Shown here: positions 1-64,000 of the stretch, one piece after another
Numbering within the stretch: position 1 is the first letter of the stretch
Layout: each line of letters opens with the position of its first letter
Assembly (NCBI RefSeq): GCF_900109375.1
Contig: NZ_FOAB01000005.1
Coordinates: 372,001-436,000 of the forward strand
DNA length: 64,000 nucleotides
Reading direction: 5' to 3'
From: Aquimarina amphilecti
Lineage (GTDB): Bacteria; Bacteroidota; Bacteroidia; Flavobacteriales; Flavobacteriaceae
The notes under the pieces: generated by a model
What the model was told of the DNA's origin: nothing
The model's input: only the letters and a program-made list of their open reading frames with translations
The model's database searches: none
Made by a program: the position numbers and the translations under genes

Positions 1-90
1 ATAAGTCAGTTTGGATCTACTGCTTGTAAAGCATTATTTAAATGTGATGATTGTTTGGAACCTTTTGATTACTTCAAATGTTTAAAATAG
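1..90 (+). CDS. paaD: PaaD, phenylacetyl-CoA epoxidase-associated protein (3' end only)
   Basis: This is the C-terminal end of an ORF that enters from outside the window and stops at a TAG at 88-90. The last residues include TACKALFKCDDCLEPFDYF, a Cys-rich tail typical of PaaD (PaaJ), the MIP18/SufT-like protein needed to mature the PaaABC(E) phenylacetyl-CoA monooxygenase. It lies directly before paaG in the same orientation, so paaA-D most likely lie just upstream of the window. Only 29 codons are visible; the assignment rests on the tail motif and operon context. Confidence 0.8.
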   Translation: MSQFGSTACKALFKCDDCLEPFDYFKCLK

Positions 91-120
91 AAATTTCAAA
101 TTTTAATTAAAGATATACTT

Positions 121-900
121 GTGAATTCAATAGAATTAAAAATAGAAAATAATATAGCTAAGGTAACTTTAAATCGTCCTGAAACTTTTAATAGTTTCAA
201 TAGAGAAATGGCGTTAAAATTACAAAACACTTTGGATTCTTGTGAAAATAATGATGAGGTTAGAGCTATCATATTAACAGGTAATGGCAAAGCATTTTGT
301 GCAGGTCAAGATTTAAAAGAAGTGACCTCTCCAGAACTAAATCCAGGCTTCAGAAAAATATTAGAAGAGCATTATAACCCAATAGTACAAAGGATAAGAA
401 GTATAGAAAAACCAATTATTGCAGCTGTTAATGGAGTTGCAGCTGGTGCTGGTGCAAATATAGCTTTAGCTTGTGATATTGTTATAGCATCTGAGGCAGC
501 AAGCTTTATTCAAGCATTTAGTAAAATTGGTTTAATTCCTGATAGTGCAGGAACTTTTTTTCTTCCAAGATTAATCGGCTTTCAGAAAGCATCAGCATTA
601 ATGATGTTAGGAGATAAGGTGACGGCTGATCAAGCCGAAGGGTTAGGAATGTTGTATAAGGTGTTTTCTGTAGATACCTTTGAAGAAGAGTCAATGAAAT
701 TAGCAATTAAAGTTGCTCAAATGCCAACAAAAGCTTTGGGACTTACTAAAAGGTTGTTAAACCAATCTATGGTAAACACATTGGATCAACAGTTAGAAAT
801 AGAATCTGATTTACAAATAGAAGCTGCAGAAAGTAACGATTATGCAGAGGGTGTAAATGCTTTTATAGAAAAAAGAAAACCTGTTTTTAAAGGAAATTAA
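121..900 (+). CDS. paaG: Enoyl-CoA hydratase/isomerase, likely PaaG (epoxide-CoA isomerase)
   Basis: A 259-residue crotonase-fold protein, close to the ~260 aa of PaaG. The N-terminal half shows the crotonase signature with an oxyanion-hole loop (GKAFCAGQDL near residue 60) and a second glycine-rich loop (AAVNGVAAGAGANIALACD near 100). PaaG isomerises the 1,2-epoxyphenylacetyl-CoA made by PaaABCE to the ring-expanded oxepin-CoA. The start is GTG; no in-frame ATG gives a better fit. It is followed 3 nt later by paaH. The specific PaaG assignment, rather than PaaF, rests on gene order and on the second paralogue at 6843. Confidence 0.85.
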   Translation: MNSIELKIENNIAKVTLNRPETFNSFNREMALKLQNTLDSCENNDEVRAIILTGNGKAFCAGQDLKEVTSPELNPGFRKILEEHYNPIVQRIRSIEKPIIAAVNGVAAGAGANIALACDIVIASEAASFIQAFSKIGLIPDSAGTFFLPRLIGFQKASALMMLGDKVTADQAEGLGMLYKVFSVDTFEEESMKLAIKVAQMPTKALGLTKRLLNQSMVNTLDQQLEIESDLQIEAAESNDYAEGVNAFIEKRKPVFKGN

Positions 901-903
901 GAT

Positions 904-2106
904 ATGATCGTAGGAGTAATAGGTTCTGGGACAATGGGCAGTGGAATAGCACAAGTAGCTGCTACTTCTGGATGCAAAGTAAAAGTATTTGACACAAAAC
1001 AAGAAGCCCTTGATAAAAGCCAAAAAGGGTTAGAAAAAATTCTTTCTCGTCTTATAGAAAAAGGTAGAATTGATGAAGCAGAAAAGCAGCGCATACAAAC
1101 TAATATTTCTTATGTCAATGAATTAAAAGACTTAGGTGATACGGATTTAACGATTGAGGCAATTATTGAAAATTTAGAAATCAAGAAAAAAGTATTTTCT
1201 GAGCTTGAAAAGTATGTTTCTGATGATGCTATTATTGCATCAAACACTTCTTCTTTGTCAATAGCTTCTATAGCATCTTCTTTACAAAAACCTGAACGTT
1301 GTATAGGAATTCATTTTTTTAATCCTGCTCCATTAATGAAATTGGTCGAAATAATACCGGCTGTACAAACCTCAGAGGAAGTAAAAAACAAAGTTGCGAA
1401 CATAATAAAAGATTGGAAAAAGGTAGTTGCAATAGCAAAAGATACACCTGGTTTTATTGTCAATCGTGTAGCAAGACCTTTTTATGGAGAATCACTTCGT
1501 ATATATGAAGAAGGGTTAGCAGATTTAGTAACAATTGACCATAGTTTGAAAGAATTGGGAGGTTTTAGAATGGGCCCTTTTGAACTGATGGATTTTATTG
1601 GGAATGATGTTAACTATACAGTTACAGAAACTGTATTCAAAGCGTTTTATTATGACCCTAGATATAAACCGTCATTTACTCAAAAAAGGTTATCAGAAGC
1701 TGGATATTTGGGAAGAAAATCTGGAAAAGGATATTATAATTATGACGAGCAAGGAAAAATAGTTTCCCAAAATATAAGTAGTTCGATAACTTCTAGTGGG
1801 GCAGAAAAACTATCTAAAGAAGAGCTTTCTCAGTATATTTTTAATCGTGTATTAGTAATGTTAATTAATGAGGCAGCAGATGCTTTGTTTTGGAATATCG
1901 CTTCGACAGAAGATATTGATAATGCAATGACCAAAGGAGTTAACTATCCTTATGGTTTACTAGCTTGGGCGGATAAAAAAGGAATCGATTGGTGTGTAAG
2001 TAAGTTAGATAAGTTATACAATGAATATCGAGAGGATAGATATCGTTGTAGCCCATTGTTAAGAAGAATGGATAGAGAAAATAGAACCTTTTTTCCAGCT
2101 AGTTGA
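904..2106 (+). CDS. paaH: 3-hydroxyacyl-CoA dehydrogenase, PaaH-type
   Basis: A 400-residue protein with an N-terminal Rossmann motif (GVIGSGTMGSGIAQ, residues 4-17), the 3HCDH NAD domain with an IASNTSSLSI segment near residue 113, and one C-terminal 3HCDH helical domain followed by a partial second one (EAADALFWNIAS, near 325). In the phenylacetate pathway PaaH oxidises 3-hydroxyadipyl-CoA to 3-oxoadipyl-CoA with NAD+. It is shorter than the roughly 475-residue E. coli PaaH. The stop codon overlaps or abuts the next ORF, supporting co-transcription. Confidence 0.88.
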   Translation: MIVGVIGSGTMGSGIAQVAATSGCKVKVFDTKQEALDKSQKGLEKILSRLIEKGRIDEAEKQRIQTNISYVNELKDLGDTDLTIEAIIENLEIKKKVFSELEKYVSDDAIIASNTSSLSIASIASSLQKPERCIGIHFFNPAPLMKLVEIIPAVQTSEEVKNKVANIIKDWKKVVAIAKDTPGFIVNRVARPFYGESLRIYEEGLADLVTIDHSLKELGGFRMGPFELMDFIGNDVNYTVTETVFKAFYYDPRYKPSFTQKRLSEAGYLGRKSGKGYYNYDEQGKIVSQNISSSITSSGAEKLSKEELSQYIFNRVLVMLINEAADALFWNIASTEDIDNAMTKGVNYPYGLLAWADKKGIDWCVSKLDKLYNEYREDRYRCSPLLRRMDRENRTFFPAS

Positions 2107-2117
2107 TTACTAAGATT

Positions 2118-2525
2118 ATGATTGATACAAAAGAAATACCAAGTAAAATGCTAAGCCAAGACTCTTTTAGTCAATGGATGGGAATAGAGGTTTTACAAGT
2201 AGAAAAAGGAAGGTGTAAAGTAGGCATGACTATAAGAAAAGAGATGCTTAATAGTATGGGGAAAGCTCACGGAGGAATATCCTATAGTTTAGCAGATACT
2301 GCGTTTGGTTTTTCAGCTAATACACATGGTAAATATGCAGTTTCTATAGAAACTTCTATTAATCATATCGAAGCATTAGAAGAAGGTGATTATCTGACTG
2401 CTGAGGCAGTCACCGATATTGCTAAAACCAAAATCGGATTTAATATTGTTGAAGTCAAAAGAGGAGAACAGATTGTAGCTCTTTTTAAAGGAGTAGTATA
2501 CAGAACCAATAAAGATTGGCAATAG
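2118..2525 (+). CDS. paaI: PaaI-type hotdog thioesterase
   Basis: About 135 residues with the hotdog-fold 4HBT pattern of PaaI: an NSMGKAHGGISYSLADTAFGF segment (split here: NSMGKAHGG, then SLADTAFGF) holding the catalytic Asp/His region. PaaI hydrolyses aberrant ring-hydroxylated phenylacetyl-CoA esters and frees CoA when the pathway stalls. An in-frame TTG at 2103 overlaps the paaH stop and would add five residues; I chose the ATG at 2118 because it starts the recognisable family sequence. Direction and spacing fit the paa operon. Confidence 0.85.
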   Translation: MIDTKEIPSKMLSQDSFSQWMGIEVLQVEKGRCKVGMTIRKEMLNSMGKAHGGISYSLADTAFGFSANTHGKYAVSIETSINHIEALEEGDYLTAEAVTDIAKTKIGFNIVEVKRGEQIVALFKGVVYRTNKDWQ

Positions 2526-2551
2526 TAACCAAAATTAATTAACACAAACCA

Positions 2552-3100
2552 ATGAGAATTTTTTTAATAGCTATAATGTTTTTATCAGTTATTTCCTGTG
2601 GAAAGGAGAACAGATCAAAGAAAGAAACATTGAAAGGAACGGAACCAATTACTACGGAAACGGAAGAAAATAACTCAGAAGAACTTCAAGATGCATTAGG
2701 AGGTTTGTTTAATGATGAAATAGTGATGGAGATAGATGAAACAGTCTTTGTGGTTGATAATGGAACAAATCGCGCTAATGAAGATATGTCTGCGGGGATC
2801 ATGAAAATGCTGGCACCACAACCATATGATGCATTCAAAGAGAAAATAATGAAAGAGCCAGAAGAACAAAATGGAGTAACTTCTTTAGGTGTAAAAGAGA
2901 CTGAGATCGAAGGCAGAAAAGTACTTGTTCAAAAATCTATGACTTTAGACGAGACAGGTGATAAAATGATTATGATTATGTATGCTCTACCTGCAGGAGA
3001 AAAAACAATAATGATATCTTCTTATTTCATGGAAAAGGAAGAGTCTAAATATTTGCCACTTATAGAAAAATCTGTTGTAACAGCACAGCTGAAAAACTAA
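2552..3100 (+). CDS. Small lipoprotein of unknown function within the paa operon
   Basis: A 182-residue protein with a short hydrophobic leader ending in a lipobox-like SVISCGKEN (Cys at residue 16), so a lipoprotein is predicted. The mature part begins with an acidic/Thr-rich linker and has no motif I recognise; a Met-rich stretch (KMIMIMYALPAGEKTIMI) lies near residue 150. It starts 26 nt after paaI and ends 6 nt before paaJ, so it is embedded in the catabolic operon. An envelope lipoprotein is odd among cytoplasmic CoA enzymes. Function unknown. Confidence 0.8.
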   Translation: MRIFLIAIMFLSVISCGKENRSKKETLKGTEPITTETEENNSEELQDALGGLFNDEIVMEIDETVFVVDNGTNRANEDMSAGIMKMLAPQPYDAFKEKIMKEPEEQNGVTSLGVKETEIEGRKVLVQKSMTLDETGDKMIMIMYALPAGEKTIMISSYFMEKEESKYLPLIEKSVVTAQLKN

Positions 3101-3106
3101 TAATAC

Positions 3107-4318
3107 ATGAAAGAAGCGTATATAATAGATGGAGTTAGAACTCCAATAGGAAGTTATAAAGGAACATTATCTGCGATTAGAACAGATGATTTAGGGGCTT
3201 TAGTAATTAAAGAGTTAGTAAAGAAAAATCCGAATATCCCTAAGGAAGACTATGATGATGTGATTATGGGGTGTGCAAATCAGGCGGGAGAAGATAATCG
3301 AAATGTTGCTAGGATGTGTTCATTATTAGCAGGACTTCCATTTACAGTTCCCGGAGAAACTGTAAATCGTTTATGTAGTTCTGGACTCTCAGCAATAATC
3401 CATGCTAATAGAGCTATAAAAGCAGGTGATGGAGATCTTTTTATTTCGGGAGGAGTAGAAAATATGACACGTGGTCCGTACGTAATTGCTAAGCCTTCTT
3501 CTGCATTTGGTAATGATTCTAAAATGTATGATTCTAGTTTTGGATGGAGATTTGTAAATAAAAAAATGCAGGAATTATATGGTACGGACGGAATGGGTAC
3601 TACGGCAGAAAATTTAGTAGAGAAGTATAATATTTCAAGAGAAGATCAAGATGCTTTTGCGTATTGGAGTCAAATGAAGGCTTCTAAATCCCAAGAATCG
3701 GGTAGATTAGCAAAAGAGATTTCAATAGTAGAAATTCCGCAACGAAAAAAAGATCCAATTCAGTTTTCTAACGATGAATTTATAAAGTCCTCAACTAGTA
3801 AAGAAGTTTTGGCAAAGCTTCGTCCTGCGTTCAGAAAAGACGGAAGCGTAACTGCAGGAAATTCCTCTGGTTTAAATGATGGGGCTGCAGCTACTATAAT
3901 TGCTTCTGAAGATGCAGTTAAAAAGTATAATCTAAAACCTTTGGCAAGAATTGTAAGTTCTGCTGTAGTAGGAGTAGAACCAAGAATTATGGGAATTGGG
4001 CCTGTTCAAGCTTCTAATAAAGCATTAGAAAAAGCAGGAATCACAATGGATGATATTGATGTTATTGAACTTAATGAGGCTTTTGCTTCACAAGCCTTAG
4101 CTTGTATTAGAGAATGGGGGTTAAAAGATGATGATCCTAGAATAAACCCTAATGGAGGTTCTATAGCTATTGGACACCCTTTAGGAGTAACAGGAACCAG
4201 AATAGCATACTCAGCTGCTTTAGAATTGCAAGAACAAAATAAGCGCTATGCACTAATTACAATGTGTGTAGGTGTAGGACAAGGATATGCTTGTGTAATA
4301 GAAAACACAAATCTCTAA
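3107..4318 (+). CDS. paaJ: Thiolase PaaJ (3-oxoadipyl-CoA / 3-oxo-5,6-dehydrosuberyl-CoA thiolase)
   Basis: A 403-residue thiolase. The active-site Cys lies in VNRLCSSGLSAI near residue 90, the catalytic His in GGSIAIGHPLGVTGTR near 352, and the second Cys in LITMCVGVGQG near 388. PaaJ performs two thiolytic steps of the phenylacetate pathway, releasing acetyl-CoA to give 2,3-dehydroadipyl-CoA and finally succinyl-CoA. Length and the N-terminal IDGVRTPIGSYKG are standard for the family. It starts 6 nt after the lipoprotein gene and ends 3 nt before paaZ. Confidence 0.93.
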   Translation: MKEAYIIDGVRTPIGSYKGTLSAIRTDDLGALVIKELVKKNPNIPKEDYDDVIMGCANQAGEDNRNVARMCSLLAGLPFTVPGETVNRLCSSGLSAIIHANRAIKAGDGDLFISGGVENMTRGPYVIAKPSSAFGNDSKMYDSSFGWRFVNKKMQELYGTDGMGTTAENLVEKYNISREDQDAFAYWSQMKASKSQESGRLAKEISIVEIPQRKKDPIQFSNDEFIKSSTSKEVLAKLRPAFRKDGSVTAGNSSGLNDGAAATIIASEDAVKKYNLKPLARIVSSAVVGVEPRIMGIGPVQASNKALEKAGITMDDIDVIELNEAFASQALACIREWGLKDDDPRINPNGGSIAIGHPLGVTGTRIAYSAALELQEQNKRYALITMCVGVGQGYACVIENTNL

Positions 4319-4321
4319 TTT

Positions 4322-6820
4322 ATGAAAACACTAGAAAGTTATATAAACGGGAAATGGACAACGGGTTCAGGAGATGGATTAATAATGCACGATGCGGTAA
4401 CCGGAGACCCTATTGGATTGTCGACAACGGAAGGTTTGGATATTCCTGAAGTGTTACAATATGGGAGAACCAAAGGAGGAGAAATTCTAAGAAAAATGAC
4501 TTTTCAGGAACGAGGAAACATGCTTAAATCTTTGGCTTTGTTTCTAACAAAAAGAAAAGAACAGTTTTATGAATTAAGTTATAGATCTGGTGCTACTCGT
4601 ATAGATAGTTGGATTGATATAGAAGGTGGTTTTGGAAATCTTTTTGCGAATGCATCACTGCGTAAATTATTCCCAAATCAATCATACCATGTAGAAGGAG
4701 ATCCAATTGATCTTTCGCGTGGAGGAAGATTTATGGCACATCATATTTTAGTTCCTAAAAAAGGAGTAGCTGTACATATTAATGCATTCAATTTCCCAAT
4801 ATGGGGAATGTTAGAAAAATGTGCCGTAAACTGGATGGCAGGTATGCCTGCAGTAGTATTGCCAGCACCCCAAACAGCTTATTTGACAGAGGCTGTAGTT
4901 AGGGTTATTGTAGATTCGGGAATTTTACCAGAAGGATCGTTACAATTGCTAAGTGGAATGACTAAAAATATTTTAGACACTGTAGGTTCCCAAGATATCG
5001 TAACTTTTACAGGTTCTGCGCATACAGGAAGAGTGTTAAAAGCGCATCCTAGATTGATAGAAGAATCAGTTCCGTTTACTATGGAAGCAGATTCATTAAA
5101 TGCATGTGTTCTTGGAGAAGATGCAGTGCCTGGAACCCCAGAATTTGATTTATTTGTTAAAGAGGTTCGAAAAGAAATGACTGTTAAAACAGGTCAGAAA
5201 TGTACCGCTATTCGTAGAATCATTGTACCATCAAAACTTGTTGAAGATGTACAGATAGCTTTAGGAAAGCAATTAGATAAAGTAACCATTGGAGATCCAC
5301 GATTGAAAGAGGTTCGAATGGGAGCATTAGCCAGTAAACAACAAGTAGAAAGTTTTAGAAATAACGTTACTGAAATTGCCAAAACAGCTCAAATAGTTTA
5401 TGGTGATTTAGATAAAATTGAAACAGTTGGAGCGGATGCTCAAAAAGGAGCATTTGTAAGCCCTATTTTAATGAGGCAAGACAATCCATTTCAATATACT
5501 GGTGTTCATGAGATTGAAGCCTTTGGCCCAGTGTCTACCATAATGCCTTATGATACATTAGAGGATGCAATTACTTTATCTCAGATGGGTAAAGGTTCTT
5601 TAGTTTCATCTATTTTTACATATGATGATCAGATTGCTAAAGAATATGTAGTAGGAGCGGCTTCTCATCACGGACGTATTTTGGTTGGTAATAGAGAAAA
5701 TGCAAAACAAAGTACAGGACATGGTTCTCCATTACCAATGCTTACGCATGGTGGCCCAGGAAGAGCTGGAGGAGGAGAAGAAATGGGAGGAATGCGTGGT
5801 ATTAAACATTATATGCAACGATGTGCAATACAAGGAACTCCAACAACTTTAACGGAGGTAACTGGAATTTATCAGGCGAATGCTAAATATAAAGAATCTG
5901 ATAAACATCCATTTGCGTATCATTGGGAAGATATTCAACCAGGGATGTCACTCAAAACTCATAAGAGAACAATAACAGATACCGATATTATCAATTTCGG
6001 GAATTTAACTTGGGATCACTTTTATGCCCATACAGACATAACTTCCTTAGAGGGGAGTATTTTTGAAAAACGTACAGCACATGGATATTTTATTCTAGCA
6101 GCGGCAGCTGGATTGTTCGTGTATCCAAATAAAGGACCTGTTGCAGCTAATTATGGATTAGAAGAATGTAGGTTTTTAAGACCTATCTATCATAATGATA
6201 CGGTATATGTTAGATTAACTTGTAAACAAAAAATAGATCGTGATCATCGAGGTAAAGAATTACCAAGTGGAATAGCAAAGTGGTTCGTAGAGGTATTTGA
6301 TCAAGATGATGAATTGACCGCAATTGCTACAATTTTAACGATGGTACAAAAAAAATCACCATTTGTACAAGTAAATCGATCAAATATTAAGGGATATTTA
6401 ACTCAGTTAAATGAAGACACTAAACCTAAATGGGGTTTGATGACTGCTCAACATATGTTAGAGCACGTAGAAAAAACAATTAGGATTGCCGCAGGAGAGA
6501 TACAAGATTTTGATATTGCAACACCAGAACAATATTTAGAAAAGGTACAAGAGATGGTGTATAATCATAAACCAATGCCTAGAGGACATAATCATCCTTT
6601 GATGAAGGAAGGAATATTGGAAGATTTGATTCATGATGATTTAGAAACAGCGAAATCTAAGTTGCTAGAAGCAATGGATTCATTCGATGTATATTTTAAG
6701 GAAAACCCTGATGTGATTACTAAAAATGCTGTCTTTGGTGAAATGAACAAGTTTGAATGGGACTTATTAAATGTAAAGCATCTCAATCATCACTTTGATC
6801 AATTTGGATTATTAGATTAA
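4322..6820 (+). CDS. paaZ: PaaZ bifunctional ring-opening enzyme with an extra C-terminal domain
   Basis: An 832-residue fusion. Residues 1-510 form the NADP aldehyde dehydrogenase domain with Glu255 (FTMEAD) and Cys294 ([10 protein letters not shown]). Residues ~520-685 form the MaoC-like hydratase domain, with Asp565 and His570 in [10 protein letters not shown]. Together these open the oxepin-CoA ring and oxidise the resulting aldehyde. E. coli PaaZ ends at about 681 residues; here another ~145 residues follow (688-832), with His711 ([10 protein letters not shown]) and a His cluster at 820-824 ([10 protein letters not shown]). This resembles DUF1569/DinB-superfamily metal-binding helical bundles. 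Core assignment is firm, the extension less so. Confidence 0.92.
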
Positions 6821-6842
6821 TTAAATAAAATTAAAATTTAGT

Positions 6843-7595
6843 TTGACACAACCATACGTAAACATAAATGTAGAAAATGGGGTAGGGACGATAGAGTTCT
6901 TTCATCCAGCACATAATTCATTACCAGGAGATATTTTAGCGAAGTTAGCTCAAACTATTACTGATGCAGGGAATAATGATGATATCAAAGTTATTGTTCT
7001 AAAAAGCGGAGGTGATAGAACATTTTGTGCAGGAGCAAGTTTTAAAGAATTGATAAATATTAATGATGCAGAAACTGGCAAGGTGTTTTTCTCTGGCTTT
7101 GCAAATGTGATTAATGCGATGCGTAAATGTCCGAAATTTATTATTGGGCGTATACAAGGTAAAACTGTTGGTGGTGGAGTTGGAGTAGCTTCGGCAACGG
7201 ATTATTGTATGGCTACAAAGTTTGCTTCAATTAAATTAAGTGAACTAAATGTTGGCATAGGTCCTTTTGTAGTAGGTCCAGCAGTAGAACGTAAAATAGG
7301 ATTGTCCGCAATGACACAAATAGCAATAGATGCTAATTCTTTTTATAATGCAGAATGGGCAAGAGATAAAGGGTTGTTTACAAAAGTTTTTGAGGATACA
7401 GAAACATTAGATGCAGAAGTAAAAGCATTTGCAGAACATTTATGTACGTATAACCCAGAAGCGATGGGAGATATGAAAAAAGCATTTTGGGAAGGAACAG
7501 AACACTGGGATACTTTATTAGGCGATAGAGCAATCATCAGTGGTAGACTAGTGTTAAGTGATTTTACTAAAGAAACTTTGAAACGGTTTAAATAA
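6843..7595 (+). CDS. paaF: Enoyl-CoA hydratase/isomerase, likely PaaF-like
   Basis: A 250-residue crotonase-fold protein with the oxyanion-hole motif DRTFCAGASFKEL near residue 60 and GKTVGGGVGVASATDY near residue 105. In this operon the remaining hydratase step is hydration of 2,3-dehydroadipyl-CoA (PaaF), so PaaF is the likely role. Sequence alone does not prove substrate. The start is TTG; the first ATG in frame would remove conserved N-terminal sequence. Spacing to paaZ is 22 nt. Confidence 0.78.
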   Translation: MTQPYVNINVENGVGTIEFFHPAHNSLPGDILAKLAQTITDAGNNDDIKVIVLKSGGDRTFCAGASFKELININDAETGKVFFSGFANVINAMRKCPKFIIGRIQGKTVGGGVGVASATDYCMATKFASIKLSELNVGIGPFVVGPAVERKIGLSAMTQIAIDANSFYNAEWARDKGLFTKVFEDTETLDAEVKAFAEHLCTYNPEAMGDMKKAFWEGTEHWDTLLGDRAIISGRLVLSDFTKETLKRFK

Positions 7596-7619
7596 GTTTT
7601 TTCTATTCAGGATTAAAGT

Positions 7620-8213
7620 ATGATATACTCATTTAAAGGATATATACCCGTAGTTCACGAAAGTAGTTTTGTACACCCATTGGCGGCTGTAACGGGTAAT
7701 GTTGTCATTGGAAAGAATTGTTATATAGGCCCTGGAGCAGCAATACGAGGAGATTGGGGAGAGATTATTCTTGAAGATGGAGTAAATGTTCAAGAAAACT
7801 GCACTGTGCATATGTTTCCCGGAAAATCTATTGTGCTAAGAGAAAGTGCACATGTTGGACACGGAGCTGTTATTCACGGGGCGAATTTAGGACGTAATTG
7901 TCTTATAGGAATGAATACAGTGATCATGGATGATGCGGAGATTGGTGATGAGTGTATTGTTGGAGCAATGTCTTTTGTAAAAGCAAATACCATTTTTCCC
8001 AAGAGAAGTTTGATAGTAGGGAATCCGGCGAAAGTAATAAAAACTGTAAACGATGAGATGATTGGATGGAAAACAAAAGGGACTAAGTTGTACCAACAAT
8101 TACCTGAAGATTGCTTTGATTCTTTAGAAGAAGTGGAGCCTTTAAGAGAGATTCCGAAAGATCGTCCAACACAAGAAGCTTTCTATAAAACTTTAGAAGA
8201 ATTTAAAAGATAA
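7620..8213 (+). CDS. paaY: PaaY-like left-handed beta-helix (gamma-carbonic anhydrase family) protein
   Basis: A 197-residue hexapeptide-repeat protein. Repeats of the type [LIV]GxxxxI run from about residue 22 to 150 (NVVIGKNCYIGPGAAIRGDWG, then HVGHGAVIHGANLGRNCLIG). His residues of this region match the metal ligands of the gamma-class fold. PaaY in Pseudomonas/E. coli clusters is a thioesterase that relieves dead-end CoA adducts. Last recognisable paa gene here; it ends 79 nt before the E2 gene. Confidence 0.85.
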   Translation: MIYSFKGYIPVVHESSFVHPLAAVTGNVVIGKNCYIGPGAAIRGDWGEIILEDGVNVQENCTVHMFPGKSIVLRESAHVGHGAVIHGANLGRNCLIGMNTVIMDDAEIGDECIVGAMSFVKANTIFPKRSLIVGNPAKVIKTVNDEMIGWKTKGTKLYQQLPEDCFDSLEEVEPLREIPKDRPTQEAFYKTLEEFKR

Positions 8214-8292
8214 AAAATAGTGCCTTATTAGTTTCAAAGGTAGATGACTAAAGAAAAATTAATAATAAACTAACTAACATTAGTTAACTGAA

Positions 8293-9609
8293 ATGTCAAG
8301 AATAGAATTAAAAATGCCCAAAATGGGTGAGAGTATATCAGAAGCAACCATTCTTAATTGGTTAAAGAATGTAGGTGATTCTGTGGAAGAAGATGAAACC
8401 ATTCTTGAAGTGGCTACTGATAAAGTAGATTCTGAAGTGCCTTCTCCTTGTAATGGTATTATCTCAGAATTACTATTTCAATCTAATGATATCGTTGAAG
8501 TTGGTCAAGTAATAGCTATTATTGATGCTAATGATGAATCGAGATCAGAAAAGGATAATTCAAAATTAGAAAATAAAGAAGCATTAAATACAAAACCTGG
8601 AATAGTATCTAAATCATCTACTAAGTTAGAGTCAAAAATGACTAGTAAATCTGATTTTAAGATCGAGAATACAGGTGATAATGATGGTTTTCTTTCTCCA
8701 TTGGTAATTAGTATTGCCCAAAAAGAAAAATTGACAATAGAAGAAGTGCAAAGTATTTCAGGAACTGGAGATGGCGGTAGAATTCGTAAGACCGATATTA
8801 TGGGCTATCTTAAGAACAGAAAGTACTCACTACCTAGTAGACCACAGTCAGTTGTACCAAAATCATCGTATAATCCACCTCCAATTTCTTATGTAGAAGG
8901 AAAAGATCGTATGGTAGAAATGGATCGTATGAGAACTATGATTGCTGATCACATGGTGTATTCTAAGCATACTTCTCCTCATGTAACGAGTTATATAGAA
9001 GTAGATGTTACCAATATGGTGAATTGGCGGAATAAAGCGAAACTTGAATTTTTAGAAAAATATGGCGAAAAACTAACATTTACTCCAATTTTTGTGGAGG
9101 CAGTTTCTAAAGCAATTCAAGAATTCCCGATGATTAATGTATCCGTAGATGGTAAGAAAATAATTGTGCATAAAGATATAAATATAGGTATGGCAACCGC
9201 TTTGCCTAGTGGTAACTTAATAGTACCGGTGGTGCGCAATGCAGATGAAAAAAACTTGTTAGGATTAGCAAAAAATGTAAATCATTTAGCTGGTAGTGCA
9301 AGGAATAATGTATTAAAACCAGATGAAATAGGCGGAAGTACATTTACAATATCTAATGTGGGAACTTTTGGTAGTCTTATGGGAACTCCCATTATTAACC
9401 AACCAGAAGTTGCTATTCTCGCATTAGGAATTATTAAGAAACGTCCAGAAGTTATAACCACTAATAATGGAGATGAAATTGCAATAAGAAGTATGATGTA
9501 TTTATCATTATCATTTGATCATCGAGTTGTAGATGGATTTTTAGGAGGATCGTTTTTGAGAAAAATAGGTGATGAACTGGAAGCCTTTGATATTAATAGA
9601 GAAATATAA
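8293..9609 (+). CDS. Dihydrolipoamide acyltransferase, E2 of a 2-oxoacid dehydrogenase
   Basis: A 438-residue E2. The lipoyl domain is at residues 1-77 with the lipoylated Lys in EVATDKVDSEV (Lys45). A charged linker follows, then a peripheral subunit-binding domain around 133-170 (SPLVISIAQKEKL), and the catalytic acyltransferase domain to the end with the conserved SLSFDHRVVDG near residue 400. It has one lipoyl domain. Next to the BCAA aminotransferase and the fused branched-chain E1, it most probably belongs to the branched-chain keto acid dehydrogenase. Confidence 0.88.
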   Translation: MSRIELKMPKMGESISEATILNWLKNVGDSVEEDETILEVATDKVDSEVPSPCNGIISELLFQSNDIVEVGQVIAIIDANDESRSEKDNSKLENKEALNTKPGIVSKSSTKLESKMTSKSDFKIENTGDNDGFLSPLVISIAQKEKLTIEEVQSISGTGDGGRIRKTDIMGYLKNRKYSLPSRPQSVVPKSSYNPPPISYVEGKDRMVEMDRMRTMIADHMVYSKHTSPHVTSYIEVDVTNMVNWRNKAKLEFLEKYGEKLTFTPIFVEAVSKAIQEFPMINVSVDGKKIIVHKDINIGMATALPSGNLIVPVVRNADEKNLLGLAKNVNHLAGSARNNVLKPDEIGGSTFTISNVGTFGSLMGTPIINQPEVAILALGIIKKRPEVITTNNGDEIAIRSMMYLSLSFDHRVVDGFLGGSFLRKIGDELEAFDINREI

Positions 9610-9683
9610 TAAATACACGATAGATCGATAGTTCCCAACAACAGTATCGATTTTATAGAGTGTGCGATTAAAATAAAATAAGA

Positions 9684-10757
9684 ATGGAACAACAAATCAA
9701 AATTACAAAAACTGCAAATTCAAAACTAAAAGATATTGATTTTGATAATATTCCTTTAGGAACAACTTTTACGGATCATATGTTTATCTGTGAATATAAA
9801 AATGGATCCTGGAACAATCCCAGAGTTGAACCATTAGAATTAATACCAACGCACCCTGCGGCAATGGCATTACACTACGGACAAGCTATTTTTGAAGGAA
9901 TGAAAGCCACTGTAGGGAATGAGAATACACCATTATTATTTAGACCAGAAGAAAATGCCAAACGTTTTAATCACAGTGCTGCTAGATTAGGAATGCCTTC
10001 AGTTCCGGTAGATTTATTTGTTGAAGCAGTAAAACAGATTGTTGGAGTAGAACATAATTGGATTCCTCCTCAGGATGGTAGTGCTTTATATCTTAGGCCT
10101 TTTATGTACGCAGATGAACCTTTTATAGGTATGCGAGCAGCTACAAGTTATAAGTTCATCGTAATCTGCTCACCAGCAGGACCATTTTTTACAAAAAAAA
10201 TTAGATTATATGCAGAAACTGAATACATAAGAGCTGCAGATGGTGGTACAGGAGAAGCAAAAGCAGCAGGTAACTATGCCGCAGCAATTCTCCCAACGGA
10301 AAAAGCTAAAGCAAAAGGATATGATCAAGTATTATGGTTAGATGCTAATGAACATAAATATATTCAAGAAGTAGGAACAATGAATATATTTTTCAAAATA
10401 GGAGGTAAATTCATCACACCATCTACAAGTGGTTCCATCTTAAAAGGAATTACCAGAGATAGTGTTATTTCTTTGTTGAAAGATAAAGGTTTTGAAGTAG
10501 AAGAACGTCCTATCACAATTGATGAGTTAATAGGACATGCCAAGGAAGGAAAATTAGAAGAAGCTTTTGGTACAGGAACTGCAGTTGCTATAGCCATGAT
10601 AGAAGCAATAGGGTATAAGGATGAGGTACTTACATTGTCTAATGATAACCCTGTGAGTCAAGATGTAAAAAATACACTTGATGGTATCAAAACTCAAAAA
10701 ATAGAAGATAAGTTTAATTGGATATTACCTGTTTCTATAGAAGAGAAGGTAGGATAA
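9684..10757 (+). CDS. ilvE: Branched-chain amino acid aminotransferase
   Basis: A 357-residue class IV PLP aminotransferase of the ~350 aa BCAT type. The PLP Lys is probably in the GGTGEAKAAGNYAAAI segment near residue 195, and EVGTMNIFFKIGGKFITP near residue 230 is the typical EVGTMNIF motif. It interconverts Leu/Ile/Val with their 2-keto acids. Lying between the E2 and E1 genes of the keto acid dehydrogenase, it would supply substrate to that complex. Confidence 0.93.
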   Translation: MEQQIKITKTANSKLKDIDFDNIPLGTTFTDHMFICEYKNGSWNNPRVEPLELIPTHPAAMALHYGQAIFEGMKATVGNENTPLLFRPEENAKRFNHSAARLGMPSVPVDLFVEAVKQIVGVEHNWIPPQDGSALYLRPFMYADEPFIGMRAATSYKFIVICSPAGPFFTKKIRLYAETEYIRAADGGTGEAKAAGNYAAAILPTEKAKAKGYDQVLWLDANEHKYIQEVGTMNIFFKIGGKFITPSTSGSILKGITRDSVISLLKDKGFEVEERPITIDELIGHAKEGKLEEAFGTGTAVAIAMIEAIGYKDEVLTLSNDNPVSQDVKNTLDGIKTQKIEDKFNWILPVSIEEKVG

Positions 10758-10813
10758 AAGTTATTACGAATACTAAGTAATTCATGAATTGTAGATTAAA
10801 AAAATAAGGATAC

Positions 10814-12877
10814 ATGGTAGCCTCAACAACAATAGCAAAAGAAGTTCTCAAAAAAGCCTTTAGTACGCTTTGTACTGCTAAAAGTATGACAGAACTATAT
10901 GAAGAAAATTTTAAGACAGTTTCAAAATATGTCCATGCAACATCCAGAGGTCATGAAGCAATTCAGATCGCAGTAGCTATGCAATTATTACCTCAGGATT
11001 ATGCTTTTCCTTATTATAGAGATGATTCTATGTTATTGGGGATAGGGATGAAACCCTACGATCTGATGCTACAATTGTTGGCAAAGAAAGATGATCCTTT
11101 TTCTGGAGGAAGAACATATTATTCGCATCCAAGTCTAAATGATAATGACAAACCAAAAATTCCTCATCAATCGTCTGCAACTGGTATGCAAGCCATTCCT
11201 TCTACAGGTGTAGCTTTAGGAATGCAGTATAAAGAATTAGTAGGTTTAAATAATAAAAATTTAAAAGACAAGCCTTTCGTTGTATGTTCTTTAGGTGATG
11301 CTTCGGTAACAGAAGGAGAAATTGCAGAAGCTTTTCAGATGGCTGCTTTAAAACAATTACCGATATTATACTTAGTTCAAGATAATGGTTGGGATATTTC
11401 TGCTAACGAAGCAGAAACAAGAGCGCAAAGTGCTTATGAGTATGCGGCAGGATTTCATGGATTAGAGGCCATTACAATTGATGGAGCTAATTTTACAGAA
11501 AGTTATATAGCAGTAGAAAAGGCTATTCAAATTATCAGGGAGGAGAGAAGACCTATTTTAATTCACGCTAGAGTTCCGTTACTAAATCATCATACTTCAG
11601 GAGTGAGAATGGAATGGTATAGAGATGATCTTGACGAAGCTCGTTCTAGAGATCCTTATCCCGTATTACGAAATCAACTGTTAGAAGCTGGTTTTACAGA
11701 AGAAGAGGTAAATCATATTGAAGATAATGCAAAACAAACTGTTGCGAAAGATCTTCAAGAAGCTATGAAAGCCGAAGATCCAACACCAGAAGATCTGTTT
11801 ACACATGATTTTGCACCAACACCAATTATCGAAGAAACCGGTGAAAGATCTCCTAAGGAAAAGGAAGAAGTAGTAATGGTAGATTGTGCTTTGTTTGCGG
11901 TAGAAGAGCTTATGAAGAAGCACAAAGAATGTTTATTATATGGTCAGGATGTAGGAGGAAGATTAGGAGGAGTATTTAGAGAAGCGGCAACATTAGCACA
12001 AAAGTTTGGTGATGAAAGAGTATTTAATACACCAATACAAGAAGCATTTATAGTTGGATCCACTGTAGGGATGTCTGCAGTAGGATTAAAACCTATTGTA
12101 GAGGTACAATTTGCAGACTATATATGGCCAGGATTGAATCAATTATTTACAGAAGTAAGTAGATCTTGTTATTTATCAAATGGAAAATGGCCTGTTTCTA
12201 TGATCTTAAGAGTTCCTATTGGAGCATATGGTAGTGGGGGGCCGTATCATTCCTCGTCTGTAGAATCAGTGGTTACTAATATCAGAGGAATCAAAATTGC
12301 ATATCCAAGTAATGGAGCAGATCTCAAGGGGTTAATGAAAGCGGCATATTATGACCCTAATCCAGTTGTTATTTTAGAGCATAAGGGATTGTATTGGTCC
12401 AAAGTGAAGGGTACTGATGCTGCCAGAACTATAGAACCTTCTGAAGACTATATGCTACCATTTGGTAAAGCCAATGTTGTGCAACAAATATGGCCACAAG
12501 ATGAAACTGAAACACTAACCGTAGTTACATATGGAATGGGAGTGCATTGGGCGCTAAATGCTACTAAGGATATAAAAGAGGCCGTGGAGATTATAGATTT
12601 ACGTACCTTATATCCGTTGGATGAGAATGCTATTATGGAATCAGTAAAGAAAACTAAGAAATGTTTGGTCGTGACAGAAGAACCTACTAACAATTCTTTT
12701 GCTAGAGCTTTGTCAGGAAAAATCCAAGAAGAATGTTTTCGCTATTTGGATGCCCCTGTGATGACTATTGGTTCTGAGAATATGCCGGCTATCCCGCTAA
12801 ATAGTACACTAGAACAAACAATGATTCCATCTACAGAAAAAGTAAAAAAGAAAATAGAAGAGTTATTGAATTATTAA
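10814..12877 (+). CDS. Branched-chain 2-oxoacid dehydrogenase E1, fused alpha-beta subunits
   Basis: A 687-residue single-chain E1. Residues 1-~330 are the alpha (ThDP-binding) half: HATSRGHEAIQIA near 42, the GDASVTEGE motif near 165, and DNGWDISANE near 195. Residues ~350-687 are the transketolase-like beta half, including YGQDVGGRLGGVF and VEVQFADYIWP. Alpha/beta fusion is common in Bacteroidetes. With the E2 upstream this makes most of a BCKDH; no E3 is present in the window. It is followed by a strong terminator hairpin. Confidence 0.92.
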   Translation: MVASTTIAKEVLKKAFSTLCTAKSMTELYEENFKTVSKYVHATSRGHEAIQIAVAMQLLPQDYAFPYYRDDSMLLGIGMKPYDLMLQLLAKKDDPFSGGRTYYSHPSLNDNDKPKIPHQSSATGMQAIPSTGVALGMQYKELVGLNNKNLKDKPFVVCSLGDASVTEGEIAEAFQMAALKQLPILYLVQDNGWDISANEAETRAQSAYEYAAGFHGLEAITIDGANFTESYIAVEKAIQIIREERRPILIHARVPLLNHHTSGVRMEWYRDDLDEARSRDPYPVLRNQLLEAGFTEEEVNHIEDNAKQTVAKDLQEAMKAEDPTPEDLFTHDFAPTPIIEETGERSPKEKEEVVMVDCALFAVEELMKKHKECLLYGQDVGGRLGGVFREAATLAQKFGDERVFNTPIQEAFIVGSTVGMSAVGLKPIVEVQFADYIWPGLNQLFTEVSRSCYLSNGKWPVSMILRVPIGAYGSGGPYHSSSVESVVTNIRGIKIAYPSNGADLKGLMKAAYYDPNPVVILEHKGLYWSKVKGTDAARTIEPSEDYMLPFGKANVVQQIWPQDETETLTVVTYGMGVHWALNATKDIKEAVEIIDLRTLYPLDENAIMESVKKTKKCLVVTEEPTNNSFARALSGKIQEECFRYLDAPVMTIGSENMPAIPLNSTLEQTMIPSTEKVKKKIEELLNY

Positions 12878-12901
12878 GAGATAACAAATGAGTTTTTATC
12901 G

Positions 12902-12945
12902 AATCAGTAGGCGATAGTTTTTGATTACATCGCCTACTGATTTTT
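12902..12945 (+). terminator. Intrinsic terminator after the BCKDH E1 gene
   Basis: A perfect 14-bp stem (12902-12915 with 12929-12942, 13-nt loop) followed by a short T run. It sits 25 nt after the E1 stop and would close the paa/BCAA-direction transcript. It is also close to the end of the opposing peptide gene and may serve both strands. Confidence 0.8.
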
Positions 12946-12953
12946 AAGATCTT

Positions 12954-13160
12954 CTATCCTAAACCTCCTCCGCCTAAAATAAAACAGGTATTTAGATCAA
13001 AAATACAACCTACTGGATAGCAAGCTGCAATGCAGCCAGGACCTCCGGCACTTACACATTCTGAATCAGATGAACAAGAAGTAATTCCACCCTTGATTCT
13101 CCTTTGTTGATGTTTGTTTAATTTTTGAACTCCCTCTAAGTTTGAAATTTTTTTTAACAT
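12954..13160 (-). CDS. GG-leader peptide, candidate RiPP/bacteriocin-like precursor
   Basis: A 68-residue peptide. Residues 1-25 look like a Bacteroidetes double-glycine leader (start MLKKISNLEGVQKLNK, ending RRIKGG). The core is short and has six Cys (CSSDSEC, GCIAAC, VGC, NTC) and a Gly-rich tail. Such leaders are cut by PCAT-type ABC transporters; none is encoded nearby, so processing would depend on distant genes. A longer in-frame start at 13205 exists, but the ATG at 13160 starts the leader. Function (bacteriocin, signal or other secreted peptide) is unknown. Confidence 0.72.
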   Translation of the reverse strand: MLKKISNLEGVQKLNKHQQRRIKGGITSCSSDSECVSAGGPGCIAACYPVGCIFDLNTCFILGGGGLG

Positions 13161-13460
13161 GATTATAGATTTTAAATTGATATAACTCCGAGTTTTTAAG
13201 GACATTCAGAGTATCTGTCCTTGAATATTTATAATATATTATCGGGGTGTAACTTTTATAAAAGATAGAATACCCTAAATATAGCGGAATTTTCCCTTAA
13301 TTGAATTTTAAACTATGTTAATATAATACGTTATTAATATTTGTAAGTAAAAACGTACAAAATTTGATGTTTAAATCAGATTAATAAGTTTAAATACGTT
13401 TTTTTTAGACAAAACACATAAAAAATTTGGTAGATTGAAAAATAGCTGTATCTTTACGCC

Positions 13461-13597
13461 AGAGTTAATGAGTTAGCGTTTTCATTCCCCCCAAGATGAA
13501 AACATTTATAAAAAGTGAGTTTTAATTTTAGAATAAGCCCCTAAATTAAGATGATTTGTGTGAAGAAAAAGAGCGTGGAGACGCTCTTTTTTGTTTT
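13461..13597 (+). ncRNA. Repeated small RNA cassette, copy 1
   Basis: A consensus promoter (TTTG at 13426-13429, exactly 19 nt, TATCTTTA at 13449-13456) precedes a ~137-nt segment with no ORF. It has three hairpins: GTTTTCAT pairing with ATGAAAAC around a C-rich loop; an AU-rich hairpin with AAGCCC in the loop; and a terminator (AAGAGCGT, loop GGAG, ACGCTCTT at 13569-13588) followed by T's. Two further copies lie at 13797 and 22962, with compensatory changes in the first stem. The transcript start is inferred from the promoter. It may belong to a known flavobacterial RNA family; I cannot check. Confidence 0.8.
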
Positions 13598-13796
13598 TCA
13601 TTATCTCTGAAATATTAATAATCTATCCTCTTTTTGTTTTTAATAAGTAATTTCCTAATCATATCGAATAATATAAATTGTAAGTTTTATACTACATTTT
13701 ATTATTTTTATTTATTTTTTTATGCTTAAAAGCATTTATTTGGGGTAAAATACACAAAAAGTTTGGTAAATCGAAAAATAGCTGTATCTTTACACC

Positions 13797-13933
13797 AGAG
13801 TTAATAAGTTAGTACTTTCATTTTCCCCAAGATGAAAGTTTTTATAAAAGTGAGTTTTAATTTTAGAATAAGCCCCTAAATTAAGATGATTTGTGTGAAG
13901 AAAAAGAGCGTGGAGACGCTCTTTTTTGTTTTT
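13797..13933 (+). ncRNA. Repeated small RNA cassette, copy 2
   Basis: Same layout as copy 1: TTTG at 13762-13765, 19-nt spacer, TATCTTTA at 13785-13792, then ~137 nt and the identical terminator stem (13904-13923). The first stem is ACTTTCAT with ATGAAAGT, differing from copy 1 by paired substitutions. It lies 336 bp after copy 1 in the same orientation, with AT-rich non-coding DNA between. Confidence 0.8.
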
Positions 13934-14082
13934 CTAACTTTATTAGTTGAATTATCTATACTACTATTACTTCAAAGAATGTAAAACTACTTGTTTTTTA
14001 AACTTAATTAAAGTTATTTATTTTGTAAATAAATGATTACGAATTATTTATGATTTAATTTATTTTTTATTGAATGTTTTTT

Positions 14083-14112
14083 TAGGGTGTTTTGATAGAT
14101 ATATGTTTTAGG
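14083..14112 (+). promoter_or_regulatory. Candidate alternative-sigma promoter, site 1
   Basis: TAGGGT at 14083-14088 and GTTTTAGG at 14105-14112, with 22 nt from the first T to the G of GTTTTA. The gene start is 35 nt downstream. No TTTG-N19-TAnnTTTG promoter is seen here. The same two boxes at the same distance occur at 17403, 22785-22807 (minus) and 44986. Assignment to the ECF sigma factor encoded at 21571 is inference. Confidence 0.6.
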
Positions 14113-14146
14113 GTTGTAAAAATTTTAAAAACTTAAAAAAACAATC

Positions 14147-14572
14147 ATGAAAAAAATCATTTTATTATTAACCGTAGCCACTTCGATTTTGTTTACATCT
14201 TGCAGTTCTGATGATGATAATTCTGGACCAGTAGATGCACAGGACAAATTTATTGGAGATTGGAAAATAACTCAGGAGTTTGAGGATGGAGTAGAAGTGA
14301 CTATCGAGACCTGCGACTTACAGGATGTTCTTACAGTAACAGAAGATGAAAAATTTAGTGTTACCAGTCATGTTATGGAAAATGGTACTTGTGTATTGGA
14401 AGATACATTTACAGGTGCCTGGGAAAACTTAGGGGATAATAAATACAAGATTACTTCGGATGTGGATGGAGCTGAAGCTGTAGAAGCGACCATTACTTTT
14501 TCTGGTAATACAATGACAGCAGTAACCAATGATGAAGATGGTGAGTTTAAACAGATATTAACCAGGGTTTAA
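14147..14572 (+). CDS. Lipocalin-like lipoprotein, paralogue 1
   Basis: A 141-residue protein with a lipoprotein leader (lipobox SILFTSCSSDDD, Cys at 19) followed by an Asp-rich linker. The mature part has the short beta-strand pattern of small flavobacterial lipocalin-like proteins: FIGDWKITQEF near 38 and GAWENLGDNKYKI near 96. Paralogous to the 17471 gene across the whole length. It is convergent with the STN-type TonB receptor at 14622 and shares a bidirectional terminator with it. A surface or periplasmic partner of that receptor is plausible but unproven. Confidence 0.8.
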   Translation: MKKIILLLTVATSILFTSCSSDDDNSGPVDAQDKFIGDWKITQEFEDGVEVTIETCDLQDVLTVTEDEKFSVTSHVMENGTCVLEDTFTGAWENLGDNKYKITSDVDGAEAVEATITFSGNTMTAVTNDEDGEFKQILTRV

Positions 14573-14581
14573 TATTTAAAA

Positions 14582-14615
14582 AAAACAAAACTGTATATTT
14601 TTACAGTTTTGTTTT
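14582..14615. terminator. Bidirectional terminator between lipoprotein and receptor genes
   Basis: A perfect 14-bp stem (14582-14595 with 14602-14615, 6-nt loop), A-rich on its left arm and T-rich on its right arm, so it would work as an intrinsic terminator on both strands. It lies in the 49-nt gap between two convergent genes. Confidence 0.85.
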
Positions 14616-14621
14616 TTTATA

Positions 14622-17258
14622 CTAAAAATTGAATCGCAATACAATATCCGGTGTAAAACGTAAAGATTCATTTTGAGAAGTTTCTAACGTTCTATTAAAA
14701 TTAGAATCCGTAAATTCTTTGTAATCTTGTCCAATTATATTTTTTCTATTATAAAGATTTCTAATAGAAATTCCAATCATACCATTCCAATCCTTTTCTT
14801 TATTCAACTTAAACCGATAAACAGCAGAAGCATCTAATCGATGATAATCTCTAAATCTACTAGAATTAATACCATTTGGATCTATAGTACCTCCTAATAT
14901 AGCATCGCTATCTGCCACAATTTTTGTGTAAGGCCTTCCTGTAGCATAATTCCAACCCAGAGCAATTTCAAAATTGTTTAGAATTAACGTTTGTGATAGG
15001 TTGAAAACATGCCGTTGATCAAAATTTCCATTATAGTATGTATTCTGGACCAACGGAAAAGATGTAATTGTCTTACTAAGTGAATACCCTGCCCAGAATC
15101 TATAGTTTTGAATCCTTTTTTTAACTAACAAATCAAAACCTATTCGTTCTTCTTCTCCATAAAATATATCAGTTTCAACATCATCTTGAGTGGCAATATC
15201 TAATATAATATCGCTAAGAGATGAAACGTCAGTTATTTTCTTATAGTAACCCTCTAAATCAAAATTCCAGCCGTCATATGTATATAAACCACCTACTGTA
15301 AATTGCATACTTTTTAAAACTCTAATACGTGGCGTATCAATATTATTGATAGAAGAGTTATTAGAAAGAATCCAAACATTATCGGAAACTGGTAATGTAG
15401 ATAGCCTTCCGTCCTCAGTACTAATATTGGTTAGGTAATTATTAAGTTGTTGGTTTTTCAACTCAGCAGAAGTATTTATAGTAAAATTTTTGAATAACTC
15501 ATAAGAGGCAAACATACGAGGCTCGATAAAAAAATCTTTCACATTACTTAATTGAGATGCTCGAAATCCTAGGTTTAGATAAGTTTTGGGCGTTTTGTAT
15601 TGATATTCGGAGTATAACGTATGATTGGTCCCATTACCATCTAAAGTGTTTGGGTCATCATCTCCAAAACCTGTATCAAATAATGCTTTATAACTTGATT
15701 CATTATACGAAAATTGATATCCTGTATGAAGGGAGTGATTATTAGCCAAAGTAAACCGAACAGAATATTCAAACCCCATATCTTTTACAGCATTTTTTAT
15801 ACTAGTATTTTGGGTTACATTATCATCTATTCTATCTATTATAAATGAATATCTCTGATCATAGGATGAAAAGTAAAAATTGGCGTTTTGGTATATAGAG
15901 TTATTGTAGTTTTTATCCCAATTTATACTCGCACCTATATTTCTTAGTTTTAAAACGTCTTGAGTTTTATTACGTTTATCATCAATAACGATATTTTTTT
16001 TATTGTCAAGTCTATTTTCAGCAAGAATAGAACTTAACTTTATTGTTGAGGTACTGTCTGGATGCCAAACGAGTTTGAAATTAACATCAGAAAAAGAAAT
16101 ATCATCTTCTCTAGATTCTTCTTCCGAGGTAACCTCGTCACCCACATCAGGAATTGTTGCTCTAGTATTTTGAAAAACTTTTCTGACCAGGTTATTATAA
16201 GCAATATTCTGATAAACATCTGTTGTAGATCTTCTTCCTGCTAATAGGATACCAGCATTTTTAGAGATAGGCATTTTTAGATAAAGATCTCCATGCGTTA
16301 AATTAATACCACCACCTGCTTGTACTTCTTCTATAAGGTCATCATCAGATTCCACAACAATTACACCAGATATTCTATCCCCGTAGCGTACACTAGTACC
16401 ACCTCTATAGACTTGTACATTTTTAGTAATAAAAGGGTTAAATGTGGAGATTTGATTAAAAAAATGACCATTATGATACATCTTAATTCCATCCCAAAGC
16501 ACTAAATTTTGTCCGGGTGTCCCTCCACGGATATATAATCCAGCAGGATCTTCAGTAGGACTATTTATACCAGGTAATAACTGTAAACTTTGTAAAACAT
16601 CTGGTTCCACAAGCCCAGGAAGAATACTAAGTTTTTTTGTCGATATGTTTACCGATGCATCCTGATTTTTTTGAATACCTCCAGTAAGGTATTCTTTTAC
16701 TAAAACCTGTCCTAGGCTTTGAATTTCTGGTTGTAATCTAATAGTGTCACAAGAATTATTAGTCAATTCTGAAATATTAATCGTTTTGTTTTTATAACCA
16801 AAGTAAGATATACTAATAGAGTCAGAAGGGTGAAGTTGTAACTTAAAAATACCATTATTCTCAGTAAGACCAATAGTTTTTTTATTTAGGTGAATATCTG
16901 CTTGTGGAAGTTCAAATAGAGAGACAGCATCCACAACTATAGCACAAACATCTACAACTTTAGTATTCTTTACCAAAATAAAATCAGTTTCACTTACTTT
17001 TTGTAATAAGTAAGGCGTTTGTAACTCGATAAGTTTTTGTAAAAAAGGAATGGATAGGTTTGTTTGTAGAACTTCTAAAGACACATCTTCAACAGCTTTT
17101 ACATCATAAGAAAAATTGAACTCTAGTTGATTTTCAAAAACTTTTAGTATATCTGTTAAGGGTTGATTTTTAGTGGTTATTGGTAGTTCCACTTCTTGCG
17201 AATGACCAATAATGGAACAGAAAAGTATTAATAATGGGGTTAATTTAAAGAATTTCAC
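14622..17258 (-). CDS. TonB-dependent receptor with N-terminal STN signalling domain, paralogue 1
   Basis: An 878-residue outer-membrane receptor. After the signal peptide come an STN domain (~25-95), a carboxypeptidase-regulatory-like domain (~105-165), a plug with LYIRGGTPGQNLVLWDG near 245 and RYGDRISGVIVVES near 290, and a 22-strand-type barrel ending in Phe (RFTPDIVLRFNF). STN domains contact FecR-type anti-sigma factors, and a FecI/FecR pair lies at 20604-22083. About 3.3 kb away is a close paralogue; each is paired with its own lipoprotein gene. Substrate unknown. Confidence 0.88.
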   Translation of the reverse strand: MKFFKLTPLLILFCSIIGHSQEVELPITTKNQPLTDILKVFENQLEFNFSYDVKAVEDVSLEVLQTNLSIPFLQKLIELQTPYLLQKVSETDFILVKNTKVVDVCAIVVDAVSLFELPQADIHLNKKTIGLTENNGIFKLQLHPSDSISISYFGYKNKTINISELTNNSCDTIRLQPEIQSLGQVLVKEYLTGGIQKNQDASVNISTKKLSILPGLVEPDVLQSLQLLPGINSPTEDPAGLYIRGGTPGQNLVLWDGIKMYHNGHFFNQISTFNPFITKNVQVYRGGTSVRYGDRISGVIVVESDDDLIEEVQAGGGINLTHGDLYLKMPISKNAGILLAGRRSTTDVYQNIAYNNLVRKVFQNTRATIPDVGDEVTSEEESREDDISFSDVNFKLVWHPDSTSTIKLSSILAENRLDNKKNIVIDDKRNKTQDVLKLRNIGASINWDKNYNNSIYQNANFYFSSYDQRYSFIIDRIDDNVTQNTSIKNAVKDMGFEYSVRFTLANNHSLHTGYQFSYNESSYKALFDTGFGDDDPNTLDGNGTNHTLYSEYQYKTPKTYLNLGFRASQLSNVKDFFIEPRMFASYELFKNFTINTSAELKNQQLNNYLTNISTEDGRLSTLPVSDNVWILSNNSSINNIDTPRIRVLKSMQFTVGGLYTYDGWNFDLEGYYKKITDVSSLSDIILDIATQDDVETDIFYGEEERIGFDLLVKKRIQNYRFWAGYSLSKTITSFPLVQNTYYNGNFDQRHVFNLSQTLILNNFEIALGWNYATGRPYTKIVADSDAILGGTIDPNGINSSRFRDYHRLDASAVYRFKLNKEKDWNGMIGISIRNLYNRKNIIGQDYKEFTDSNFNRTLETSQNESLRFTPDIVLRFNF

Positions 17259-17402
17259 CGATTTCTTAGCGCTATGTTTTTTAATTTTTAAATATAACTA
17301 TTATAAATGATTCTCAAAGATGTTATAGTTTTTGAATCAAGTTCTTTTGTAATATGTGAAATTTAACTGCTTGTTTAATAATATATTAAGTTTTTAAAAA
17401 AG

Positions 17403-17432
17403 TAGGGTGTTTTTGCTTTTGTATGTTTTAGG
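17403..17432 (+). promoter_or_regulatory. Candidate alternative-sigma promoter, site 2
   Basis: TAGGGT at 17403-17408 and GTTTTAGG at 17425-17432, the same 22-nt offset as site 1, with the gene start 39 nt further on. It lies in the 212-bp divergent gap between the receptor and the next lipoprotein gene. Confidence 0.6.
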
Positions 17433-17470
17433 AGAGGTAAAACATACACTTAAAAAATATAAAAGTAATT

Positions 17471-17893
17471 ATGAAAAAAATCATTTTATTATTTACGACA
17501 ATTTCTACACTACTAGTCTCATGTAAATCAGACGATGACGCTACGGGGTCTGTAGACATTCAAGATCCGTTTGTAGGTACTTGGAGAATAACACAGGAAT
17601 TCGAAAATGGAGCAGAAGTGATGCAAGAAGCTTGCGATTTTGCAGAAACCATAATTGTCATGGACGACATGACATTTAGCGGGATTTATTATATGATGGG
17701 AGCTTCTAGTTGTGAGGTAGGAGGAACTTATGCAGGGACTTGGGAGAACCTTGGAAACAATAAGTATAAAGTTACTTCTGATGATCCAGAAGCTACACAA
17801 GTAGAGGCAACAGTTACATTTTTAGGAGATACTATGACCATAGTAACGAATGATGAAGACGGAGAGTTTAAACAAATATTGACTAGACAATAG
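17471..17893 (+). CDS. Lipocalin-like lipoprotein, paralogue 2
   Basis: A 140-residue lipoprotein (LLVSCKSDDDAT lipobox, Cys at 18) that matches the 14147 gene over its length: FVGTWRITQEFENGAEV, then GTWENLGNNKYKVTSDD and a near-identical C-terminus NDEDGEFKQILTR. It is the second half of a duplicated lipoprotein/receptor module. A bidirectional terminator separates it from the convergent receptor at 17956. Confidence 0.8.
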   Translation: MKKIILLFTTISTLLVSCKSDDDATGSVDIQDPFVGTWRITQEFENGAEVMQEACDFAETIIVMDDMTFSGIYYMMGASSCEVGGTYAGTWENLGNNKYKVTSDDPEATQVEATVTFLGDTMTIVTNDEDGEFKQILTRQ

Positions 17894-17911
17894 CCAATCA
17901 ATAAAAAAAAT

Positions 17912-17951
17912 AAAAGACACCATCTGTGATTATTCACAGATGGTGTCTTTT
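17912..17951. terminator. Bidirectional terminator, second module
   Basis: A perfect 17-bp stem (17912-17928 with 17935-17951, 6-nt loop) ending in A/T runs, located between convergent genes. Its sequence differs from the terminator at 14582 although the position in the duplicated module is the same. Confidence 0.88.
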
Positions 17952-17955
17952 AAAA

Positions 17956-20607
17956 CTATAGATTAAAGCGAAGAACAAAATCTGGGGTAAAACGTAAAGA
18001 TTTATTTTCATAACCTTCAAGGTAAAAATTGAAATTCTCATCTTGATTTTCTCTAAATCCTTGACTAATAGTGTTTTTTCTGTTGTAGATATTTCTAAGT
18101 GAAATCCCAATCATTCCATTTGTGTTTTTTGATGTGCTTAAAGGGAATCTGTAGGTAACCGAAGCATCTAATCTGTGATACGGTTTAAATCTACTAGAAT
18201 TAATACCTTTAGGATCGGTTACACCACCATCTAAGTCGTTGTCATCTCTAAATATTTTAGTAAAAGGTCTTCCTGATGAATAATTCCAACCCAAAGCAAA
18301 CTCAAACTTATTAACTTCTAGAGTCTGTGAAAAATTAAATACATGACGTTGATCATAACTACCATCAAAATATGAATCTTGAACAAAAGGAAAAGATGTA
18401 ATGGTTTTACTTAGTGAGTAACCTGCCCAGAATCTATAATTATGAATCCTCTTCTTTAATAAAAAATCGATCCCAATTCGTTCTTCTTTCCCATAAAAAA
18501 TAAGAGTGTCATCATCATCTGGAACAGCTATATCAAGTACAAGGTCACTTAATGAAGAAATGTCGGTCACTTTTTTATAATATCCTTCTACGTCAAAATT
18601 CCAACCTTTATAACTATATAGAGCTCCCAATGTGAATTGAGCGCTCTTTACAACCTTAATAAAAGGAATGTTTACATCTTCATTATTTGAAGAATTATTA
18701 GAAAGAATCCATACATTATCAGCAACAGGAAGTGTGGGAATTGTTCCAAATGCACTACTATACGTAAGATAGTTATTAAGTTGTTGGTTTTTTAACTCTG
18801 CAGAAGTGTTAAGCGTAAAATTATCCCATAATTCATATGAAGAAAACATACGAGGTTCTATGAAAAATGCATTAGCGTTACTTACTTGTGATCCTCTCAA
18901 ACCAATATTTATAAATGTTTTAGATGTTTTGTATTTATATTCGGAGTATAAAGTGTGATTGGTCCCATTTCCATCAATAATAGATCCGCTCTCTTCAAAT
19001 CCAGTTTCATCGGAAAAAATATTTTTCGATTCGAATTCTGTTTGATTATAGGTGAATTGATATCCTATATCTACTGATTGTTTTTTACTAATAGGTAAGT
19101 GCAACCTATATTCACCTCCTATATCTTTTACCGTATTATTATTAACTAGACGTTCTGTTGCATCATCACCAAAAGTTCGAATTTCTATATTATTATATCG
19201 TTGATCATAAGATGAAAAATAGAAGTTTACATTTTGATGTACACCAGCAAGGTATTTTTTATCCCAATTAAAACTAAACCCAAAATTTCTAATTTTAAGT
19301 ATATCTTGTACTTCTGCTTCAAGATTGACTTCTGGGACAACGACGGTTTTATTGTTATCAAGTCTATTTTCTGCAAAGATAGAACTGAACTTTATAGTAT
19401 TATCATCATTAGGTTTCCAAAGAATCTTAAAATTGCTATCAGAAAAAGAAAAATCATCTTCTCGACTTCGTTCTTCTGGCGTTGATGTTTCACCATTATC
19501 CGGAATGTTAGATCGCGTATTCTGAAATACCTTTCTTATTAGATTATTGTAGGCTATATTTTGATAAACATCTGTTGTAGATCTTCGACCTGCAATCATA
19601 AATCCTATTTTTTTTGATAAAGGAATTTTTATATAAGCATCCACATGAGTAAGATTAAGACCTCCTCCGGTTTTTATTTTTTCCAAAAGATCATCGTCAG
19701 ATTCTATTGCAACCACTCCAGATATTCTATCTCCATAACGCACGCTGGTACCACCTCTATATACAGTTACGTTTTTGGTTATAAATGGATTAAAAGTTGA
19801 GATTTGGTTGAAAAAATGACCATTCTGATACATTTTAATTCCATCCCAAAGTACCAAATTTTGTCCTGGTGTTCCTCCACGAATGTATAATCCAGCAGGG
19901 TCTTCTGTAGGACTGTTAATACCAGGTAATAATTGCAAACTTTGTAAGACATCAGGCTCTACAAGTCCAGGAAGGATACGAAGTTTTTTTGTGGATATAT
20001 TTATTGATGCATCTTGATTTTTTTGGATACCTCCGGTAAGATATTCTTTTACCAGAACTTGTCCCAAATTTTGTATTTCCGGTTGTAATCTAATAGTGTC
20101 ACAATTGGTGGTTAACTCAGAAATTTTGATTGTTTTGTTTCGGTAACCTAGATAGGAAATGGAGATAGTATCAAAAGGATGAAGCTGCAATTTAAAAACA
20201 CCTTTTTTATCAGTAACACCAATGGTTTTCTTATCTAAAAGTATATCTGCGTGTGGTAGTTCGAATTTAGAAACTGCATCCATGACAATAGCGCAGATAT
20301 CTATAACTCTAGTGTTTTTAATCAAAATGTAATCGTTTTCACCTACTTTCTGGAGTAGATAGGAAGTCTGAAGTTTTATTACATTTTGTAATGATGCAAT
20401 AGATAGCTTTTCTTTATCTATATTTAAAAAGATATTTTTTGCTGCTTCTACATCATAGGAGAAATTTATTTGTTGTTGATTCTCAAAAGTTTTTAGTACT
20501 TCTTCTAGAGATTTATATTCAATTTCTTTTGGTTGACCCACATTTTGTGAATAACCTAAAGCAGTATAGAAGCAAATTAAAAATGTAGTTAGTTTAAATA
20601 ATCTCAC
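17956..20607 (-). CDS. TonB-dependent receptor with STN domain, paralogue 2
   Basis: An 883-residue receptor with the same order as the 14622 product: signal peptide, STN (~25-95), CarboxypepD-like domain (~105-165), plug (LYIRGGTPGQNLVLWDG near 245), barrel, terminal RFTPDFVLRFNL. The start ATG overlaps the stop of the FecR gene by 4 nt, so sigma factor, anti-sigma factor and this receptor form one operon. This is a Fec-type cell-surface signalling arrangement: ligand binding is read by FecR through STN and passed to FecI. The ligand cannot be deduced. Confidence 0.9.
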   Translation of the reverse strand: MRLFKLTTFLICFYTALGYSQNVGQPKEIEYKSLEEVLKTFENQQQINFSYDVEAAKNIFLNIDKEKLSIASLQNVIKLQTSYLLQKVGENDYILIKNTRVIDICAIVMDAVSKFELPHADILLDKKTIGVTDKKGVFKLQLHPFDTISISYLGYRNKTIKISELTTNCDTIRLQPEIQNLGQVLVKEYLTGGIQKNQDASINISTKKLRILPGLVEPDVLQSLQLLPGINSPTEDPAGLYIRGGTPGQNLVLWDGIKMYQNGHFFNQISTFNPFITKNVTVYRGGTSVRYGDRISGVVAIESDDDLLEKIKTGGGLNLTHVDAYIKIPLSKKIGFMIAGRRSTTDVYQNIAYNNLIRKVFQNTRSNIPDNGETSTPEERSREDDFSFSDSNFKILWKPNDDNTIKFSSIFAENRLDNNKTVVVPEVNLEAEVQDILKIRNFGFSFNWDKKYLAGVHQNVNFYFSSYDQRYNNIEIRTFGDDATERLVNNNTVKDIGGEYRLHLPISKKQSVDIGYQFTYNQTEFESKNIFSDETGFEESGSIIDGNGTNHTLYSEYKYKTSKTFINIGLRGSQVSNANAFFIEPRMFSSYELWDNFTLNTSAELKNQQLNNYLTYSSAFGTIPTLPVADNVWILSNNSSNNEDVNIPFIKVVKSAQFTLGALYSYKGWNFDVEGYYKKVTDISSLSDLVLDIAVPDDDDTLIFYGKEERIGIDFLLKKRIHNYRFWAGYSLSKTITSFPFVQDSYFDGSYDQRHVFNFSQTLEVNKFEFALGWNYSSGRPFTKIFRDDNDLDGGVTDPKGINSSRFKPYHRLDASVTYRFPLSTSKNTNGMIGISLRNIYNRKNTISQGFRENQDENFNFYLEGYENKSLRFTPDFVLRFNL

Positions 20608-21512
20608 TTATTTTTTAACGATATATTTTGTTGATTATTGACTGTATAACTAATATTCATAGGTTCAAAACAAGTTTTCAACGCTTTATCAAGATCATTG
20701 TGTACAAAAAAACCAGAGAATAAGCGTTTGGTATCAATATCATTCGCTGTAATACGGATGTCATACTGTCTTTCTAATTCTTGGATAAGTTGTTGTAAAG
20801 TAACTTGATTAAAAGTACTTTTACCCTGCATCCAACTAGGTTTAGATCCTTTGATTTCTTGAGGAGATAATGCGCCTTCAGAATTAGATTTAATAGCTTT
20901 TCCAGGAGTTAGAATTACTGTTTCTTTAGAGTTACTTACTTGTACCTTCCCTTCAAAACATTGTACTTCTATATATTGATTTCTAGAATAGACATTGAAT
21001 TCTGTTCCTAATACAGTAACATCTCCATTTTTAGTTTTTACGGTAAAACTAGAACCTTTCGCTACATCAAAAAAAGCTTCCCCTTTTAAATGGATAACCC
21101 TTGTTTCAGAAAAAGATCTTTTGTCATATTCAACAGAAGAATCAGCATTTAAGGTAACCAATGAATTATCTGGTAATGTCAAGGTTATAGTTTCTGCCAT
21201 TTCCGTACGTATCTCTGTAGTTGAAAAGAATACTGTTCTTAGTCCAAACAAAACTACTATAGCTGCTGCAGCTGCATACAGCCATGGGCGTAATTTAATT
21301 ACTTTCTTTCCAGAAGGTTTTTTGTATCTTTTATTATATTCTTTTTGATTTTCAAATCCTTTGTCGATATCAAAAACAGGGCGATCAAATTTGTCAACAC
21401 CTTTTAAAATATCTTTATAAGCAAGATAATCTTTTGAATTTTCGAATTCTTTTTTCTCCTCTTCAGAGATATCATCTGCCAGCCATCTTCCTAGAAAATT
21501 ATCTTTTTCCAT
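20604..21512 (-). CDS. FecR-family anti-sigma factor
   Basis: A 302-residue protein: cytoplasmic N-terminal region (~1-75), one membrane segment near residues 80-100 (LRPWLYAAAAAIVVLFGLRT), a periplasmic FecR domain (~120-220, ITLTLPDNSLVTLNADSSV and GTEFNVYSR) and a C-terminal STN-like DUF4974 domain (~235-302, FNQVTLQQLIQELERQYDI). It controls the ECF sigma factor encoded 58 nt upstream and responds to the receptor that follows. Confidence 0.92.
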   Translation of the reverse strand: MEKDNFLGRWLADDISEEEKKEFENSKDYLAYKDILKGVDKFDRPVFDIDKGFENQKEYNKRYKKPSGKKVIKLRPWLYAAAAAIVVLFGLRTVFFSTTEIRTEMAETITLTLPDNSLVTLNADSSVEYDKRSFSETRVIHLKGEAFFDVAKGSSFTVKTKNGDVTVLGTEFNVYSRNQYIEVQCFEGKVQVSNSKETVILTPGKAIKSNSEGALSPQEIKGSKPSWMQGKSTFNQVTLQQLIQELERQYDIRITANDIDTKRLFSGFFVHNDLDKALKTCFEPMNISYTVNNQQNISLKNK

Positions 21513-21570
21513 AATGTTCTTATTATTACTATACCTTTAATAGGAAACTTTAATACTTTCCAATGTAAAT

Positions 21571-22083
21571 TTATACGTTACCTATTTTTTTTCTTAAAAT
21601 TACTAATGCTAAATGCATTCTTTTTTCTACAGCTTTCACAGAAATGTTGAGCATTTCTGCAATTTCCTTATATGTCTTCTTTTCAATTCGATTTAAAAGA
21701 AAAACTTCTCTTTGCCCATCTTTCAATCCTGCGATAGCTGAATTTAAGCGATGCATGAACTCCTTTTCTTCCATCTGAAACTCTGGAGACTCATTGGTGT
21801 AATTTTTTTGCTCAGTGGACTTATATTTTAAAACAGTTTTTTGATGCTTATAATCGTTGATTGAAGCGTTATTAGCTATTTTGTATAAAAAACTTTTAGC
21901 TGCTCCAAAAATAATTTTAGAACAATTAGTCCAAAGTTTTGCAAAACTATCTTGTACAATGTCTTGAGCTTTTTCCATATCACCATATTTATAATATAGA
22001 TAATAACATATCTTTTCAGCATGATCTCTATACAGTTGTTCGTATACTTTCTCGTCACATACACTAATCACATTTTCTGGCAT
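21571..22083 (-). CDS. FecI-type ECF sigma factor
   Basis: A 170-residue RNA polymerase sigma-70 family protein. Region 2 lies at ~10-80 (YRDHAEKICYYLYYKYGD and AQDIVQDSFAKLW), and region 4 at ~110-165 (LKDGQREVFLLNRIEKKTY followed by the helix-turn-helix EIAEMLNISVKAVEKRM). It is first in the sigma/anti-sigma/receptor operon. A repeated TAGGGT-N16-GTTTTA element in front of neighbouring genes is a candidate target promoter. Confidence 0.93.
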   Translation of the reverse strand: MPENVISVCDEKVYEQLYRDHAEKICYYLYYKYGDMEKAQDIVQDSFAKLWTNCSKIIFGAAKSFLYKIANNASINDYKHQKTVLKYKSTEQKNYTNESPEFQMEEKEFMHRLNSAIAGLKDGQREVFLLNRIEKKTYKEIAEMLNISVKAVEKRMHLALVILRKKIGNV

Positions 22084-22149
22084 TCTGTATAAAATTTGGT
22101 CAATTATAAGATAATAATGGGTTATAAATAATATGTTAAATTAATAATA

Positions 22150-22743
22150 TTACCAGGAATAACCTATAGAAAACTCTAATAGGAGTTCTGTAGAACTTGC
22201 TTCTCTTGGTCCAGAAAACCTATATATGCTTGCTAAACCACTTGCAGTACCTAAGGTGAATCCATTTTTAAAAATCCATTGATACCCTGATTTAACAACT
22301 CCTCCGATAATAAAACTATCATAATCACGATTTTCGGAGGTATTAGATTCTTCAAAATCTATATTCTTATAGCCACCAATAATTCCAGGACCGACAAACC
22401 AACCTTGTGGAGCTTTTTTGTGATTTAGAAGATAATACCTGCTATCAACTTCTATTCGTACGATATTTGTCCAAGGACCAGACCGTTGCGAACCAATCCT
22501 ATAGATATCGGAATTATAAGATGCCCCAAAAGCCTGAATATTTAAGGACCAGTTATTTTTTATAAGACGTTCATATTCTAAACTTATTCCTCGTTCAAAC
22601 AATGTTGGTAGTGGTAATAATCGAATACTGTTTTTATATGTTTTGTCTTTTATTGTGTTTAAAGTATCAGTTTTAGCCTCTTGAGCATGAATCGTAATCA
22701 TAGTAAATACTATAACTATCTGAAATATAACCTTTTTACTCAT
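22150..22743 (-). CDS. Outer-membrane beta-barrel-like protein
   Basis: A 197-residue protein with a cleavable signal peptide (ending around TIHAQ, residue 20) and alternating hydrophobic strands ending in Trp (ELLLEFSIGYSW), typical of small OmpW/DUF3575-like barrels. It carries the segment IRLLPLPTLFERGISLEYER near residue 40. Its upstream region contains candidate alternative-sigma site 3. It may be part of the same regulon; function otherwise unknown. Confidence 0.7.
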   Translation of the reverse strand: MSKKVIFQIVIVFTMITIHAQEAKTDTLNTIKDKTYKNSIRLLPLPTLFERGISLEYERLIKNNWSLNIQAFGASYNSDIYRIGSQRSGPWTNIVRIEVDSRYYLLNHKKAPQGWFVGPGIIGGYKNIDFEESNTSENRDYDSFIIGGVVKSGYQWIFKNGFTLGTASGLASIYRFSGPREASSTELLLEFSIGYSW

Positions 22744-22777
22744 CTCGTTTTATTAGTTGTTTTTTGAAATTCACAAT

Positions 22778-22807
22778 CCTAAAACAAAGTGAAAACAATA
22801 TACCCTA
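22778..22807 (-). promoter_or_regulatory. Candidate alternative-sigma promoter, site 3
   Basis: On the minus strand, TAGGGT at 22807-22802 and GTTTTAGG at 22785-22778, again 22 nt from T to G. The ORF at 22743 starts 34 nt downstream. Sequence between the boxes is not conserved with sites 1 and 2, which argues for a functional signal over recent duplication. Confidence 0.58.
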
Positions 22808-22961
22808 CCAACATTGAGAATATTTTTTAAAATCAACAAAAATGAAGGAAAAAGACTACGATATGTAATTTTTATATTATTTTTTAATGTTAAAACGCAC
22901 TTATTTTAGATAAAATACACAAAAAGTTTGGTAGATTGAAAAATAGCTGTATCTTTACACC

Positions 22962-23098
22962 AGAGTTAATGAGTTAGCGCTTACATTTCCCCCAAGATGA
23001 AAGCATTTTAAAAAAAGTGAGTTTTAATTTTAGAATAAGCCCCTAAATTAAGATGATTTGTGTGAAGAAAAAGAGCGTGGAGACGCTCTTTTTTGTTT
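22962..23098 (+). ncRNA. Repeated small RNA cassette, copy 3
   Basis: Consensus promoter TTTG at 22927-22930, 19-nt spacer, TATCTTTA at 22950-22957, then a ~137-nt segment nearly identical to copies 1 and 2 and the same terminator stem (23071-23090). The first stem is GCTTACAT with ATGAAAGC: one internal A-A mismatch, but a retained G-C pair where copy 2 has A-T. It is in the same orientation as the other copies, 9 kb away on the other side of the receptor modules. Confidence 0.8.
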
Positions 23099-23160
23099 TT
23101 CTCTATTTTTTACCTGAAAGTTTAAAATTGCTAGTTTAGATTTACTTATTAAAAATAAAA

Positions 23161-23189
23161 AATGCACTGATTATAGTAACCAGTGCATT
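23161..23189 (-). terminator. Intrinsic terminator after the SPFH gene
   Basis: A 9-bp perfect stem (AATGCACTG with CAGTGCATT, 11-nt loop). On the minus strand it is followed by a T-rich run, 12 nt beyond the stop codon of the 23201 gene. Confidence 0.78.
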
Positions 23190-23200
23190 CTTTTTCACAC

Positions 23201-24301
23201 CTACCTATTCACAGAGAATATGTCTTTCAATTGTTTCACCATTCCACCATTACCTGAAACTGTGATCTCGCCAATTTTTTCAGCGATTTTTTCTACGTAC
23301 TCCATTTCTTTAAGCTTGTAGAGCATTTCGTTATCTTCCATTAGTTTAGCTGTATTTAACAAACTTCTAGTAGATGCGGTTTCCTCACGTCTAGTAATGA
23401 TATTAGCTTGAGCTCTCTTTTGTGCTACTAGTACTTGGTTCATGATTTCTTTCATTTCACCAGTTAAGATTATATCCCTAATACCACAATTCAATACTCT
23501 TACACCTAGTTTGTTTGTTTGATTTTTGGTAGTTTCCAATATAGCTTCTGCCATACTATCTTTACGTTCCAAAAGTTCATCTAAGGTGTAATTCCCTACG
23601 AAAGCTCTAAGAGCTAATTGCATCGCGATGTATAATTGTTTTTCGTATTCTTTATTATCAAGCAATGCTTTTTCAATATCTACAACTTTATATTGTATAT
23701 AGAAATTGATACGAATTGCTGCTTTATCTTTAGTCAATAATTCTTGACCAGAGATTTCTAGCTGTAACTGTCTTAGATCGGCTTTAGCAATTTTGATAGT
23801 TGTATCATTTCTCCAGAAACGATATGTTCCGCTATCCAATATTTTTGCGAATACATCATCAATAATCAACACAGCTTTTTCATATGCAGCAACTTCAAAA
23901 ACTCGGATATATTTATTGAGCATATAATTGCTGAATAAAGATTTATCGATTTTTTCGGTAATATAAATTTTACCAAGATCTATTCTTGTAAATTCATACT
24001 CTATCAATCCTTTCCAGAGTGTATATCTTCCAGCGGAGAATACGCTTTTAAAATTTCCGTTCTCATAAACTAATACAATTTCACTATCCTTTACCTCAAT
24101 AACATGTAGCATATCTTCTAACGCCTTATCTTGTAGTAAGAGTTCCAGCGCTATTGGTGTTGAAAAAGGTTTAGAAAGATCATATTGTATTACCTGCTCG
24201 TTAAATCCAACCCAATGGATTCCTTGGGTTATTACACGGCTGTAATCTCCTTTTCTGAAAACCAAGCCTACTTTACCAGCGTTGATTCTTACTCTTTTCA
24301 T
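23201..24301 (-). CDS. SPFH/band-7 (slipin-like) protein
   Basis: A 366-residue protein with the prohibitin/stomatin-type middle region: FYIQYKVVDIEKALLDNKEY near 210, then ALRAFVGNYTLDELLERKD and GVRVLNCGIRDIILTGEMK near 270, followed by an Arg/Glu-rich coiled coil (AQKRAQANIITRREETA). The N-terminus repeats short basic/hydrophobic segments (KRVRINAGKVGLVFRKGDY). No clear transmembrane helix is visible. The ATG at 24301 fits better than the longer ORF start at 24346. Likely a membrane-microdomain scaffold; partner unknown. Confidence 0.8.
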   Translation of the reverse strand: MKRVRINAGKVGLVFRKGDYSRVITQGIHWVGFNEQVIQYDLSKPFSTPIALELLLQDKALEDMLHVIEVKDSEIVLVYENGNFKSVFSAGRYTLWKGLIEYEFTRIDLGKIYITEKIDKSLFSNYMLNKYIRVFEVAAYEKAVLIIDDVFAKILDSGTYRFWRNDTTIKIAKADLRQLQLEISGQELLTKDKAAIRINFYIQYKVVDIEKALLDNKEYEKQLYIAMQLALRAFVGNYTLDELLERKDSMAEAILETTKNQTNKLGVRVLNCGIRDIILTGEMKEIMNQVLVAQKRAQANIITRREETASTRSLLNTAKLMEDNEMLYKLKEMEYVEKIAEKIGEITVSGNGGMVKQLKDIFSVNR

Positions 24302-24739
24302 TTTTTTTAATTTTTGAGTCTGTTTTCTAACAGACAGATTTAACATTAATTGATCTGATAACTCTGTAACAGAGGTGTTATCTATTTCCTTTTATGCCTA
24401 TCAAGCATATTTAAAAGATTTTTTAGTTAAAAACGTTGAAAGCAAACCATCTTTCCAGTACGGAGAAAGTAGTATGTGATATTTTCTATAATTAGTTTTT
24501 AGTATCGAGATAGAAGAATAGGTATTAAAAAATACTATTATTCTAAAATCTGGATTCAAAAAAGTAACCACTTCTTAGCACCATCATTCTAAATATCTCA
24601 AAGAACCTTTAAGACTGTCCTTGTTCCAAGAGTAGCATAAGAACTGATCTACTAGCCAACGTTTTTGTCATTTTTACAGCGTGACAAGCCGTGGATTAGT
24701 TTTAGAAGATAACCCGAACTTCATTAAAACGGATTTTGA
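24302..24739. other. AT-rich gap downstream of the tRNA array
   Basis: No gene is supported. On the minus strand the segment 24731-24743 can form an anticodon-arm-like hairpin with loop CTCAAAA (Leu CAA), with a TTCGGGTT stretch beyond it near 24705, so the end of the array seems to decay into tRNA fragments. Nothing else was recognised. Confidence 0.5.
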
Positions 24740-24743
24740 GTCC

Positions 24744-24793
24744 ATTTTGGCTACATTAAAAGTGTAGTGCTCTACCTACTGAGCTACAAAGCA
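24744..24793 (-). pseudogene. 5' half of a Lys(TTT)-type tRNA, fused to other tRNA debris
   Basis: Acceptor strand TGCTTTG (24793-24787), D-arm GCTC...GAGC and a complete anticodon arm (CTACA, loop CTTTTAA, TGTAG) are present. No T-arm follows; the sequence runs into a fragment resembling a Leu tRNA. Its acceptor strand pairs perfectly with the 3' acceptor strand (CAAAGCA, 24805-24799) located upstream of it, so the two halves are in permuted order with 5 nt between. Confidence 0.55.
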
Positions 24794-24798
24794 AATGG

Positions 24799-24865
24799 TG
24801 CTTTGACGGGAATCGAACCCGTGCATCCAATAAGTCTGTTGTTCTAACCACTGAACTATCTGCCT
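24799..24865 (-). pseudogene. Chimeric tRNA-like element without a normal anticodon arm
   Basis: A 67-nt element. Its 5' end (AGGCAGA, TA, D-arm GTTC...GAAC, ACAGACTT) does not pair with its own 3' end (T-arm ACGGG...CCCGT, CAAAGCA, CCA). The 5' acceptor instead pairs perfectly with TCTGCCT of the preceding element and the 3' acceptor with the following one. This is the only array member with CCA encoded after the acceptor. Confidence 0.5.
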
Positions 24866-24866
24866 G

Positions 24867-24945
24867 AGGCAGAGTGGGAGTCGAACCCACGACCCACAGA
24901 GTCGAGACTATTATTTGGTTAATAGTCAAACCTTCAAGGCAAGTT
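24867..24945 (-). pseudogene. 3' half of a tRNA (T-arm and acceptor) behind a non-tRNA hairpin
   Basis: Anticodon-stem strand TCTGT, variable GGGTC, T-arm GTGGG...CCCAC and acceptor TCTGCCT (ending at 24867) are clear. The 5' part lacks a D-arm and instead has an 8-bp hairpin GACTATTA/TAATAGTC with an ACCAAA loop. TCTGT and TCTGCCT both pair perfectly with the 5' half that follows (ACAGA and AGGCAGA), one nucleotide downstream. The 5' boundary is uncertain. Confidence 0.5.
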
Positions 24946-24991
24946 GGATATGAAGTGATCATACAAATCTGCAATACTTCATACAATAGTG

Positions 24992-25336
24992 CTATATAGA
25001 AACACCCAACAAGACTTGCTTGATATTTTTAAAGAGTTCAATAAATTTTTCTTTTGAAGCGCAATGGTTCAAAATTGAACTACTCATAAGCTTTAAGGGG
25101 TTTGTATTTATAAATAAAATGACCTCATCTATATTGGATAGGACGTCTTTAGAATTATAAAAAGAAACAGTTTTTTCTATATGTTCTTTTGAAAAATCAA
25201 AAGCATCAATTCCACAGCATTCAGCAACACAGTATGTTTCTAAATCTCTCCAAAATTCTTTATTGTTTTCTAAGAATTGATCTATATCAATAGTTTTAGA
25301 TGTTTTTTTAGTATTCATAATCATGTTTTTTATCAA
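24992..25336 (-). CDS. Hypothetical protein with a VAECCGIDAF motif
   Basis: A 114-residue soluble protein with an acidic N-terminal segment and the motif YCVAECCGIDAFDFS near residue 36, reminiscent of a widespread family of unknown function (DUF6331-like, from memory). It lies among the array tRNAs on the same strand, 45 nt before the tRNA half-elements. A later in-frame ATG (25318) is possible. Two hairpins precede it. Confidence 0.65.
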   Translation of the reverse strand: MIKNMIMNTKKTSKTIDIDQFLENNKEFWRDLETYCVAECCGIDAFDFSKEHIEKTVSFYNSKDVLSNIDEVILFINTNPLKLMSSSILNHCASKEKFIELFKNIKQVLLGVSI

Positions 25337-25338
25337 AA

Positions 25339-25421
25339 GCCCTGCTATTTATTCCCCTTACTTAATAGCAGGGTGCTACTACAAACCTTCGTTTTTTTAC
25401 CCCTTATAAAAGAAGGTTTGT
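25339..25421 (-). promoter_or_regulatory. Two consecutive hairpins upstream of the 25336 gene
   Basis: Stem 1: 25339-25349 with 25364-25374 (11 bp, last pair G-T). Stem 2: 25381-25390 with 25412-25421 (10 bp, perfect). On the minus strand both loops show AAGGGG. Stem 2 is met first by the polymerase. They may be a leader or processing structure for the small gene that follows; no T run marks them as terminators. Confidence 0.45.
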
Positions 25422-25477
25422 TTAATTACTCTGCAAATATTTAATGTAAAAGCGCAATGTATTTGCGTAGTAATTAT

Positions 25478-25642
25478 TTATTTATAAAAAATTCGATTTT
25501 TATCGTTTCTACTTTTTACAGTATCCGTATCAGGATATAGTGCTTTAGTCATACTATTGATATACTTAGATGCCCATTTTAAAAGTAAATTTTGTAAACC
25601 GTTTGTTGTTTTTTCTTTGATAATTGTTGGTTGTGTTTTCAT
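25478..25642 (-). CDS. Small basic ORF (54 aa)
   Basis: ATG at 25642 to TAA at 25478. The peptide starts MKTQPTIIKEKTTNGLQ and is rich in Lys/Asn, with a TKALYPDTDTVKSRNDKNR segment. No recognised domain. It sits between two other small ORFs of the same strand inside the tRNA array region, so it is probably cargo of the same transcript; coding status rests only on position and an unbroken frame. Confidence 0.4.
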   Translation of the reverse strand: MKTQPTIIKEKTTNGLQNLLLKWASKYINSMTKALYPDTDTVKSRNDKNRIFYK

Positions 25643-25670
25643 GATATTAATTTTTACATCATATTATTAC

Positions 25671-25991
25671 TTATGGATTATTTAATAGCTCATATTCGTG
25701 ATCACGTCTATCGATTTCACCCAGAGGGCTTCCACGAAAAATAGAAATGTTTTTAAATCCATTTTCTTTCAGAATTAAGGATTCTTCCTTTTTAACAGCA
25801 CCTCTTCTAGAATTTCCGTAATCACCGGTGATTTTTTTTGTGGCAGGATCCAGATCACCCCAAAGTTTATCTGGTTTGCCATTATCTATTGGTTCTACGA
25901 AGTAGATAATACCAGTAATTTTGGATTGAACTATGAACCTTCCTGTGTCTTCAGTTTTGCATAAAAACCTTTGTAATAGATTGTTTTTCAT
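25671..25991 (-). CDS. Hypothetical protein (106 aa) within the tRNA array
   Basis: A soluble 106-residue protein (MKNNLLQRFLCKTEDTGRF..., with GDLDPATKKITGDYGNSRRG in the middle). No known motif was recognised. It directly follows the Phe tRNA (21 nt) on the same strand and precedes the 54-aa ORF by 28 nt, so these genes are probably co-transcribed with the array. Confidence 0.6.
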   Translation of the reverse strand: MKNNLLQRFLCKTEDTGRFIVQSKITGIIYFVEPIDNGKPDKLWGDLDPATKKITGDYGNSRRGAVKKEESLILKENGFKNISIFRGSPLGEIDRRDHEYELLNNP

Positions 25992-26012
25992 AGTTTAAAA
26001 TTTAATTGTTAG

Positions 26013-26085
26013 TGGAACAGATAGGATTTGAACCTATATCTTCGGATCTTCAATCCGACGCATTGACCATCTTTGCTACTATTCC
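26013..26085 (-). tRNA. tRNA-Phe(GAA), divergent
   Basis: 73 nt. Acceptor GGAATAG with CTGTTCC (one G-T pair), anticodon arm TCGGA / TTGAAGA / TCCGA, T-loop TTCAAAT, discriminator A. The CCA end is not encoded. Confidence 0.85.
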
Positions 26086-26090
26086 TTTTA

Positions 26091-26164
26091 GGGTGTACTC
26101 CGGGACTCGAACCCTGTTCTTCTCATTCACAGTGAGGCGCTTTACCAGATAAGCTAGAGACACC
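26091..26164 (-). tRNA. tRNA-His(GTG), partly degenerate acceptor
   Basis: 74 nt. Anticodon arm CCTCA / CTGTGAA / TGAGA, T-arm around TTCGAGT, D-arm GCT...AGC, and an extra 5' G as expected for His. Five acceptor pairs (GGTGT with ACACC) are good; the inner pairs are weak. No CCA. Only 5 nt separate it from tRNA-Phe. Confidence 0.75.
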
Positions 26165-26248
26165 ATTTTATTGTTTTTGTATTGTTTGATATTCAGAGTA
26201 TTGATAAATAAATTTTTATATTAGTCCATAGATTAGAAAACAAAGTTT

Positions 26249-27115
26249 ATGGATAATATCTCGACGATTATTTTAGCTGCATCTCTATTTATTATCATGT
26301 TAGGGATGGGGCTGTCTCTCGTAGTATCTGATTTTAAAAGAATTCTTATTTATCCAAAAGCTATTTTAGTTGGATTAGCGAACCAGCTTATAATTTTACC
26401 ACTCGTTGGTTTTATTCTAGCTTCTGTATTTTCGCTAAAGCCAGAAATAGCTATTGGTATTATGATATTAGCAGCTTGCCCAGGTGGAGCAACTTCTAAT
26501 TTAATATCCCATCTAGCTAAAGGTGACATCGCTTTGTCGGTGACGCTTACGGCATTTAGTAGTTTAATCACTATCATAACAATACCGTTCATTGTTAATT
26601 TCTCATTACTTTACTTCTTATCGGAGGATCAAACGATTCAACTAAATGTAATTGAAACTATTATTCAGATTTTAGTGATTATAATTGTACCAGTAAGCAT
26701 TGGTATGATTATTAGAAAATATAATGAACCTTTTGCCTTAAGAATGGCTAAGCCCGTAAAAGTAGCTTCTGCTATAGTATTAGCTTTAGTTATCGTTGGT
26801 ATTTTGATTAAAGAAAAAGATAATTTTATGTCGTATCTTCAAGAAGCCGGATTAGTTGCTTTGTTACTAAATATATTCACAATGGCTATAGGATACTACT
26901 CTGCAAAATTATTTCGAGTCCATCAAAAAGGAGCAATGTCAATTGCTATAGAATCTGGAATTCAGAATGGTACTTTAGCAATATCAGTTGCTATTGCAAT
27001 ACTCCATAATACTTCTTTTGCAATTGCTCCTGCCGTGTATAGTTTGTTAATGTTCTTTACAGGAGGAATTGTTATATTTTTAGGTATAAGAAAAAGCAAA
27101 AAAAATGAGAGTTAA
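26249..27115 (+). CDS. Bile acid:sodium symporter (BASS) family transporter
   Basis: A 288-residue polytopic membrane protein with about nine or ten hydrophobic segments from residue 5 to 280. It contains the family motif ILAACPGGATSNLISHLAKGD near residue 78 (split: ACPGGATSN) and a second crossover region IESGIQNGTLAISVA near 235. The substrate may be an organic anion; the name does not imply bile acids. It is encoded on the plus strand in the middle of the minus-strand tRNA array, splitting it, so it is probably an insertion or pre-existing neighbour. Confidence 0.85.
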   Translation: MDNISTIILAASLFIIMLGMGLSLVVSDFKRILIYPKAILVGLANQLIILPLVGFILASVFSLKPEIAIGIMILAACPGGATSNLISHLAKGDIALSVTLTAFSSLITIITIPFIVNFSLLYFLSEDQTIQLNVIETIIQILVIIIVPVSIGMIIRKYNEPFALRMAKPVKVASAIVLALVIVGILIKEKDNFMSYLQEAGLVALLLNIFTMAIGYYSAKLFRVHQKGAMSIAIESGIQNGTLAISVAIAILHNTSFAIAPAVYSLLMFFTGGIVIFLGIRKSKKNES

Positions 27116-27167
27116 TAGTATAAAATCAACTATTCATATAAATTTTACCATTTTATATATGTAATGT

Positions 27168-27239
27168 CTAAGGTATTGGGAATCGAACCCAAGACTCCCG
27201 CGATACAAGCGCGGTACTCTGCCACTGAGTTATACCTTA
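27168..27239 (-). tRNA. tRNA-Thr(TGT)
   Basis: 72 nt. Acceptor TAAGGTA with TACCTTA (perfect), anticodon arm CCGCG / CTTGTAT / CGCGG, T-arm TTGGG / TTCGATT / CCCAA, discriminator G. CCA not encoded. Confidence 0.88.
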
Positions 27240-27244
27240 TTCTG

Positions 27245-27315
27245 ATGACCTGAAAGGGTTCGAACCTTTACACCAAGAGTCAAAGTCTTGGATGCTACCG
27301 TTACATCACAGGTCA
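27245..27315 (-). tRNA. tRNA-Gln(TTG)
   Basis: 71 nt. Acceptor TGACCTG with CAGGTCA (perfect), anticodon arm CAAGA / CTTTGAC / TCTTG, T-arm AAAGG / TTCGAAC / CCTTT. CCA not encoded. Six nt separate it from the Thr gene. Confidence 0.87.
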
Positions 27316-27320
27316 ATTTG

Positions 27321-27392
27321 TAAGCTCAATAGGATTTGAACCTATACTTCAAGGATCGTAACCTTGGGTGCTTCCATTTACACCATGAGCTT
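27321..27392 (-). tRNA. tRNA-Arg(ACG)
   Basis: 72 nt. Acceptor AAGCTCA with TGAGCTT (perfect), anticodon arm CAAGG / TTACGAT / CCTTG, T-arm ATAGG / TTCAAAT / CCTAT, discriminator A. The wobble A would need deamination to inosine. Confidence 0.85.
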
Positions 27393-27398
27393 GTTTTG

Positions 27399-27472
27399 TA
27401 CTCCACCTTGGATTCGAACCAAGACTGAACTGGGCTTAAACCAGATGCCTCTGCCATTTGGGCTAGCGGAGT
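27399..27472 (-). tRNA. tRNA-Leu(TAA) with a short variable loop
   Basis: 74 nt. Acceptor ACTCCGC with GTGGAGT, anticodon loop TTTAAGC, T-arm CTTGG / TTCGAAT / CCAAG. The variable region is only about 5 nt, whereas bacterial Leu tRNAs normally carry a long variable arm. CCA not encoded. Confidence 0.8.
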
Positions 27473-27477
27473 ATGTG

Positions 27478-27551
27478 TACAGGAAGAGAGATTCGAACTC
27501 TCAGTATCTTGATTCTAAGTCAAGCGCGTATGCCAGTTCCGCCATTCCTGT
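27478..27551 (-). tRNA. tRNA-Leu(TAG) with a short variable loop
   Basis: 74 nt. Acceptor ACAGGAA with TTCCTGT (perfect), a Leu-like D-arm (TGGCGGAACTGG), anticodon arm CTTGA / CTTAGAA / TCAAG, 5-nt variable loop ATACT, T-arm GAGAG / TTCGAAT / CTCTC. The missing long variable arm is unusual for Leu. Confidence 0.83.
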
Positions 27552-27561
27552 ATTAAAATTG

Positions 27562-27635
27562 TACTCTGTAGGAGAATCGAACTCCTAGTTTCCTCATAGA
27601 AAGTGAGGTGTACTAAAACATTATACGAACAGAGC
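27562..27635 (-). tRNA. tRNA-Glu(TTC)
   Basis: 74 nt. Acceptor GCTCTGT with ACAGAGT (one G-T), anticodon arm CCTCA / CTTTCTA / TGAGG, T-arm AGGAG / TTCGATT / CTCCT, discriminator A. CCA not encoded. Confidence 0.85.
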
Positions 27636-27639
27636 ATTT

Positions 27640-27712
27640 ATATATCCTCCAAGATTTGAAATTAGACTTAGGGATAAAAACCCTTTGTGCTTTCAGCTAC
27701 ATTATGGATATA
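27640..27712 (-). tRNA. Degenerate tRNA-Lys(TTT)-like gene
   Basis: 73 nt with a perfect acceptor TATATCC / GGATATA and anticodon hairpin AGGG / TTTTTAT / CCCT. The D-loop lacks the GG pair and the T-arm is poorly paired, so it may be decaying or a non-canonical tRNA. Confidence 0.5.
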
Positions 27713-27720
27713 AATTTAGC

Positions 27721-27742
27721 CTGAGAAGCAGGATTGACCTCG
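27721..27742 (-). pseudogene. Fragment of a Pro tRNA 3' end
   Basis: Positions 27721-27735 repeat the 3' end of the Pro tRNA at 27802-27816, then jump over most of the T-arm to GACCTC. About 60 nt of non-tRNA sequence follow before the intact Pro gene. It looks like a leftover from duplication and deletion. Confidence 0.55.
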
Positions 27743-27800
27743 TCTTCTTGCAATGTCTCAGTTTGGATTCATTTCGAGTAAACTAGAAGTAATTAATTCG

Positions 27801-27872
27801 TCTGAGAAGCAGGATTCGAACCTGCGACCTCTCGCGTCCAAGGCGAGTAAACAACCACCGTTATCTTCCCAG
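27801..27872 (-). tRNA. tRNA-Pro(TGG)
   Basis: 72 nt. Acceptor CTGGGAA with TTCTCAG (one G-T), anticodon arm CTCGC / CTTGGAC / GCGAG, T-arm GCAGG / TTCGAAT / CCTGC, discriminator A. CCA not encoded. Confidence 0.85.
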
Positions 27873-27881
27873 ATTATATAG

Positions 27882-27968
27882 CGGAAGAAGTGGGAATCGA
27901 ACCCACACGAGTCATTAGCTCCTAACAGTTTTCAAGACTGCGGCCACCACCTATTGGCTTGCTCTTCC
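27882..27968 (-). tRNA. tRNA-Ser(TGA)
   Basis: 87 nt, class II. Acceptor GGAAGAG with TTCTTCC, anticodon loop CTTGAAA, a long variable arm, T-arm GTGGG / TTCGATT / CCCAC, discriminator G. The long variable arm is retained here, unlike in the Leu genes. Confidence 0.87.
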
Positions 27969-27975
27969 GTTTTTA

Positions 27976-28057
27976 GCAGTACCGACGGGATTCCCTTCGA
28001 CCTAGCTCAGGATAAACTTCTCATCCAGAGTCCTGCTTTGCAGTACCGACGGGATTC
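27976..28057. repeat. 18-bp direct repeat of the Asp tRNA 3' end enclosing an inserted segment
   Basis: The 18 nt at 27976-27993 recur at 28040-28057 (3' end of the Asp tRNA). Between them are 46 nt containing a TTCGACC-TAGCTCAGGA palindromic repeat of the type scattered in Bacteroidetes genomes (see 53944 and 62523). It has the form of an insertion with flanking duplication. Confidence 0.6.
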
Positions 28058-28113
28058 GAACCCGCGACCTTCCGAGAGACAGTCGGGTGCACTAGCCACT
28101 GTGCTACGATACT
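28041..28113 (-). tRNA. tRNA-Asp(GTC)
   Basis: 73 nt. Acceptor AGTATCG with CGGTACT (one wobble), anticodon arm CCGA / CTGTCTC / TCGG, T-arm GCGGG / TTCGAAT / CCCGT, discriminator G. CCA not encoded. Confidence 0.87.
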
Positions 28114-28151
28114 ATGTGTTCTCAAGAAAAGAGAAACTGATTATTATTTTA

Positions 28152-28211
28152 CGTGTCCATCAGGATTAGAACCTAGACTAAAGTTACGTGCTACCATAGC
28201 ACTATAGACGC
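28152..28211 (-). pseudogene. tRNA remnant lacking the anticodon arm
   Basis: 60 nt. Acceptor strands GCGTCTA and TGGACAC pair with one mismatch, the D-arm (GTGC TATGGTA GCAC) and a T-arm around TTCTAAT are recognisable, but only 11 nt lie between them, too few for an anticodon arm and variable loop. Confidence 0.6.
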
Positions 28212-28224
28212 TTTACAAATTTTG

Positions 28225-28307
28225 TGGAAGTAGTAGGATTTGAACCTACAAGCTCCGAAGAGGCCAGATTTACAGTCTGGAGAGCCAACCAATTGCTCAA
28301 TACTTCC
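28225..28307 (-). tRNA. tRNA-Tyr(GTA)
   Basis: 83 nt, class II. Acceptor GGAAGTA with TACTTCC (perfect), anticodon arm CCAGA / CTGTAAA / TCTGG, variable arm CCTCTTCGGAGC, T-arm GTAGG / TTCAAAT / CCTAC, discriminator A. Confidence 0.9.
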
Positions 28308-28315
28308 ATTTTTAG

Positions 28316-28388
28316 AGACAAGAACAGGAATCGAACCTGTAAAAAACGGAGTTGCAGTCCGTAGCCTTAACCATTCAGCCACCTTGTC
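28316..28388 (-). tRNA. tRNA-Cys(GCA)
   Basis: 73 nt. Acceptor GACAAGG with TCTTGTC, anticodon arm ACGGA / CTGCAAC / TCCGT, T-arm ACAGG / TTCGATT / CCTGT, discriminator T as usual for Cys. CCA not encoded. Confidence 0.88.
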
Positions 28389-28392
28389 TTAG

Positions 28393-28465
28393 CGATACCA
28401 GTAGGATTTGAACCCACATCTTAAGAGTTAACAGCTCTTAGCTTTACCAGTTAAGCTACAGTATC
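28393..28465 (-). tRNA. tRNA-Asn(GTT)
   Basis: 73 nt. Acceptor GATACTG with TGGTATC, anticodon arm AAGAG / CTGTTAA / CTCTT, T-loop TTCAAAT, discriminator G. CCA not encoded. Confidence 0.87.
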
Positions 28466-28472
28466 AATATTG

Positions 28473-28559
28473 CGGAGAACAAAGGAATTGAACCTTCACT
28501 GCAATCATGCAGACTTGTTTAGCAGACAAGCGCAACAAACCAGTATTTGCCTATTCTCC
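28473..28559 (-). tRNA. tRNA-Ser(GCT)
   Basis: 87 nt, class II. Acceptor GGAGAAT with GTTCTCC, anticodon arm CTTGT / CTGCTAA / ACAAG, variable arm TCTGCATGATTGCAG, discriminator G. CCA not encoded. Confidence 0.88.
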
Positions 28560-28565
28560 TTAAAG

Positions 28566-28638
28566 TTGACACAGAGGGAGTTGAACCCACATCACCTCGA
28601 TTAAAAGTCGAGTGCTTTTCCAGTTAAGCTACGTGTCA
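28566..28638 (-). tRNA. tRNA-Lys(TTT), first gene of the array
   Basis: 73 nt. Acceptor TGACACG with TGTGTCA, anticodon arm CTCGA / CTTTTAA / TCGAG, T-loop TTCAACT, discriminator A. Its 5' end is about 30 nt downstream of the leader terminator at 28679, so its transcription depends on readthrough of that terminator. Confidence 0.88.
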
Positions 28639-28678
28639 ATTTTGGTTTTCAGTATGTCAATGAACTATGTAAATAAAA

Positions 28679-28708
28679 AAAGGCGCCTTATTCGGGCGCC
28701 TTTATATA
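28679..28708 (-). terminator. Attenuator terminator in front of the tRNA array
   Basis: Minus strand: AAAGGCGCC, 7-nt loop, GGCGCCTTT followed by more T's (9-bp stem, 28679-28687 with 28695-28703). The 5' arm and its flank (28695-28708) can instead pair with 28753-28767 inside the leader ORF over 14 pairs, with two G-U pairs and one bulged A. The two structures exclude each other. Confidence 0.8.
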
Positions 28709-28728
28709 TCTTGTGGTTGTATGTCGGT

Positions 28729-28848
28729 TTATAATCGCATACGTTTCCTTTCTATATAATAGACACCGTGTATATTCCAATCGGAACAATATTCTCTTTG
28801 TTTGCTAAAGAGACGGGTTACGTTATGTTGTAAATTATTCGGTATCAT
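28729..28848 (-). CDS. Leader peptide of the proximal tRNA-array attenuator (39 aa)
   Basis: ATG at 28848, TAA at 28729. A consensus promoter (TTTG 28945-28942, 19 nt, GATCTTTG 28922-28915) lies upstream and a terminator 20 nt beyond the stop. Codons 2-27 include Pro, Asn, Leu (TTA and CTC), Gln, His, Thr, Arg, Phe, Ser (AGC and TCC), Lys, Glu, Tyr, Cys and Asp: every isotype of the array. The only Gly codon (28) lies in the antiterminator strand and there is no Ala. Codons 28-32 form that strand. Translation is predicted, not shown; the peptide itself has no known function. Confidence 0.6.
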   Translation of the reverse strand: MIPNNLQHNVTRLFSKQREYCSDWNIHGVYYIERKRMRL

Positions 28849-28914
28849 TTTAATTTATTTGTTTTATTAAATCCGTAATCATTATCGATATTATGTTGTG
28901 TTATGATTACGATG

Positions 28915-28945
28915 CAAAGATCAAAACTTTTTCTTAATCTCCAAA
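28915..28945 (-). promoter_or_regulatory. Promoter of the proximal tRNA-array leader
   Basis: Minus strand TTTG (28945-28942), exactly 19 nt, then GATCTTTG (28922-28915), one mismatch from the Bacteroidetes consensus TTTG-N19-TAnnTTTG. It would start a leader RNA of roughly 230 nt before the terminator at 28679. Confidence 0.72.
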
Positions 28946-29011
28946 TGTTTTTTGAGTTTATTTTATTGATAATCAGATAGTTAATTTAAATTTTAGACAT
29001 AGGGATGACTG

Positions 29012-29027
29012 TTCGTTTTTCAACGAA
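29012..29027. promoter_or_regulatory. Inverted repeat TTCGTT-N4-AACGAA, upstream element of the tRNA array
   Basis: A perfect 6-bp inverted repeat with a 4-nt centre, embedded in a longer conserved block (GGGAT, CTGTTCGTT, AACGAAT, TTG). The gap to the -33 box of the array leader is 66 bp. The same element with the same 66-bp gap precedes the rtcB operon at 54319. A protein-binding operator or activator site is the simplest reading; a plus-strand promoter with -7 box TATTTTTG (29035-29042) is an alternative. Confidence 0.6.
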
Positions 29028-29134
29028 TTTTGGATATTTTTGCAATCGTCTGTCTCTCTGATGCTTACTTTCCAAATACTATTCTTTATGTTTTAATTAA
29101 CTTTTATACATTTTTTTAAATTTTTTAATAAAAA

Positions 29135-29158
29135 AAGCGTCCAATTTCTTGGACGCTT
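29135..29158 (-). terminator. Terminator of the distal tRNA-array leader
   Basis: Minus strand: AAGCGTCCAA, loop GAAA, TTGGACGCTT, then a T run (10-bp stem). The 5' arm AAGCGTCC can alternatively pair with GGACGCTT (29226-29219) inside the preceding ORF. The same stem sequence recurs in the distal leader of the rtcB operon (54433-54455). Confidence 0.82.
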
Positions 29159-29203
29159 GTACTATATCTGTTTTTTTATCTTTAAATCATATCAAAATAA
29201 TAG

Positions 29204-29314
29204 TCAAAAATAGTTACAAAGCGTCCTTTTACCGGCTTTAGATACTTCTATCCATCGGTAATCACACTGACTAAACAGTGATTTCGGCATAATATGTAAT
29301 CTATTTTTTGTCAT
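29204..29314 (-). CDS. Leader peptide of the distal tRNA-array attenuator (36 aa)
   Basis: ATG at 29314, TGA at 29204. Codons 2-23 contain a cognate codon for each of the 16 intact array anticodons: ACA, AAA, AAT, TTA, CAT, CCG, TCA, CTG, TTT, AGT, CAG, TGT, GAT, TAC, CGA and GAA. Only one of these (AAA) occurs twice; the rest are AGA, ATT, ATG, TGG and ATA. Ala and Gly first appear at 27-28. Codons 30-32 (AGG ACG CTT) form the antiterminator strand, and a ribosome at the stop would cover part of it. A TTTG / AATATTTG promoter with a 21-nt spacer lies upstream. Translation is predicted. Confidence 0.6.
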   Translation of the reverse strand: MTKNRLHIMPKSLFSQCDYRWIEVSKAGKRTLCNYF

Positions 29315-29465
29315 TTCTTATACAAATATTGAATATTCTAGAAGTATAAACCAAATTTTGAGTGTATTTTTTGTGTTTAATCTCCTAGTTTAGAATCAAT
29401 ATAATTGATTTTTAGATAAATAGCAACTAGTATTATATAAAACTATATTTGTACTTTTATCAACA

Positions 29466-29969
29466 ATGACAGTACAAGATTTTATCAATTGGTTTGGGAA
29501 TAACCCTAATCTTATATTAAGTTATTTCGCAATAATAATTGCTTGTTCCTTAATAGGACTACTTTTTATTAAACCTTCTAACTTCAAACCACCTATTAAT
29601 TATTTCTACGGTATTTTAATTTATGCTGTTACAATACCAGGTTTGCTAGCTTTAGTTTTATTATTATATAGTTTTTTCTTTCTAAAAACTAATTTACTCC
29701 AATTGGACTTAGTAACGTACTTTGTTCCTTTAGTATCTATGATAATAAGTTTGATTATTATAAATAAGACAATTCCGATGTCTCAAATTCCAGGTTTCGG
29801 AAAGTTATCAGGTCTTTTTATTATAATCATTATCACCTTTATTATAACATATATATTACAGCGAATGTTTTTTGGAGTATTCTTCGTAGGAAGATTTCAA
29901 TATTTAGTAGTATTCTTCTTGGTGTTATTATTGGGACTAAAAATTGCTTGGGACCGAATTGTAAAATGA
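29466..29969 (+). CDS. Small polytopic membrane protein, first gene of the 29-41 kb operon
   Basis: A 167-residue protein with about five transmembrane segments (around 17-37, 48-70, 80-100, 112-130, 140-160) and few charged residues. No family was recognised. A TATATTTG -7 box lies at 29444-29451, just before the start, without a clear -33 box. It is 128 nt upstream of the next gene and in the same orientation, so membership in the operon is likely but not certain. Confidence 0.7.
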   Translation: MTVQDFINWFGNNPNLILSYFAIIIACSLIGLLFIKPSNFKPPINYFYGILIYAVTIPGLLALVLLLYSFFFLKTNLLQLDLVTYFVPLVSMIISLIIINKTIPMSQIPGFGKLSGLFIIIIITFIITYILQRMFFGVFFVGRFQYLVVFFLVLLLGLKIAWDRIVK

Positions 29970-30097
29970 ATATAGAATATTAATTGTAACATTTTGACGC
30001 TAGATGATACCTATATTATAAAGGTATACGAGGAAATACTTATCTTAGGTCCTTCTAAAAACACTTATTTTTTTAAATTTGTTTAAATTCACTAACC

Positions 30098-30787
30098 ATG
30101 CTAAAAAATTTAAAGTCCTTATTTATAGTTGATGATTCTGAAGAAGAAAATAAAGAGACTTCTGAATCAACTGAAAAAGTTGATGTAAATTCGGATAAAA
30201 AGCCAGCTGCTTCTGCTGCTTCAATTCCACCACCACTTCCTAATAATCCTGTAAGTTCTTCTTCAGAAGGAATGTTGGATACCAAAATAGTTGAAAAACT
30301 ATTACAGGCAATAGAAAAGAATAATCTGGAAGGATTTGATTATTTGGAATATAAAAAGTCTCTTAAAGCTTTAGAAAAAATGCCAATGGATGAAGCGACA
30401 AAATATCGTTCGGCTTTTGCTACAGCTTCTACCATGGGAGTAACTCTGGATAAACTTTTGCAGACCACTAATTTTTATGTAGGTGTTTTAGATAAGGAAA
30501 ATGAGCAATTTATAGGAGCTTTTAAAAATCAATTTGATAGTAAAGTGTCAGGTAGAGAAAGAGAAATCGCTCAATTTGAATCAATCATTAAAGAGAAATC
30601 GGAACAGATTAAGAAATTAACAGAAGAAATTGCGAAACATCAACAACAAATAGGCGATTTAAAAGCAAAAGTTGAAGAGAGTAATAGTAAGATTAATAAA
30701 ACACAAAATGATTTTAAAGTGTCTTATAGCCATCTAAAAGCTCAATTCGAAGAAGATATTGTTAAAATGCAGAAATACTTAAAATAA
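30098..30787 (+). CDS. Coiled-coil protein with Pro-rich linker
   Basis: A 229-residue soluble protein: acidic N-terminus (DDSEEENKETSES), a Pro-rich linker SIPPPLPNN near 50, a helical domain (~65-140) and a long coiled coil (~145-229, KEKSEQIKKLTEEIAKHQQQ). No catalytic motif. Its stop codon directly abuts the next ATG. It may interact with the coiled coil of the following membrane protein; that is inference. Confidence 0.7.
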   Translation: MLKNLKSLFIVDDSEEENKETSESTEKVDVNSDKKPAASAASIPPPLPNNPVSSSSEGMLDTKIVEKLLQAIEKNNLEGFDYLEYKKSLKALEKMPMDEATKYRSAFATASTMGVTLDKLLQTTNFYVGVLDKENEQFIGAFKNQFDSKVSGREREIAQFESIIKEKSEQIKKLTEEIAKHQQQIGDLKAKVEESNSKINKTQNDFKVSYSHLKAQFEEDIVKMQKYLK

Positions 30788-31801
30788 ATGGACAACAACT
30801 CATTGAAACCAAAAACATTTTGGAAAAGACCCGAAGGTAAAACCGGGATGTTATTTATGGGACTTTTAGGAGCTGGTGGATTATACGGACTGTATAAAGT
30901 ACTTCCTTTTCTAATTAATATTGTAGAAAACACGCTATATCTTGGAGTTTTATTAGCTGTATTAGGAGCACTTATATATATCGTATTAGATCCTAAAATG
31001 AGAAACCTTATTTTCTATATGTATAAATCTTTTATGCGTTGGTTAACAGGTCTTTTTATTCAGATTGATCCTATAGGAATTCTTAAAAGTTATATAGACG
31101 ATCTTCATAGCAATTTAAAGAAGATGAATAAACAGATTGCTTCCTTAAAAGGACAAATGAAACGTTTGCAGACCATTATATATGATAATAAAAAGAATAT
31201 CAATAATAATCTAAAGCTTGCTAGTGCTGCTAAAGAGAGAGATAAAAAAGGGATTATGATCCTTAAATCTAGAAAAGCAGGTAGGTTAAAGGAATCTAAT
31301 ATGAAACTAGATGAACTTTATAAAAAGATGGAAATCTTATATAGAGTTTTAGTCAAGATGTATGAGAATTCTGAGATTTTATTAGAAGATATAGAGGATC
31401 AAGTAATGGTTAAGGAGCAAGAAAGAAAAGCGGTAAGAGCTGGACATTCTGCAATGAAATCTGCAATGAACATTATTGCAGGAAATAATGATAAGAAAGA
31501 AATGTTTGATCGTGCATTAGAGGCAATAGCTGATGATGTTAGTATGAAGATAGGAGAGATGGAGCGTTTTATGGAAATGTCTAATAACTTCATGGATTCT
31601 ATTGATTTGCAGAATGGAATATTCGAAGAAGAAGGCTTAGAATTACTAGAAAAATGGGAAAATGAAGGAGTGTCTCTTATTTTAGGGAACCAAAAAGATT
31701 TATTGGTACACGATCAACATAGTGTAGATTTAGACGCACCAATTGTAAAAAATAAAACTCAGAACAACCAATACTCAGACTTATTTAATTTTGAGGATTA
31801 A
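30788..31801 (+). CDS. Membrane-anchored PspA-like coiled-coil protein
   Basis: A 337-residue protein with a glycine-rich membrane segment near 20-45, a second at 45-70 (LYLGVLLAVLGALIYIVLD), then a long helical region (~85-290) with extended heptads (IDDLHSNLKKMNKQIASLKG, ILLEDIEDQVMVKEQERKA). The layout resembles PspA/IM30-type or TelA-associated envelope stress proteins, but the family is not certain. It is adjacent to and probably co-translated with the 30098 gene. Confidence 0.7.
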   Translation: MDNNSLKPKTFWKRPEGKTGMLFMGLLGAGGLYGLYKVLPFLINIVENTLYLGVLLAVLGALIYIVLDPKMRNLIFYMYKSFMRWLTGLFIQIDPIGILKSYIDDLHSNLKKMNKQIASLKGQMKRLQTIIYDNKKNINNNLKLASAAKERDKKGIMILKSRKAGRLKESNMKLDELYKKMEILYRVLVKMYENSEILLEDIEDQVMVKEQERKAVRAGHSAMKSAMNIIAGNNDKKEMFDRALEAIADDVSMKIGEMERFMEMSNNFMDSIDLQNGIFEEEGLELLEKWENEGVSLILGNQKDLLVHDQHSVDLDAPIVKNKTQNNQYSDLFNFED

Positions 31802-31823
31802 AAAATAACACTAATCAAAAATC

Positions 31824-33377
31824 ATGGCAAAAGGAAGATTAACACCGTTTTCAAAAATTTTAATTGTAGTTCTCATCATAGGAGGATTATACTTTTTACT
31901 AAATAAATTTGTAAGAAATAATCCAGATGCAAAAGAAAAAATAGAAGAATTAACTTCTTCCTCTGATAAAGGAGAAACAAAAGAAGGTTATAAAGATGTA
32001 ATCAATGTTGGAGTTGTTACTTGGGGAGGATATGCTGGAGGACAGTATTTCAATGAAGGGTTTAAAGCTAATACAGCATCAAGATTCTATAAAGACTATG
32101 GATTTAAGGTGAATTTTGAAGTTATTGATGATTTCGATGCTTCTAGAGATGCGTTTAAAAATGGTTCTATAGATTTAATGTGGGCAACTATAGATGCATT
32201 CCCTACAGAAGTAGAAGGATTATCACAATACCAACCACAAGTTGTTTTCCAAGCGGATTGGAGTCGTGGAGGAGATGCTATTGTAGCGGCTAGAGGAATT
32301 AATAAAGTAAGTGATCTTAGAGGTAAAAAAATTGCTGTAGCACCTATGACACCATCACATTCTTTTCTAATATGGCTGTTAGAGGCAAGTGATATGACTA
32401 CTAAAGATGTTCAGTTGATAGAAGTACCAAGTGCAATTGATGCTGCGGATTCTTTTAAAAGTAATACGGTAGATGCTGCTGTAGTTTGGAGTCCAGATGA
32501 TGCAGATTGTGTAGCGAAGGTAGCAGGTTCTAAAGTATTAGAAAGCACTAAAAATGCAACTCATATTATTGCGGATGTTTTCGTTTCTAAAAAGGAATTT
32601 ATCGAAACTCATAAGGAACAATTACAAGATCTATATGAAGGATGGATGATAGGAGCTTCAGAATTAAATAATTCTGATAGTAACAAAAGAAAAGCAGCAA
32701 AAATTCTTGCGGAAGGATTATCACAGCCAGAAGATTTCTGTTATGACGCTATAAATAATGTAAGATTAGCTACTCATGGAGATAACAAAGATTTCTATGG
32801 GTTGAATTCTAATTATACAGGTGTTACTGGAGAGGATCTTTACAATAAAATGAAAGTGAAATATAATGCCCTTGGGTATAGTACTGCTGGTGCAAAAAGT
32901 TGGAGGTTACTTTCTACTAAGGATTTAGTGAATAAAACATCACTATCTGGTGCTTCTCATAATGCAGAACAACAAAAGCAGTTCACCGCAGTTGATAAAA
33001 CATTAGAGAAAAAAGAATCACTTTCTTCTAAAAAAGTAAGTATTAGTTTTAGAACAGGAGAATTTCAATTAGATGAAAACTCTAAGCAATTAATAGATCT
33101 TCAGTTTACACCAATTGCAAAGGCTTTTGCTAATGCACGTATTAGAATTGAAGGAAACACTGATAATGTTGGTTCTAGAGGACCTAATGTTGCTTTGTCT
33201 AAAAAGAGAGCACAATCTGTAGCAGATTATTTGATCCAACAGCATAGTATGCCAACAAATAGATTTATTATCCTTGGAAATGGTCCAGACAAGCCAGTTC
33301 CAGGATGTGAGCGAAACCAAAATGCGGATTGTAAGTCTAAGAATAGAAGAACAGATTTTGAACTGGTAGTAGACTAA
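31824..33377 (+). CDS. ABC substrate-binding protein (NMT1/SsuA-like) fused to an OmpA domain
   Basis: A 517-residue fusion. A membrane anchor at ~9-30 (no lipobox Cys) is followed by a type-2 periplasmic binding domain at ~60-340 (NVGVVTWGGYAGGQ; ADWSRGGDAIVAARGI; LRGKKIAVAPMTPSHSF). From ~405 to the end is an OmpA-like peptidoglycan-binding domain (IRIEGNTDNVGSRGPN, SKNRRTDFEL). The binding domain fits the permease and ATPase that follow; the OmpA part would tether it to the cell wall. It ends by overlapping the permease start. The ligand cannot be read from sequence. Confidence 0.88.
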   Translation: MAKGRLTPFSKILIVVLIIGGLYFLLNKFVRNNPDAKEKIEELTSSSDKGETKEGYKDVINVGVVTWGGYAGGQYFNEGFKANTASRFYKDYGFKVNFEVIDDFDASRDAFKNGSIDLMWATIDAFPTEVEGLSQYQPQVVFQADWSRGGDAIVAARGINKVSDLRGKKIAVAPMTPSHSFLIWLLEASDMTTKDVQLIEVPSAIDAADSFKSNTVDAAVVWSPDDADCVAKVAGSKVLESTKNATHIIADVFVSKKEFIETHKEQLQDLYEGWMIGASELNNSDSNKRKAAKILAEGLSQPEDFCYDAINNVRLATHGDNKDFYGLNSNYTGVTGEDLYNKMKVKYNALGYSTAGAKSWRLLSTKDLVNKTSLSGASHNAEQQKQFTAVDKTLEKKESLSSKKVSISFRTGEFQLDENSKQLIDLQFTPIAKAFANARIRIEGNTDNVGSRGPNVALSKKRAQSVADYLIQQHSMPTNRFIILGNGPDKPVPGCERNQNADCKSKNRRTDFELVVD

Positions 33378-34345
33378 TGGTAGGGATTAAAAGACTGTTT
33401 GAACTTAGGGGAAACTTAGAATCAAAGGATAAGGCAATACTTACTGTAATTGGTGCTTTGATTCTAATTGGATTATGGTTTTTGTTAGCAGAAGTTTTAT
33501 CTACCTCTGTAATTACACAAGATGAATCGATAGATATTTCTAAGATCGCTCAAAGTGAGCGTAAGTACTATGAAAATGATTCTCTTTTAGTTGCTAGTTA
33601 CGATACTTTAGAACAAATGAGTCTTGAAGAACTGACATCATTTGGACTAAAGAAAAATAAGGTGTACCCTTTGCTACCATCACCAATTAAGGTTATTAAA
33701 GCTTTTCCTGATCTGAATAAAAATGATGATGTAATTGGGAATACTTTTTATTCTATTAAATTAAATTTTTTAGGATATCTAGTGGCAATATTAGTATCTA
33801 TACCGATTGGTTTTTTGTTAGGATTGATTCCATTATTCCGAGGATTATTTAGTCAGATTATTAATTCATATAGATTTATTCCCTTAACAGCAGTGACGGG
33901 TATTTTTATTATGTGGCTGGGATTAGGAAGTGATATGAAGGTGTCTTTTCTTGCATTTGGTATTATTGTGTATCTAATTCCTGTCGTCATTCAGCGGATC
34001 GACGAGGTCCAGAATGTTTATCTCAATACTGTTTTTACTTTAGGAGCAACATCTTGGCAAACAATCAGAACAGTTTACGTTCCGTATGTGTTTTCTAAAA
34101 TTATTGATGATATCCGAGTATTGACAGCAATCTCTTGGACATATATTACGATTGTAGAGATGCTTAATAAAGGAGGAGGAATAGGAGAACTAATCTGGAC
34201 AGCAAAACGACAAAGTAGAATTGATAAAGCTTTTGCGATACTTATTATCATTGTAGTTATAGGGATATTACAAGATCGACTTTTTGTAATGATTGATAGA
34301 ATATTATTCCCTTTTAAACATATTAACAAAGGAAACAAACACTAA
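33377..34345 (+). CDS. ABC permease, SsuC/TauC/NitT-type
   Basis: A 322-residue BPD_transp_1 permease. The first membrane segment is near 25-45, then a ~75-residue periplasmic stretch, and the permease core from ~120 with the EAA loop (LGATSWQTIRTVYVPYV, near 225). The large inserted loop after helix 1 is longer than in classic SsuC. The start codon overlaps the preceding stop by 1 nt. Confidence 0.9.
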   Translation: MVGIKRLFELRGNLESKDKAILTVIGALILIGLWFLLAEVLSTSVITQDESIDISKIAQSERKYYENDSLLVASYDTLEQMSLEELTSFGLKKNKVYPLLPSPIKVIKAFPDLNKNDDVIGNTFYSIKLNFLGYLVAILVSIPIGFLLGLIPLFRGLFSQIINSYRFIPLTAVTGIFIMWLGLGSDMKVSFLAFGIIVYLIPVVIQRIDEVQNVYLNTVFTLGATSWQTIRTVYVPYVFSKIIDDIRVLTAISWTYITIVEMLNKGGGIGELIWTAKRQSRIDKAFAILIIIVVIGILQDRLFVMIDRILFPFKHINKGNKH

Positions 34346-34347
34346 GT

Positions 34348-35157
34348 ATGGCATTACAGTTTACAGATACTCCTCAGGCTCCTAATGTTATTGAACTTAA
34401 AGGAATATCACAATCTTATGATGGGGGTAAGACCAAAATAATAGAAAATTTAGATTTATTGGTAGAAGATAAACCCATGCAAGGACAATTTTCTGTGATA
34501 TTAGGAATGTCGGGATGTGGGAAATCAACATTACTTCGTTACATAGCAGGTTTACAAGAGCCAACAGCTGGAACAGTGTTGGTAAAAGGAAAGCCAGTAA
34601 GTAAGGAAAATAGGGTAAGTATGGTGTTTCAGCAGTATTCTTCTTTACCTTGGATGACCGTATTGGATAATGTTGGGTTAGGATTACGTTTTAAAGGAAT
34701 TTCTAAAAAAGAGCGTGATGAAAAGGCCATGGAGATGATTAAGCTTGTTGGATTAGATGGACATCAAAAAAAATATGCACAATACCCTACACTTTCTGGA
34801 GGACAGTTACAACGTGTAGCTATTGCTAGAAGTTTGATGTCTAATCCAGAAATTTTATTGATGGATGAACCTTTTGGTGCTTTAGATATCAAAACTAGGT
34901 TGCAAATGCAAGATTTATTAATTGGTATCTGGGAAAAATTTAGTCCTACAATTTTATTTGTTACTCATGATATCCAGGAAGCAGTGTATTTAGCTGATGA
35001 CATTTATATTATGAAACATGCACCATCCCAGTTTGTAAAACATATAGACATTGATTTACCTTTTAATCGAAATCGAGAAACGAAAAGATTAGCTCATTTT
35101 GATGAATTAGTGCACGAAGTAGAAGATGCTATGATGCAGATTGATGCGGGAAGTTAG
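34348..35157 (+). CDS. ABC ATPase, SsuB/TauB-type
   Basis: A 269-residue ATPase. Walker A is GMSGCGKST near 53, the Q-loop VFQQYSSLPW near 92, the signature LSGGQLQRVAIARS near 150 and Walker B LLMDEPFGALD near 170. Two nt after the permease stop; with it and the OmpA-fused binding protein it completes an importer of the nitrate/sulfonate/taurine class. Confidence 0.95.
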   Translation: MALQFTDTPQAPNVIELKGISQSYDGGKTKIIENLDLLVEDKPMQGQFSVILGMSGCGKSTLLRYIAGLQEPTAGTVLVKGKPVSKENRVSMVFQQYSSLPWMTVLDNVGLGLRFKGISKKERDEKAMEMIKLVGLDGHQKKYAQYPTLSGGQLQRVAIARSLMSNPEILLMDEPFGALDIKTRLQMQDLLIGIWEKFSPTILFVTHDIQEAVYLADDIYIMKHAPSQFVKHIDIDLPFNRNRETKRLAHFDELVHEVEDAMMQIDAGS

Positions 35158-35243
35158 ATTTTCCCTTGTCAGTACCAATACTCTTAGCTCTTTTAAGATA
35201 TTATTCTGAGTAGGAATAATATAATCCTAAAATATATACATAA

Positions 35244-35771
35244 ATGAAGAACATAATAGGTATAGCATTAATTTTAGCATCATTTGTGATTTTTGGAGTA
35301 CGAATTTCAAAAAAAGTGCAGTTTAAACAGAATGTTTCAGGCTATTTAAAAAGGGCAGCGGATGCAAATACTATTGCACTTGCTAACGACGAGCTGACCA
35401 AAGTGATTGATTATTTAGAAGCTAATAATATTACAAGTGGATATACTTCTATGTTATGGGAAACTCCAAATGAAGATATTGGTTTTTGGTATAAGAATTT
35501 AAAAGCAAGTCAATTAGAGTTGCAAAACTTAAAATCAAATAGCGCTTTAGAGAGAACAAATGTATTGATAAATCTAAGGGAAACATTATTAGATACTGGA
35601 GAGAGAACAAGAGTTACGGTTCCAAAAGGCTTAGCTGTTTATCCTAAAAATGGGTTATGGGGGATTTTGATTTTAACTGCGTTATTATCCTTAATAGTTG
35701 GTTTTATTATAATTGCGATAGAAGCTGAAAAGAGAGGAAAAAAGAAAAAAGAGGCAGCATTAAAATCCTAA
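35244..35771 (+). CDS. Two-helix membrane protein of unknown function
   Basis: A 175-residue protein with an N-terminal membrane segment (3-20), a ~115-residue extracytoplasmic region rich in helix formers, and a C-terminal segment (~138-160, GILILTALLSLIVGFIIIAI) followed by a basic tail. Not recognised. It lies 86 nt after the ABC ATPase and 21 nt before the AAA ATPase. Confidence 0.7.
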   Translation: MKNIIGIALILASFVIFGVRISKKVQFKQNVSGYLKRAADANTIALANDELTKVIDYLEANNITSGYTSMLWETPNEDIGFWYKNLKASQLELQNLKSNSALERTNVLINLRETLLDTGERTRVTVPKGLAVYPKNGLWGILILTALLSLIVGFIIIAIEAEKRGKKKKEAALKS

Positions 35772-35792
35772 ATCAAATTTTATAAAATTAGA

Positions 35793-37697
35793 ATGACCAA
35801 CAGAAAATATCATAAGGCCACAGATCATTTTTTTTCAAAGTTAGCTCAGGAATACAAAACTGCTTTTTTTAAAGGAAAATCAATTAATCCCCTAAAAATA
35901 TTAGCGATATCATCTGCTTTTTCTACGTTGAGAATTAAAGATGAAGATTTGTTGGTATTATATTCCTTAAAGGAATCTATGGATGAATTAGATTTTATTA
36001 TTACAACACAGCATATTCATATTGCAGAAAATAAGATTCCTTTAGTAAAAGAGGTATTCCAAGATGTAAAGTTCAGTGCTTTTCCAAAAGAACATATTTC
36101 TTTGTTAAATGACCTAGTGGATGATTTATTGTTGACTAAGAAGGATGAGAAGAAGAGCCTTTCAGACTTTACTAATAAGTTTAAAGATTTTGTAAATCAG
36201 AAAGAAGATACTACTCAGGAGTTTGATATCGACTATGATTTTTTACAGATCTTAAAAAATGAAGGAGAGAAGATTCAAAACTTAGCTGAAGATCTGAATA
36301 ATAATAAACGATTTTCCAATACAATCAATGCAATCGTCCATAAATCAGATGATGCTATTGAGTTTAAAGCGGAACATGTAATTCTTCAGGATATTATTAG
36401 GGTATTCAATATGATATATCCACTTAGTGATGCGAAGAATACAGTGGCAGATGCGAAGGTAAAATTTCTATTGGCTTTTATGTTCGAAAAGCTTCAAGGA
36501 AATGATATTATTGCTTCATTATCTATAGAGCGTATTAACAAATTTGTACAATCGGAAAAATTTGATGAAAATATAGAAGTGATCAAAACAGCCAGTCTTT
36601 TTGATTTGGGAGAAGAATATAAAAATGAATTTTTATTACCATCACTTTTAAAGCGATTGGATAGTCAACATTTTGCTAATTCTGCCTCTTTTTTATATAG
36701 AATAGCTTCTTTAGTTACCAAAGCGGATGGTACAATATCTGAAGAGGAAACAACGCTATTGAAGAAGATCAATGGTAAATTACAACATCCAAAGGAAAAG
36801 TTAGAAGGAGTCAAGCAAACAGAGATTGATGAGAATGAAACCTTGGATGATGTGATGGACGAATTGAATGAATTGATTGGTCTTGATAATATTAAAACTT
36901 CGGTTAAAGAATTATCTAATTTTTTAAAAGTTCAGAAGTTAAGAGAAGAAAAGGGACTCAAAAATGTAAATAACTCATTGCATTCAGTTTTTATGGGACC
37001 TCCAGGAACAGGGAAAACAACTGTTGCACGTTTGGTCTCTAAAATATATAAACATTTGGGATACCTGGAGAAAGGACATCTTGTGGAAACCGATAGAACA
37101 GGAATGGTAGCAGGTTATGTCGGGCAAACTGCGCTAAAAGTAGAAGAGGTGGTAAAAACTTCATTAGATGGTGTGTTATTTATTGACGAAGCCTATTCTT
37201 TGGCTAAGGATAATAAAAAAGATTTTGGTAATGAAGCGGTTGAGGTATTACTTAAAAAGATGGAAGATCATCGAGATCAATTAGTTGTTATTGTAGCAGG
37301 ATATCCCGATGAGATGGAAGAATTTATAGAATCTAATCCTGGATTGCAATCACGATTTAATAGATACTTTACGTTTGATCACTATAAGCCTAAAGAATTA
37401 ATAGGGATTTTTGAGTTATTTTGTCTAAAGAATGATTTTGTTTTAGCGGATGAAGCAAAAGAGAAATTAGAATTTATATTCGACAAACTATACGAGAAAA
37501 GACATAAGAGTTTTGGTAATGCAAGAGTTGCCAGAAATTTATTCGAAAAGATTATAGAATATCAAGCCAATCGTATTGTATCTATAACACCACTTACAGA
37601 AGAATTACTAAAGACCATCATAGAAGATGATATTCCACCAGTTAATCAAACTGTAGATGATTATTTAAGATTTCAAAAAGACGAAGAAGAAGCTTAA
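35793..37697 (+). CDS. CbxX/CfxQ-type AAA+ ATPase with a helical N-terminal region
   Basis: A 634-residue protein. Residues ~1-340 are helical; a TerB-like acidic segment (TKADGTISEEE, 309-319) is near the end. The AAA+ core is at ~355-620: Walker A GPPGTGKTT at 402-410, Walker B GVLFIDEAYSLA near 458, sensor-1 VVIVAGYPDEM near 495, arginine finger region GLQSRFNRYF near 513. CbxX-type ATPases remodel protein complexes (Rubisco activase, SpoVK, type VII secretion). Here the client is unknown. Confidence 0.88.
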   Translation: MTNRKYHKATDHFFSKLAQEYKTAFFKGKSINPLKILAISSAFSTLRIKDEDLLVLYSLKESMDELDFIITTQHIHIAENKIPLVKEVFQDVKFSAFPKEHISLLNDLVDDLLLTKKDEKKSLSDFTNKFKDFVNQKEDTTQEFDIDYDFLQILKNEGEKIQNLAEDLNNNKRFSNTINAIVHKSDDAIEFKAEHVILQDIIRVFNMIYPLSDAKNTVADAKVKFLLAFMFEKLQGNDIIASLSIERINKFVQSEKFDENIEVIKTASLFDLGEEYKNEFLLPSLLKRLDSQHFANSASFLYRIASLVTKADGTISEEETTLLKKINGKLQHPKEKLEGVKQTEIDENETLDDVMDELNELIGLDNIKTSVKELSNFLKVQKLREEKGLKNVNNSLHSVFMGPPGTGKTTVARLVSKIYKHLGYLEKGHLVETDRTGMVAGYVGQTALKVEEVVKTSLDGVLFIDEAYSLAKDNKKDFGNEAVEVLLKKMEDHRDQLVVIVAGYPDEMEEFIESNPGLQSRFNRYFTFDHYKPKELIGIFELFCLKNDFVLADEAKEKLEFIFDKLYEKRHKSFGNARVARNLFEKIIEYQANRIVSITPLTEELLKTIIEDDIPPVNQTVDDYLRFQKDEEEA

Positions 37698-37713
37698 ACT
37701 TATAGAATTCTAA

Positions 37714-40431
37714 ATGCACATAGAAAAAGTCTTATCGTATTACCAGGAGTGTTATAAACAAGAATTTAGGGATAATGATATATTAAATTTTTTAGGGACA
37801 AAGGTTCATAAACGATTCTTTCTAAATACAATTGATCAGTTATATCGTGAAGATGATTCTATCTTTATGAAAACAAACTTTGGTGAAGAATTATACAAGT
37901 ATCTTGAAATTCATAGAAAAGAAAAAACATTCATTGCCTGTAGTTTTTTTATCACTGGAAAGTTAACTTTTTTAGGAAAGAAGAGAACAATTTGTGCACC
38001 TTTAATCGTAACTCCTGCGACATTAGAGATCAATAATGAAGCACTATATCATGTAAATTATAATTTTGACGAAAACAGAGCTAATGACGCTTTATTAAAT
38101 GTATTGAAGTCTAATTTTAATCTAGATGATTCATTTGTGTTGGAGATAAAATCATTGATTAATGATCAAGAACCAAGTCGTCAAGATATAAGTGTTATAG
38201 CTAAAAAACTTAAGGAGTTTGTAAAAATAGATACAAATGATTTAGAAATTTTACCTGAGCTTATATCGGGAGAGAAACTTAGAAGTCATCTAAAATTACC
38301 CTCATTAAAATTACTTCCTTCGATTGCTTTAGGTATAGTAGAGAAGTCAAAATCTAGTCGTGATGTTTTGCACGAAATTGATGAGATAAAGGAAAGGCAT
38401 TTGTTTAATGATACTCTTCGAGGTTTTTTCTCTAGAAGGAGAATAGAAATTAAAAAAGAGCAGAAATCAAAAGAAACTGTATATGTTCCGTCTAACCTTA
38501 GTGAGTCACAGTTGGATATTATTCAGGCGGTAAAGACAAATGATGTTACTGTAGTAATTGGTCCTCCAGGAACAGGTAAATCGTATACAATTGCTTCGTT
38601 AGCTTTAGATCAAGTATATCATAATAAAAGTGTATTGATCTGTTCTAAATCAGATCAAGCAGTCGATGTACTTCAGGATAAAATTATACATGATTTAGGG
38701 GTAAAAGGTCTTTCTATTAGAGCAGGTTCAGGAAGAAGTCATCGTGCTACGTTAAGAAAGAAAATAGAATCAATAACTAGATTTAGAAAATCTGGGGGAG
38801 ATTATTTTATTCCTAAAAAGCAAAGCGAAATTGACTATGCTAAAAATAAGATTCAGGAAATAAGCGAAGAAATCAAGGAAAGAGAAAGTAGAGAAATCAA
38901 AAATGCCGAACTGTTTTTGGATTATAACCCTTCGTTTTTTAAAAAATTAAAACGCAAATATGTATCTAAACAAGTATTAAAAGAATATCCCTTTTGGCAA
39001 TTAATAGAGTTATTAGATCATTATATTCATCAGAAAAACAAACTAATCAAAGAGATTATTTCTTTAAAGTATAAAGATAAAATTTCTAGTTTATTGCAAA
39101 AAGATCGAACTTTTTCTCAATTATTAAAGCTCATAAAAACAAAAGATATTGTAGAAAGAGATCGCTTATTTCAGGATATAAATTTTATATCTGTGTTGCA
39201 GTGTTTACCAATTTGGATTACAAAGTCAACAGATGTTAGTGATGTGTTCCCTTTGGAAAATAATATTTTTGACGTAGCTATTATTGATGAAGCTTCTCAA
39301 TGTGATATTACTACTATGATTCCTGTGCTAGCAAGAGCTAAAAAAGTGGTGATAGTGGGTGATCCAAAACAGCTTAGACATGTTTCTTTTTTATCTAGAC
39401 AGGTAATGGAAAGTACCGCTGATAATTATGGTTTAATAAAAGGTGAGGATGTGATGAATTATAGGGAAACAAGTTTCCTGGACTATGCCATGGAGCGACT
39501 ACCTTCTAACACCAATGTTCATTTTCTTGATGAGCATTATCGAAGTGTTCCTAGTATTATACGTTATAGTAATCAGAAGTTCTATTTTGATAAACTAAAG
39601 GTAATGTCGGACTTACAAATACATCATAAATCTTCTGCCGTACATTGGGTGTTTTGTGAAGGAGAAAAACTAAAGGATGGTACGAACCTTAAAGAAGCAG
39701 AAAAAATATTAGAAGATGTACAAGAAGTAATTGATAATGAAATTAATGTTGCTGCAGGTGTAGCAACGACAATAGGTATTCTTTCTCCTTTTAGAGATCA
39801 GGTAAACCACTTAAAGAATAAGATAGAAGAATATGATCTTGCTGCGATAAAAAAGCATAAAATTGCTGTAGGAACTCCTTTCGAGTTTCAAGGAGAGGAA
39901 CGAGATCAGATGTATATTACATTTACTATTGATAACAATATTAGTAGTTCAGTTTTTCAATATTTGGATAGGGAAGATGTATTTAATGTAAGTATAACTC
40001 GTGCTAAACAAAAACAGTTTTTGTATTATTCTTTTGATGCTAAGAATTTTAAGAATAAACATTTACTCATTGATTATTTATCAGAAACGAGAATACATCA
40101 CCAGCATAATAAGACAGAAGAATATATTGATAATTTTGCCACAGAAGTGCACGAAGAATTAATTCAATTAGGGATTGATGAACAAGATATTATGGTAAAT
40201 TATTCATTGGCAGGATATATAATGGATATTTTAGTAACTTTTAATCAAAAAACCATCTGTATTGATTTAGTTGGGTATCCTGGCACATTGGAAAAAACAT
40301 TTTCTATAGAACAGTATAAAACACTATTTAGGACGAAAATTCCGATTATTACAATACCTTATGCGTATTGGTTGCATAATAAAGAGGCATGTTTAGATCA
40401 TATTGCAAAGAAAGTTAGAATTAAGAAATGA
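37714..40431 (+). CDS. UPF1/DNA2-like superfamily 1 helicase with a nuclease-like C-terminus
   Basis: A 905-residue protein. Walker A GPPGTGKSYT at 283-292; motif II IIDEASQCD near 523; VGDPKQLRHV near 550; the C-terminal RecA domain includes VGTPFEFQGEERDQMYI near 725 and NVSITRAKQKQ near 765. The last ~100 residues (AGYIMDILVTF, then TICIDLVGYPG) have the D-x-ID pattern of PD-(D/E)XK/VSR-like nucleases. Such helicase-nuclease chains occur in defence and RNA-processing systems. The N-terminal ~250 residues are unassigned. Confidence 0.85.
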   Translation: MHIEKVLSYYQECYKQEFRDNDILNFLGTKVHKRFFLNTIDQLYREDDSIFMKTNFGEELYKYLEIHRKEKTFIACSFFITGKLTFLGKKRTICAPLIVTPATLEINNEALYHVNYNFDENRANDALLNVLKSNFNLDDSFVLEIKSLINDQEPSRQDISVIAKKLKEFVKIDTNDLEILPELISGEKLRSHLKLPSLKLLPSIALGIVEKSKSSRDVLHEIDEIKERHLFNDTLRGFFSRRRIEIKKEQKSKETVYVPSNLSESQLDIIQAVKTNDVTVVIGPPGTGKSYTIASLALDQVYHNKSVLICSKSDQAVDVLQDKIIHDLGVKGLSIRAGSGRSHRATLRKKIESITRFRKSGGDYFIPKKQSEIDYAKNKIQEISEEIKERESREIKNAELFLDYNPSFFKKLKRKYVSKQVLKEYPFWQLIELLDHYIHQKNKLIKEIISLKYKDKISSLLQKDRTFSQLLKLIKTKDIVERDRLFQDINFISVLQCLPIWITKSTDVSDVFPLENNIFDVAIIDEASQCDITTMIPVLARAKKVVIVGDPKQLRHVSFLSRQVMESTADNYGLIKGEDVMNYRETSFLDYAMERLPSNTNVHFLDEHYRSVPSIIRYSNQKFYFDKLKVMSDLQIHHKSSAVHWVFCEGEKLKDGTNLKEAEKILEDVQEVIDNEINVAAGVATTIGILSPFRDQVNHLKNKIEEYDLAAIKKHKIAVGTPFEFQGEERDQMYITFTIDNNISSSVFQYLDREDVFNVSITRAKQKQFLYYSFDAKNFKNKHLLIDYLSETRIHHQHNKTEEYIDNFATEVHEELIQLGIDEQDIMVNYSLAGYIMDILVTFNQKTICIDLVGYPGTLEKTFSIEQYKTLFRTKIPIITIPYAYWLHNKEACLDHIAKKVRIKK

Positions 40432-41336
40432 TTACCGAAAAAGAAATATCAAAGCGAATAGGTAAAACTATTAAATCACCTATTCGAGTTGGCAGTGTTG
40501 CTGATTTAAGAATAGATGTAAGTTCTTTTTTACATTTTTTCAGACCATTTTTTTCTCAATTACAAGATGATGTATATTTGGTAAGAGGTAAACAAATTGC
40601 ATTTTTAAAAACTACTTTTTCTTCAGATTCCGAAGCCATAGAAAAACTTCATAAACCTTACTTTGAAGGTACAAAGTCAATAGATGTTTTAGCATATTGG
40701 ATACAGCAACTCGATGAGGATCAAAAACAAGAATTCGATCGGTTATCTACTATCACAAGACAGCGTAATATAGCTACTTTTTTAATTGAAATTTGGGATG
40801 ATCAGTATTTTGTAGAAAGAATAGTGGAACAAGGTTTTGAACAAGATGTTGATGATTTTAGAGTATGGAAACGTGTTTTTAAACAGGCGGATAGGGATAC
40901 GGTAGAAAACAAATCCTTTTTTGAATTACTAAAAAAAATGGCAGGTTTGGTAAAAAGGATACATCCAGAAACTAGGAAGATCCAGATTACCAGTCACTTT
41001 ATGCGAACGATTTCTAAGGAAAAAATAAAAGGGGAAAATTCCCCAGAAGGTGTGCACGAGGATGGTGCGCAATATATCATGTCTGCTTTAGTAATTAATA
41101 GACAAAATATAGTAGGAGCTGAGAGTCAGATTTATGAAAAAACAACTACAAAAGACAATGAGCTTATTTATACTAAGGTATTAGAACCTGGAGAATTTAT
41201 TTTTCAAGCTGATACAGGTGAGGAGTTTACTTTTGGAAACGACCTCTGGCATTATGTAACGCCAATTGAACCAGAAGATATTTCAAAACCTGGCATACGT
41301 GATATCATTGGATTTGATATGGATATTTTAGAGTAA
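40428..41336 (+). CDS. 2-oxoglutarate/Fe(II) dioxygenase-like protein
   Basis: A 302-residue protein with the metal facial triad visible: HEDGAQYIMSALV (H-x-D, near 208-210) and a distal His in NDLWHYVTP near 272; an Arg that could bind 2OG follows (GIRDIIGFD). It resembles the 2OG-Fe_dioxy (BsmA-type) family. Its start overlaps the helicase stop by 4 nt, so translation is coupled. Last gene of the operon; convergent with the 41328 gene. Confidence 0.78.
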   Translation: MITEKEISKRIGKTIKSPIRVGSVADLRIDVSSFLHFFRPFFSQLQDDVYLVRGKQIAFLKTTFSSDSEAIEKLHKPYFEGTKSIDVLAYWIQQLDEDQKQEFDRLSTITRQRNIATFLIEIWDDQYFVERIVEQGFEQDVDDFRVWKRVFKQADRDTVENKSFFELLKKMAGLVKRIHPETRKIQITSHFMRTISKEKIKGENSPEGVHEDGAQYIMSALVINRQNIVGAESQIYEKTTTKDNELIYTKVLEPGEFIFQADTGEEFTFGNDLWHYVTPIEPEDISKPGIRDIIGFDMDILE

Positions 41337-42632
41337 TGTTTCTCCTGTTGTTTCAGTCAATTTTTTAGAAGCTAATTCAATTTGCTTTTTAATCAATTTA
41401 AAACTAGTTTTTTTATACAATCTACGTAATTCATCTTTTCCTTCTACATCAAATTTATATGCAAGTGTTTGAATACAGACAATACCTAAAGATCTAGATG
41501 TAGCACCATAATTAGTGCCTAATGTTACACCAAAAGATCGTTCTAGGATGGTTGTAATGAATTGGATGCATTTTAGATTTTTTCTATTACCAGCAATGGA
41601 TACTAAACCTTTGATTATATCAATATTCTCTATGTATACATGCTCATAAGCACCATAAGTATCATCTTTAGAGTTATGCACTTTACTTCGTAATGTAACG
41701 CTTCTTAGCTTTAAATAAGCGGATTTACGAATTATGTTATATAAAAAACTGTCAAACTTATCTTCATCAATATTACTAATACATACATTGATTTGTTTTA
41801 CAGTATTTTGATTTATTTCTTGACCAAGTATTTTTAGGATTTTAGAAAAATTATGTTGGTACTTTTCATTCATTCCAGAGAGGAGTTTATTTACATGTGT
41901 TCCAAATGAATCAGGTAATAATTGAAAAACGTATGAAGAAGGTACTAAGCTTATTTTACTGTTTTCTAGAATAATTCTATGAATAGTACTTTTGGCTTCC
42001 ATATACTCTTTTATAGGTAAATACTGTATAGATTTAGAACGTATAAAAGAATGCAAACAAGTATTAAGTTCTGGACTTATTTTATGATCTAAGGAGTGTT
42101 TTTGTAGCTGTCGTAATAAGGGACGTAATGGGTAATAATATGGATAGGTGTTCTTCCAAAGTTGAAAAAAATGTGTAAAATCAGTATTGTTTAATCTCAT
42201 TTTGGAGTTAAAAACAAGTTGACTAAGAGCGAGTTTAAAGTTTTCAGGAATCTCTGGGTTAGCTTCTACAGTTTTTTTGCGTCTTGATCGATTTTTTTTT
42301 GATACGCTTACAGAAATATAATAGATAAATTGTTTCTTGATTTCTGGGTGCGAAGTGATCAGTTTTTTATAATGTTCTAAAGAATTGAAACCAATTTTAT
42401 AAAGATCGTAATCTTTGTAATTCGAAGTCATTTTAGCCTCTTCATAGATGTCAAATAACAATTCTTCAACCTGTGATATATCTGTATTAAAACTGTCTAA
42501 GTCAATAATCTCTATAATATCTTTTTCTTTAGCTAGTGTGTCAGAATTAATATATACTAACTCATCTTCTGTTATTTTTAAAGGTTTTTTTAATCCAAAG
42601 AATGATAGTATTTTCTTGATTTTATTAGACAT
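41328..42632 (-). CDS. Unknown helical protein, paralogue A of a tandem pair
   Basis: A 434-residue, probably soluble protein predicted to be mainly helical. It shares length, a basic N-terminus (KIKKILSFFGLKKP), and a C-terminal signature (SLGIVCIQTLAYKFDVEGKDELRRLYKKT) with the neighbouring 42652 product. No domain recognised. Its 3' end overlaps the end of the convergent 2OG-oxygenase gene by 9 nt. Confidence 0.7.
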   Translation of the reverse strand: MSNKIKKILSFFGLKKPLKITEDELVYINSDTLAKEKDIIEIIDLDSFNTDISQVEELLFDIYEEAKMTSNYKDYDLYKIGFNSLEHYKKLITSHPEIKKQFIYYISVSVSKKNRSRRKKTVEANPEIPENFKLALSQLVFNSKMRLNNTDFTHFFQLWKNTYPYYYPLRPLLRQLQKHSLDHKISPELNTCLHSFIRSKSIQYLPIKEYMEAKSTIHRIILENSKISLVPSSYVFQLLPDSFGTHVNKLLSGMNEKYQHNFSKILKILGQEINQNTVKQINVCISNIDEDKFDSFLYNIIRKSAYLKLRSVTLRSKVHNSKDDTYGAYEHVYIENIDIIKGLVSIAGNRKNLKCIQFITTILERSFGVTLGTNYGATSRSLGIVCIQTLAYKFDVEGKDELRRLYKKTSFKLIKKQIELASKKLTETTGETLL

Positions 42633-42651
42633 TAGTTGTAGTAAAACTGTT

Positions 42652-43956
42652 TTATATTAGACCTATTCCATTATGTTCTTCTAACATTTTCGAATATTCG
42701 AGTATTTCTTTCTTAATACCTTTATAAGTAGTTTCTTGATATAGTTTTTTTAGTTCATCCTTCCCTTTTTGATCATATTGAAAAGCCAAGGTGTATATGC
42801 ATAGTTTTCCCAAGGATTGAGAGGTTTCTCCTAGCCTGAGAGCATTGGCATTGGAAAAAGAACGAGTTGTAATTTTCAGAAGGTGGGGGATTGCATTTTT
42901 TTTATTATTAAAAGTTGCGATTGATAAAATCATACTTTTTAAAATACTTATATTTTCTTTTTTTATGTATTGACAATTATACCGAACTTCTCTACCGGTA
43001 TTGTATGTTACTTTTTCAACTCTAAGATTGCTCATTTTGGGCTTGAAAACTGAAGCTTTTTTTATAAAGCCTACCACTTGTTTCTTATAGGTGTCCTTTC
43101 CAATAGTATCAATATGTTTTTCAACTAAAACTAGTAACTTAAAGGGATTATAAAATTCTTTATTAGTCTCAAAGATTTTTAATAGTTGACAATAAGCATC
43201 CTGTTCTTTTTGATTGCTGTTTTTTAGAAATTTATTTACGTAATCAGCAAAAGGATCGGAGACGAGCAAAAATAAAGGTTGGTTTTCATCTTTATCGACA
43301 GTATAAGTATGGAGTACTTTCTGTATAGTATTTCTCGAAGTTTTATAATAAGAATAAAAATGATTGTTAAATCTTGGACTTTTTAGAAATCTTTTTAGAT
43401 AATTATAGAACGCTTCACTAATACCATCTTTTTTGGATTTTTCTCGTAACCTGGAGGTTATAGAACCTATTGTAATATAAGTTGGATATTCTATCCAAAG
43501 GCTCATAAAATATTTAAAATCTTTTTCTTCAAAGTGAAGATTCGAGCGTAATAGTAGATTTAGTATCTCCTGGAAATACTGATTCTTTAATCTATTAGGT
43601 ACTACTTCAGGAGTTGTCTCTAATTCAATAATCTCATTTGTAATCCAGTAAAGAAAATCTCTTTTAAAAGATACTTGTTGTTCGGATAAAAACTTATAAG
43701 ATCTTAAACTGGTATATTTTGGTGCCCAATAATTATATCTATTAATTTTAAATTTTTCTGTAGCTTCCTTAAAAATAGTATCTGATAATGTCGAAAAACT
43801 ATCCTTAAATAAAGGAGTTGTATCTACGTTAATAGTATTTTGTTCTTGTTTACTTTCTTTATTAGTTGAATTGTTAGTTATATCTTCTAATTCCTTTTTC
43901 GTAATCTCAAACTTAGATTTCTTAACCCCAAAAAGAAAAGAAAGAATTTTGTCCAT
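42652..43956 (-). CDS. Unknown helical protein, paralogue B of a tandem pair
   Basis: Also exactly 434 residues, with the matching elements ILSFLFGVKKSKFEITKKE at the N-terminus and SLGKLCIYTLAFQYDQKGKDELKKLYQET at the C-terminus. Divergence in the middle is large, so the duplication is old. It starts 39 nt downstream of the methyltransferase gene on the same strand, and 19 nt separate it from paralogue A. Confidence 0.7.
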   Translation of the reverse strand: MDKILSFLFGVKKSKFEITKKELEDITNNSTNKESKQEQNTINVDTTPLFKDSFSTLSDTIFKEATEKFKINRYNYWAPKYTSLRSYKFLSEQQVSFKRDFLYWITNEIIELETTPEVVPNRLKNQYFQEILNLLLRSNLHFEEKDFKYFMSLWIEYPTYITIGSITSRLREKSKKDGISEAFYNYLKRFLKSPRFNNHFYSYYKTSRNTIQKVLHTYTVDKDENQPLFLLVSDPFADYVNKFLKNSNQKEQDAYCQLLKIFETNKEFYNPFKLLVLVEKHIDTIGKDTYKKQVVGFIKKASVFKPKMSNLRVEKVTYNTGREVRYNCQYIKKENISILKSMILSIATFNNKKNAIPHLLKITTRSFSNANALRLGETSQSLGKLCIYTLAFQYDQKGKDELKKLYQETTYKGIKKEILEYSKMLEEHNGIGLI

Positions 43957-43995
43957 AATTATTATTTAAACTATTCAATAAAGTTTGGATATATT

Positions 43996-44880
43996 TTATG
44001 ATAATACACAGCTAATGTCATCCAGAGAAGAACCATAATCAAAACTAAAATCGATATGAACTAGATCTCCAGCCTTGACTTCTTGGGTGTTGGTAGTTTT
44101 TAAAACAGTTGGTGGCATTAAACTATCAGTTCCAGTAAAATTTGAACCTTCAGTAATTTCTACATAAGATTCTAAATACAAAGCGTTTACTGTTCCTGAA
44201 AACAATACTGGAACCGAAAAACTAAGTTTTACACCTTCTTTTTTCTCTTTTAACAATTCAATTTCGTTAACCAAAAATTGTTGAGTTAAAAACATAGGCT
44301 GATGTCTCGTGAAATTAACTGGGTAATGATGAACATTAGAATCGATTTCTGCTTCACATAACCTCGCAAAATTTACAATTCGATTAGGGAATAATTTTCC
44401 GCCAGGTTTTAAAAAATTTCGCATATGCTGAAAAATCTGTACCTGAAACTCATTGGCGCAGTAAATACTCATTAATTCACCAACCACAAAATCAACTTTT
44501 TCAGGCAAATCTACAGTCAGTGCATCAGCATAGATTACTTCTACTTTCTCTGCCCAAGGATACTTAGCAATTTCTTTATTAATGAAAGGAATTAGATCAG
44601 GATTATTTTCTATTAGATATGCTTTTTTTACATAAGGCATATATAATTTAGTTAGTGGCAGTGTACCTACACCTATTTCGCAAACTGTAGCATCTTTAAA
44701 ATTGTTATTAAGCTGAAAAGCTTTATGGAAAGCATCTACACGCTGTTTATCTGTTTCCATAATCTTATAGTAGATTTCCGGAAAACCAAAATGAGATTCA
44801 TCAAAAGTTTGTGCTTTTAGTAAGCTATATTTTAGTGCATCGTAATTGTCTATTACCTCTTCAAATAATTTGTCTTTCAT
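43996..44880 (-). CDS. SAM-dependent methyltransferase, PRMT-like
   Basis: A 294-residue class I methyltransferase. Motif I VCEIGVGTLPLTKLY near 62-76, acidic post-I AYLIENNPD near 86, VIYADALTVDLPEK near 115, and the double-E-like loop VVGELMSIYCANE near 130. The C-terminal beta-rich half suggests the protein-arginine methyltransferase type fold. Substrate unknown. It leads the three-gene minus-strand group. Confidence 0.8.
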   Translation of the reverse strand: MKDKLFEEVIDNYDALKYSLLKAQTFDESHFGFPEIYYKIMETDKQRVDAFHKAFQLNNNFKDATVCEIGVGTLPLTKLYMPYVKKAYLIENNPDLIPFINKEIAKYPWAEKVEVIYADALTVDLPEKVDFVVGELMSIYCANEFQVQIFQHMRNFLKPGGKLFPNRIVNFARLCEAEIDSNVHHYPVNFTRHQPMFLTQQFLVNEIELLKEKKEGVKLSFSVPVLFSGTVNALYLESYVEITEGSNFTGTDSLMPPTVLKTTNTQEVKAGDLVHIDFSFDYGSSLDDISCVLS

Positions 44881-44985
44881 CCTTATATGATTGTTTTAGT
44901 AAATATAATAATTATGAAGTTTAAAGATATGAATAGCCAGAAAACATAAAATGAAAATATTTTAATAAAAATTTAAAAAAGGGGG

Positions 44986-45013
44986 TAGGGTATTTTTAAA
45001 GAGATGCGTTTTA
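44986..45013 (+). promoter_or_regulatory. Candidate alternative-sigma promoter, site 4 (orphan)
   Basis: TAGGGT at 44986-44991 and GTTTTA at 45008-45013, the same 22-nt offset as the three other sites. No annotated gene lies downstream in this orientation before the convergent cytochrome gene; only a 17-codon ORF (45046-45099) begins 31 nt after it. Confidence 0.45.
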
Positions 45014-45045
45014 TACTTACCATCGAATTAATTAACGTAAAATTC

Positions 45046-45099
45046 ATGATTCCGAAAGCAAATAAAATACATTTATTGGGAATGGATATTTGTTTATAA
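45046..45099 (+). CDS. Possible 17-aa ORF behind promoter site 4
   Basis: ATG at 45046 and TAA at 45097-45099, starting MIPKANKIHLLGMD. Its only support is its distance from site 4 (31 nt), similar to the 34-38 nt seen at the other three sites. It could be a chance frame, a truncated gene or a short peptide. Confidence 0.2.
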   Translation: MIPKANKIHLLGMDICL

Positions 45100-45225
45100 A
45101 CTGATCATCAATCAACTAATTTTAATTTAGATAAAAAAGGGACGTTTTTTCTAAAAAAAATATTGGTGATCAGTATTCGGATATATTAAAATTGATGATA
45201 AAAGAATACTAATGGAATAAGGGAA

Positions 45226-45302
45226 ATCATGCCAAGCTCATTGAGCAATTTGTGTTAGGCTATTTTATTTGGGAAATAGTCTTCAATGAGCTGTTGCATG
45301 AT
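45226..45302. repeat. Nested inverted repeat in the 44.9-45.4 kb gap
   Basis: Outer arms 45226-45244 and 45283-45302 match over about 19 positions with one 1-nt gap and a few mismatches (core AGCTCATTGA / TCAATGAGCT, perfect). Inside lies a second stem, GGCTATTT with AAATAGTC (45258-45281 region). It could fold as a ~77-nt RNA or be a miniature-element remnant. No T run follows, so a terminator is not the obvious reading. Confidence 0.5.
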
Positions 45303-45369
45303 ATAAAAATGACATTGTATTTTGGTATTTAGCGTTTTAGGGAATCATTAATTTATTATAGATTGTTAA

Positions 45370-46752
45370 TCAATCACATCCAAGATCTATCTTAGATGCG
45401 ATATCATTGTTCGGGAAACAATTCCCTGAATTTATAGATTGAGGTACATATCTGGATAGATTAGGGTCTTTTAAACTATTTCCAATAAACGATACAAGAT
45501 TATCTATTTCCGTTTTGTTTAGTTTTATATCGCCAAACTGTTCTGCAAGGTTTGCTGTTGGCACTTCATTATTTTGCGGTACCCCATCAATTTTATATTC
45601 AATTACTTCTTTAATAGAGGTAAAGGTTCCTCCATGACCGTAAATACCATTATCTGTTAGGTTATAGAGAGTAGGAGTCTTGAATTTATAATTATCAGAA
45701 GTTACTTTTGTAAAACCACCTCTTCCTTTTTTTACATCTTCAAAATTTACATTTGCTAGCACAAACGCATCACTTGTGTTATCAAAATCACCCATACCAA
45801 AAGCGTAGAAATTTTTATCATTTAGAGCGGGTCCAGTATGACATTGATAACATTTTCCATCACCAAAAAATGCCTTTGCTCCTTTTTTCTCATCATTGGA
45901 TAAAGCGGCATAATTTCCTTTTAGCCATTCTTGCCAAGGGGATTGATTAGGTAATACAGTTCTTTCATACGCTGCAATTGCTAAGGCAGCATTAGTAGTA
46001 GTATACCTTTCATTAACTGGAGAGTCAGGAAAAGCATCATCAAACATTTGTTGATATCCAAAGGTAGATGCAAAATTATCATCAATTAATAATCTGTGTA
46101 CTCCTTGTCCTTTTATAGCTTGTACCTCTACACCTTCAAAACCAATAAAGTTTTCTGGAATATTTGTCCAATTTGCTTCAGTTCCAAGATTTGTACCGGA
46201 ACCTCCAAACTGTCCATTCCATAACATTATATCTTGATACGCTACATTTAATACTGTTGGAGATTTTATGGGTTGAATATCCGAGTCACTTACCGCAATG
46301 TTAGGGTCAAAAGTTCTACCTTCTCCATTAGCGCCAAAACCTATTCCCGCTTCTCCTATACCTTGTCTTAAACCTGAACTAAAACCAGCTGCTGCGTGAT
46401 GACAAGATGCACATGAATATGTAAATAAGTTAGATCCCGTTGTAGGGTTTCCTCCAGTAGCCGTTTCATGGAACAGAAGTTTTCCTAATGCCACTTTTTC
46501 TGGCGTTATAGGGTTTAATGGATCTTGTGGAATACTGTTATATTGATTGCTTTCTGGAAGTATAAAATAAGCTGCCCCAATCCCTCCAGAAATGATTTCT
46601 AACTGGTCTAGGACTTGTTTGTCTAATCCTGTAGGCCCCGAAGGTGCTTTTGAAAATGATGTTTGATCTATTTCTTTGTCGAGTAATATATAATCATCAT
46701 TTTCACAGGAAAATAGACCCAAAATAACGATAAGTAAGTATATCTTTTTCAT
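45370..46752 (-). CDS. Di-heme cytochrome c peroxidase (MauG/CcpA family) lipoprotein
   Basis: A 460-residue protein with a lipoprotein leader (LGLFSCENDD, Cys at 16) and two heme c motifs: CASCH at 114-118 and CYQCH at 301-305. Between them are the family's PTVLNVAYQDIMLWNGQ region, and after the second heme comes KTPTLYNLTDNGIYGHGG. The family reduces H2O2 or oxidises protein/small-molecule substrates in the periplasm. A deleted paralogue lies directly upstream and a beta-barrel gene behind that. Confidence 0.9.
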   Translation of the reverse strand: MKKIYLLIVILGLFSCENDDYILLDKEIDQTSFSKAPSGPTGLDKQVLDQLEIISGGIGAAYFILPESNQYNSIPQDPLNPITPEKVALGKLLFHETATGGNPTTGSNLFTYSCASCHHAAAGFSSGLRQGIGEAGIGFGANGEGRTFDPNIAVSDSDIQPIKSPTVLNVAYQDIMLWNGQFGGSGTNLGTEANWTNIPENFIGFEGVEVQAIKGQGVHRLLIDDNFASTFGYQQMFDDAFPDSPVNERYTTTNAALAIAAYERTVLPNQSPWQEWLKGNYAALSNDEKKGAKAFFGDGKCYQCHTGPALNDKNFYAFGMGDFDNTSDAFVLANVNFEDVKKGRGGFTKVTSDNYKFKTPTLYNLTDNGIYGHGGTFTSIKEVIEYKIDGVPQNNEVPTANLAEQFGDIKLNKTEIDNLVSFIGNSLKDPNLSRYVPQSINSGNCFPNNDIASKIDLGCD

Positions 46753-46907
46753 GAAAATAAGTTTAAATTAAAATGTTATATTTTTTCGTTTTAAATCTTG
46801 AATAACCATTTAAGAAATAACTTTCTAATTGTAATAAAAATTTATTACTGATTCAGAGGCTTTAGTCAGGAAATGGTATTTATTATTTATGGAGTAGAGA
46901 TATCGGT

Positions 46908-47141
46908 TTACATATTGATATCTCTTAAGCTATTTCCTTTAAACGGCACAAGATTGTTTATTTCATTTTTAGTTAGTTTTATAGAACTAAAATGTTCTTC
47001 AAGGCTTTCTGTTAGCATTTCTGTATTTTGAGGTACATTATCGATTTTATACTCAATTATTTCTTCATCAAGCGACATAAAATCATTTTTTTCACAGGAA
47101 ATCAGTGTCATAATGGCGATAAGTAGGAATATTTTTTTCAC
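46908..47141 (-). pseudogene. Internally deleted mini-copy of the MauG-type gene
   Basis: A 77-residue ORF. Residues 1-27 match the lipoprotein leader of the 45370 product (MKKIFLLIAIMTLISCEKND). The rest matches its residues 383-430 (IIEYKIDNVPQN, LTKNEINNLVPFKGNSLRD). The ~355 residues between, including both heme sites, are missing and the frame is kept. Either an in-frame deletion pseudogene or a retained small lipoprotein. Confidence 0.65.
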
Positions 47142-47192
47142 GGGGTAAATTTTTATTAATAGGTTAATTAAGATAGATTAATTGAATACGGA

Positions 47193-48095
47193 TTACTCTG
47201 CTTTATATACTAATCCTAGAGAAAAACCTGAGGCTCGATCATAATTTTTTCCACTCATATTGGTAGTGTATCCAGATGATATTCCTATACTTTGTTTATA
47301 AATAGGAACATACAGATTAAAATAGAAATTGGTATAATCTACTTCGGTTTCGGGCAAGGCTTGGGCGCCTCCAGCCGCTGCAAATTCGGGAGTACCTATG
47401 TCTAGTCCGTCTAGAGAGTTCTGAGTTCCAACTTTTGCATGTGCATAAAACCATTTGTTATAGTATCCAAGCTTAGCGCTAAAAAGAGTAGCATTTGGAA
47501 TTTCAAAATCTGAATTGTTTCTTAAACTATAAGCAGCCTGTAATTCGACAAAAAGATTGGAAGGTGTACTAAGTTGAATAAAACCACAACCATCTACAGC
47601 AGTAGCTCCATTACCTAAAGATAGTATTCCAGCTTCTTCATATCCTCCTACAGGTACAGAAACACCAGCAGCACCTCCAATTGCTACTTTTGCAGCATCC
47701 AGATTTTTTTCTAGAACTTTTGCCTTTAAGAAAAGACTTAAATCTTGAACTCCACTTACTTCATCGGTTTGGGATACAGGATCTAAAACTCCTGTTTCAT
47801 TTTGAGTAGAAATATAAGGTAGCGTTACCGTAGTAGATAACCAATTAAGTATGCCATATTCGCCATATACACTTATAACAGTTGATGAGATTTCTCCCAT
47901 ATTCATCGGATTGGAGTTGGTTTGATCACTACCGCGAAAAAAATTGTCATAACTTTTATAGGAATAAGAGGAGGCTAAAGTAAAATCGTTTTTTTGTGGA
48001 AAAAATCCATTTATAATGGTTTGTGCAGATACCGATGAAAAAAACATTAAACAGCATATTACCGTTGTCATTTTAAGGTTGGTAATGTTAGTCAT
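47193..48095 (-). CDS. Outer-membrane beta-barrel protein (Phenol_MetA_deg-like)
   Basis: A 300-residue protein with a signal peptide (ending near SVSAQ, residue 25) and regular amphipathic strands: SSYSYKSYDNFFRG, WLSTTVTLPYIST, KVAIGGAAGVSVPVGGYEEAG. This pattern is typical of transporter-like barrels of the MetA/phenol family. It directly precedes the mini-copy and the peroxidase on the same strand, so a role with the periplasmic heme protein is possible. Substrate unknown. Confidence 0.7.
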   Translation of the reverse strand: MTNITNLKMTTVICCLMFFSSVSAQTIINGFFPQKNDFTLASSYSYKSYDNFFRGSDQTNSNPMNMGEISSTVISVYGEYGILNWLSTTVTLPYISTQNETGVLDPVSQTDEVSGVQDLSLFLKAKVLEKNLDAAKVAIGGAAGVSVPVGGYEEAGILSLGNGATAVDGCGFIQLSTPSNLFVELQAAYSLRNNSDFEIPNATLFSAKLGYYNKWFYAHAKVGTQNSLDGLDIGTPEFAAAGGAQALPETEVDYTNFYFNLYVPIYKQSIGISSGYTTNMSGKNYDRASGFSLGLVYKAE

Positions 48096-48260
48096 AATTA
48101 GGTGTATTTAGGTTTTAAAAGTGATTACATATTTGGTATACAATGATAATATCTTAAACCCTTATCTTGTTATAAAGATGTGTAAGTTGGATACTACCCA
48201 AAGTATTATATGAACATTATTTTTGGCTAAAAAGAATAAAAAGGTGATAAGTTAAAGAGG

Positions 48261-49007
48261 CTAATTATTGCTTGTTATTGGAGTTTTTTTGTCATTTTTA
48301 TTAAGGCTCCAATCATAGGTAACATACTTTTTGGTTATTTGTTTATCTATAGTAATCGTTGAATATTCATTTATAAAATCGATTACATCCATATGATTAC
48401 TGACAAAATCATCTTCGTACCATTCGAATAATTGGGAGATTCTAACTGTTTTAGAATTAATTTGATTTCTCTGTGGATCATTAATAAATTCTTTGGTTCT
48501 TTCCTCTAAAGCATAATCTATATTACTGCTGGTATATGCTCTATTCCATAATCTTGGTGAGGACATAGAACCACAATTAAGTAAAAAATGAATTCTAGGA
48601 TCTCCAAATTTTCTTAAGATACTATGCTCAATGTCATCTAAACTATATCGAATATCATTCGATTTAAATGCTTTTCTTTTCCATGGATTTTCTATTTGAT
48701 TTATGGATGCTATAGGATATTCATCAATGATCATTTTCATAACAGTAGCATTGTACACATTAAGCCAGTAAGCTAACTTTTCTTCTTTACTCCAATGATC
48801 TTCTGGAGAAATATTCTGTAGATATCTAAAGTATTTATAAAATACTAATACATCATTTGTGACACCATCATAATCAACCAATCCTTCATCAGTTACGTTG
48901 AGAACCAGAATCTGATCCCACGGATTATGATCTACAATTTCTTGTGAATTGATGTTGAAAAATGACAATGAAATTAAAAAAAAGAATAAGGTTTTAAGAG
49001 CTTTCAT
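48261..49007 (-). CDS. DUF547-domain protein
   Basis: A 248-residue protein with a signal peptide (ending at NINSQ) and the DUF547 core: KLAYWLNVYNATVMKMII near 78, LDDIEHSILRKFGDPRIHFLLNCGS near 125 (split at 20: LDDIEHSILRKFGDPR and IHFLLNCGS). DUF547 has a papain/transglutaminase-like pattern (Cys near His) but no established activity. It precedes the barrel gene by 165 nt in the same orientation. Confidence 0.82.
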   Translation of the reverse strand: MKALKTLFFFLISLSFFNINSQEIVDHNPWDQILVLNVTDEGLVDYDGVTNDVLVFYKYFRYLQNISPEDHWSKEEKLAYWLNVYNATVMKMIIDEYPIASINQIENPWKRKAFKSNDIRYSLDDIEHSILRKFGDPRIHFLLNCGSMSSPRLWNRAYTSSNIDYALEERTKEFINDPQRNQINSKTVRISQLFEWYEDDFVSNHMDVIDFINEYSTITIDKQITKKYVTYDWSLNKNDKKTPITSNN

Positions 49008-49218
49008 CTTGAAGTTATTTTAGGGGTTTTTTTGTTAGTAGTTAGATAAGTTACCTAAAAAATAGATTAAAAACAGGTTTTTAATCGAAAAAATCGATGA
49101 AATACACGTAATTTCTTACAAATTATTGTAAGATTGTAACTACATTACTGTAAAACCATTAACATAAAATTATTAAAAATTAACAATTTATGTTTGTTTG
49201 AATTTTCCCTTCTCTAAT

Positions 49219-49773
49219 TCACCCCTTATTTTGAGTAATACACCAGCTCAAAATTTTGGCAATATTTTTAGCATCATCAATACCTCTATGATGTGTTCCA
49301 TCTAATGGCATATTTAATATTCCTAATGCTCCTTTCATTCCAACTTTTTTTTGCAGCCCTTTGGTCTTAGTAAAAAGTTCTTTCACGTTGATGTGATTTT
49401 CTGATAAAGGGTAGGATATTTCTCTGAAGCTACATTGTTTTTTCATCATATTTAGATCATATTGCCCATAACTTGCCCAGGTATATTGATACCCTTGGTA
49501 TTCATCTCTAAGAATTTCACAGGCTTCATTGAACGAAATCCCTTCGTTATCTAACAAATCTTGAGTGATGGTTGTTAGTTCTGTGCAAAAGGAACTTACT
49601 TCGGATCGTTCAGGTTTGATTAAGATTCCTTTATTTTTAGAAACTTCTTCGGTTTGGGTATTCAATAAACAAATTCCTATCTCTATGATTTCATGTACTT
49701 GTCCTTTTGGGATAGAACCGTTCCAACAGGTTGCCTCTAAATCTATGATTATAATTGTATTTGTTGTTATCAT
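49219..49773 (-). CDS. DEDDh 3'-5' exonuclease, ERI-1/KapD-like
   Basis: A 184-residue exonuclease. Exo I is DLEATCWNG (residues 11-19), Exo II contains WASYGQYDLNMMKKQC near 105, and Exo III is HHRGIDDAKNIAKIL near 160. DLEATCW is characteristic of the ERI-1/3'hExo/KapD branch, whose studied members trim RNA 3' ends. It is the last gene of the rtcB operon, 56 nt after the nucleotidyltransferase-like gene. Confidence 0.85.
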   Translation of the reverse strand: MITTNTIIIIDLEATCWNGSIPKGQVHEIIEIGICLLNTQTEEVSKNKGILIKPERSEVSSFCTELTTITQDLLDNEGISFNEACEILRDEYQGYQYTWASYGQYDLNMMKKQCSFREISYPLSENHINVKELFTKTKGLQKKVGMKGALGILNMPLDGTHHRGIDDAKNIAKILSWCITQNKG

Positions 49774-49829
49774 TTAATTTTGTGTTATATACCCCATAAG
49801 ATTTTAAGACTTGTGGGGTATGATGTGTT

Positions 49830-50378
49830 TTATTTTTTCGGAATAGTCACTAATTCCTCTCTATCTAAAGGATCCATGTTTTGATCTAATAATTTAATCG
49901 CGGATTGTACTGCCCAGCATTTATCACTAGAATGTATATTAGAATACAGTCCTAATAAATAAGAAGGTTTCACGATTGTCCATCCTTTAACTTTTCGAGA
50001 TGGGATATTAGATTTTACAAAAAAGTCAATTGTTATTCGTACTGATTTTTCATTTTCCATTAGTACTATTTTTTCATAACGTCTAAAATTCTCATCACTT
50101 GGTAACTTGTCATAACGTGTCCATACTTTTTGAAAACCATTTTCTTGTAGTATATACATTACCTGAGCTACCTTTTTAGGATCTACAAAAAGATCTATAT
50201 CCTTATGATCATGAGCGTGTTTATATTCTGTATGGCCTATTGGTGATAAAAAATGCCATGCCCAACCTCCCGATAGAATAACGAAATCTTTAAGAGGTAT
50301 TAATATTTCTAATGCACATTGGATTCTATAACTGGGCCATAATTCTCCATATTTTTTTTTGTTGTGTGGCGCTCCCAT
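49830..50378 (-). CDS. Nucleotidyltransferase-fold protein (MNT/AadA-like)
   Basis: A 182-residue protein with LSGGWAWHFL near 35 and HKDIDLFVDPKK near 58, the G-G-x-A ... D-x-D pattern of minimal nucleotidyltransferases (AbiEii/LinB/aminoglycoside nucleotidyltransferase type). RITIDFFVKS near 115 could supply the third carboxylate. The substrate is not known. Its place beside RtcB and an RNA 3'-exonuclease suggests an RNA-end or tRNA substrate, but that is context only. Confidence 0.65.
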   Translation of the reverse strand: MGAPHNKKKYGELWPSYRIQCALEILIPLKDFVILSGGWAWHFLSPIGHTEYKHAHDHKDIDLFVDPKKVAQVMYILQENGFQKVWTRYDKLPSDENFRRYEKIVLMENEKSVRITIDFFVKSNIPSRKVKGWTIVKPSYLLGLYSNIHSSDKCWAVQSAIKLLDQNMDPLDREELVTIPKK

Positions 50379-50430
50379 ACTTCTTTCTTTATTTTGTCAT
50401 TCCAGCCTTTATTGGGATGGCCAATCATTA

Positions 50431-50979
50431 TTATTTCGTTTTCTTTTTTGACTTTTTAGAAGTCTTATTGGTTTTATTTTCTTTCTTCTTTTTTTTCTTC
50501 TTAGGCATTTTGTCCTTAATCCTTTTTTCATCACCTTCAATATCACTTATCAAGTAGTTGTTGTAGGTATGTACTTTGGCATTTTTTAGGACTTTAAGTG
50601 CTTTCTTATATGCTTTTTTTTGTTCGAATAGAATTCCTTTTTGCATATATAGAACAGCTTTATCTGTACCTTTTAAGGTCAATGCAAAGTCAATTAATTT
50701 TTCTGCTTCATTATAATCTTCATTCCAAAGCAATACATTGATATATTTCGGATACACGTCTAATGCGTAAATATCTTCGGCCAAAGCCTGCTGATAATAT
50801 TCCTTTGCAGTTTCATAATTTCTAAGATTTTCTGCATAAATCTGACCCATTAAACAAAGAGCTACAGGGTTTTTGTCATCATATGACAAGGCATAGTTTA
50901 AAGATTCTACAGCTTCTTCTAAGTTATAAGGATATGCATCCAAAGCTTGAAATAGATATTTGTCTAGTAAATTTCCCAT
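50431..50979 (-). CDS. TPR protein with a lysine-rich tail
   Basis: A 182-residue protein. Residues ~15-145 hold about four tetratricopeptide repeats (NPVALCLMGQIYAENLRNYE; AKEYYQQALAEDIYALDVY; EDYNEAEKLIDFALTLKGT). The last ~30 residues are mostly Lys (KMPKKKKKKKENK), a likely nucleic-acid- or ribosome-binding tail. It starts 4 nt after prfH ends, inside the RNA-repair operon. Confidence 0.78.
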   Translation of the reverse strand: MGNLLDKYLFQALDAYPYNLEEAVESLNYALSYDDKNPVALCLMGQIYAENLRNYETAKEYYQQALAEDIYALDVYPKYINVLLWNEDYNEAEKLIDFALTLKGTDKAVLYMQKGILFEQKKAYKKALKVLKNAKVHTYNNYLISDIEGDEKRIKDKMPKKKKKKKENKTNKTSKKSKKKTK

Positions 50980-50983
50980 GATC

Positions 50984-51679
50984 CTAGTTTTTTAATTCGT
51001 TACGCAAATCTTTTTTTAACTGTTGTCGATTCGATGCGTATGATTGTTTTTTATATTGTTTTTTGAAATCAGCTCCTTTAAATATCTTAATTGGGTTACC
51101 CCGTTGAACACTCAAATGATTTTCCCATTGATCAGATAAAGATTTTTTAAGATTATTTAATTGACTCTGATTTACTTTTTCTTTTAATCGCTCTATTGCG
51201 ATTTTTTTATTTTGATGTTGTGACCTGCTATCCATTACAACTACTTGATCTCCTGTGAGATTATAGGTAGCGCGAACTGCAGAATTCACTTTGTTTACGT
51301 TTTGGCCTCCAGGTCCTGAACTTCGCATTGTCTGAAAAGAAATATCTTTTTCCTTTAGAACTACAAGTTGAATCTGTTTGACTTCATACATTCCAATGAA
51401 CCAATTTTTTCGTTTATTGTACTTCCTGAATTTAGAAGTACCAATCCACTGAATGGTTCCTAGCCATGATGATAAAAAGATGTCTATTTCTTTTCCTTTT
51501 AGCTGTATGGTTGCGGATTGCACAGTTCCATTTTCAGAGCCTTTGTCTCTCTGAATAACATTATAAGTAAATCCACTATTTTTAATTTCTTCTAGAAATA
51601 GCTTTAACACTTGCGCTACTACCCAGCTACATTCTGTAGGTCCTCTTCCAGCCGTTATTTGAATTATTTTAGTTTTCAT
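50984..51679 (-). CDS. prfH: Peptide chain release factor homologue PrfH (RF-H)
   Basis: A 231-residue release-factor-like protein with the N-terminal RF-H segment ITAGRGPTECSWVVAQ and the catalytic GGQ at 124-126 (SSGPGGQNVNKVNSAVR), followed by a basic C-terminus. PrfH is typically encoded beside an rtcB paralogue and has been reported to release peptides from ribosomes with damaged decoding centres so that RtcB can reseal the rRNA. I chose the ATG at 51679 because it starts the conserved sequence; a 12-bp hairpin lies between it and the rtcB stop. Confidence 0.92.
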   Translation of the reverse strand: MKTKIIQITAGRGPTECSWVVAQVLKLFLEEIKNSGFTYNVIQRDKGSENGTVQSATIQLKGKEIDIFLSSWLGTIQWIGTSKFRKYNKRKNWFIGMYEVKQIQLVVLKEKDISFQTMRSSGPGGQNVNKVNSAVRATYNLTGDQVVVMDSRSQHQNKKIAIERLKEKVNQSQLNNLKKSLSDQWENHLSVQRGNPIKIFKGADFKKQYKKQSYASNRQQLKKDLRNELKN

Positions 51680-51700
51680 TTTAATATTCTTTTTATGAAC

Positions 51701-51734
51701 ATTGAGGAGTTTTTGATGTATTAAACTCCTCAAT
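51701..51734 (-). promoter_or_regulatory. Intercistronic hairpin between rtcB and prfH
   Basis: A perfect 12-bp stem (ATTGAGGAGTTT with AAACTCCTCAAT, 10-nt loop) ends 4 nt beyond the rtcB stop. On the minus strand no T run follows directly, so it looks more like an RNA stability or processing element than a full terminator. Confidence 0.55.
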
Positions 51735-51737
51735 ATC

Positions 51738-53129
51738 TTACTTATCCATTCTCACGATTTTTGGTGCGAATGTTCCAACTACCTCAACCAATTCTTGTTG
51801 GTTTGCCATTACTTTAGTAATATCCTTGTACGCCATTGGTGCTTCATCAATTCCTCCGCCGATTAGGGTAACATCATTTGCTTTTAATTGTTTTTTGATG
51901 TCACTTTTGGTGAATTTCTCTTTACACTTTCTTCTAGAATGTAATCTTCCTGCTCCATGAGATGCGGATTGTAAACTTTCTGAATTACCTAATCCTCTTA
52001 CTATAAATCCTGGAGCTGTCATAGATCCCGGAATAATTCCTAACTCGCCTTTGGCAGCAGGAGTAGCTCCTTTTCTATGCACTATACATTCTTCGCCGTT
52101 TACTTCTTGTTTCCAAGCAAAATTGTGATGATTTTCAATTTTTGCAACAGGTCGTGATCCTAATAACTTTCCGATTCTAGCATGAATATCATCGTGACAT
52201 GCTTGCGCATAATCTCCGGCAAGATTCATAGCCAACCAATATTCTTGGCCATCATGCGTATTTAGATCCAACCATGCTAATTGTTGCACATGTTTTGGTA
52301 ATGGACATTGTTTGGTTGCTAAATAGGTATAATGTTTTGCGATATTTGCTCCCAATCCTCGAGATCCGCTATGGGATAATACACCTATATAAGTTCCTAT
52401 ATCTAATCCCCATTCATTCGCTTTGTCTGTAATATCTACAGTTCCAAATTCTACAAAATGATTACCACCACCAGAAGTACCCAATTGTTTATATGCTTTG
52501 TCTTTCAATCTTTTTACTAGAGGTATGTTCTTAAACTCTTCTCTTTCAAAGATCTCATGATCATGCTTTATTTTATGGGTTTCATACATCCCGAATTTGG
52601 TATGCTCAGACAATATGTTTTCCAATTGATGCTTTTTCCCTTTTAAATAGGAGATAGCAATCGGATAAATTGTTAGACACATTCTACATCCGATATCTAC
52701 TCCAACACCATATGGAATCACTGCATTTTTTGTGGCAAGTACTCCACCAATTGGCAAACCATATCCGCTATGTGCATCTGGCATTAAAGCTCCCGCAACT
52801 GCAACGGGTAATTTTAGTGCATCATACAATTGATATTTTGCTTGCTCATCGATTTCATTTTCGCCATAAATCTGAAATGGTGATCTGGTAGTTTTTAAAG
52901 CGTGTTTTTTTACTTCCACTGGCTTTAGTAAACTCTCAGCAATCTTACCCCATACGCCATCACCTTGATAGGCTTCTGGATTTAATAATACCTTTTTAGC
53001 TTCTATTAATATGTGTTCTTTTTTTACTCTTTTTTGATATCGATTAATCTGACCCAACGTCACATTAATACTATTGTTTTTTGGAAAGCCTAATTTGATT
53101 AAGTCTTTTCCGCTTAATTTCTTTCCCAT
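51738..53129 (-). CDS. rtcB: RtcB RNA 3'-phosphate/2',3'-cyclic phosphate ligase
   Basis: A 463-residue RtcB. Metal/active-site elements: MPDAHSGYG at 116-124, GVDIGCRM with Cys148, GGNHF at 221-225, LSHSGSRG with His253, NHHNF near 334, and the GMP-accepting His391 in SHGAGR. RtcB joins 2',3'-cyclic phosphate or 3'-phosphate ends to 5'-OH ends with GTP and Mn2+. Its pairing with prfH points to the rRNA/tRNA repair subclass. The start lies 16 nt inside the upstream gene's 3' end. Confidence 0.95.
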   Translation of the reverse strand: MGKKLSGKDLIKLGFPKNNSINVTLGQINRYQKRVKKEHILIEAKKVLLNPEAYQGDGVWGKIAESLLKPVEVKKHALKTTRSPFQIYGENEIDEQAKYQLYDALKLPVAVAGALMPDAHSGYGLPIGGVLATKNAVIPYGVGVDIGCRMCLTIYPIAISYLKGKKHQLENILSEHTKFGMYETHKIKHDHEIFEREEFKNIPLVKRLKDKAYKQLGTSGGGNHFVEFGTVDITDKANEWGLDIGTYIGVLSHSGSRGLGANIAKHYTYLATKQCPLPKHVQQLAWLDLNTHDGQEYWLAMNLAGDYAQACHDDIHARIGKLLGSRPVAKIENHHNFAWKQEVNGEECIVHRKGATPAAKGELGIIPGSMTAPGFIVRGLGNSESLQSASHGAGRLHSRRKCKEKFTKSDIKKQLKANDVTLIGGGIDEAPMAYKDITKVMANQQELVEVVGTFAPKIVRMDK

Positions 53130-53803
53130 AATATTTCTTCTTTTATAATTTCTTGGATCTTATGTTTTTTAAGATCCCTTAATTTGCTATTCGTTTTGAG
53201 CTTTTCTTTTCTTCCTTTTGAAATCTGCCAATAATCTTTCCAGTTGTATTGTTTTTGTACCTCCTCGAAGTATCCATTTTTTAACAACCTTTGGTCTAGT
53301 AATGCATCTTCACTTTCCAGTTTTGGATCTATTCGTTTGCTATGTGTTACATAAGCTTTTGTAAATTTGATCCTATATGTACCTTTCGGTAGATTGACAT
53401 AAAACCGAAGCTTTAATTTCTTTTCCTTAGTATAATACCTGAAGGGAACACACATTCTTTGTGCACCATCACTAAGCTTATTAAAGGATCTACGACTTAT
53501 GGTTGGCAATTCTTTGTTAATTAAATATTTTGAAGTTTCCTGAAGCCATTTTTTATCAGCTTCTTCTTTGGTTCTTCCCCAAAATGATTTTTCTAACTTT
53601 TTATGTAATTCTTCAATGTATTTTTGATTTTTATATTTTTCTACATTTTTGGTAATTACAGATTCTTTAAACCAACCATGACGAATAGGTTTTTCTAATT
53701 TTATATATCCTAGATTTCGTTGTTTTTTCCAGATTTTACGCTGCCTTTTTTGAATACGACGAATCTCTTTTTGTCTTTGGCTTTTAATATGTGCCGGTTT
53801 CAT
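53114..53803 (-). CDS. Basic protein of unknown function, first gene of the rtcB operon
   Basis: A 229-residue, highly basic protein (N-terminus MKPAHIKSQRQKEIRRIQKR), with no membrane segment or known motif. It overlaps rtcB by 16 nt, so it is co-translated with it. A small basic ORF (62229) similarly precedes the second RtcB-associated gene set, though I see no clear sequence match. RNA binding is plausible from charge alone. Confidence 0.7.
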   Translation of the reverse strand: MKPAHIKSQRQKEIRRIQKRQRKIWKKQRNLGYIKLEKPIRHGWFKESVITKNVEKYKNQKYIEELHKKLEKSFWGRTKEEADKKWLQETSKYLINKELPTISRRSFNKLSDGAQRMCVPFRYYTKEKKLKLRFYVNLPKGTYRIKFTKAYVTHSKRIDPKLESEDALLDQRLLKNGYFEEVQKQYNWKDYWQISKGRKEKLKTNSKLRDLKKHKIQEIIKEEILWERN

Positions 53804-53943
53804 TAGACATTTTTATTTAATTCATAATTGTCTTACTAATGATTCCAGCATACCTTTGATATCTGAAATCCTAACTGTTTTGGTTATAAAATTTCATTTG
53901 ATTATTGTTTAGGTTAATGTTTGTTTATTTTGTTTTTCGGACA

Positions 53944-53965
53944 CTTCGACAAGCTCAGTGTGACA
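53944..53965. repeat. Short palindromic intergenic repeat (CTTCGACAAGCTCAG type)
   Basis: CTTCGACAAGCTCAGTGTGA begins here. Related sequences occur at 27994-28017 and 62523-62550. This type of AGCTC/TCGA palindrome is widely scattered in flavobacterial genomes. It lies in the untranslated stretch between the attenuator at 54035 and the first operon gene. Confidence 0.6.
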
Positions 53966-54034
53966 ACTGGATATATCAATTGATCATTGACATTCTGAGT
54001 GCTAATTAATCCTAAGAAGAGTTATTGAAAGTAA

Positions 54035-54066
54035 AAAGTCCGAAACTTTTTCAGGCTTCGGACTTT
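54035..54066 (-). terminator. Attenuator terminator in front of the rtcB operon
   Basis: Minus strand: AAAGTCCGAA, 12-nt loop, TTCGGACTTT, then TTT (10-bp stem, 54057-54066 with 54035-54044). The 5' arm (AAGTCCGAAGC) can instead pair with GCTTCGG-G-ACTT (54101-54113) inside the leader ORF: 11 pairs with one bulged G. Confidence 0.78.
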
Positions 54067-54088
54067 AAACCAAACTGATGGGATCAGT

Positions 54089-54172
54089 TTATGAATTATA
54101 GAAGTCCCGAAGCATACGCATAAAAGAACCTTGTTCTCTTAGTGTATATGTGTATATGTTTTTAAATGTCAT
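54089..54172 (-). CDS. Leader peptide of the proximal rtcB-operon attenuator (27 aa)
   Basis: ATG at 54172, TAA at 54089; starts MTFKNIYTYTLREQ. Codons 2-20 are rich in Thr, Phe, Tyr, Lys, Arg and Leu. Codons 21-24 (CTT CGG GAC TTC) form the antiterminator strand. Promoter: TTTG (54252-54249), 20 nt, CATATTTG (54228-54221). Translation is predicted. Confidence 0.55.
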   Translation of the reverse strand: MTFKNIYTYTLREQGSFMRMLRDFYNS

Positions 54173-54318
54173 ATTACTTCGGTTATTAATAGTTATTATT
54201 TTTGTTGCTGTATTGCGGTGCAAATATGAAATCTATTTTTTAAGTATGCAAATTATTTTTCAATTTAATTTATTGATTAACAGTAGTTTGCGATTGTTTT
54301 TGAACAAGGGGATTCCTG

Positions 54319-54334
54319 TTCGTTTAGTAACGAA
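54319..54334. promoter_or_regulatory. Inverted repeat TTCGTT-N4-AACGAA, upstream element of the rtcB operon
   Basis: Identical half-sites to those at 29012-29027, with a different 4-nt centre (TAGT instead of TTTC). Shared flanks include GGGAT-N2-CTGTTCGTT and AACGAAT-N-TTG. The gap to the -33 box of the proximal leader promoter is 66 bp, the same as at the tRNA array. Confidence 0.6.
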
Positions 54335-54432
54335 TATTGATCTATTTGCTAATTAACTGTAGTTCTTATGAGTATCGTTCAAACAACATTTTATTGAGTG
54401 TTCATAGTTTCTAAAAAATAATACATAAAAAA

Positions 54433-54455
54433 AGCGTCCAATTTTTTTGGACGCT
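54433..54455 (-). terminator. Terminator of the distal rtcB-operon leader
   Basis: Minus strand: AGCGTCCAA, 5-nt loop, TTGGACGCT, then seven T's (9-bp stem). Its 5' arm AGCGTCC can pair instead with GGACGCT (54522-54516) in the preceding ORF. The stem is the same sequence as the array's distal terminator at 29135. Confidence 0.8.
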
Positions 54456-54486
54456 CTTTAGAATATATGTTTTTCTAGTTTTTTAT

Positions 54487-54549
54487 CTATGCTTTCGATT
54501 TGAAAACAGCTTTACAGCGTCCTTTTTTATGTGTACAAAATAGATTCAT
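54487..54549 (-). CDS. Leader peptide of the distal rtcB-operon attenuator (20 aa)
   Basis: ATG at 54549, TAG at 54487. The peptide is short, basic and Cys-containing (MNLFCTHKKGRCKAVFKSKA). Codons 10-12 (GGA CGC TGT) overlap the antiterminator strand. Codons before it sample Asn, Leu, Phe, Cys, Thr, His and Lys. A TTTG / CATATTTG promoter with a 21-nt spacer lies upstream (54617-54587 region). Translation is predicted. Confidence 0.5.
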   Translation of the reverse strand: MNLFCTHKKGRCKAVFKSKA

Positions 54550-54665
54550 AGATAGTTAAAACTGATTTTAGTTCTTATTTATATTGCAAATATGAGTTTA
54601 ATATTGAATAAGTTCCAAATTATAATAACAATTCATTTTGATTCTGAATAAGATAAGTGAGATTT

Positions 54666-57600
54666 CTAGAAACCATATTTAATCCCAATTTGTGCTCTCC
54701 ATCGAGAATTTTGTAAATCTATGTTCCAAGGTTGCTCATCTGGATCTACATTAAATTGATATTGCGGTTGTTCATTTTCTATTCCAACAAAATTGAGTAA
54801 ACTAAAACTAGAGTTAACTACATTAGGGACGAATACTAAACGTCCCCAATCACGATTGATAAAGTTAAATACATTTAACATATCTAAAGATACTGTGATA
54901 CTATGTCCATTTTTTAGTTGTTTTCCATATTGCAACTTCATATCTAATTCGTGATTCCAAGGAGTTTTTGCTCCATTTCTTTCTACATAATTACCTCTTC
55001 TACTTCTTAAGTATGAATTGTTTTCTATATAGTTGTTTAATTGTTGCCATTGTTCATTAGCTGTACTTGTAACAATACCATTGTTATCTACAATATCAAC
55101 TAGTTGTATTTCTGATTGATCTCTAGGTACATATATGAGATCATTTCGAGAAGAACCATCTCGATTAGGATCTCCTTGGTAAACAAAGGAATAGGGACTT
55201 CCGGAACGACCATTATATAAAAAAGAAATAGCGGCTGTGTTAGATTTCCCAAAATCAACATCATAAGAATGAGTGGATACCACCTTGTGTCTTAGATCAA
55301 AATTAGAAAATGAAATAGTAGGTTCATTACCGAAAACAGCCTGATTCCATTCGAAATTGGCTGCAGGAGAACTTCTAACAGTACTCGAGATATCTTTGCT
55401 TTTTCCATATGTATATCCTACAGTTCCTCTATAATTCCCTATTCTTTTAGAAACATTTGCTGTTATATTATAGCGGTATCCTTTATCTGTATTGGTTAAT
55501 AGAAATACATTTGTGAAATTTGGATTAATTTTTATGTCTTGACCTGTCTGTAAAAAATAGGGACGATTATCTGCACCAGTAAAATTCCCAAGTTCATTTC
55601 TGCGATTGATGGATTGAAAAAATAATCCATTTAATACTTCAGTATAGGTTCCTTCCAGATTTACATTCCATTGACGAGGTAATTTTGCTTCAAAAGCTAC
55701 ATTAGTTTTCCATTCTCTTGGTAATGTAAAATCATTATCAATTAAATTGATTTCTGTAAGATTAGGTTGTGCACTGCGCAAATCTGCCAGATTTTCGGTA
55801 AGTGGGGTTGCATCTGTGGGACGTAAGTCGATGTTAAAATATTCTGTTCCAGATATATATTCTACATAAGCAAACCATAAATATGGGATTCTACCGGAAA
55901 ATAATCCAGTACCTCCACGTAATTTGTACTTATTATTAGTACCTAATGAATAATTGAATCCTAATCGAGGATTGAATTGCGGTGCATTGGAAATTTTGTT
56001 ATCAAACTGACTGAACTCTGGTGTGTTCAATACTTCTTGACTGATCGGTAAGTCACTTGGTAAGAATTGAGTGTCGAGTCGTATACCAGCAGTAAGGGAA
56101 AATTGATTAGAAATTCTGAATTGATCTTGTAAATAAAGCGCTGTTTCTATAACAGAAACCGTTGCAGATGGTCGACTAGTTACAAAATCAAAATCATTAT
56201 TATTAATATTGTATACACCACGTACACGACTAGGGCTGTCATCTAAAAAATCTTGTACTGATCGGTATTCCCAACGCCCGTTCCAAGCAGATAAAAACCC
56301 ATAATCTACATCATGAAACTGTGCTAATCCGCCTGCGGTAATTGTATGTTTTTGTGAAGTATATGATATTTTATCTGCTAATTGCAGTGTAGAGAAATCA
56401 GTGCTATATACAGAAGCTTCTCTATAGGTTCCGGCAAATATTCGATTACTAGAATTAGAAGCTATCTGGATATGTGGAAATACACGCCCATCAAAATCTC
56501 TATCTTCTTTGACCGTATTGTATCCTAATGTAAGTTGGTTTGTAATTCCATTAGTAAGATTAGATTTTAACTCTAGTGCTAGGCTATTAGCAATGCTGTT
56601 ATGACGATATCCTTGATTTCCAAAGTTAAATATAGAAGAACTCCATTCTAAATTATCGGCAAAACTGTTTACATAGTTATTTCGTAATGTAATTTTATGC
56701 TGATCTGATAGATTATAATCTAGTCGAACAAATATTTTGGTACTTGCAGTTTTAATAGAGGCGTTGGTAAAAGAACCTGGATCGTAATTGTATTCTGAAA
56801 TTAGACGATCCGAAATTAATTGTACATCCTCTGAAGAAATATTAGATGTAGAACTACCAGGAGCATTTAATACAGGATTGTCAGAAAGTGCTTGTTCTAC
56901 ATTTACATAATAAAATAATTTATCTTTTATAATCGGTCCCCCGATTCCACCTCCAAACTGAACATCATAAAAGTTAGCACTTTCTTGCTTAATACCATCC
57001 GCATAGTTTCCTAATAAAAGCTGATTGTTTCCGTATCCATATACTTCTGCTTTTGTGGTATTGGTCCCATTTTTAGTTACTAAATTAATGCTAGCACCGC
57101 TAAAATTTCCGATACTTACATCAAACGGAGCTAGTTTTACGGAAAGTTCTTTTACTGCACCTAATCCTATTGGTTGGGTTCTGGAGAGACTTCCTGGTGT
57201 TCCATTGGCAGAAGATCCAGCAGCACCACTGGCCGGTTCCTGAAAGCCAATGACATCGTTATTAGCAATACCATCGATATTAAGATTATTAAAACGATTA
57301 CTGGCTCCACCAAAAGAATTAAGGTTGTTTTCTGTTAGATTTTTAGTGAGATCCTGAATACTTCTGCTTATTGTTGGAGTTGTTCTAAGTTCTCGTTTTC
57401 CTAGTAAGGTTTCATTACCGTTTTTTTGACTTTTAGAAGAACCTGTTACAACAACAGTTTCTAAGGATACGCTATCCTCCGACATGACAAAGTTTTTAAT
57501 AGTGGTATTTCCCAATTGAATCGTAACATCCTCTTCTATCATGGTCTGAAAACCAACATATGAAATTTGTAACTTATAAGTGTTAGATGGAGATAGATTT

Positions 57601-57800
57601 GTGATATTATAAAAACCATTTTCTTCTGAAATAGTTCCGTATTTGTAATTGGTTGAAACATCAATACATTGAATAGTTGCAAATGGTATTGGGTTATTTT
57701 CAGTATCTGTAAGTGTTCCCTGAAGTGTTCCGGTGGTTTCTTGAGAAATAACTAAATAGGGGGTAATAAAAATAAAAATGACTTTAAGAAAGAGTTTCAT
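54666..57800 (-). CDS. Oar-like TonB-dependent receptor
   Basis: A 1044-residue outer-membrane protein: signal peptide, carboxypeptidase-regulatory-like domain (~22-105, GTLQGTLTDTENNPIPFATI), TonB plug (~110-240, LRTTPTISRSIQDLTKNL; GASINLVTKNGTN) and a large barrel ending with RAQIGIKYGF. The GTN-type plug and size match the Oar family of Bacteroidetes/Myxococcus receptors. It has no STN domain. Substrate unknown. Confidence 0.88.
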   Translation of the reverse strand: MKLFLKVIFIFITPYLVISQETTGTLQGTLTDTENNPIPFATIQCIDVSTNYKYGTISEENGFYNITNLSPSNTYKLQISYVGFQTMIEEDVTIQLGNTTIKNFVMSEDSVSLETVVVTGSSKSQKNGNETLLGKRELRTTPTISRSIQDLTKNLTENNLNSFGGASNRFNNLNIDGIANNDVIGFQEPASGAAGSSANGTPGSLSRTQPIGLGAVKELSVKLAPFDVSIGNFSGASINLVTKNGTNTTKAEVYGYGNNQLLLGNYADGIKQESANFYDVQFGGGIGGPIIKDKLFYYVNVEQALSDNPVLNAPGSSTSNISSEDVQLISDRLISEYNYDPGSFTNASIKTASTKIFVRLDYNLSDQHKITLRNNYVNSFADNLEWSSSIFNFGNQGYRHNSIANSLALELKSNLTNGITNQLTLGYNTVKEDRDFDGRVFPHIQIASNSSNRIFAGTYREASVYSTDFSTLQLADKISYTSQKHTITAGGLAQFHDVDYGFLSAWNGRWEYRSVQDFLDDSPSRVRGVYNINNNDFDFVTSRPSATVSVIETALYLQDQFRISNQFSLTAGIRLDTQFLPSDLPISQEVLNTPEFSQFDNKISNAPQFNPRLGFNYSLGTNNKYKLRGGTGLFSGRIPYLWFAYVEYISGTEYFNIDLRPTDATPLTENLADLRSAQPNLTEINLIDNDFTLPREWKTNVAFEAKLPRQWNVNLEGTYTEVLNGLFFQSINRRNELGNFTGADNRPYFLQTGQDIKINPNFTNVFLLTNTDKGYRYNITANVSKRIGNYRGTVGYTYGKSKDISSTVRSSPAANFEWNQAVFGNEPTISFSNFDLRHKVVSTHSYDVDFGKSNTAAISFLYNGRSGSPYSFVYQGDPNRDGSSRNDLIYVPRDQSEIQLVDIVDNNGIVTSTANEQWQQLNNYIENNSYLRSRRGNYVERNGAKTPWNHELDMKLQYGKQLKNGHSITVSLDMLNVFNFINRDWGRLVFVPNVVNSSFSLLNFVGIENEQPQYQFNVDPDEQPWNIDLQNSRWRAQIGIKYGF

Positions 57801-57963
57801 GTATTATAATATAATTGAGCGTATCATTAACCATATAGTAAGACGTTTATCGAAACGTTAAAAATTATTTAAACGCATCAATACACGATATCAACCATAG
57901 ATTGATTAGTGTTTTTTTAATTAAATAGAAGTATGCGATGTCTAAAAAACATCTTTTTACATA

Positions 57964-58653
57964 TTAGTAGATAAGGTGCGGAGACCCTTTATTATAATAT
58001 GTTTTTAATGAAATATGTAATAGAAGTATTTGTCCGGAAGAAGTTGTTTTCTTTCCTTTTTGAAATATTCTTTGTAATACACTTCGTAATTTTTTTAACA
58101 GAAACGGAAGTGTTTTATATATGTTTATGATATCTGAAAAATGATCCAGATCATGTAAAAAATCTAATTGACAAAAAGACTTATTATAAGACCCTAGATA
58201 TGTATAAAGTTCCTTCCTTACATTAGAGGTGTTCCAAGAAAATTCAGCAAACTCTTTTCTGTTAAATGTTTCTTTATGAAGCCCTATGAGATAAAAACCA
58301 CCATCAAATGAAGGACCAATTACTGATTGCTCTTCTTGTATAGTTTCAACTGCTTTTGATAGATGTACTTTGCTCAGATTAGGAGTGTCGTTTCCTATAG
58401 AAATTACAGCATCATAGCCTTTTTGGTAGATTTCATGAATTGCGTTGGCAAACCGTTCTCCAAAATTGGTTCCTAATTGTAGCTGTTCATTGTAGATAAA
58501 ATAATCTAATCCTGTTTTTTCGACTAAAGTAATCGTTCGCGAAGTAAGATCTGATTGTAATGAACTGTTCTTTAGAAAAGGTTTTCTTTTAATTTCCTCT
58601 TCTTGCGAAAGTGCAAAAACTAGAATTGCAATATTTTTTTTATTACAGATCAA
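57964..58653 (-). CDS. DUF2064 glycosyltransferase-like protein
   Basis: A 229-residue protein with a GT-A-like pattern: IAILVFALSQEEEIKRKPF at the N-terminus, YDAVISIGNDTPNLSKVHL near 85 and SFDGGFYLIGLHKETF near 125. This matches DUF2064/TIGR04282 proteins annotated as glycosyltransferases; the expected D-x-D is replaced by GNDTP as usual in the family. No pathway partners lie next to it. Substrate unknown. Confidence 0.78.
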   Translation of the reverse strand: MICNKKNIAILVFALSQEEEIKRKPFLKNSSLQSDLTSRTITLVEKTGLDYFIYNEQLQLGTNFGERFANAIHEIYQKGYDAVISIGNDTPNLSKVHLSKAVETIQEEQSVIGPSFDGGFYLIGLHKETFNRKEFAEFSWNTSNVRKELYTYLGSYNKSFCQLDFLHDLDHFSDIINIYKTLPFLLKKLRSVLQRIFQKGKKTTSSGQILLLHISLKTYYNKGSPHLIY

Positions 58654-58854
58654 AAGGGTGCTTTAAGGTATTAATTGTCATACTCAGTCAAGATAAAGAA
58701 ATAAAACTTACAAAAGAATGTGGATTATTTTTTTAATGTATTTCTTTTATGAGTTACCTAAATCGTAAAAGTAATTCCCTAAATGAAAAGGTCATCTCAC
58801 TCGATACGTATTGAGAATCGTCATCTAACTAGATACTTTTGAAAAAAAACAATC

Positions 58855-59988
58855 ATGAAGGTATACTCAATTATTTTATCCGTTTTTAGTATTTGTATTC
58901 TATTTTTTGGTTTCAAAAAGGGCGAAGTTTCAGAGAACCAAAAGATTACTAATACCCCAGGTAATGAACAGATTACAGAAGAAATTAAAATTAAGGAAGG
59001 AATACATGTTCAGAACCTTACGCTATTTATGATTACAGGTGAAGAAAAAATATCTGGTGATATTTATAAAACCTTATCCGAAGCAATGAATACAAGAGAA
59101 GTGACGGTAAAAGAAACAGGAAATGTAAATCAATTGCTATTGGATAATAATAGCGATGATTATATATTTATTCATTCTGGAGATATTGTAAAAGGAGGAA
59201 AACAGGATAGAACAATAAGTTATGATGTTATTATTCCGCCAAAAGCGAAGAATGTAGAATTACAAAGTTTTTGTGTAGAACAAGGTAGATGGAGACAACG
59301 TGGTAATGAAACTCTTTCTTCTTTTGCGTCTAATACCAAAATGTTATCATCTAGAGAATTAAAACTTGCTGCAAGACACGAAAAAAATCAGAGTAAGGTT
59401 TGGGGAAAAGTAGCGGAACAGAAGGATCGTTTAAATGATAATCTTTCCAGAAAAAATGGAAAAACGGTAAATGTAGCCAATAACGCATCCAATACGAGCT
59501 TGCAATTAGCGCTAGAGAGTGACGAATTGGATAGTGCAAAAAAAGAATACTACAATAAGTTTAAGGATCTAATAAAAACAAACAATGTCATTGGATATGC
59601 ATATGCTATCAATGGAGAAATTTATGGAGTAGAGATCTATAATAATCAACATCTTTTTAAGAATTTGTGGGATAAAATATTAGAATCAGTTATAGTTGAA
59701 GCGATCAGTGAAGAAAAGGATGTTGATCATAAATCGTCTTGCTCAATAGCAGATGTACAAACATTTAAGAATGCCGTTAAAGACGAAAATGAAGAAGTAG
59801 TTAAAAGTATCAATAAAACAACGAATTTCAGAACGGTTCAAAATAGCAACGGAAATATCGTTTTTACTACGGAAGATGTGGATAAGAAAAGATGGATTCA
59901 TAAAAGTTATATGAAAAATGAAAAGACAAATGCTACTCAATCTAAAGAAGATCTTCCTTATAGAAGAATACAACAGCGCAATCGTTAG
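58855..59988 (+). CDS. ARPP-1-like (DUF6569) secreted protein
   Basis: A 377-residue protein with an N-terminal membrane or signal segment (3-21). Its core carries the pattern IHSGDIVKGGKQDRTISYDV near 107 and FCVEQGRWRQRGNETLSSFA near 142, as in ARG/rhodanese/phosphatase-associated ARPP-1 domains. A second part near 240 reads VIGYAYAINGEIYGVEIYNN. No catalytic residues are obvious; ARPP-1 function is not established. Confidence 0.78.
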   Translation: MKVYSIILSVFSICILFFGFKKGEVSENQKITNTPGNEQITEEIKIKEGIHVQNLTLFMITGEEKISGDIYKTLSEAMNTREVTVKETGNVNQLLLDNNSDDYIFIHSGDIVKGGKQDRTISYDVIIPPKAKNVELQSFCVEQGRWRQRGNETLSSFASNTKMLSSRELKLAARHEKNQSKVWGKVAEQKDRLNDNLSRKNGKTVNVANNASNTSLQLALESDELDSAKKEYYNKFKDLIKTNNVIGYAYAINGEIYGVEIYNNQHLFKNLWDKILESVIVEAISEEKDVDHKSSCSIADVQTFKNAVKDENEEVVKSINKTTNFRTVQNSNGNIVFTTEDVDKKRWIHKSYMKNEKTNATQSKEDLPYRRIQQRNR

Positions 59989-60108
59989 ATCTTTAGTTGT
60001 ATTTAAGTTTGGATTGTAAAATAGCAATAGCTTTTATAAAAATTTTGTATAATTCACCGCAACCATCAGGTAAGAGTTTCATCTATGAAATAACATATAA
60101 CTTTAATC

Positions 60109-60534
60109 ATGAAAAATATACTTGTCCTTCTTTTAATCGGAATTACAATTTTGAGCTGTTCGAACGATGATGATGTTGCAAACCCAACTAATTGTGATTT
60201 TACAACTTTGGTAGATGCTTCAGAATATGCGGATGCGCCTTCAGATCAAGTAACCATTAATAGTGTAACAATAGCTGATAATTGTTTAAAAATCAATTTT
60301 GGAGCGTCAGGTTGTGATGGAAATACTTGGGAATTAAAATTAATTGATTCTGAGAATGTATTTGAATCCAATCCGCCCCAAAGAAATTTAAGATTATCAT
60401 TAAGGAATGAAGAAGCTTGTCAAGCGTTTATTACACAAGAATTGGATTTCGATATTTCAAATCTACAAGTTGAAGGGAATCAAGTTTTGCTGAATATTAC
60501 AAATTCTGACCAAAGTATTTTATATGAATACTAG
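60109..60534 (+). CDS. Small lipoprotein of unknown function
   Basis: A 141-residue lipoprotein (TILSCSNDDD lipobox, Cys at 17, then an Asp-rich linker and four further Cys in the mature part: CDFTT, NCLK, SGCDG, EACQ). A beta-sandwich-like pattern is suggested by alternating residues. It resembles flavobacterial proteins without assigned role and is not clearly related to the 14147/17471 pair. Confidence 0.72.
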   Translation: MKNILVLLLIGITILSCSNDDDVANPTNCDFTTLVDASEYADAPSDQVTINSVTIADNCLKINFGASGCDGNTWELKLIDSENVFESNPPQRNLRLSLRNEEACQAFITQELDFDISNLQVEGNQVLLNITNSDQSILYEY

Positions 60535-60600
60535 AAGGTTTTAAAATAATTTTAGAGTTGATTGGTTTAAAACTTAAGAGATCTAATATTTACTTTTAAA

Positions 60601-61482
60601 TCATCTACAATCAATTATGGTGATTGTATAGTTACTAGTATGTATTTTTCCCTCGTCAAGTTTTTGAATTCCTTCTTTTTCTTCGATGTTTTGTGTTGTT
60701 TCTTCTATATCAGCATATCCTAACCAGGGTTCTATGCAAACATAGGAAGCTTTGGGTTTTGCCCAAATACCAAGATCCGGAAAATCGTTAAAATCCATCG
60801 ATAAAACAGGCCCCTTAGTCTTATGAGTAAGTGTTGCTTTTTTGGCGTGTATCTTTTTGAAAATTAGAGCATCCTTATCAAATAGATTTTCGGTAAGCTG
60901 AATTTTATGATCTTTAATAACAGAAATAGTATCTTTAGATATAAGACCTTCATCACTCAGTATATTACTTTCAGAATTATTAATATTATCAAGGTGGATA
61001 TAGAAATCTTCATATGTTTCTGATGAATTAATAGGACAATTAAAAGCTGGATGTCCTCCTACCGAAAAAAACATAGTTTTAGAATCTTTATTCTCTATAC
61101 TATGGGAAACAATAATTTGATTTTTGATAAGTTCAAAACTAATAGTGAATTTGAATTTGAATGGATAGCTATTCAATGTTTCTGAAGAAAAAGGTAAAGA
61201 AAACGAAGCTTTAGAAGGGGGTGTTTTCGTTCCAACTATGTTTTTGTTATAACGAATAAATCCGTGTTTTGGTAAAGAATAACTTTTCTTTTTATAAGTA
61301 TATGTTCCATTTTTTAGTCCGCCAATAATAGGAAACAGCACAGGAGCCTGACTTGCCCATATAGTAGGATCACCTTGCCATAAAAATTCTTTATTATCTT
61401 TTTTGGTTTTGATACTTGTTAATTCTGCTCCAATACTATCAATACTAACAATTAGGTGGTCGTTTTCTATAGTGTGAATCAT
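60601..61482 (-). CDS. Aldose 1-epimerase family protein (LacX-like)
   Basis: A 293-residue galactose-mutarotase-fold protein: GAELTSIKTKKDNKEFLWQG near 18, RYNKNIVGTKTPP near 80, a catalytic-type His in SVGGHPAFNCP near 140, and CIEPWLGYADIEE near 255. It belongs to the LacX branch acting on unknown sugars. The ORF is open to 61599, but the ATG at 61482 begins the family sequence (MIHTIENDHLIVSID); the longer start would overlap the next gene. Confidence 0.85.
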   Translation of the reverse strand: MIHTIENDHLIVSIDSIGAELTSIKTKKDNKEFLWQGDPTIWASQAPVLFPIIGGLKNGTYTYKKKSYSLPKHGFIRYNKNIVGTKTPPSKASFSLPFSSETLNSYPFKFKFTISFELIKNQIIVSHSIENKDSKTMFFSVGGHPAFNCPINSSETYEDFYIHLDNINNSESNILSDEGLISKDTISVIKDHKIQLTENLFDKDALIFKKIHAKKATLTHKTKGPVLSMDFNDFPDLGIWAKPKASYVCIEPWLGYADIEETTQNIEEKEGIQKLDEGKIHTSNYTITIIDCR

Positions 61483-61547
61483 ATACGTATTATGTTGGTT
61501 AATGGTTATTACAAAGGTAAAGAAAGAAGTTACTACAATATATGAAC

Positions 61548-62210
61548 CTATAGAAAAGGTTCTAAAAAACCTATTAATTTTGTTCCATCCGCACTCCATC
61601 GGATTCCATGTCCGCTAGGTACTCTAATTTCGTATACATATTCGTGCTGATAATGATAAAAGATATTCCACCAGGTTTTATTTTCTATAATTTCTAGAAT
61701 ACGTTGTTGCACTTTTTCTTCTTTTTGAGCAGGATTACCTTTTATCTCTCCCCAAAAATTATCAGTAGATCTTCCGATATGTTTTTCCCAAGCTCTGGTA
61801 GCTATACAGATTTGATGATTAAAAGGAGTAAAACAACTAGCTAATAAGGTTTCTTTTAGAGGAGGAATTGCTTTCTCATTTTTTAAAGAGGCTGAAGTCC
61901 ATCGTTGTCCAATCAAGATCAAAAGGTTTTCGAAAGGAGTGGTTTCTATAATTTTCGCCCAATTTCTTGCTTCCGTATTTTGATTGCCAAGTAAAGTTTC
62001 AAAATTTTTGAAGGCTTCGGATAGTGAAGATGTTATTTCTTCATCAAAATGGGGGAGTGGATGTTTATCTGGAACTCCAAACTGATGATAGTGTTCTAGA
62101 TTTTTGGAGAAAACCTGTAGATGTTCTTCTTGTAAAAAATCAGCATAGCGTTCCCTCCAGGAATCTGAAAGGAACTGTTTGCTGTTTTGTAAAATTGAAA
62201 ATAAATTCAT
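61548..62210 (-). CDS. Unknown protein next to the second rtcB
   Basis: A 220-residue soluble protein rich in Trp and His (TWWNIFYHYQHEYVYEIRVP, then SGHGIRWSADGTKLIGFLEP). No family recognised. It lies on the same strand as, and downstream of, a small basic ORF and the RtcB gene, with 18 nt to the basic ORF, so it is probably part of that operon. Confidence 0.65.
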   Translation of the reverse strand: MNLFSILQNSKQFLSDSWRERYADFLQEEHLQVFSKNLEHYHQFGVPDKHPLPHFDEEITSSLSEAFKNFETLLGNQNTEARNWAKIIETTPFENLLILIGQRWTSASLKNEKAIPPLKETLLASCFTPFNHQICIATRAWEKHIGRSTDNFWGEIKGNPAQKEEKVQQRILEIIENKTWWNIFYHYQHEYVYEIRVPSGHGIRWSADGTKLIGFLEPFL

Positions 62211-62228
62211 TTCAGTTTTTAAATTCTT

Positions 62229-62450
62229 TTAGGCATCCCACCACATGGTTTTTTTATACAAAGGAAATTCTACTAATTCATTATTTAATTTTTTGCGTAA
62301 AACAACTTTGCTTTTAGTGCGATATTCTCGTCTCTTTTCTCTTGTATACTCGCTACCTAACTTCCACCATTTCTGAGCGTTTTGCGTTCTCTTTTTCCTT
62401 TTATGACTTGTTTTGTAATTATAAAATTTCTTGTTGTCATAAGATTTCAT
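62229..62450 (-). CDS. Small basic Trp/Lys/Arg-rich protein (73 aa)
   Basis: A 73-residue protein, about one third Lys/Arg, with Trp pairs (AQKWWKLGSEYTREKR and MWWDA). It has no known domain. Position between the RtcB gene and the 61548 gene suggests an RNA-associated accessory; charge is the only direct support. Confidence 0.6.
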   Translation of the reverse strand: MKSYDNKKFYNYKTSHKRKKRTQNAQKWWKLGSEYTREKRREYRTKSKVVLRKKLNNELVEFPLYKKTMWWDA

Positions 62451-62522
62451 CTGTATTAAATTTTAAGTTAAAAACTTAATACAGGGTTCCTTTTTTAATT
62501 TGCATTTTACAATTCTTGTTTA

Positions 62523-62550
62523 TCACACTGAGCTTTTCGAAAGGCTCAGG
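62523..62550. repeat. Short palindromic intergenic repeat (opposite orientation)
   Basis: CACTGAGC-TTTTCGAAAGG-CTCAG, a member of the same repeat class as 53944-53965 but inverted. It occupies the gap after the second rtcB gene and could act as its terminator-like hairpin. Confidence 0.5.
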
Positions 62551-62561
62551 TTGAGATATAA

Positions 62562-63998
<1,437 letters not shown>

Positions 63999-64000
63999 AA

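What the first reader, a model, noticed from the sequence alone, without database searches (positions are those of the whole stretch)
28566..29314. Leader ORFs that sample every tRNA isotype of the array they control
Seen: two short ORFs (29314-29204, 36 aa; 28848-28729, 39 aa) precede the tRNA array, each followed by an intrinsic terminator. In the distal ORF, codons 2-23 contain a cognate codon for all 16 intact array anticodons, including both Leu types (TTA, CTG) and both Ser types (TCA, AGT), with almost no repetition (22 codons, one Lys repeat). The others (AGA, ATT, ATG, TGG, ATA) have no intact array tRNA and may match decayed members. In the proximal ORF, all 14 array amino acids occur in codons 2-23, again with both Leu and both Ser boxes. 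Ala and Gly are absent from both ORFs before the antiterminator strand, and no Ala, Gly or Val tRNA is in the array. Inference: ribosome stalling at any depleted tRNA allows antitermination and expression of the replacement set. I know of no attenuator that polls so many tRNAs.
Basis: partly seen in the sequence, partly recalled or inferred. Interest (0 to 1): 0.97.

Follow-up and report, generated by a model that had tools for sequence, protein, structure and literature searches.

The report
Leader genes that poll every tRNA
In a family of marine bacteria, a cluster of spare tRNA genes is preceded by two tiny genes that contain about one codon for nearly every kind of tRNA, apparently so that loss of any tRNA stalls the ribosome and switches the spare set on.

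Summary
The window (Aquimarina, Flavobacteriaceae) has two short ORFs, each with a terminator and a mutually exclusive antiterminator, before 16 tRNA genes. ORF1 codons 2-23 contain each of the 21 codon boxes served by array tRNAs across the genus, once each except Lys twice, and no Ala, Gly or Val codon (P about 3e-11 under window codon usage). Both ORFs stay open in 41 genus loci; ORF1 plus a second leader recurs in 19 further family loci. Genus arrays hold 0 Ala/Gly/Val tRNAs among 280; arrays elsewhere in the family hold six, five of them with matching leader codons. The two leaders together miss 4 of 421 locus-by-class combinations, and own leaders fit own arrays better than relatives' leaders do. 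Related short leaders are codon-diverse before arrays but not before rtcB-prfH repair operons. Best reading: a leader-peptide attenuator turned into a near-global tRNA-status sensor that releases divergent spare tRNAs, probably part of a response to ribotoxin damage. Translation, stalling and induction are untested.

The parts
29323..29355 (-). Promoter P1 of Bacteroidetes type (ATTTGG ... AATATTTG); its -7 TTTG ends 8 nt before the ORF1 ATG, so the ORF1 mRNA is probably leaderless or nearly so
   Evidence: TTTG 7-10 nt before the ATG in 59 of 60 loci; promoter consensus is recalled, not from a call
29204..29314 (-). Leader ORF1, 36 codons, MTKNRLHIMPKSLFSQCDYRWIEVSKAGKRTLCNYF
   Evidence: open in 41 genus loci and 19 other family loci
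29246..29311 (-). Polled codons 2-23 of ORF1: 21 codon boxes, each once except Lys twice; no Ala, Gly or Val
29216..29226 (-). Antiterminator strand 1 (GGACGCTTTGT, from codon 30), complementary to ACAAGCGTCC of terminator 1
29130..29158 (-). Intrinsic terminator 1 (AAGCGTCC-loop-GGACGCTTTTTTT)
29009..29027 (-). Conserved palindromic element TTCGTTGAAAAACGAACAG between terminator 1 and promoter P2; role unknown
   Evidence: motif in 32 of 41 genus array loci, 4 of 19 other family loci, 11 of 19 class B and 13 of 17 class C loci; 1 of 41 shuffled loci
28915..28945 (-). Putative promoter P2 (ATTTGG ... ATCTTTG) of the proximal leader
   Evidence: in the commonest patterns printed, TTTG boxes recur 63-74 and 90-95 nt before the ORF2 ATG
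28729..28848 (-). Leader ORF2, 39 codons, MIPNNLQHNVTRLFSKQREYCSDWNIHGVYYIERKRMRL
28780..28845 (-). Polled codons 2-23 of ORF2: 19 codon boxes, all 14 array amino acids
28761..28767 (-). Antiterminator strand 2 (GGTGTCT, from codon 28)
   Evidence: 98.2% of cells paired, three pairs with changes on both sides, 0 of 500 shuffles
28675..28703 (-). Intrinsic terminator 2; by eye no TTTG box lies between it and the first tRNA
26012..28638 (-). Array of 16 tRNA genes: Lys, Ser-gct, Asn, Cys, Tyr, Asp, Ser-tga, Pro, Glu, Leu-tag, Leu-taa, Arg-acg, Gln, Thr, His, Phe; interrupted at 26249-27115 by a plus-strand SBF-type transporter gene
   Evidence: 56-71% identical to the best chromosomal isoacceptor
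54487..54549 (-). First leader ORF of the repair operon, MNLFCTHKKGRCKAVFKSKA, followed by a GGACGC-type terminator
54089..54172 (-). Second leader ORF of the repair operon, MTFKNIYTYTLREQGSFMRMLRDFYNS, with terminator at about 54033-54066
49219..53803 (-). Genes behind those leaders: 229-aa protein without Pfam match, RtcB RNA ligase (51738-53129), PrfH-like RF-1-domain protein (50984-51733), TPR protein, 182-aa ORF, RNase T-like exonuclease; taken as an operon from their layout

Best explanation
Tandem ribosome-mediated transcription attenuators whose leader ORFs sample nearly every decoding tRNA of the cell. When all tRNAs are available the ribosome runs through the ORF, disturbs the antiterminator strand (codons 28-32) and the local terminator hairpin forms, so the array is off. 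If one tRNA is missing or uncharged, the ribosome stops at its single codon (codons 2 to about 25), the antiterminator pairs with the terminator's 5' arm before the 3' arm is made, polymerase reads on, and a set of sequence-divergent spare tRNAs is produced. The trigger that fits best is tRNA destruction, for example by anticodon nucleases of competitors or phages, as part of a wider response that includes an RtcB-PrfH repair operon with leaders of the same kind. Shown by sequence: anatomy, frame conservation, codon-set completeness, match to array content, covarying helices, prfH linkage. Inferred: translation, stalling, read-through, trigger, benefit.
For: Codon set: 21 of 21 boxes in 22 codons, P 2.7e-11. 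In 20 loci, the window plus 19 from other genomes of the family (17 genera), ORF1 has 16-22 distinct boxes of 22 (mean 19.05, null 13.55); in L143, 22 of 22 are distinct (P 5e-9) with all 20 amino acids in codons 2-25, although no tRNA was found in the 8.6 kb fetched there. Match to arrays: over 49 arrays, ORF1 misses 15 and ORF1 plus leader 2 miss 4 of 421 locus-class pairs; 24 random codons would miss about 180; shuffling arrays within clusters of close relatives gives 20.6 (P 0.004) and 7.3 (P 0.019) at the tightest cut; own ORF1 beat the nearest different ORF1 in 16 loci and lost in 4, 29 ties (P 0.012), for both leaders 9 to 2, 38 ties (P 0.065). Five arrays with Ala (L139, L150), Gly (L141) or Val (L134, L141, L146) tRNAs have leaders with those codons, except Val in L141. 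Coverage falls with array loss: Spearman 0.81, arrayless loci 14.9 of 21 against 19.7 with 8 or more tRNA classes. Internal control: related short leaders have 14.2 of 16 distinct boxes before arrays with tRNAs (10 loci) but 11.3 before confirmed rtcB-prfH genes (16 loci; null 11.2), P 5e-4. Frames conserved. Antiterminator covariation; starting at codon 26 or 25, nascent antiterminator predicted in 58 of 60 and 39 of 41, terminator with the ORF tail masked in 60 of 60 and 41 of 41. prfH occurs in 8 of 20 ORF1-matching genomes against 22 of 377 (P 3e-5), 0.1-2.2 kb upstream on the same strand in seven.
Against: No expression or ribosome data. Theory says that diluting regulatory codons lowers sensitivity to amino-acid limitation (PMC1183508, passages read), so one codon per tRNA should respond only to severe loss. 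Polled sets exceed arrays (Ala polled by ORF1 in 18 of 41 genus loci with no Ala tRNA). Eight genus loci and three other loci have leaders but no tRNA found. Class B leaders, with no tRNA found downstream, still have 16.4 of 22 boxes (18 loci). With the whole leader folded untranslated, the nascent antiterminator is predicted in only 38 of 60 and 32 of 41, and a protective 1:2-like hairpin in 16 of 60 and 7 of 41; the stop codon lies a median 17 nt (ORF1) or 29 nt (ORF2) beyond the antiterminator, so a ribosome waiting at the stop would not fully cover it. E. coli RtcB2-PrfH does not protect against tRNA-cleaving colicins E5 and D (PMC9223846, section 2.4 read). Purifying selection on amino acids is weak (pN/pS 0.60 and 0.47). 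The shuffles do not fully remove shared ancestry; most arrayless genus loci look like one clade; and in the internal control the rtcB leaders are all from the window's genus while the array leaders are from other genera.
Confidence: 0.78

Rival explanations
1. The leaders sense any slowing or inactivation of ribosomes (antibiotics, 16S cleavage); which codons they contain does not matter.
For: In 38 of 60 ORF1 and 32 of 41 ORF2 leaders the untranslated nascent RNA is predicted to form the antiterminator, so loss of translation alone could induce; prfH linkage points to ribosome damage; the Anabaena tRNA operon is induced by translation-targeting antibiotics (PMC10272220, abstract).
Against: Does not explain codon-box completeness, the fit to array content or the lower diversity of related leaders before rtcB. 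It may be a second input rather than an alternative.
Confidence: 0.13
2. The same attenuator works, but the signal is starvation for amino acids (uncharged tRNA) rather than destruction of tRNA.
For: Classical attenuators sense amino-acid supply through regulatory codons (PMC1183508, passages); many amino acids are sampled.
Against: More tRNA genes would not relieve starvation (reasoning); single codons are a weak starvation sensor by the cited theory; array tRNAs are divergent in body, and 15 of 16 in the anticodon stem, as expected of nuclease-escaping replacements; linkage to RNA repair.
Confidence: 0.2
3. The conserved peptides act as peptides (arrest peptides or regulatory micropeptides), and diversity is incidental.
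For: Order of residues is conserved (PKSLFSQCDYRW in many loci).
Against: Only M1, H7 and R20 are invariant in 24 family peptides; pN/pS 0.5-0.6; ORF1 diversity is higher with large arrays than without.
Confidence: 0.05
4. The ORFs are chance; only terminators and another RNA or protein signal regulate the array.
For: A conserved palindromic element of unknown role lies between the two attenuators.
Against: Frame conservation, promoter set 8-9 nt from the ATG in most loci, codon statistics. No T-box or other cis-regulatory Rfam family at gathering threshold in the window.
Confidence: 0.02

Closest known systems
Leader-peptide transcription attenuators of biosynthetic operons (trp, his, leu, thr, ilvGMEDA, ilvBN, pheA)
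   Same: Short ORF with regulatory codons, antiterminator alternative to an intrinsic terminator, codons matched to the function of the downstream genes
   Different: From recall, known ones use repeated codons for one to about three amino acids (the operon list is in passages of PMC1183508); here 16-22 distinct codon boxes in 22 codons over the 20 loci, and the output is tRNA genes
Tandem attenuators of Salmonella mgtCBR (PMC3641672, abstract and outline read)
   Same: Two short ORFs in series, one sensing charged tRNA-Pro
   Different: There the two respond to different signals; here both poll overlapping, nearly complete tRNA sets
Inducible spare tRNA operon (trn, 26 genes) of Anabaena PCC 7120 under the TrcR repressor (PMC10272220, abstract and outline read)
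   Same: Extra tRNA array silent in normal growth and induced by translational stress (induction not tested here)
   Different: Control by a ribbon-helix-helix repressor; sensing by leader codons is not described in the abstract
T-box leaders
   Same: tRNA-sensing antitermination
   Different: From recall, the RNA binds one uncharged tRNA directly, without an ORF; no T-box hit in the window
RtcB2-PrfH repair operon (PMC9223846, abstract and section 2.4 read)
   Same: A homologous gene pair lies in the window, and prfH lies just upstream of ORF1 in seven other genomes
   Different: Reported to protect against colicin E3 (16S rRNA), not against tRNA-cutting colicins; I saw no description of attenuator control

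Membership tests
Ribosome-mediated (leader-peptide) transcription attenuator | Short ORF upstream, conserved as a frame | tested here: met
   0 of 40 and 0 of 36 with in-frame stops; shuffled minimum 1 and 4
Ribosome-mediated (leader-peptide) transcription attenuator | Intrinsic terminator between ORF and regulated genes | tested here: met
   ORF2-terminator helix 99.6% paired with covariation
Ribosome-mediated (leader-peptide) transcription attenuator | Antiterminator mutually exclusive with terminator | tested here: met
Ribosome-mediated (leader-peptide) transcription attenuator | Regulatory codons cognate to what the operon supplies | tested here: met
Ribosome-mediated (leader-peptide) transcription attenuator | Ribosome at the stop codon masks the antiterminator strand | tested here: inconclusive
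   median spacing 17 and 29 nt; needs dynamic masking
Ribosome-mediated (leader-peptide) transcription attenuator | Translation and stalling change read-through | not testable with these tools
   needs experiment
T-box riboswitch | T-box leader structure | tested here: not met
   Rfam gathering scan of the window lists only tRNA and tRNA-Sec families
Anabaena-type inducible tRNA operon | Dense array of extra tRNAs beside a full chromosomal set | tested here: met
   16 array tRNAs plus 38 elsewhere covering all 20 amino acids
Anabaena-type inducible tRNA operon | TrcR-type repressor and induction by translational stress | not tested
   no repressor searched, no expression data

The most novel reading that the evidence does not exclude
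A near-global tRNA-integrity sensor: an ORF in which each codon tests one tRNA species, so that loss of any one of about 21-24 tRNAs triggers a spare, nuclease-divergent translation kit (tRNA array) coordinated with rRNA repair. It would be a general alarm for ribotoxin attack built from the genetic code itself, evolved to match the content of the kit.
Probability: 0.55. Interest if true: 0.97.

Novelty: new variant of a known kind. Interest (0 to 1): 0.93.

Why it matters
It would turn attenuation from a sensor of one nutrient into a logical OR over almost the whole tRNA pool, and offers an answer to what chromosomal tRNA arrays are for and how they are kept silent. It makes the idea that bacteria hold inducible back-up tRNAs against tRNA-cutting weapons directly testable: one codon change should remove the response to one tRNA and leave the others.

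Tried and rejected
Ala/Gly/Val exclusion as a mechanistic rule: rejected, since arrays in other genera carry these tRNAs and leaders poll them. Plasmid and viral origin: no match in plasmids; 27 pattern matches in viral contigs, none confirmed by tblastn. Spread beyond the family: an order-level draw of 395 genomes matched only the window genome; the listed part of that draw is all of the window's own family, so this says little about other families. PADLOC scan of ten proteins from the window and related loci gave only one weak TPR match. The PrfH search at 1e-15 mostly hit matches near 1e-22 in frames of about 350 aa, which I take for ordinary RF1, so only the 30 genomes with a match at 1e-69 or better were counted as prfH; G144 and G416 (1e-28 to 1e-32) were left out. 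Rfam scan of six class B loci gave only sub-threshold matches.

Rows dropped: (whose list was cut) I chose 40 array-locus places besides the window (L021-L060) and 40 further places (L061-L100); other matches were not fetched. Of L061-L100, 18 or 19 were used as class B and 16 plus the window as class C; L063, L081, L082, L083, L098 were looked at only. L100 and L065 carry class C leaders without rtcB; they were in the first comparison (18 loci) and are left out of the one reported, as are three array-type loci without tRNAs. Of 28 family loci fetched, 19 were used; L135 is a relic cut inside its terminator, L147 looks like a chance match inside a longer gene (my judgement), L152-L158 gave no tRNA and no leader-terminator pair in the part scanned. 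Length outliers were left out of the pN/pS and frame tests, as coded. One SeC-tca call in L045 was ignored in class counts.

Full report
WHERE. The window is part of an Aquimarina genome: of 15 ORF1 homologue loci in named genomes 12 are titled Aquimarina, and they include contigs that the genome search files as the same genus. The array lies on the minus strand between metabolic genes; the chromosome has 38 other tRNA genes covering all 20 amino acids. No integrase or conjugation gene was among the 20 window proteins that I scanned with Pfam; the other window ORFs were not scanned.

OBSERVATION. ORF1 (29314-29204) and ORF2 (28848-28729) are followed by intrinsic terminators at 29158-29130 and 28703-28675. 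ARAGORN finds 16 tRNAs. Sorting codons into 24 boxes (17 amino acids with L, S, R and I split, plus A, G, V), ORF1 codons 2-23 hit 21 boxes, Lys twice, no A/G/V. These 21 are exactly the boxes served by the array tRNAs of the genus: 280 tRNAs in 33 of 41 loci, none Ala, Gly or Val (one odd SeC call set aside). Exact chance 2.7e-11 (codon usage of 16,603 window codons) or 3.2e-10 (leader base composition). ORF2 reaches 19 boxes.

CONSERVATION. The leader DNA matched in 54 of 66 genus genomes at E 0.001, some of them only over the shared terminator or the stretch behind it. In 41 loci (window and L021-L060) both leaders are open frames; L059 ORF2 leaves the common peptide near its end. Column shuffling, which keeps the base make-up, puts stops in a mean 6.3 of 40 ORF1 and 8.5 of 36 ORF2 sequences; none is observed. 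A profile of 24 ORF1-type peptides found matches in 30 of 397 family genomes, 27 of 237 genera (E 0.01); 28 loci were fetched and 19, from 17 genera, have ORF1, a second leader and terminators, 16 of them with tRNAs (145 in all). A TTTG box lies 7-10 nt before the ORF1 ATG in 59 of 60 loci, so by the recalled Bacteroidetes promoter rule its mRNA would be leaderless or nearly so.

POLLED SET AGAINST ARRAY. Genus: array classes not polled by ORF1 (codons 2-25) 3 of 278, against 19.9 when arrays are shuffled among 33 loci (0 of 5000 as low); leader 2: 12 against 25.1; both: 1 against 9.1 (P 0.0002). Other genera: ORF1 12 of 143 against 18.2 (P 0.008), both 3 against 9.0 (P 0.002). All 49 arrays: 15 and 4 of 421; within clusters of close relatives, five cut-offs, P 0.004 or less for ORF1 and 0.019 or less for both; nearest-neighbour sign test 16 to 4 with 29 ties (P 0.012) for ORF1, 9 to 2 with 38 ties (P 0.065) for both. 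Five arrays of other genera carry Ala, Gly or Val tRNAs, and the leaders there contain those codons except Val in L141. Against a strict rule, Ala, Gly and Val codons also occur in many leaders without such tRNAs: the polled set is usually a superset. Eight genus loci without tRNAs keep leaders with fewer boxes (ORF1 15.4 of 22 against 19.35 in 20 loci with 8 or more tRNAs), though their sequences suggest that most are one clade. L143, the most complete leader (22 of 22), has no tRNA in the stretch fetched.

INTERNAL CONTROL. A short leader type (22-28 codons, terminator with CCGAAGC) serves as leader 2 in 13 of the 19 other family loci and in the window's genus as leader 2 of rtcB-prfH operons, including window 54172-54089. 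In the 10 of those 13 with tRNAs it has 14.2 of 16 distinct boxes; before 16 rtcB-prfH gene pairs (15 confirmed by tblastn plus the window) it has 11.3; random 11.2; P 5e-4 (a first version with 13 and 18 loci gave P 8e-5). The two groups also differ in genus, so lineage is not excluded as the cause. ORF1-type leaders of 18 class B loci, with no tRNA found, have 16.4 of 22.

RNA SWITCH. Antiterminator 1 (GGACGYT with AGCGTCC) and 2 (GGTGTCT with AGRCGCC) pair in 89.2% (8 pairs, the last mostly unpaired) and 98.2% of cells, with changes on both sides in 2 and 3 pairs (shuffles reaching this: 15 and 0 of 500). Folding from codon 26 or 25 predicts the antiterminator while the 3' arm is missing (58 of 60; 39 of 41) and the terminator when the ORF tail is hidden (60 of 60; 41 of 41); complete free RNA prefers the terminator in 55 of 60 and 31 of 41. 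Weak points: folded from the leader's start, the nascent antiterminator is predicted in 38 of 60 and 32 of 41, with a 1:2-like hairpin in 16 and 7, and the stop codon is a median 17 and 29 nt past the antiterminator. Untranslated leaders may therefore be ON, and masking by the ribosome must be dynamic.

WHAT THE ARRAY IS. Array tRNAs share only 56-71% identity with the best chromosomal isoacceptor, 15 of 16 have a different anticodon stem-loop, and the two Leu tRNAs are 75 nt long. This suits replacements that escape what destroys the housekeeping tRNAs, but also an origin by transfer. The window's RtcB-PrfH genes, about 20 kb away, have the same kind of tandem leaders. In the family, prfH (match at 1e-69 or better) occurs in 8 of 20 genomes with an ORF1 match at 1e-4 or better (one of these 20, G216, looks like a chance match) and in 22 of 377 others; in seven it lies 0.1-2.2 kb upstream of ORF1 on the same strand. 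RtcB2-PrfH protects E. coli from colicin E3 but not from tRNA-cutting colicins (PMC9223846, abstract and section 2.4), so repair of ribosomes and replacement of tRNAs look complementary.

MECHANISM AND ITS LIMITS. Inference: single codons are poor sensors of mild starvation (PMC1183508, passages) but adequate for near-total loss of one tRNA, which is what anticodon nucleases would cause. Two attenuators in series, the second with its own putative promoter, could act as a gate; which is dominant is unknown.

LITERATURE. Nine full-text searches listed no paper on a leader ORF sampling many tRNAs before a tRNA array; I saw titles and abstract starts of capped listings, in a library of open-licence papers without preprints, so this is weak evidence of novelty. 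The nearest functional precedent seen is the Anabaena trn operon (PMC10272220, abstract and outline).

VERDICT. It is a known kind of switch put to an apparently new use; function remains to be shown.

Noticed in passing
window 49219-54549 (-): RtcB-PrfH repair genes preceded by their own two leader ORF/terminator pairs of the same kind; leader 2 holds several Thr codons and is not more codon-diverse than chance, so it may sense something else.
   Followed up: partly
L061, L062, L064-L079, L087 (class B loci): ORF1-type leader and terminator (not found in L087) followed not by tRNAs but by a conserved ORF of about 79 aa (MKYNQ..KKGQEDRNHLL..DAFGSILGMGLYTSVVNPLP) and usually a ~51-aa lipoprotein-like ORF before a large ORF that in L066 is a TPR histidine kinase, then a response regulator.
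   Followed up: partly
window 29009-29027 and equivalents in class A, B, C and other-genus loci: Palindromic element around YCGTTNNNNAACGRACAGG between terminator 1 and promoter P2; variants with T opposite G hint at an RNA hairpin rather than an operator.
   Followed up: partly
window 27398-27551: Array tRNA-Leu genes are only 75 nt long, as if lacking the long variable arm usual for bacterial Leu tRNAs (the latter recalled).
   Followed up: no
L051, L052, L054-L059: Loci in which no tRNA is found although both leaders, terminators and antiterminators remain.
   Followed up: partly
L135 (G264): Relic copy: ORF1 open, sequence broken off inside the terminator's 3' arm, no array downstream.
   Followed up: no
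L131, L042 upstream of the array leader: End of an ORF resembling an RNase T-like exonuclease by eye (..EGTHHRGVDDANNIAKILDW..) lies directly upstream of some arrays; the window's repair genes include an RNase T-family gene.
   Followed up: no
window 26249-27115 (+): SBF-type transporter gene on the opposite strand splits the array; a similar stretch seems to follow the decayed array in L051.
   Followed up: no
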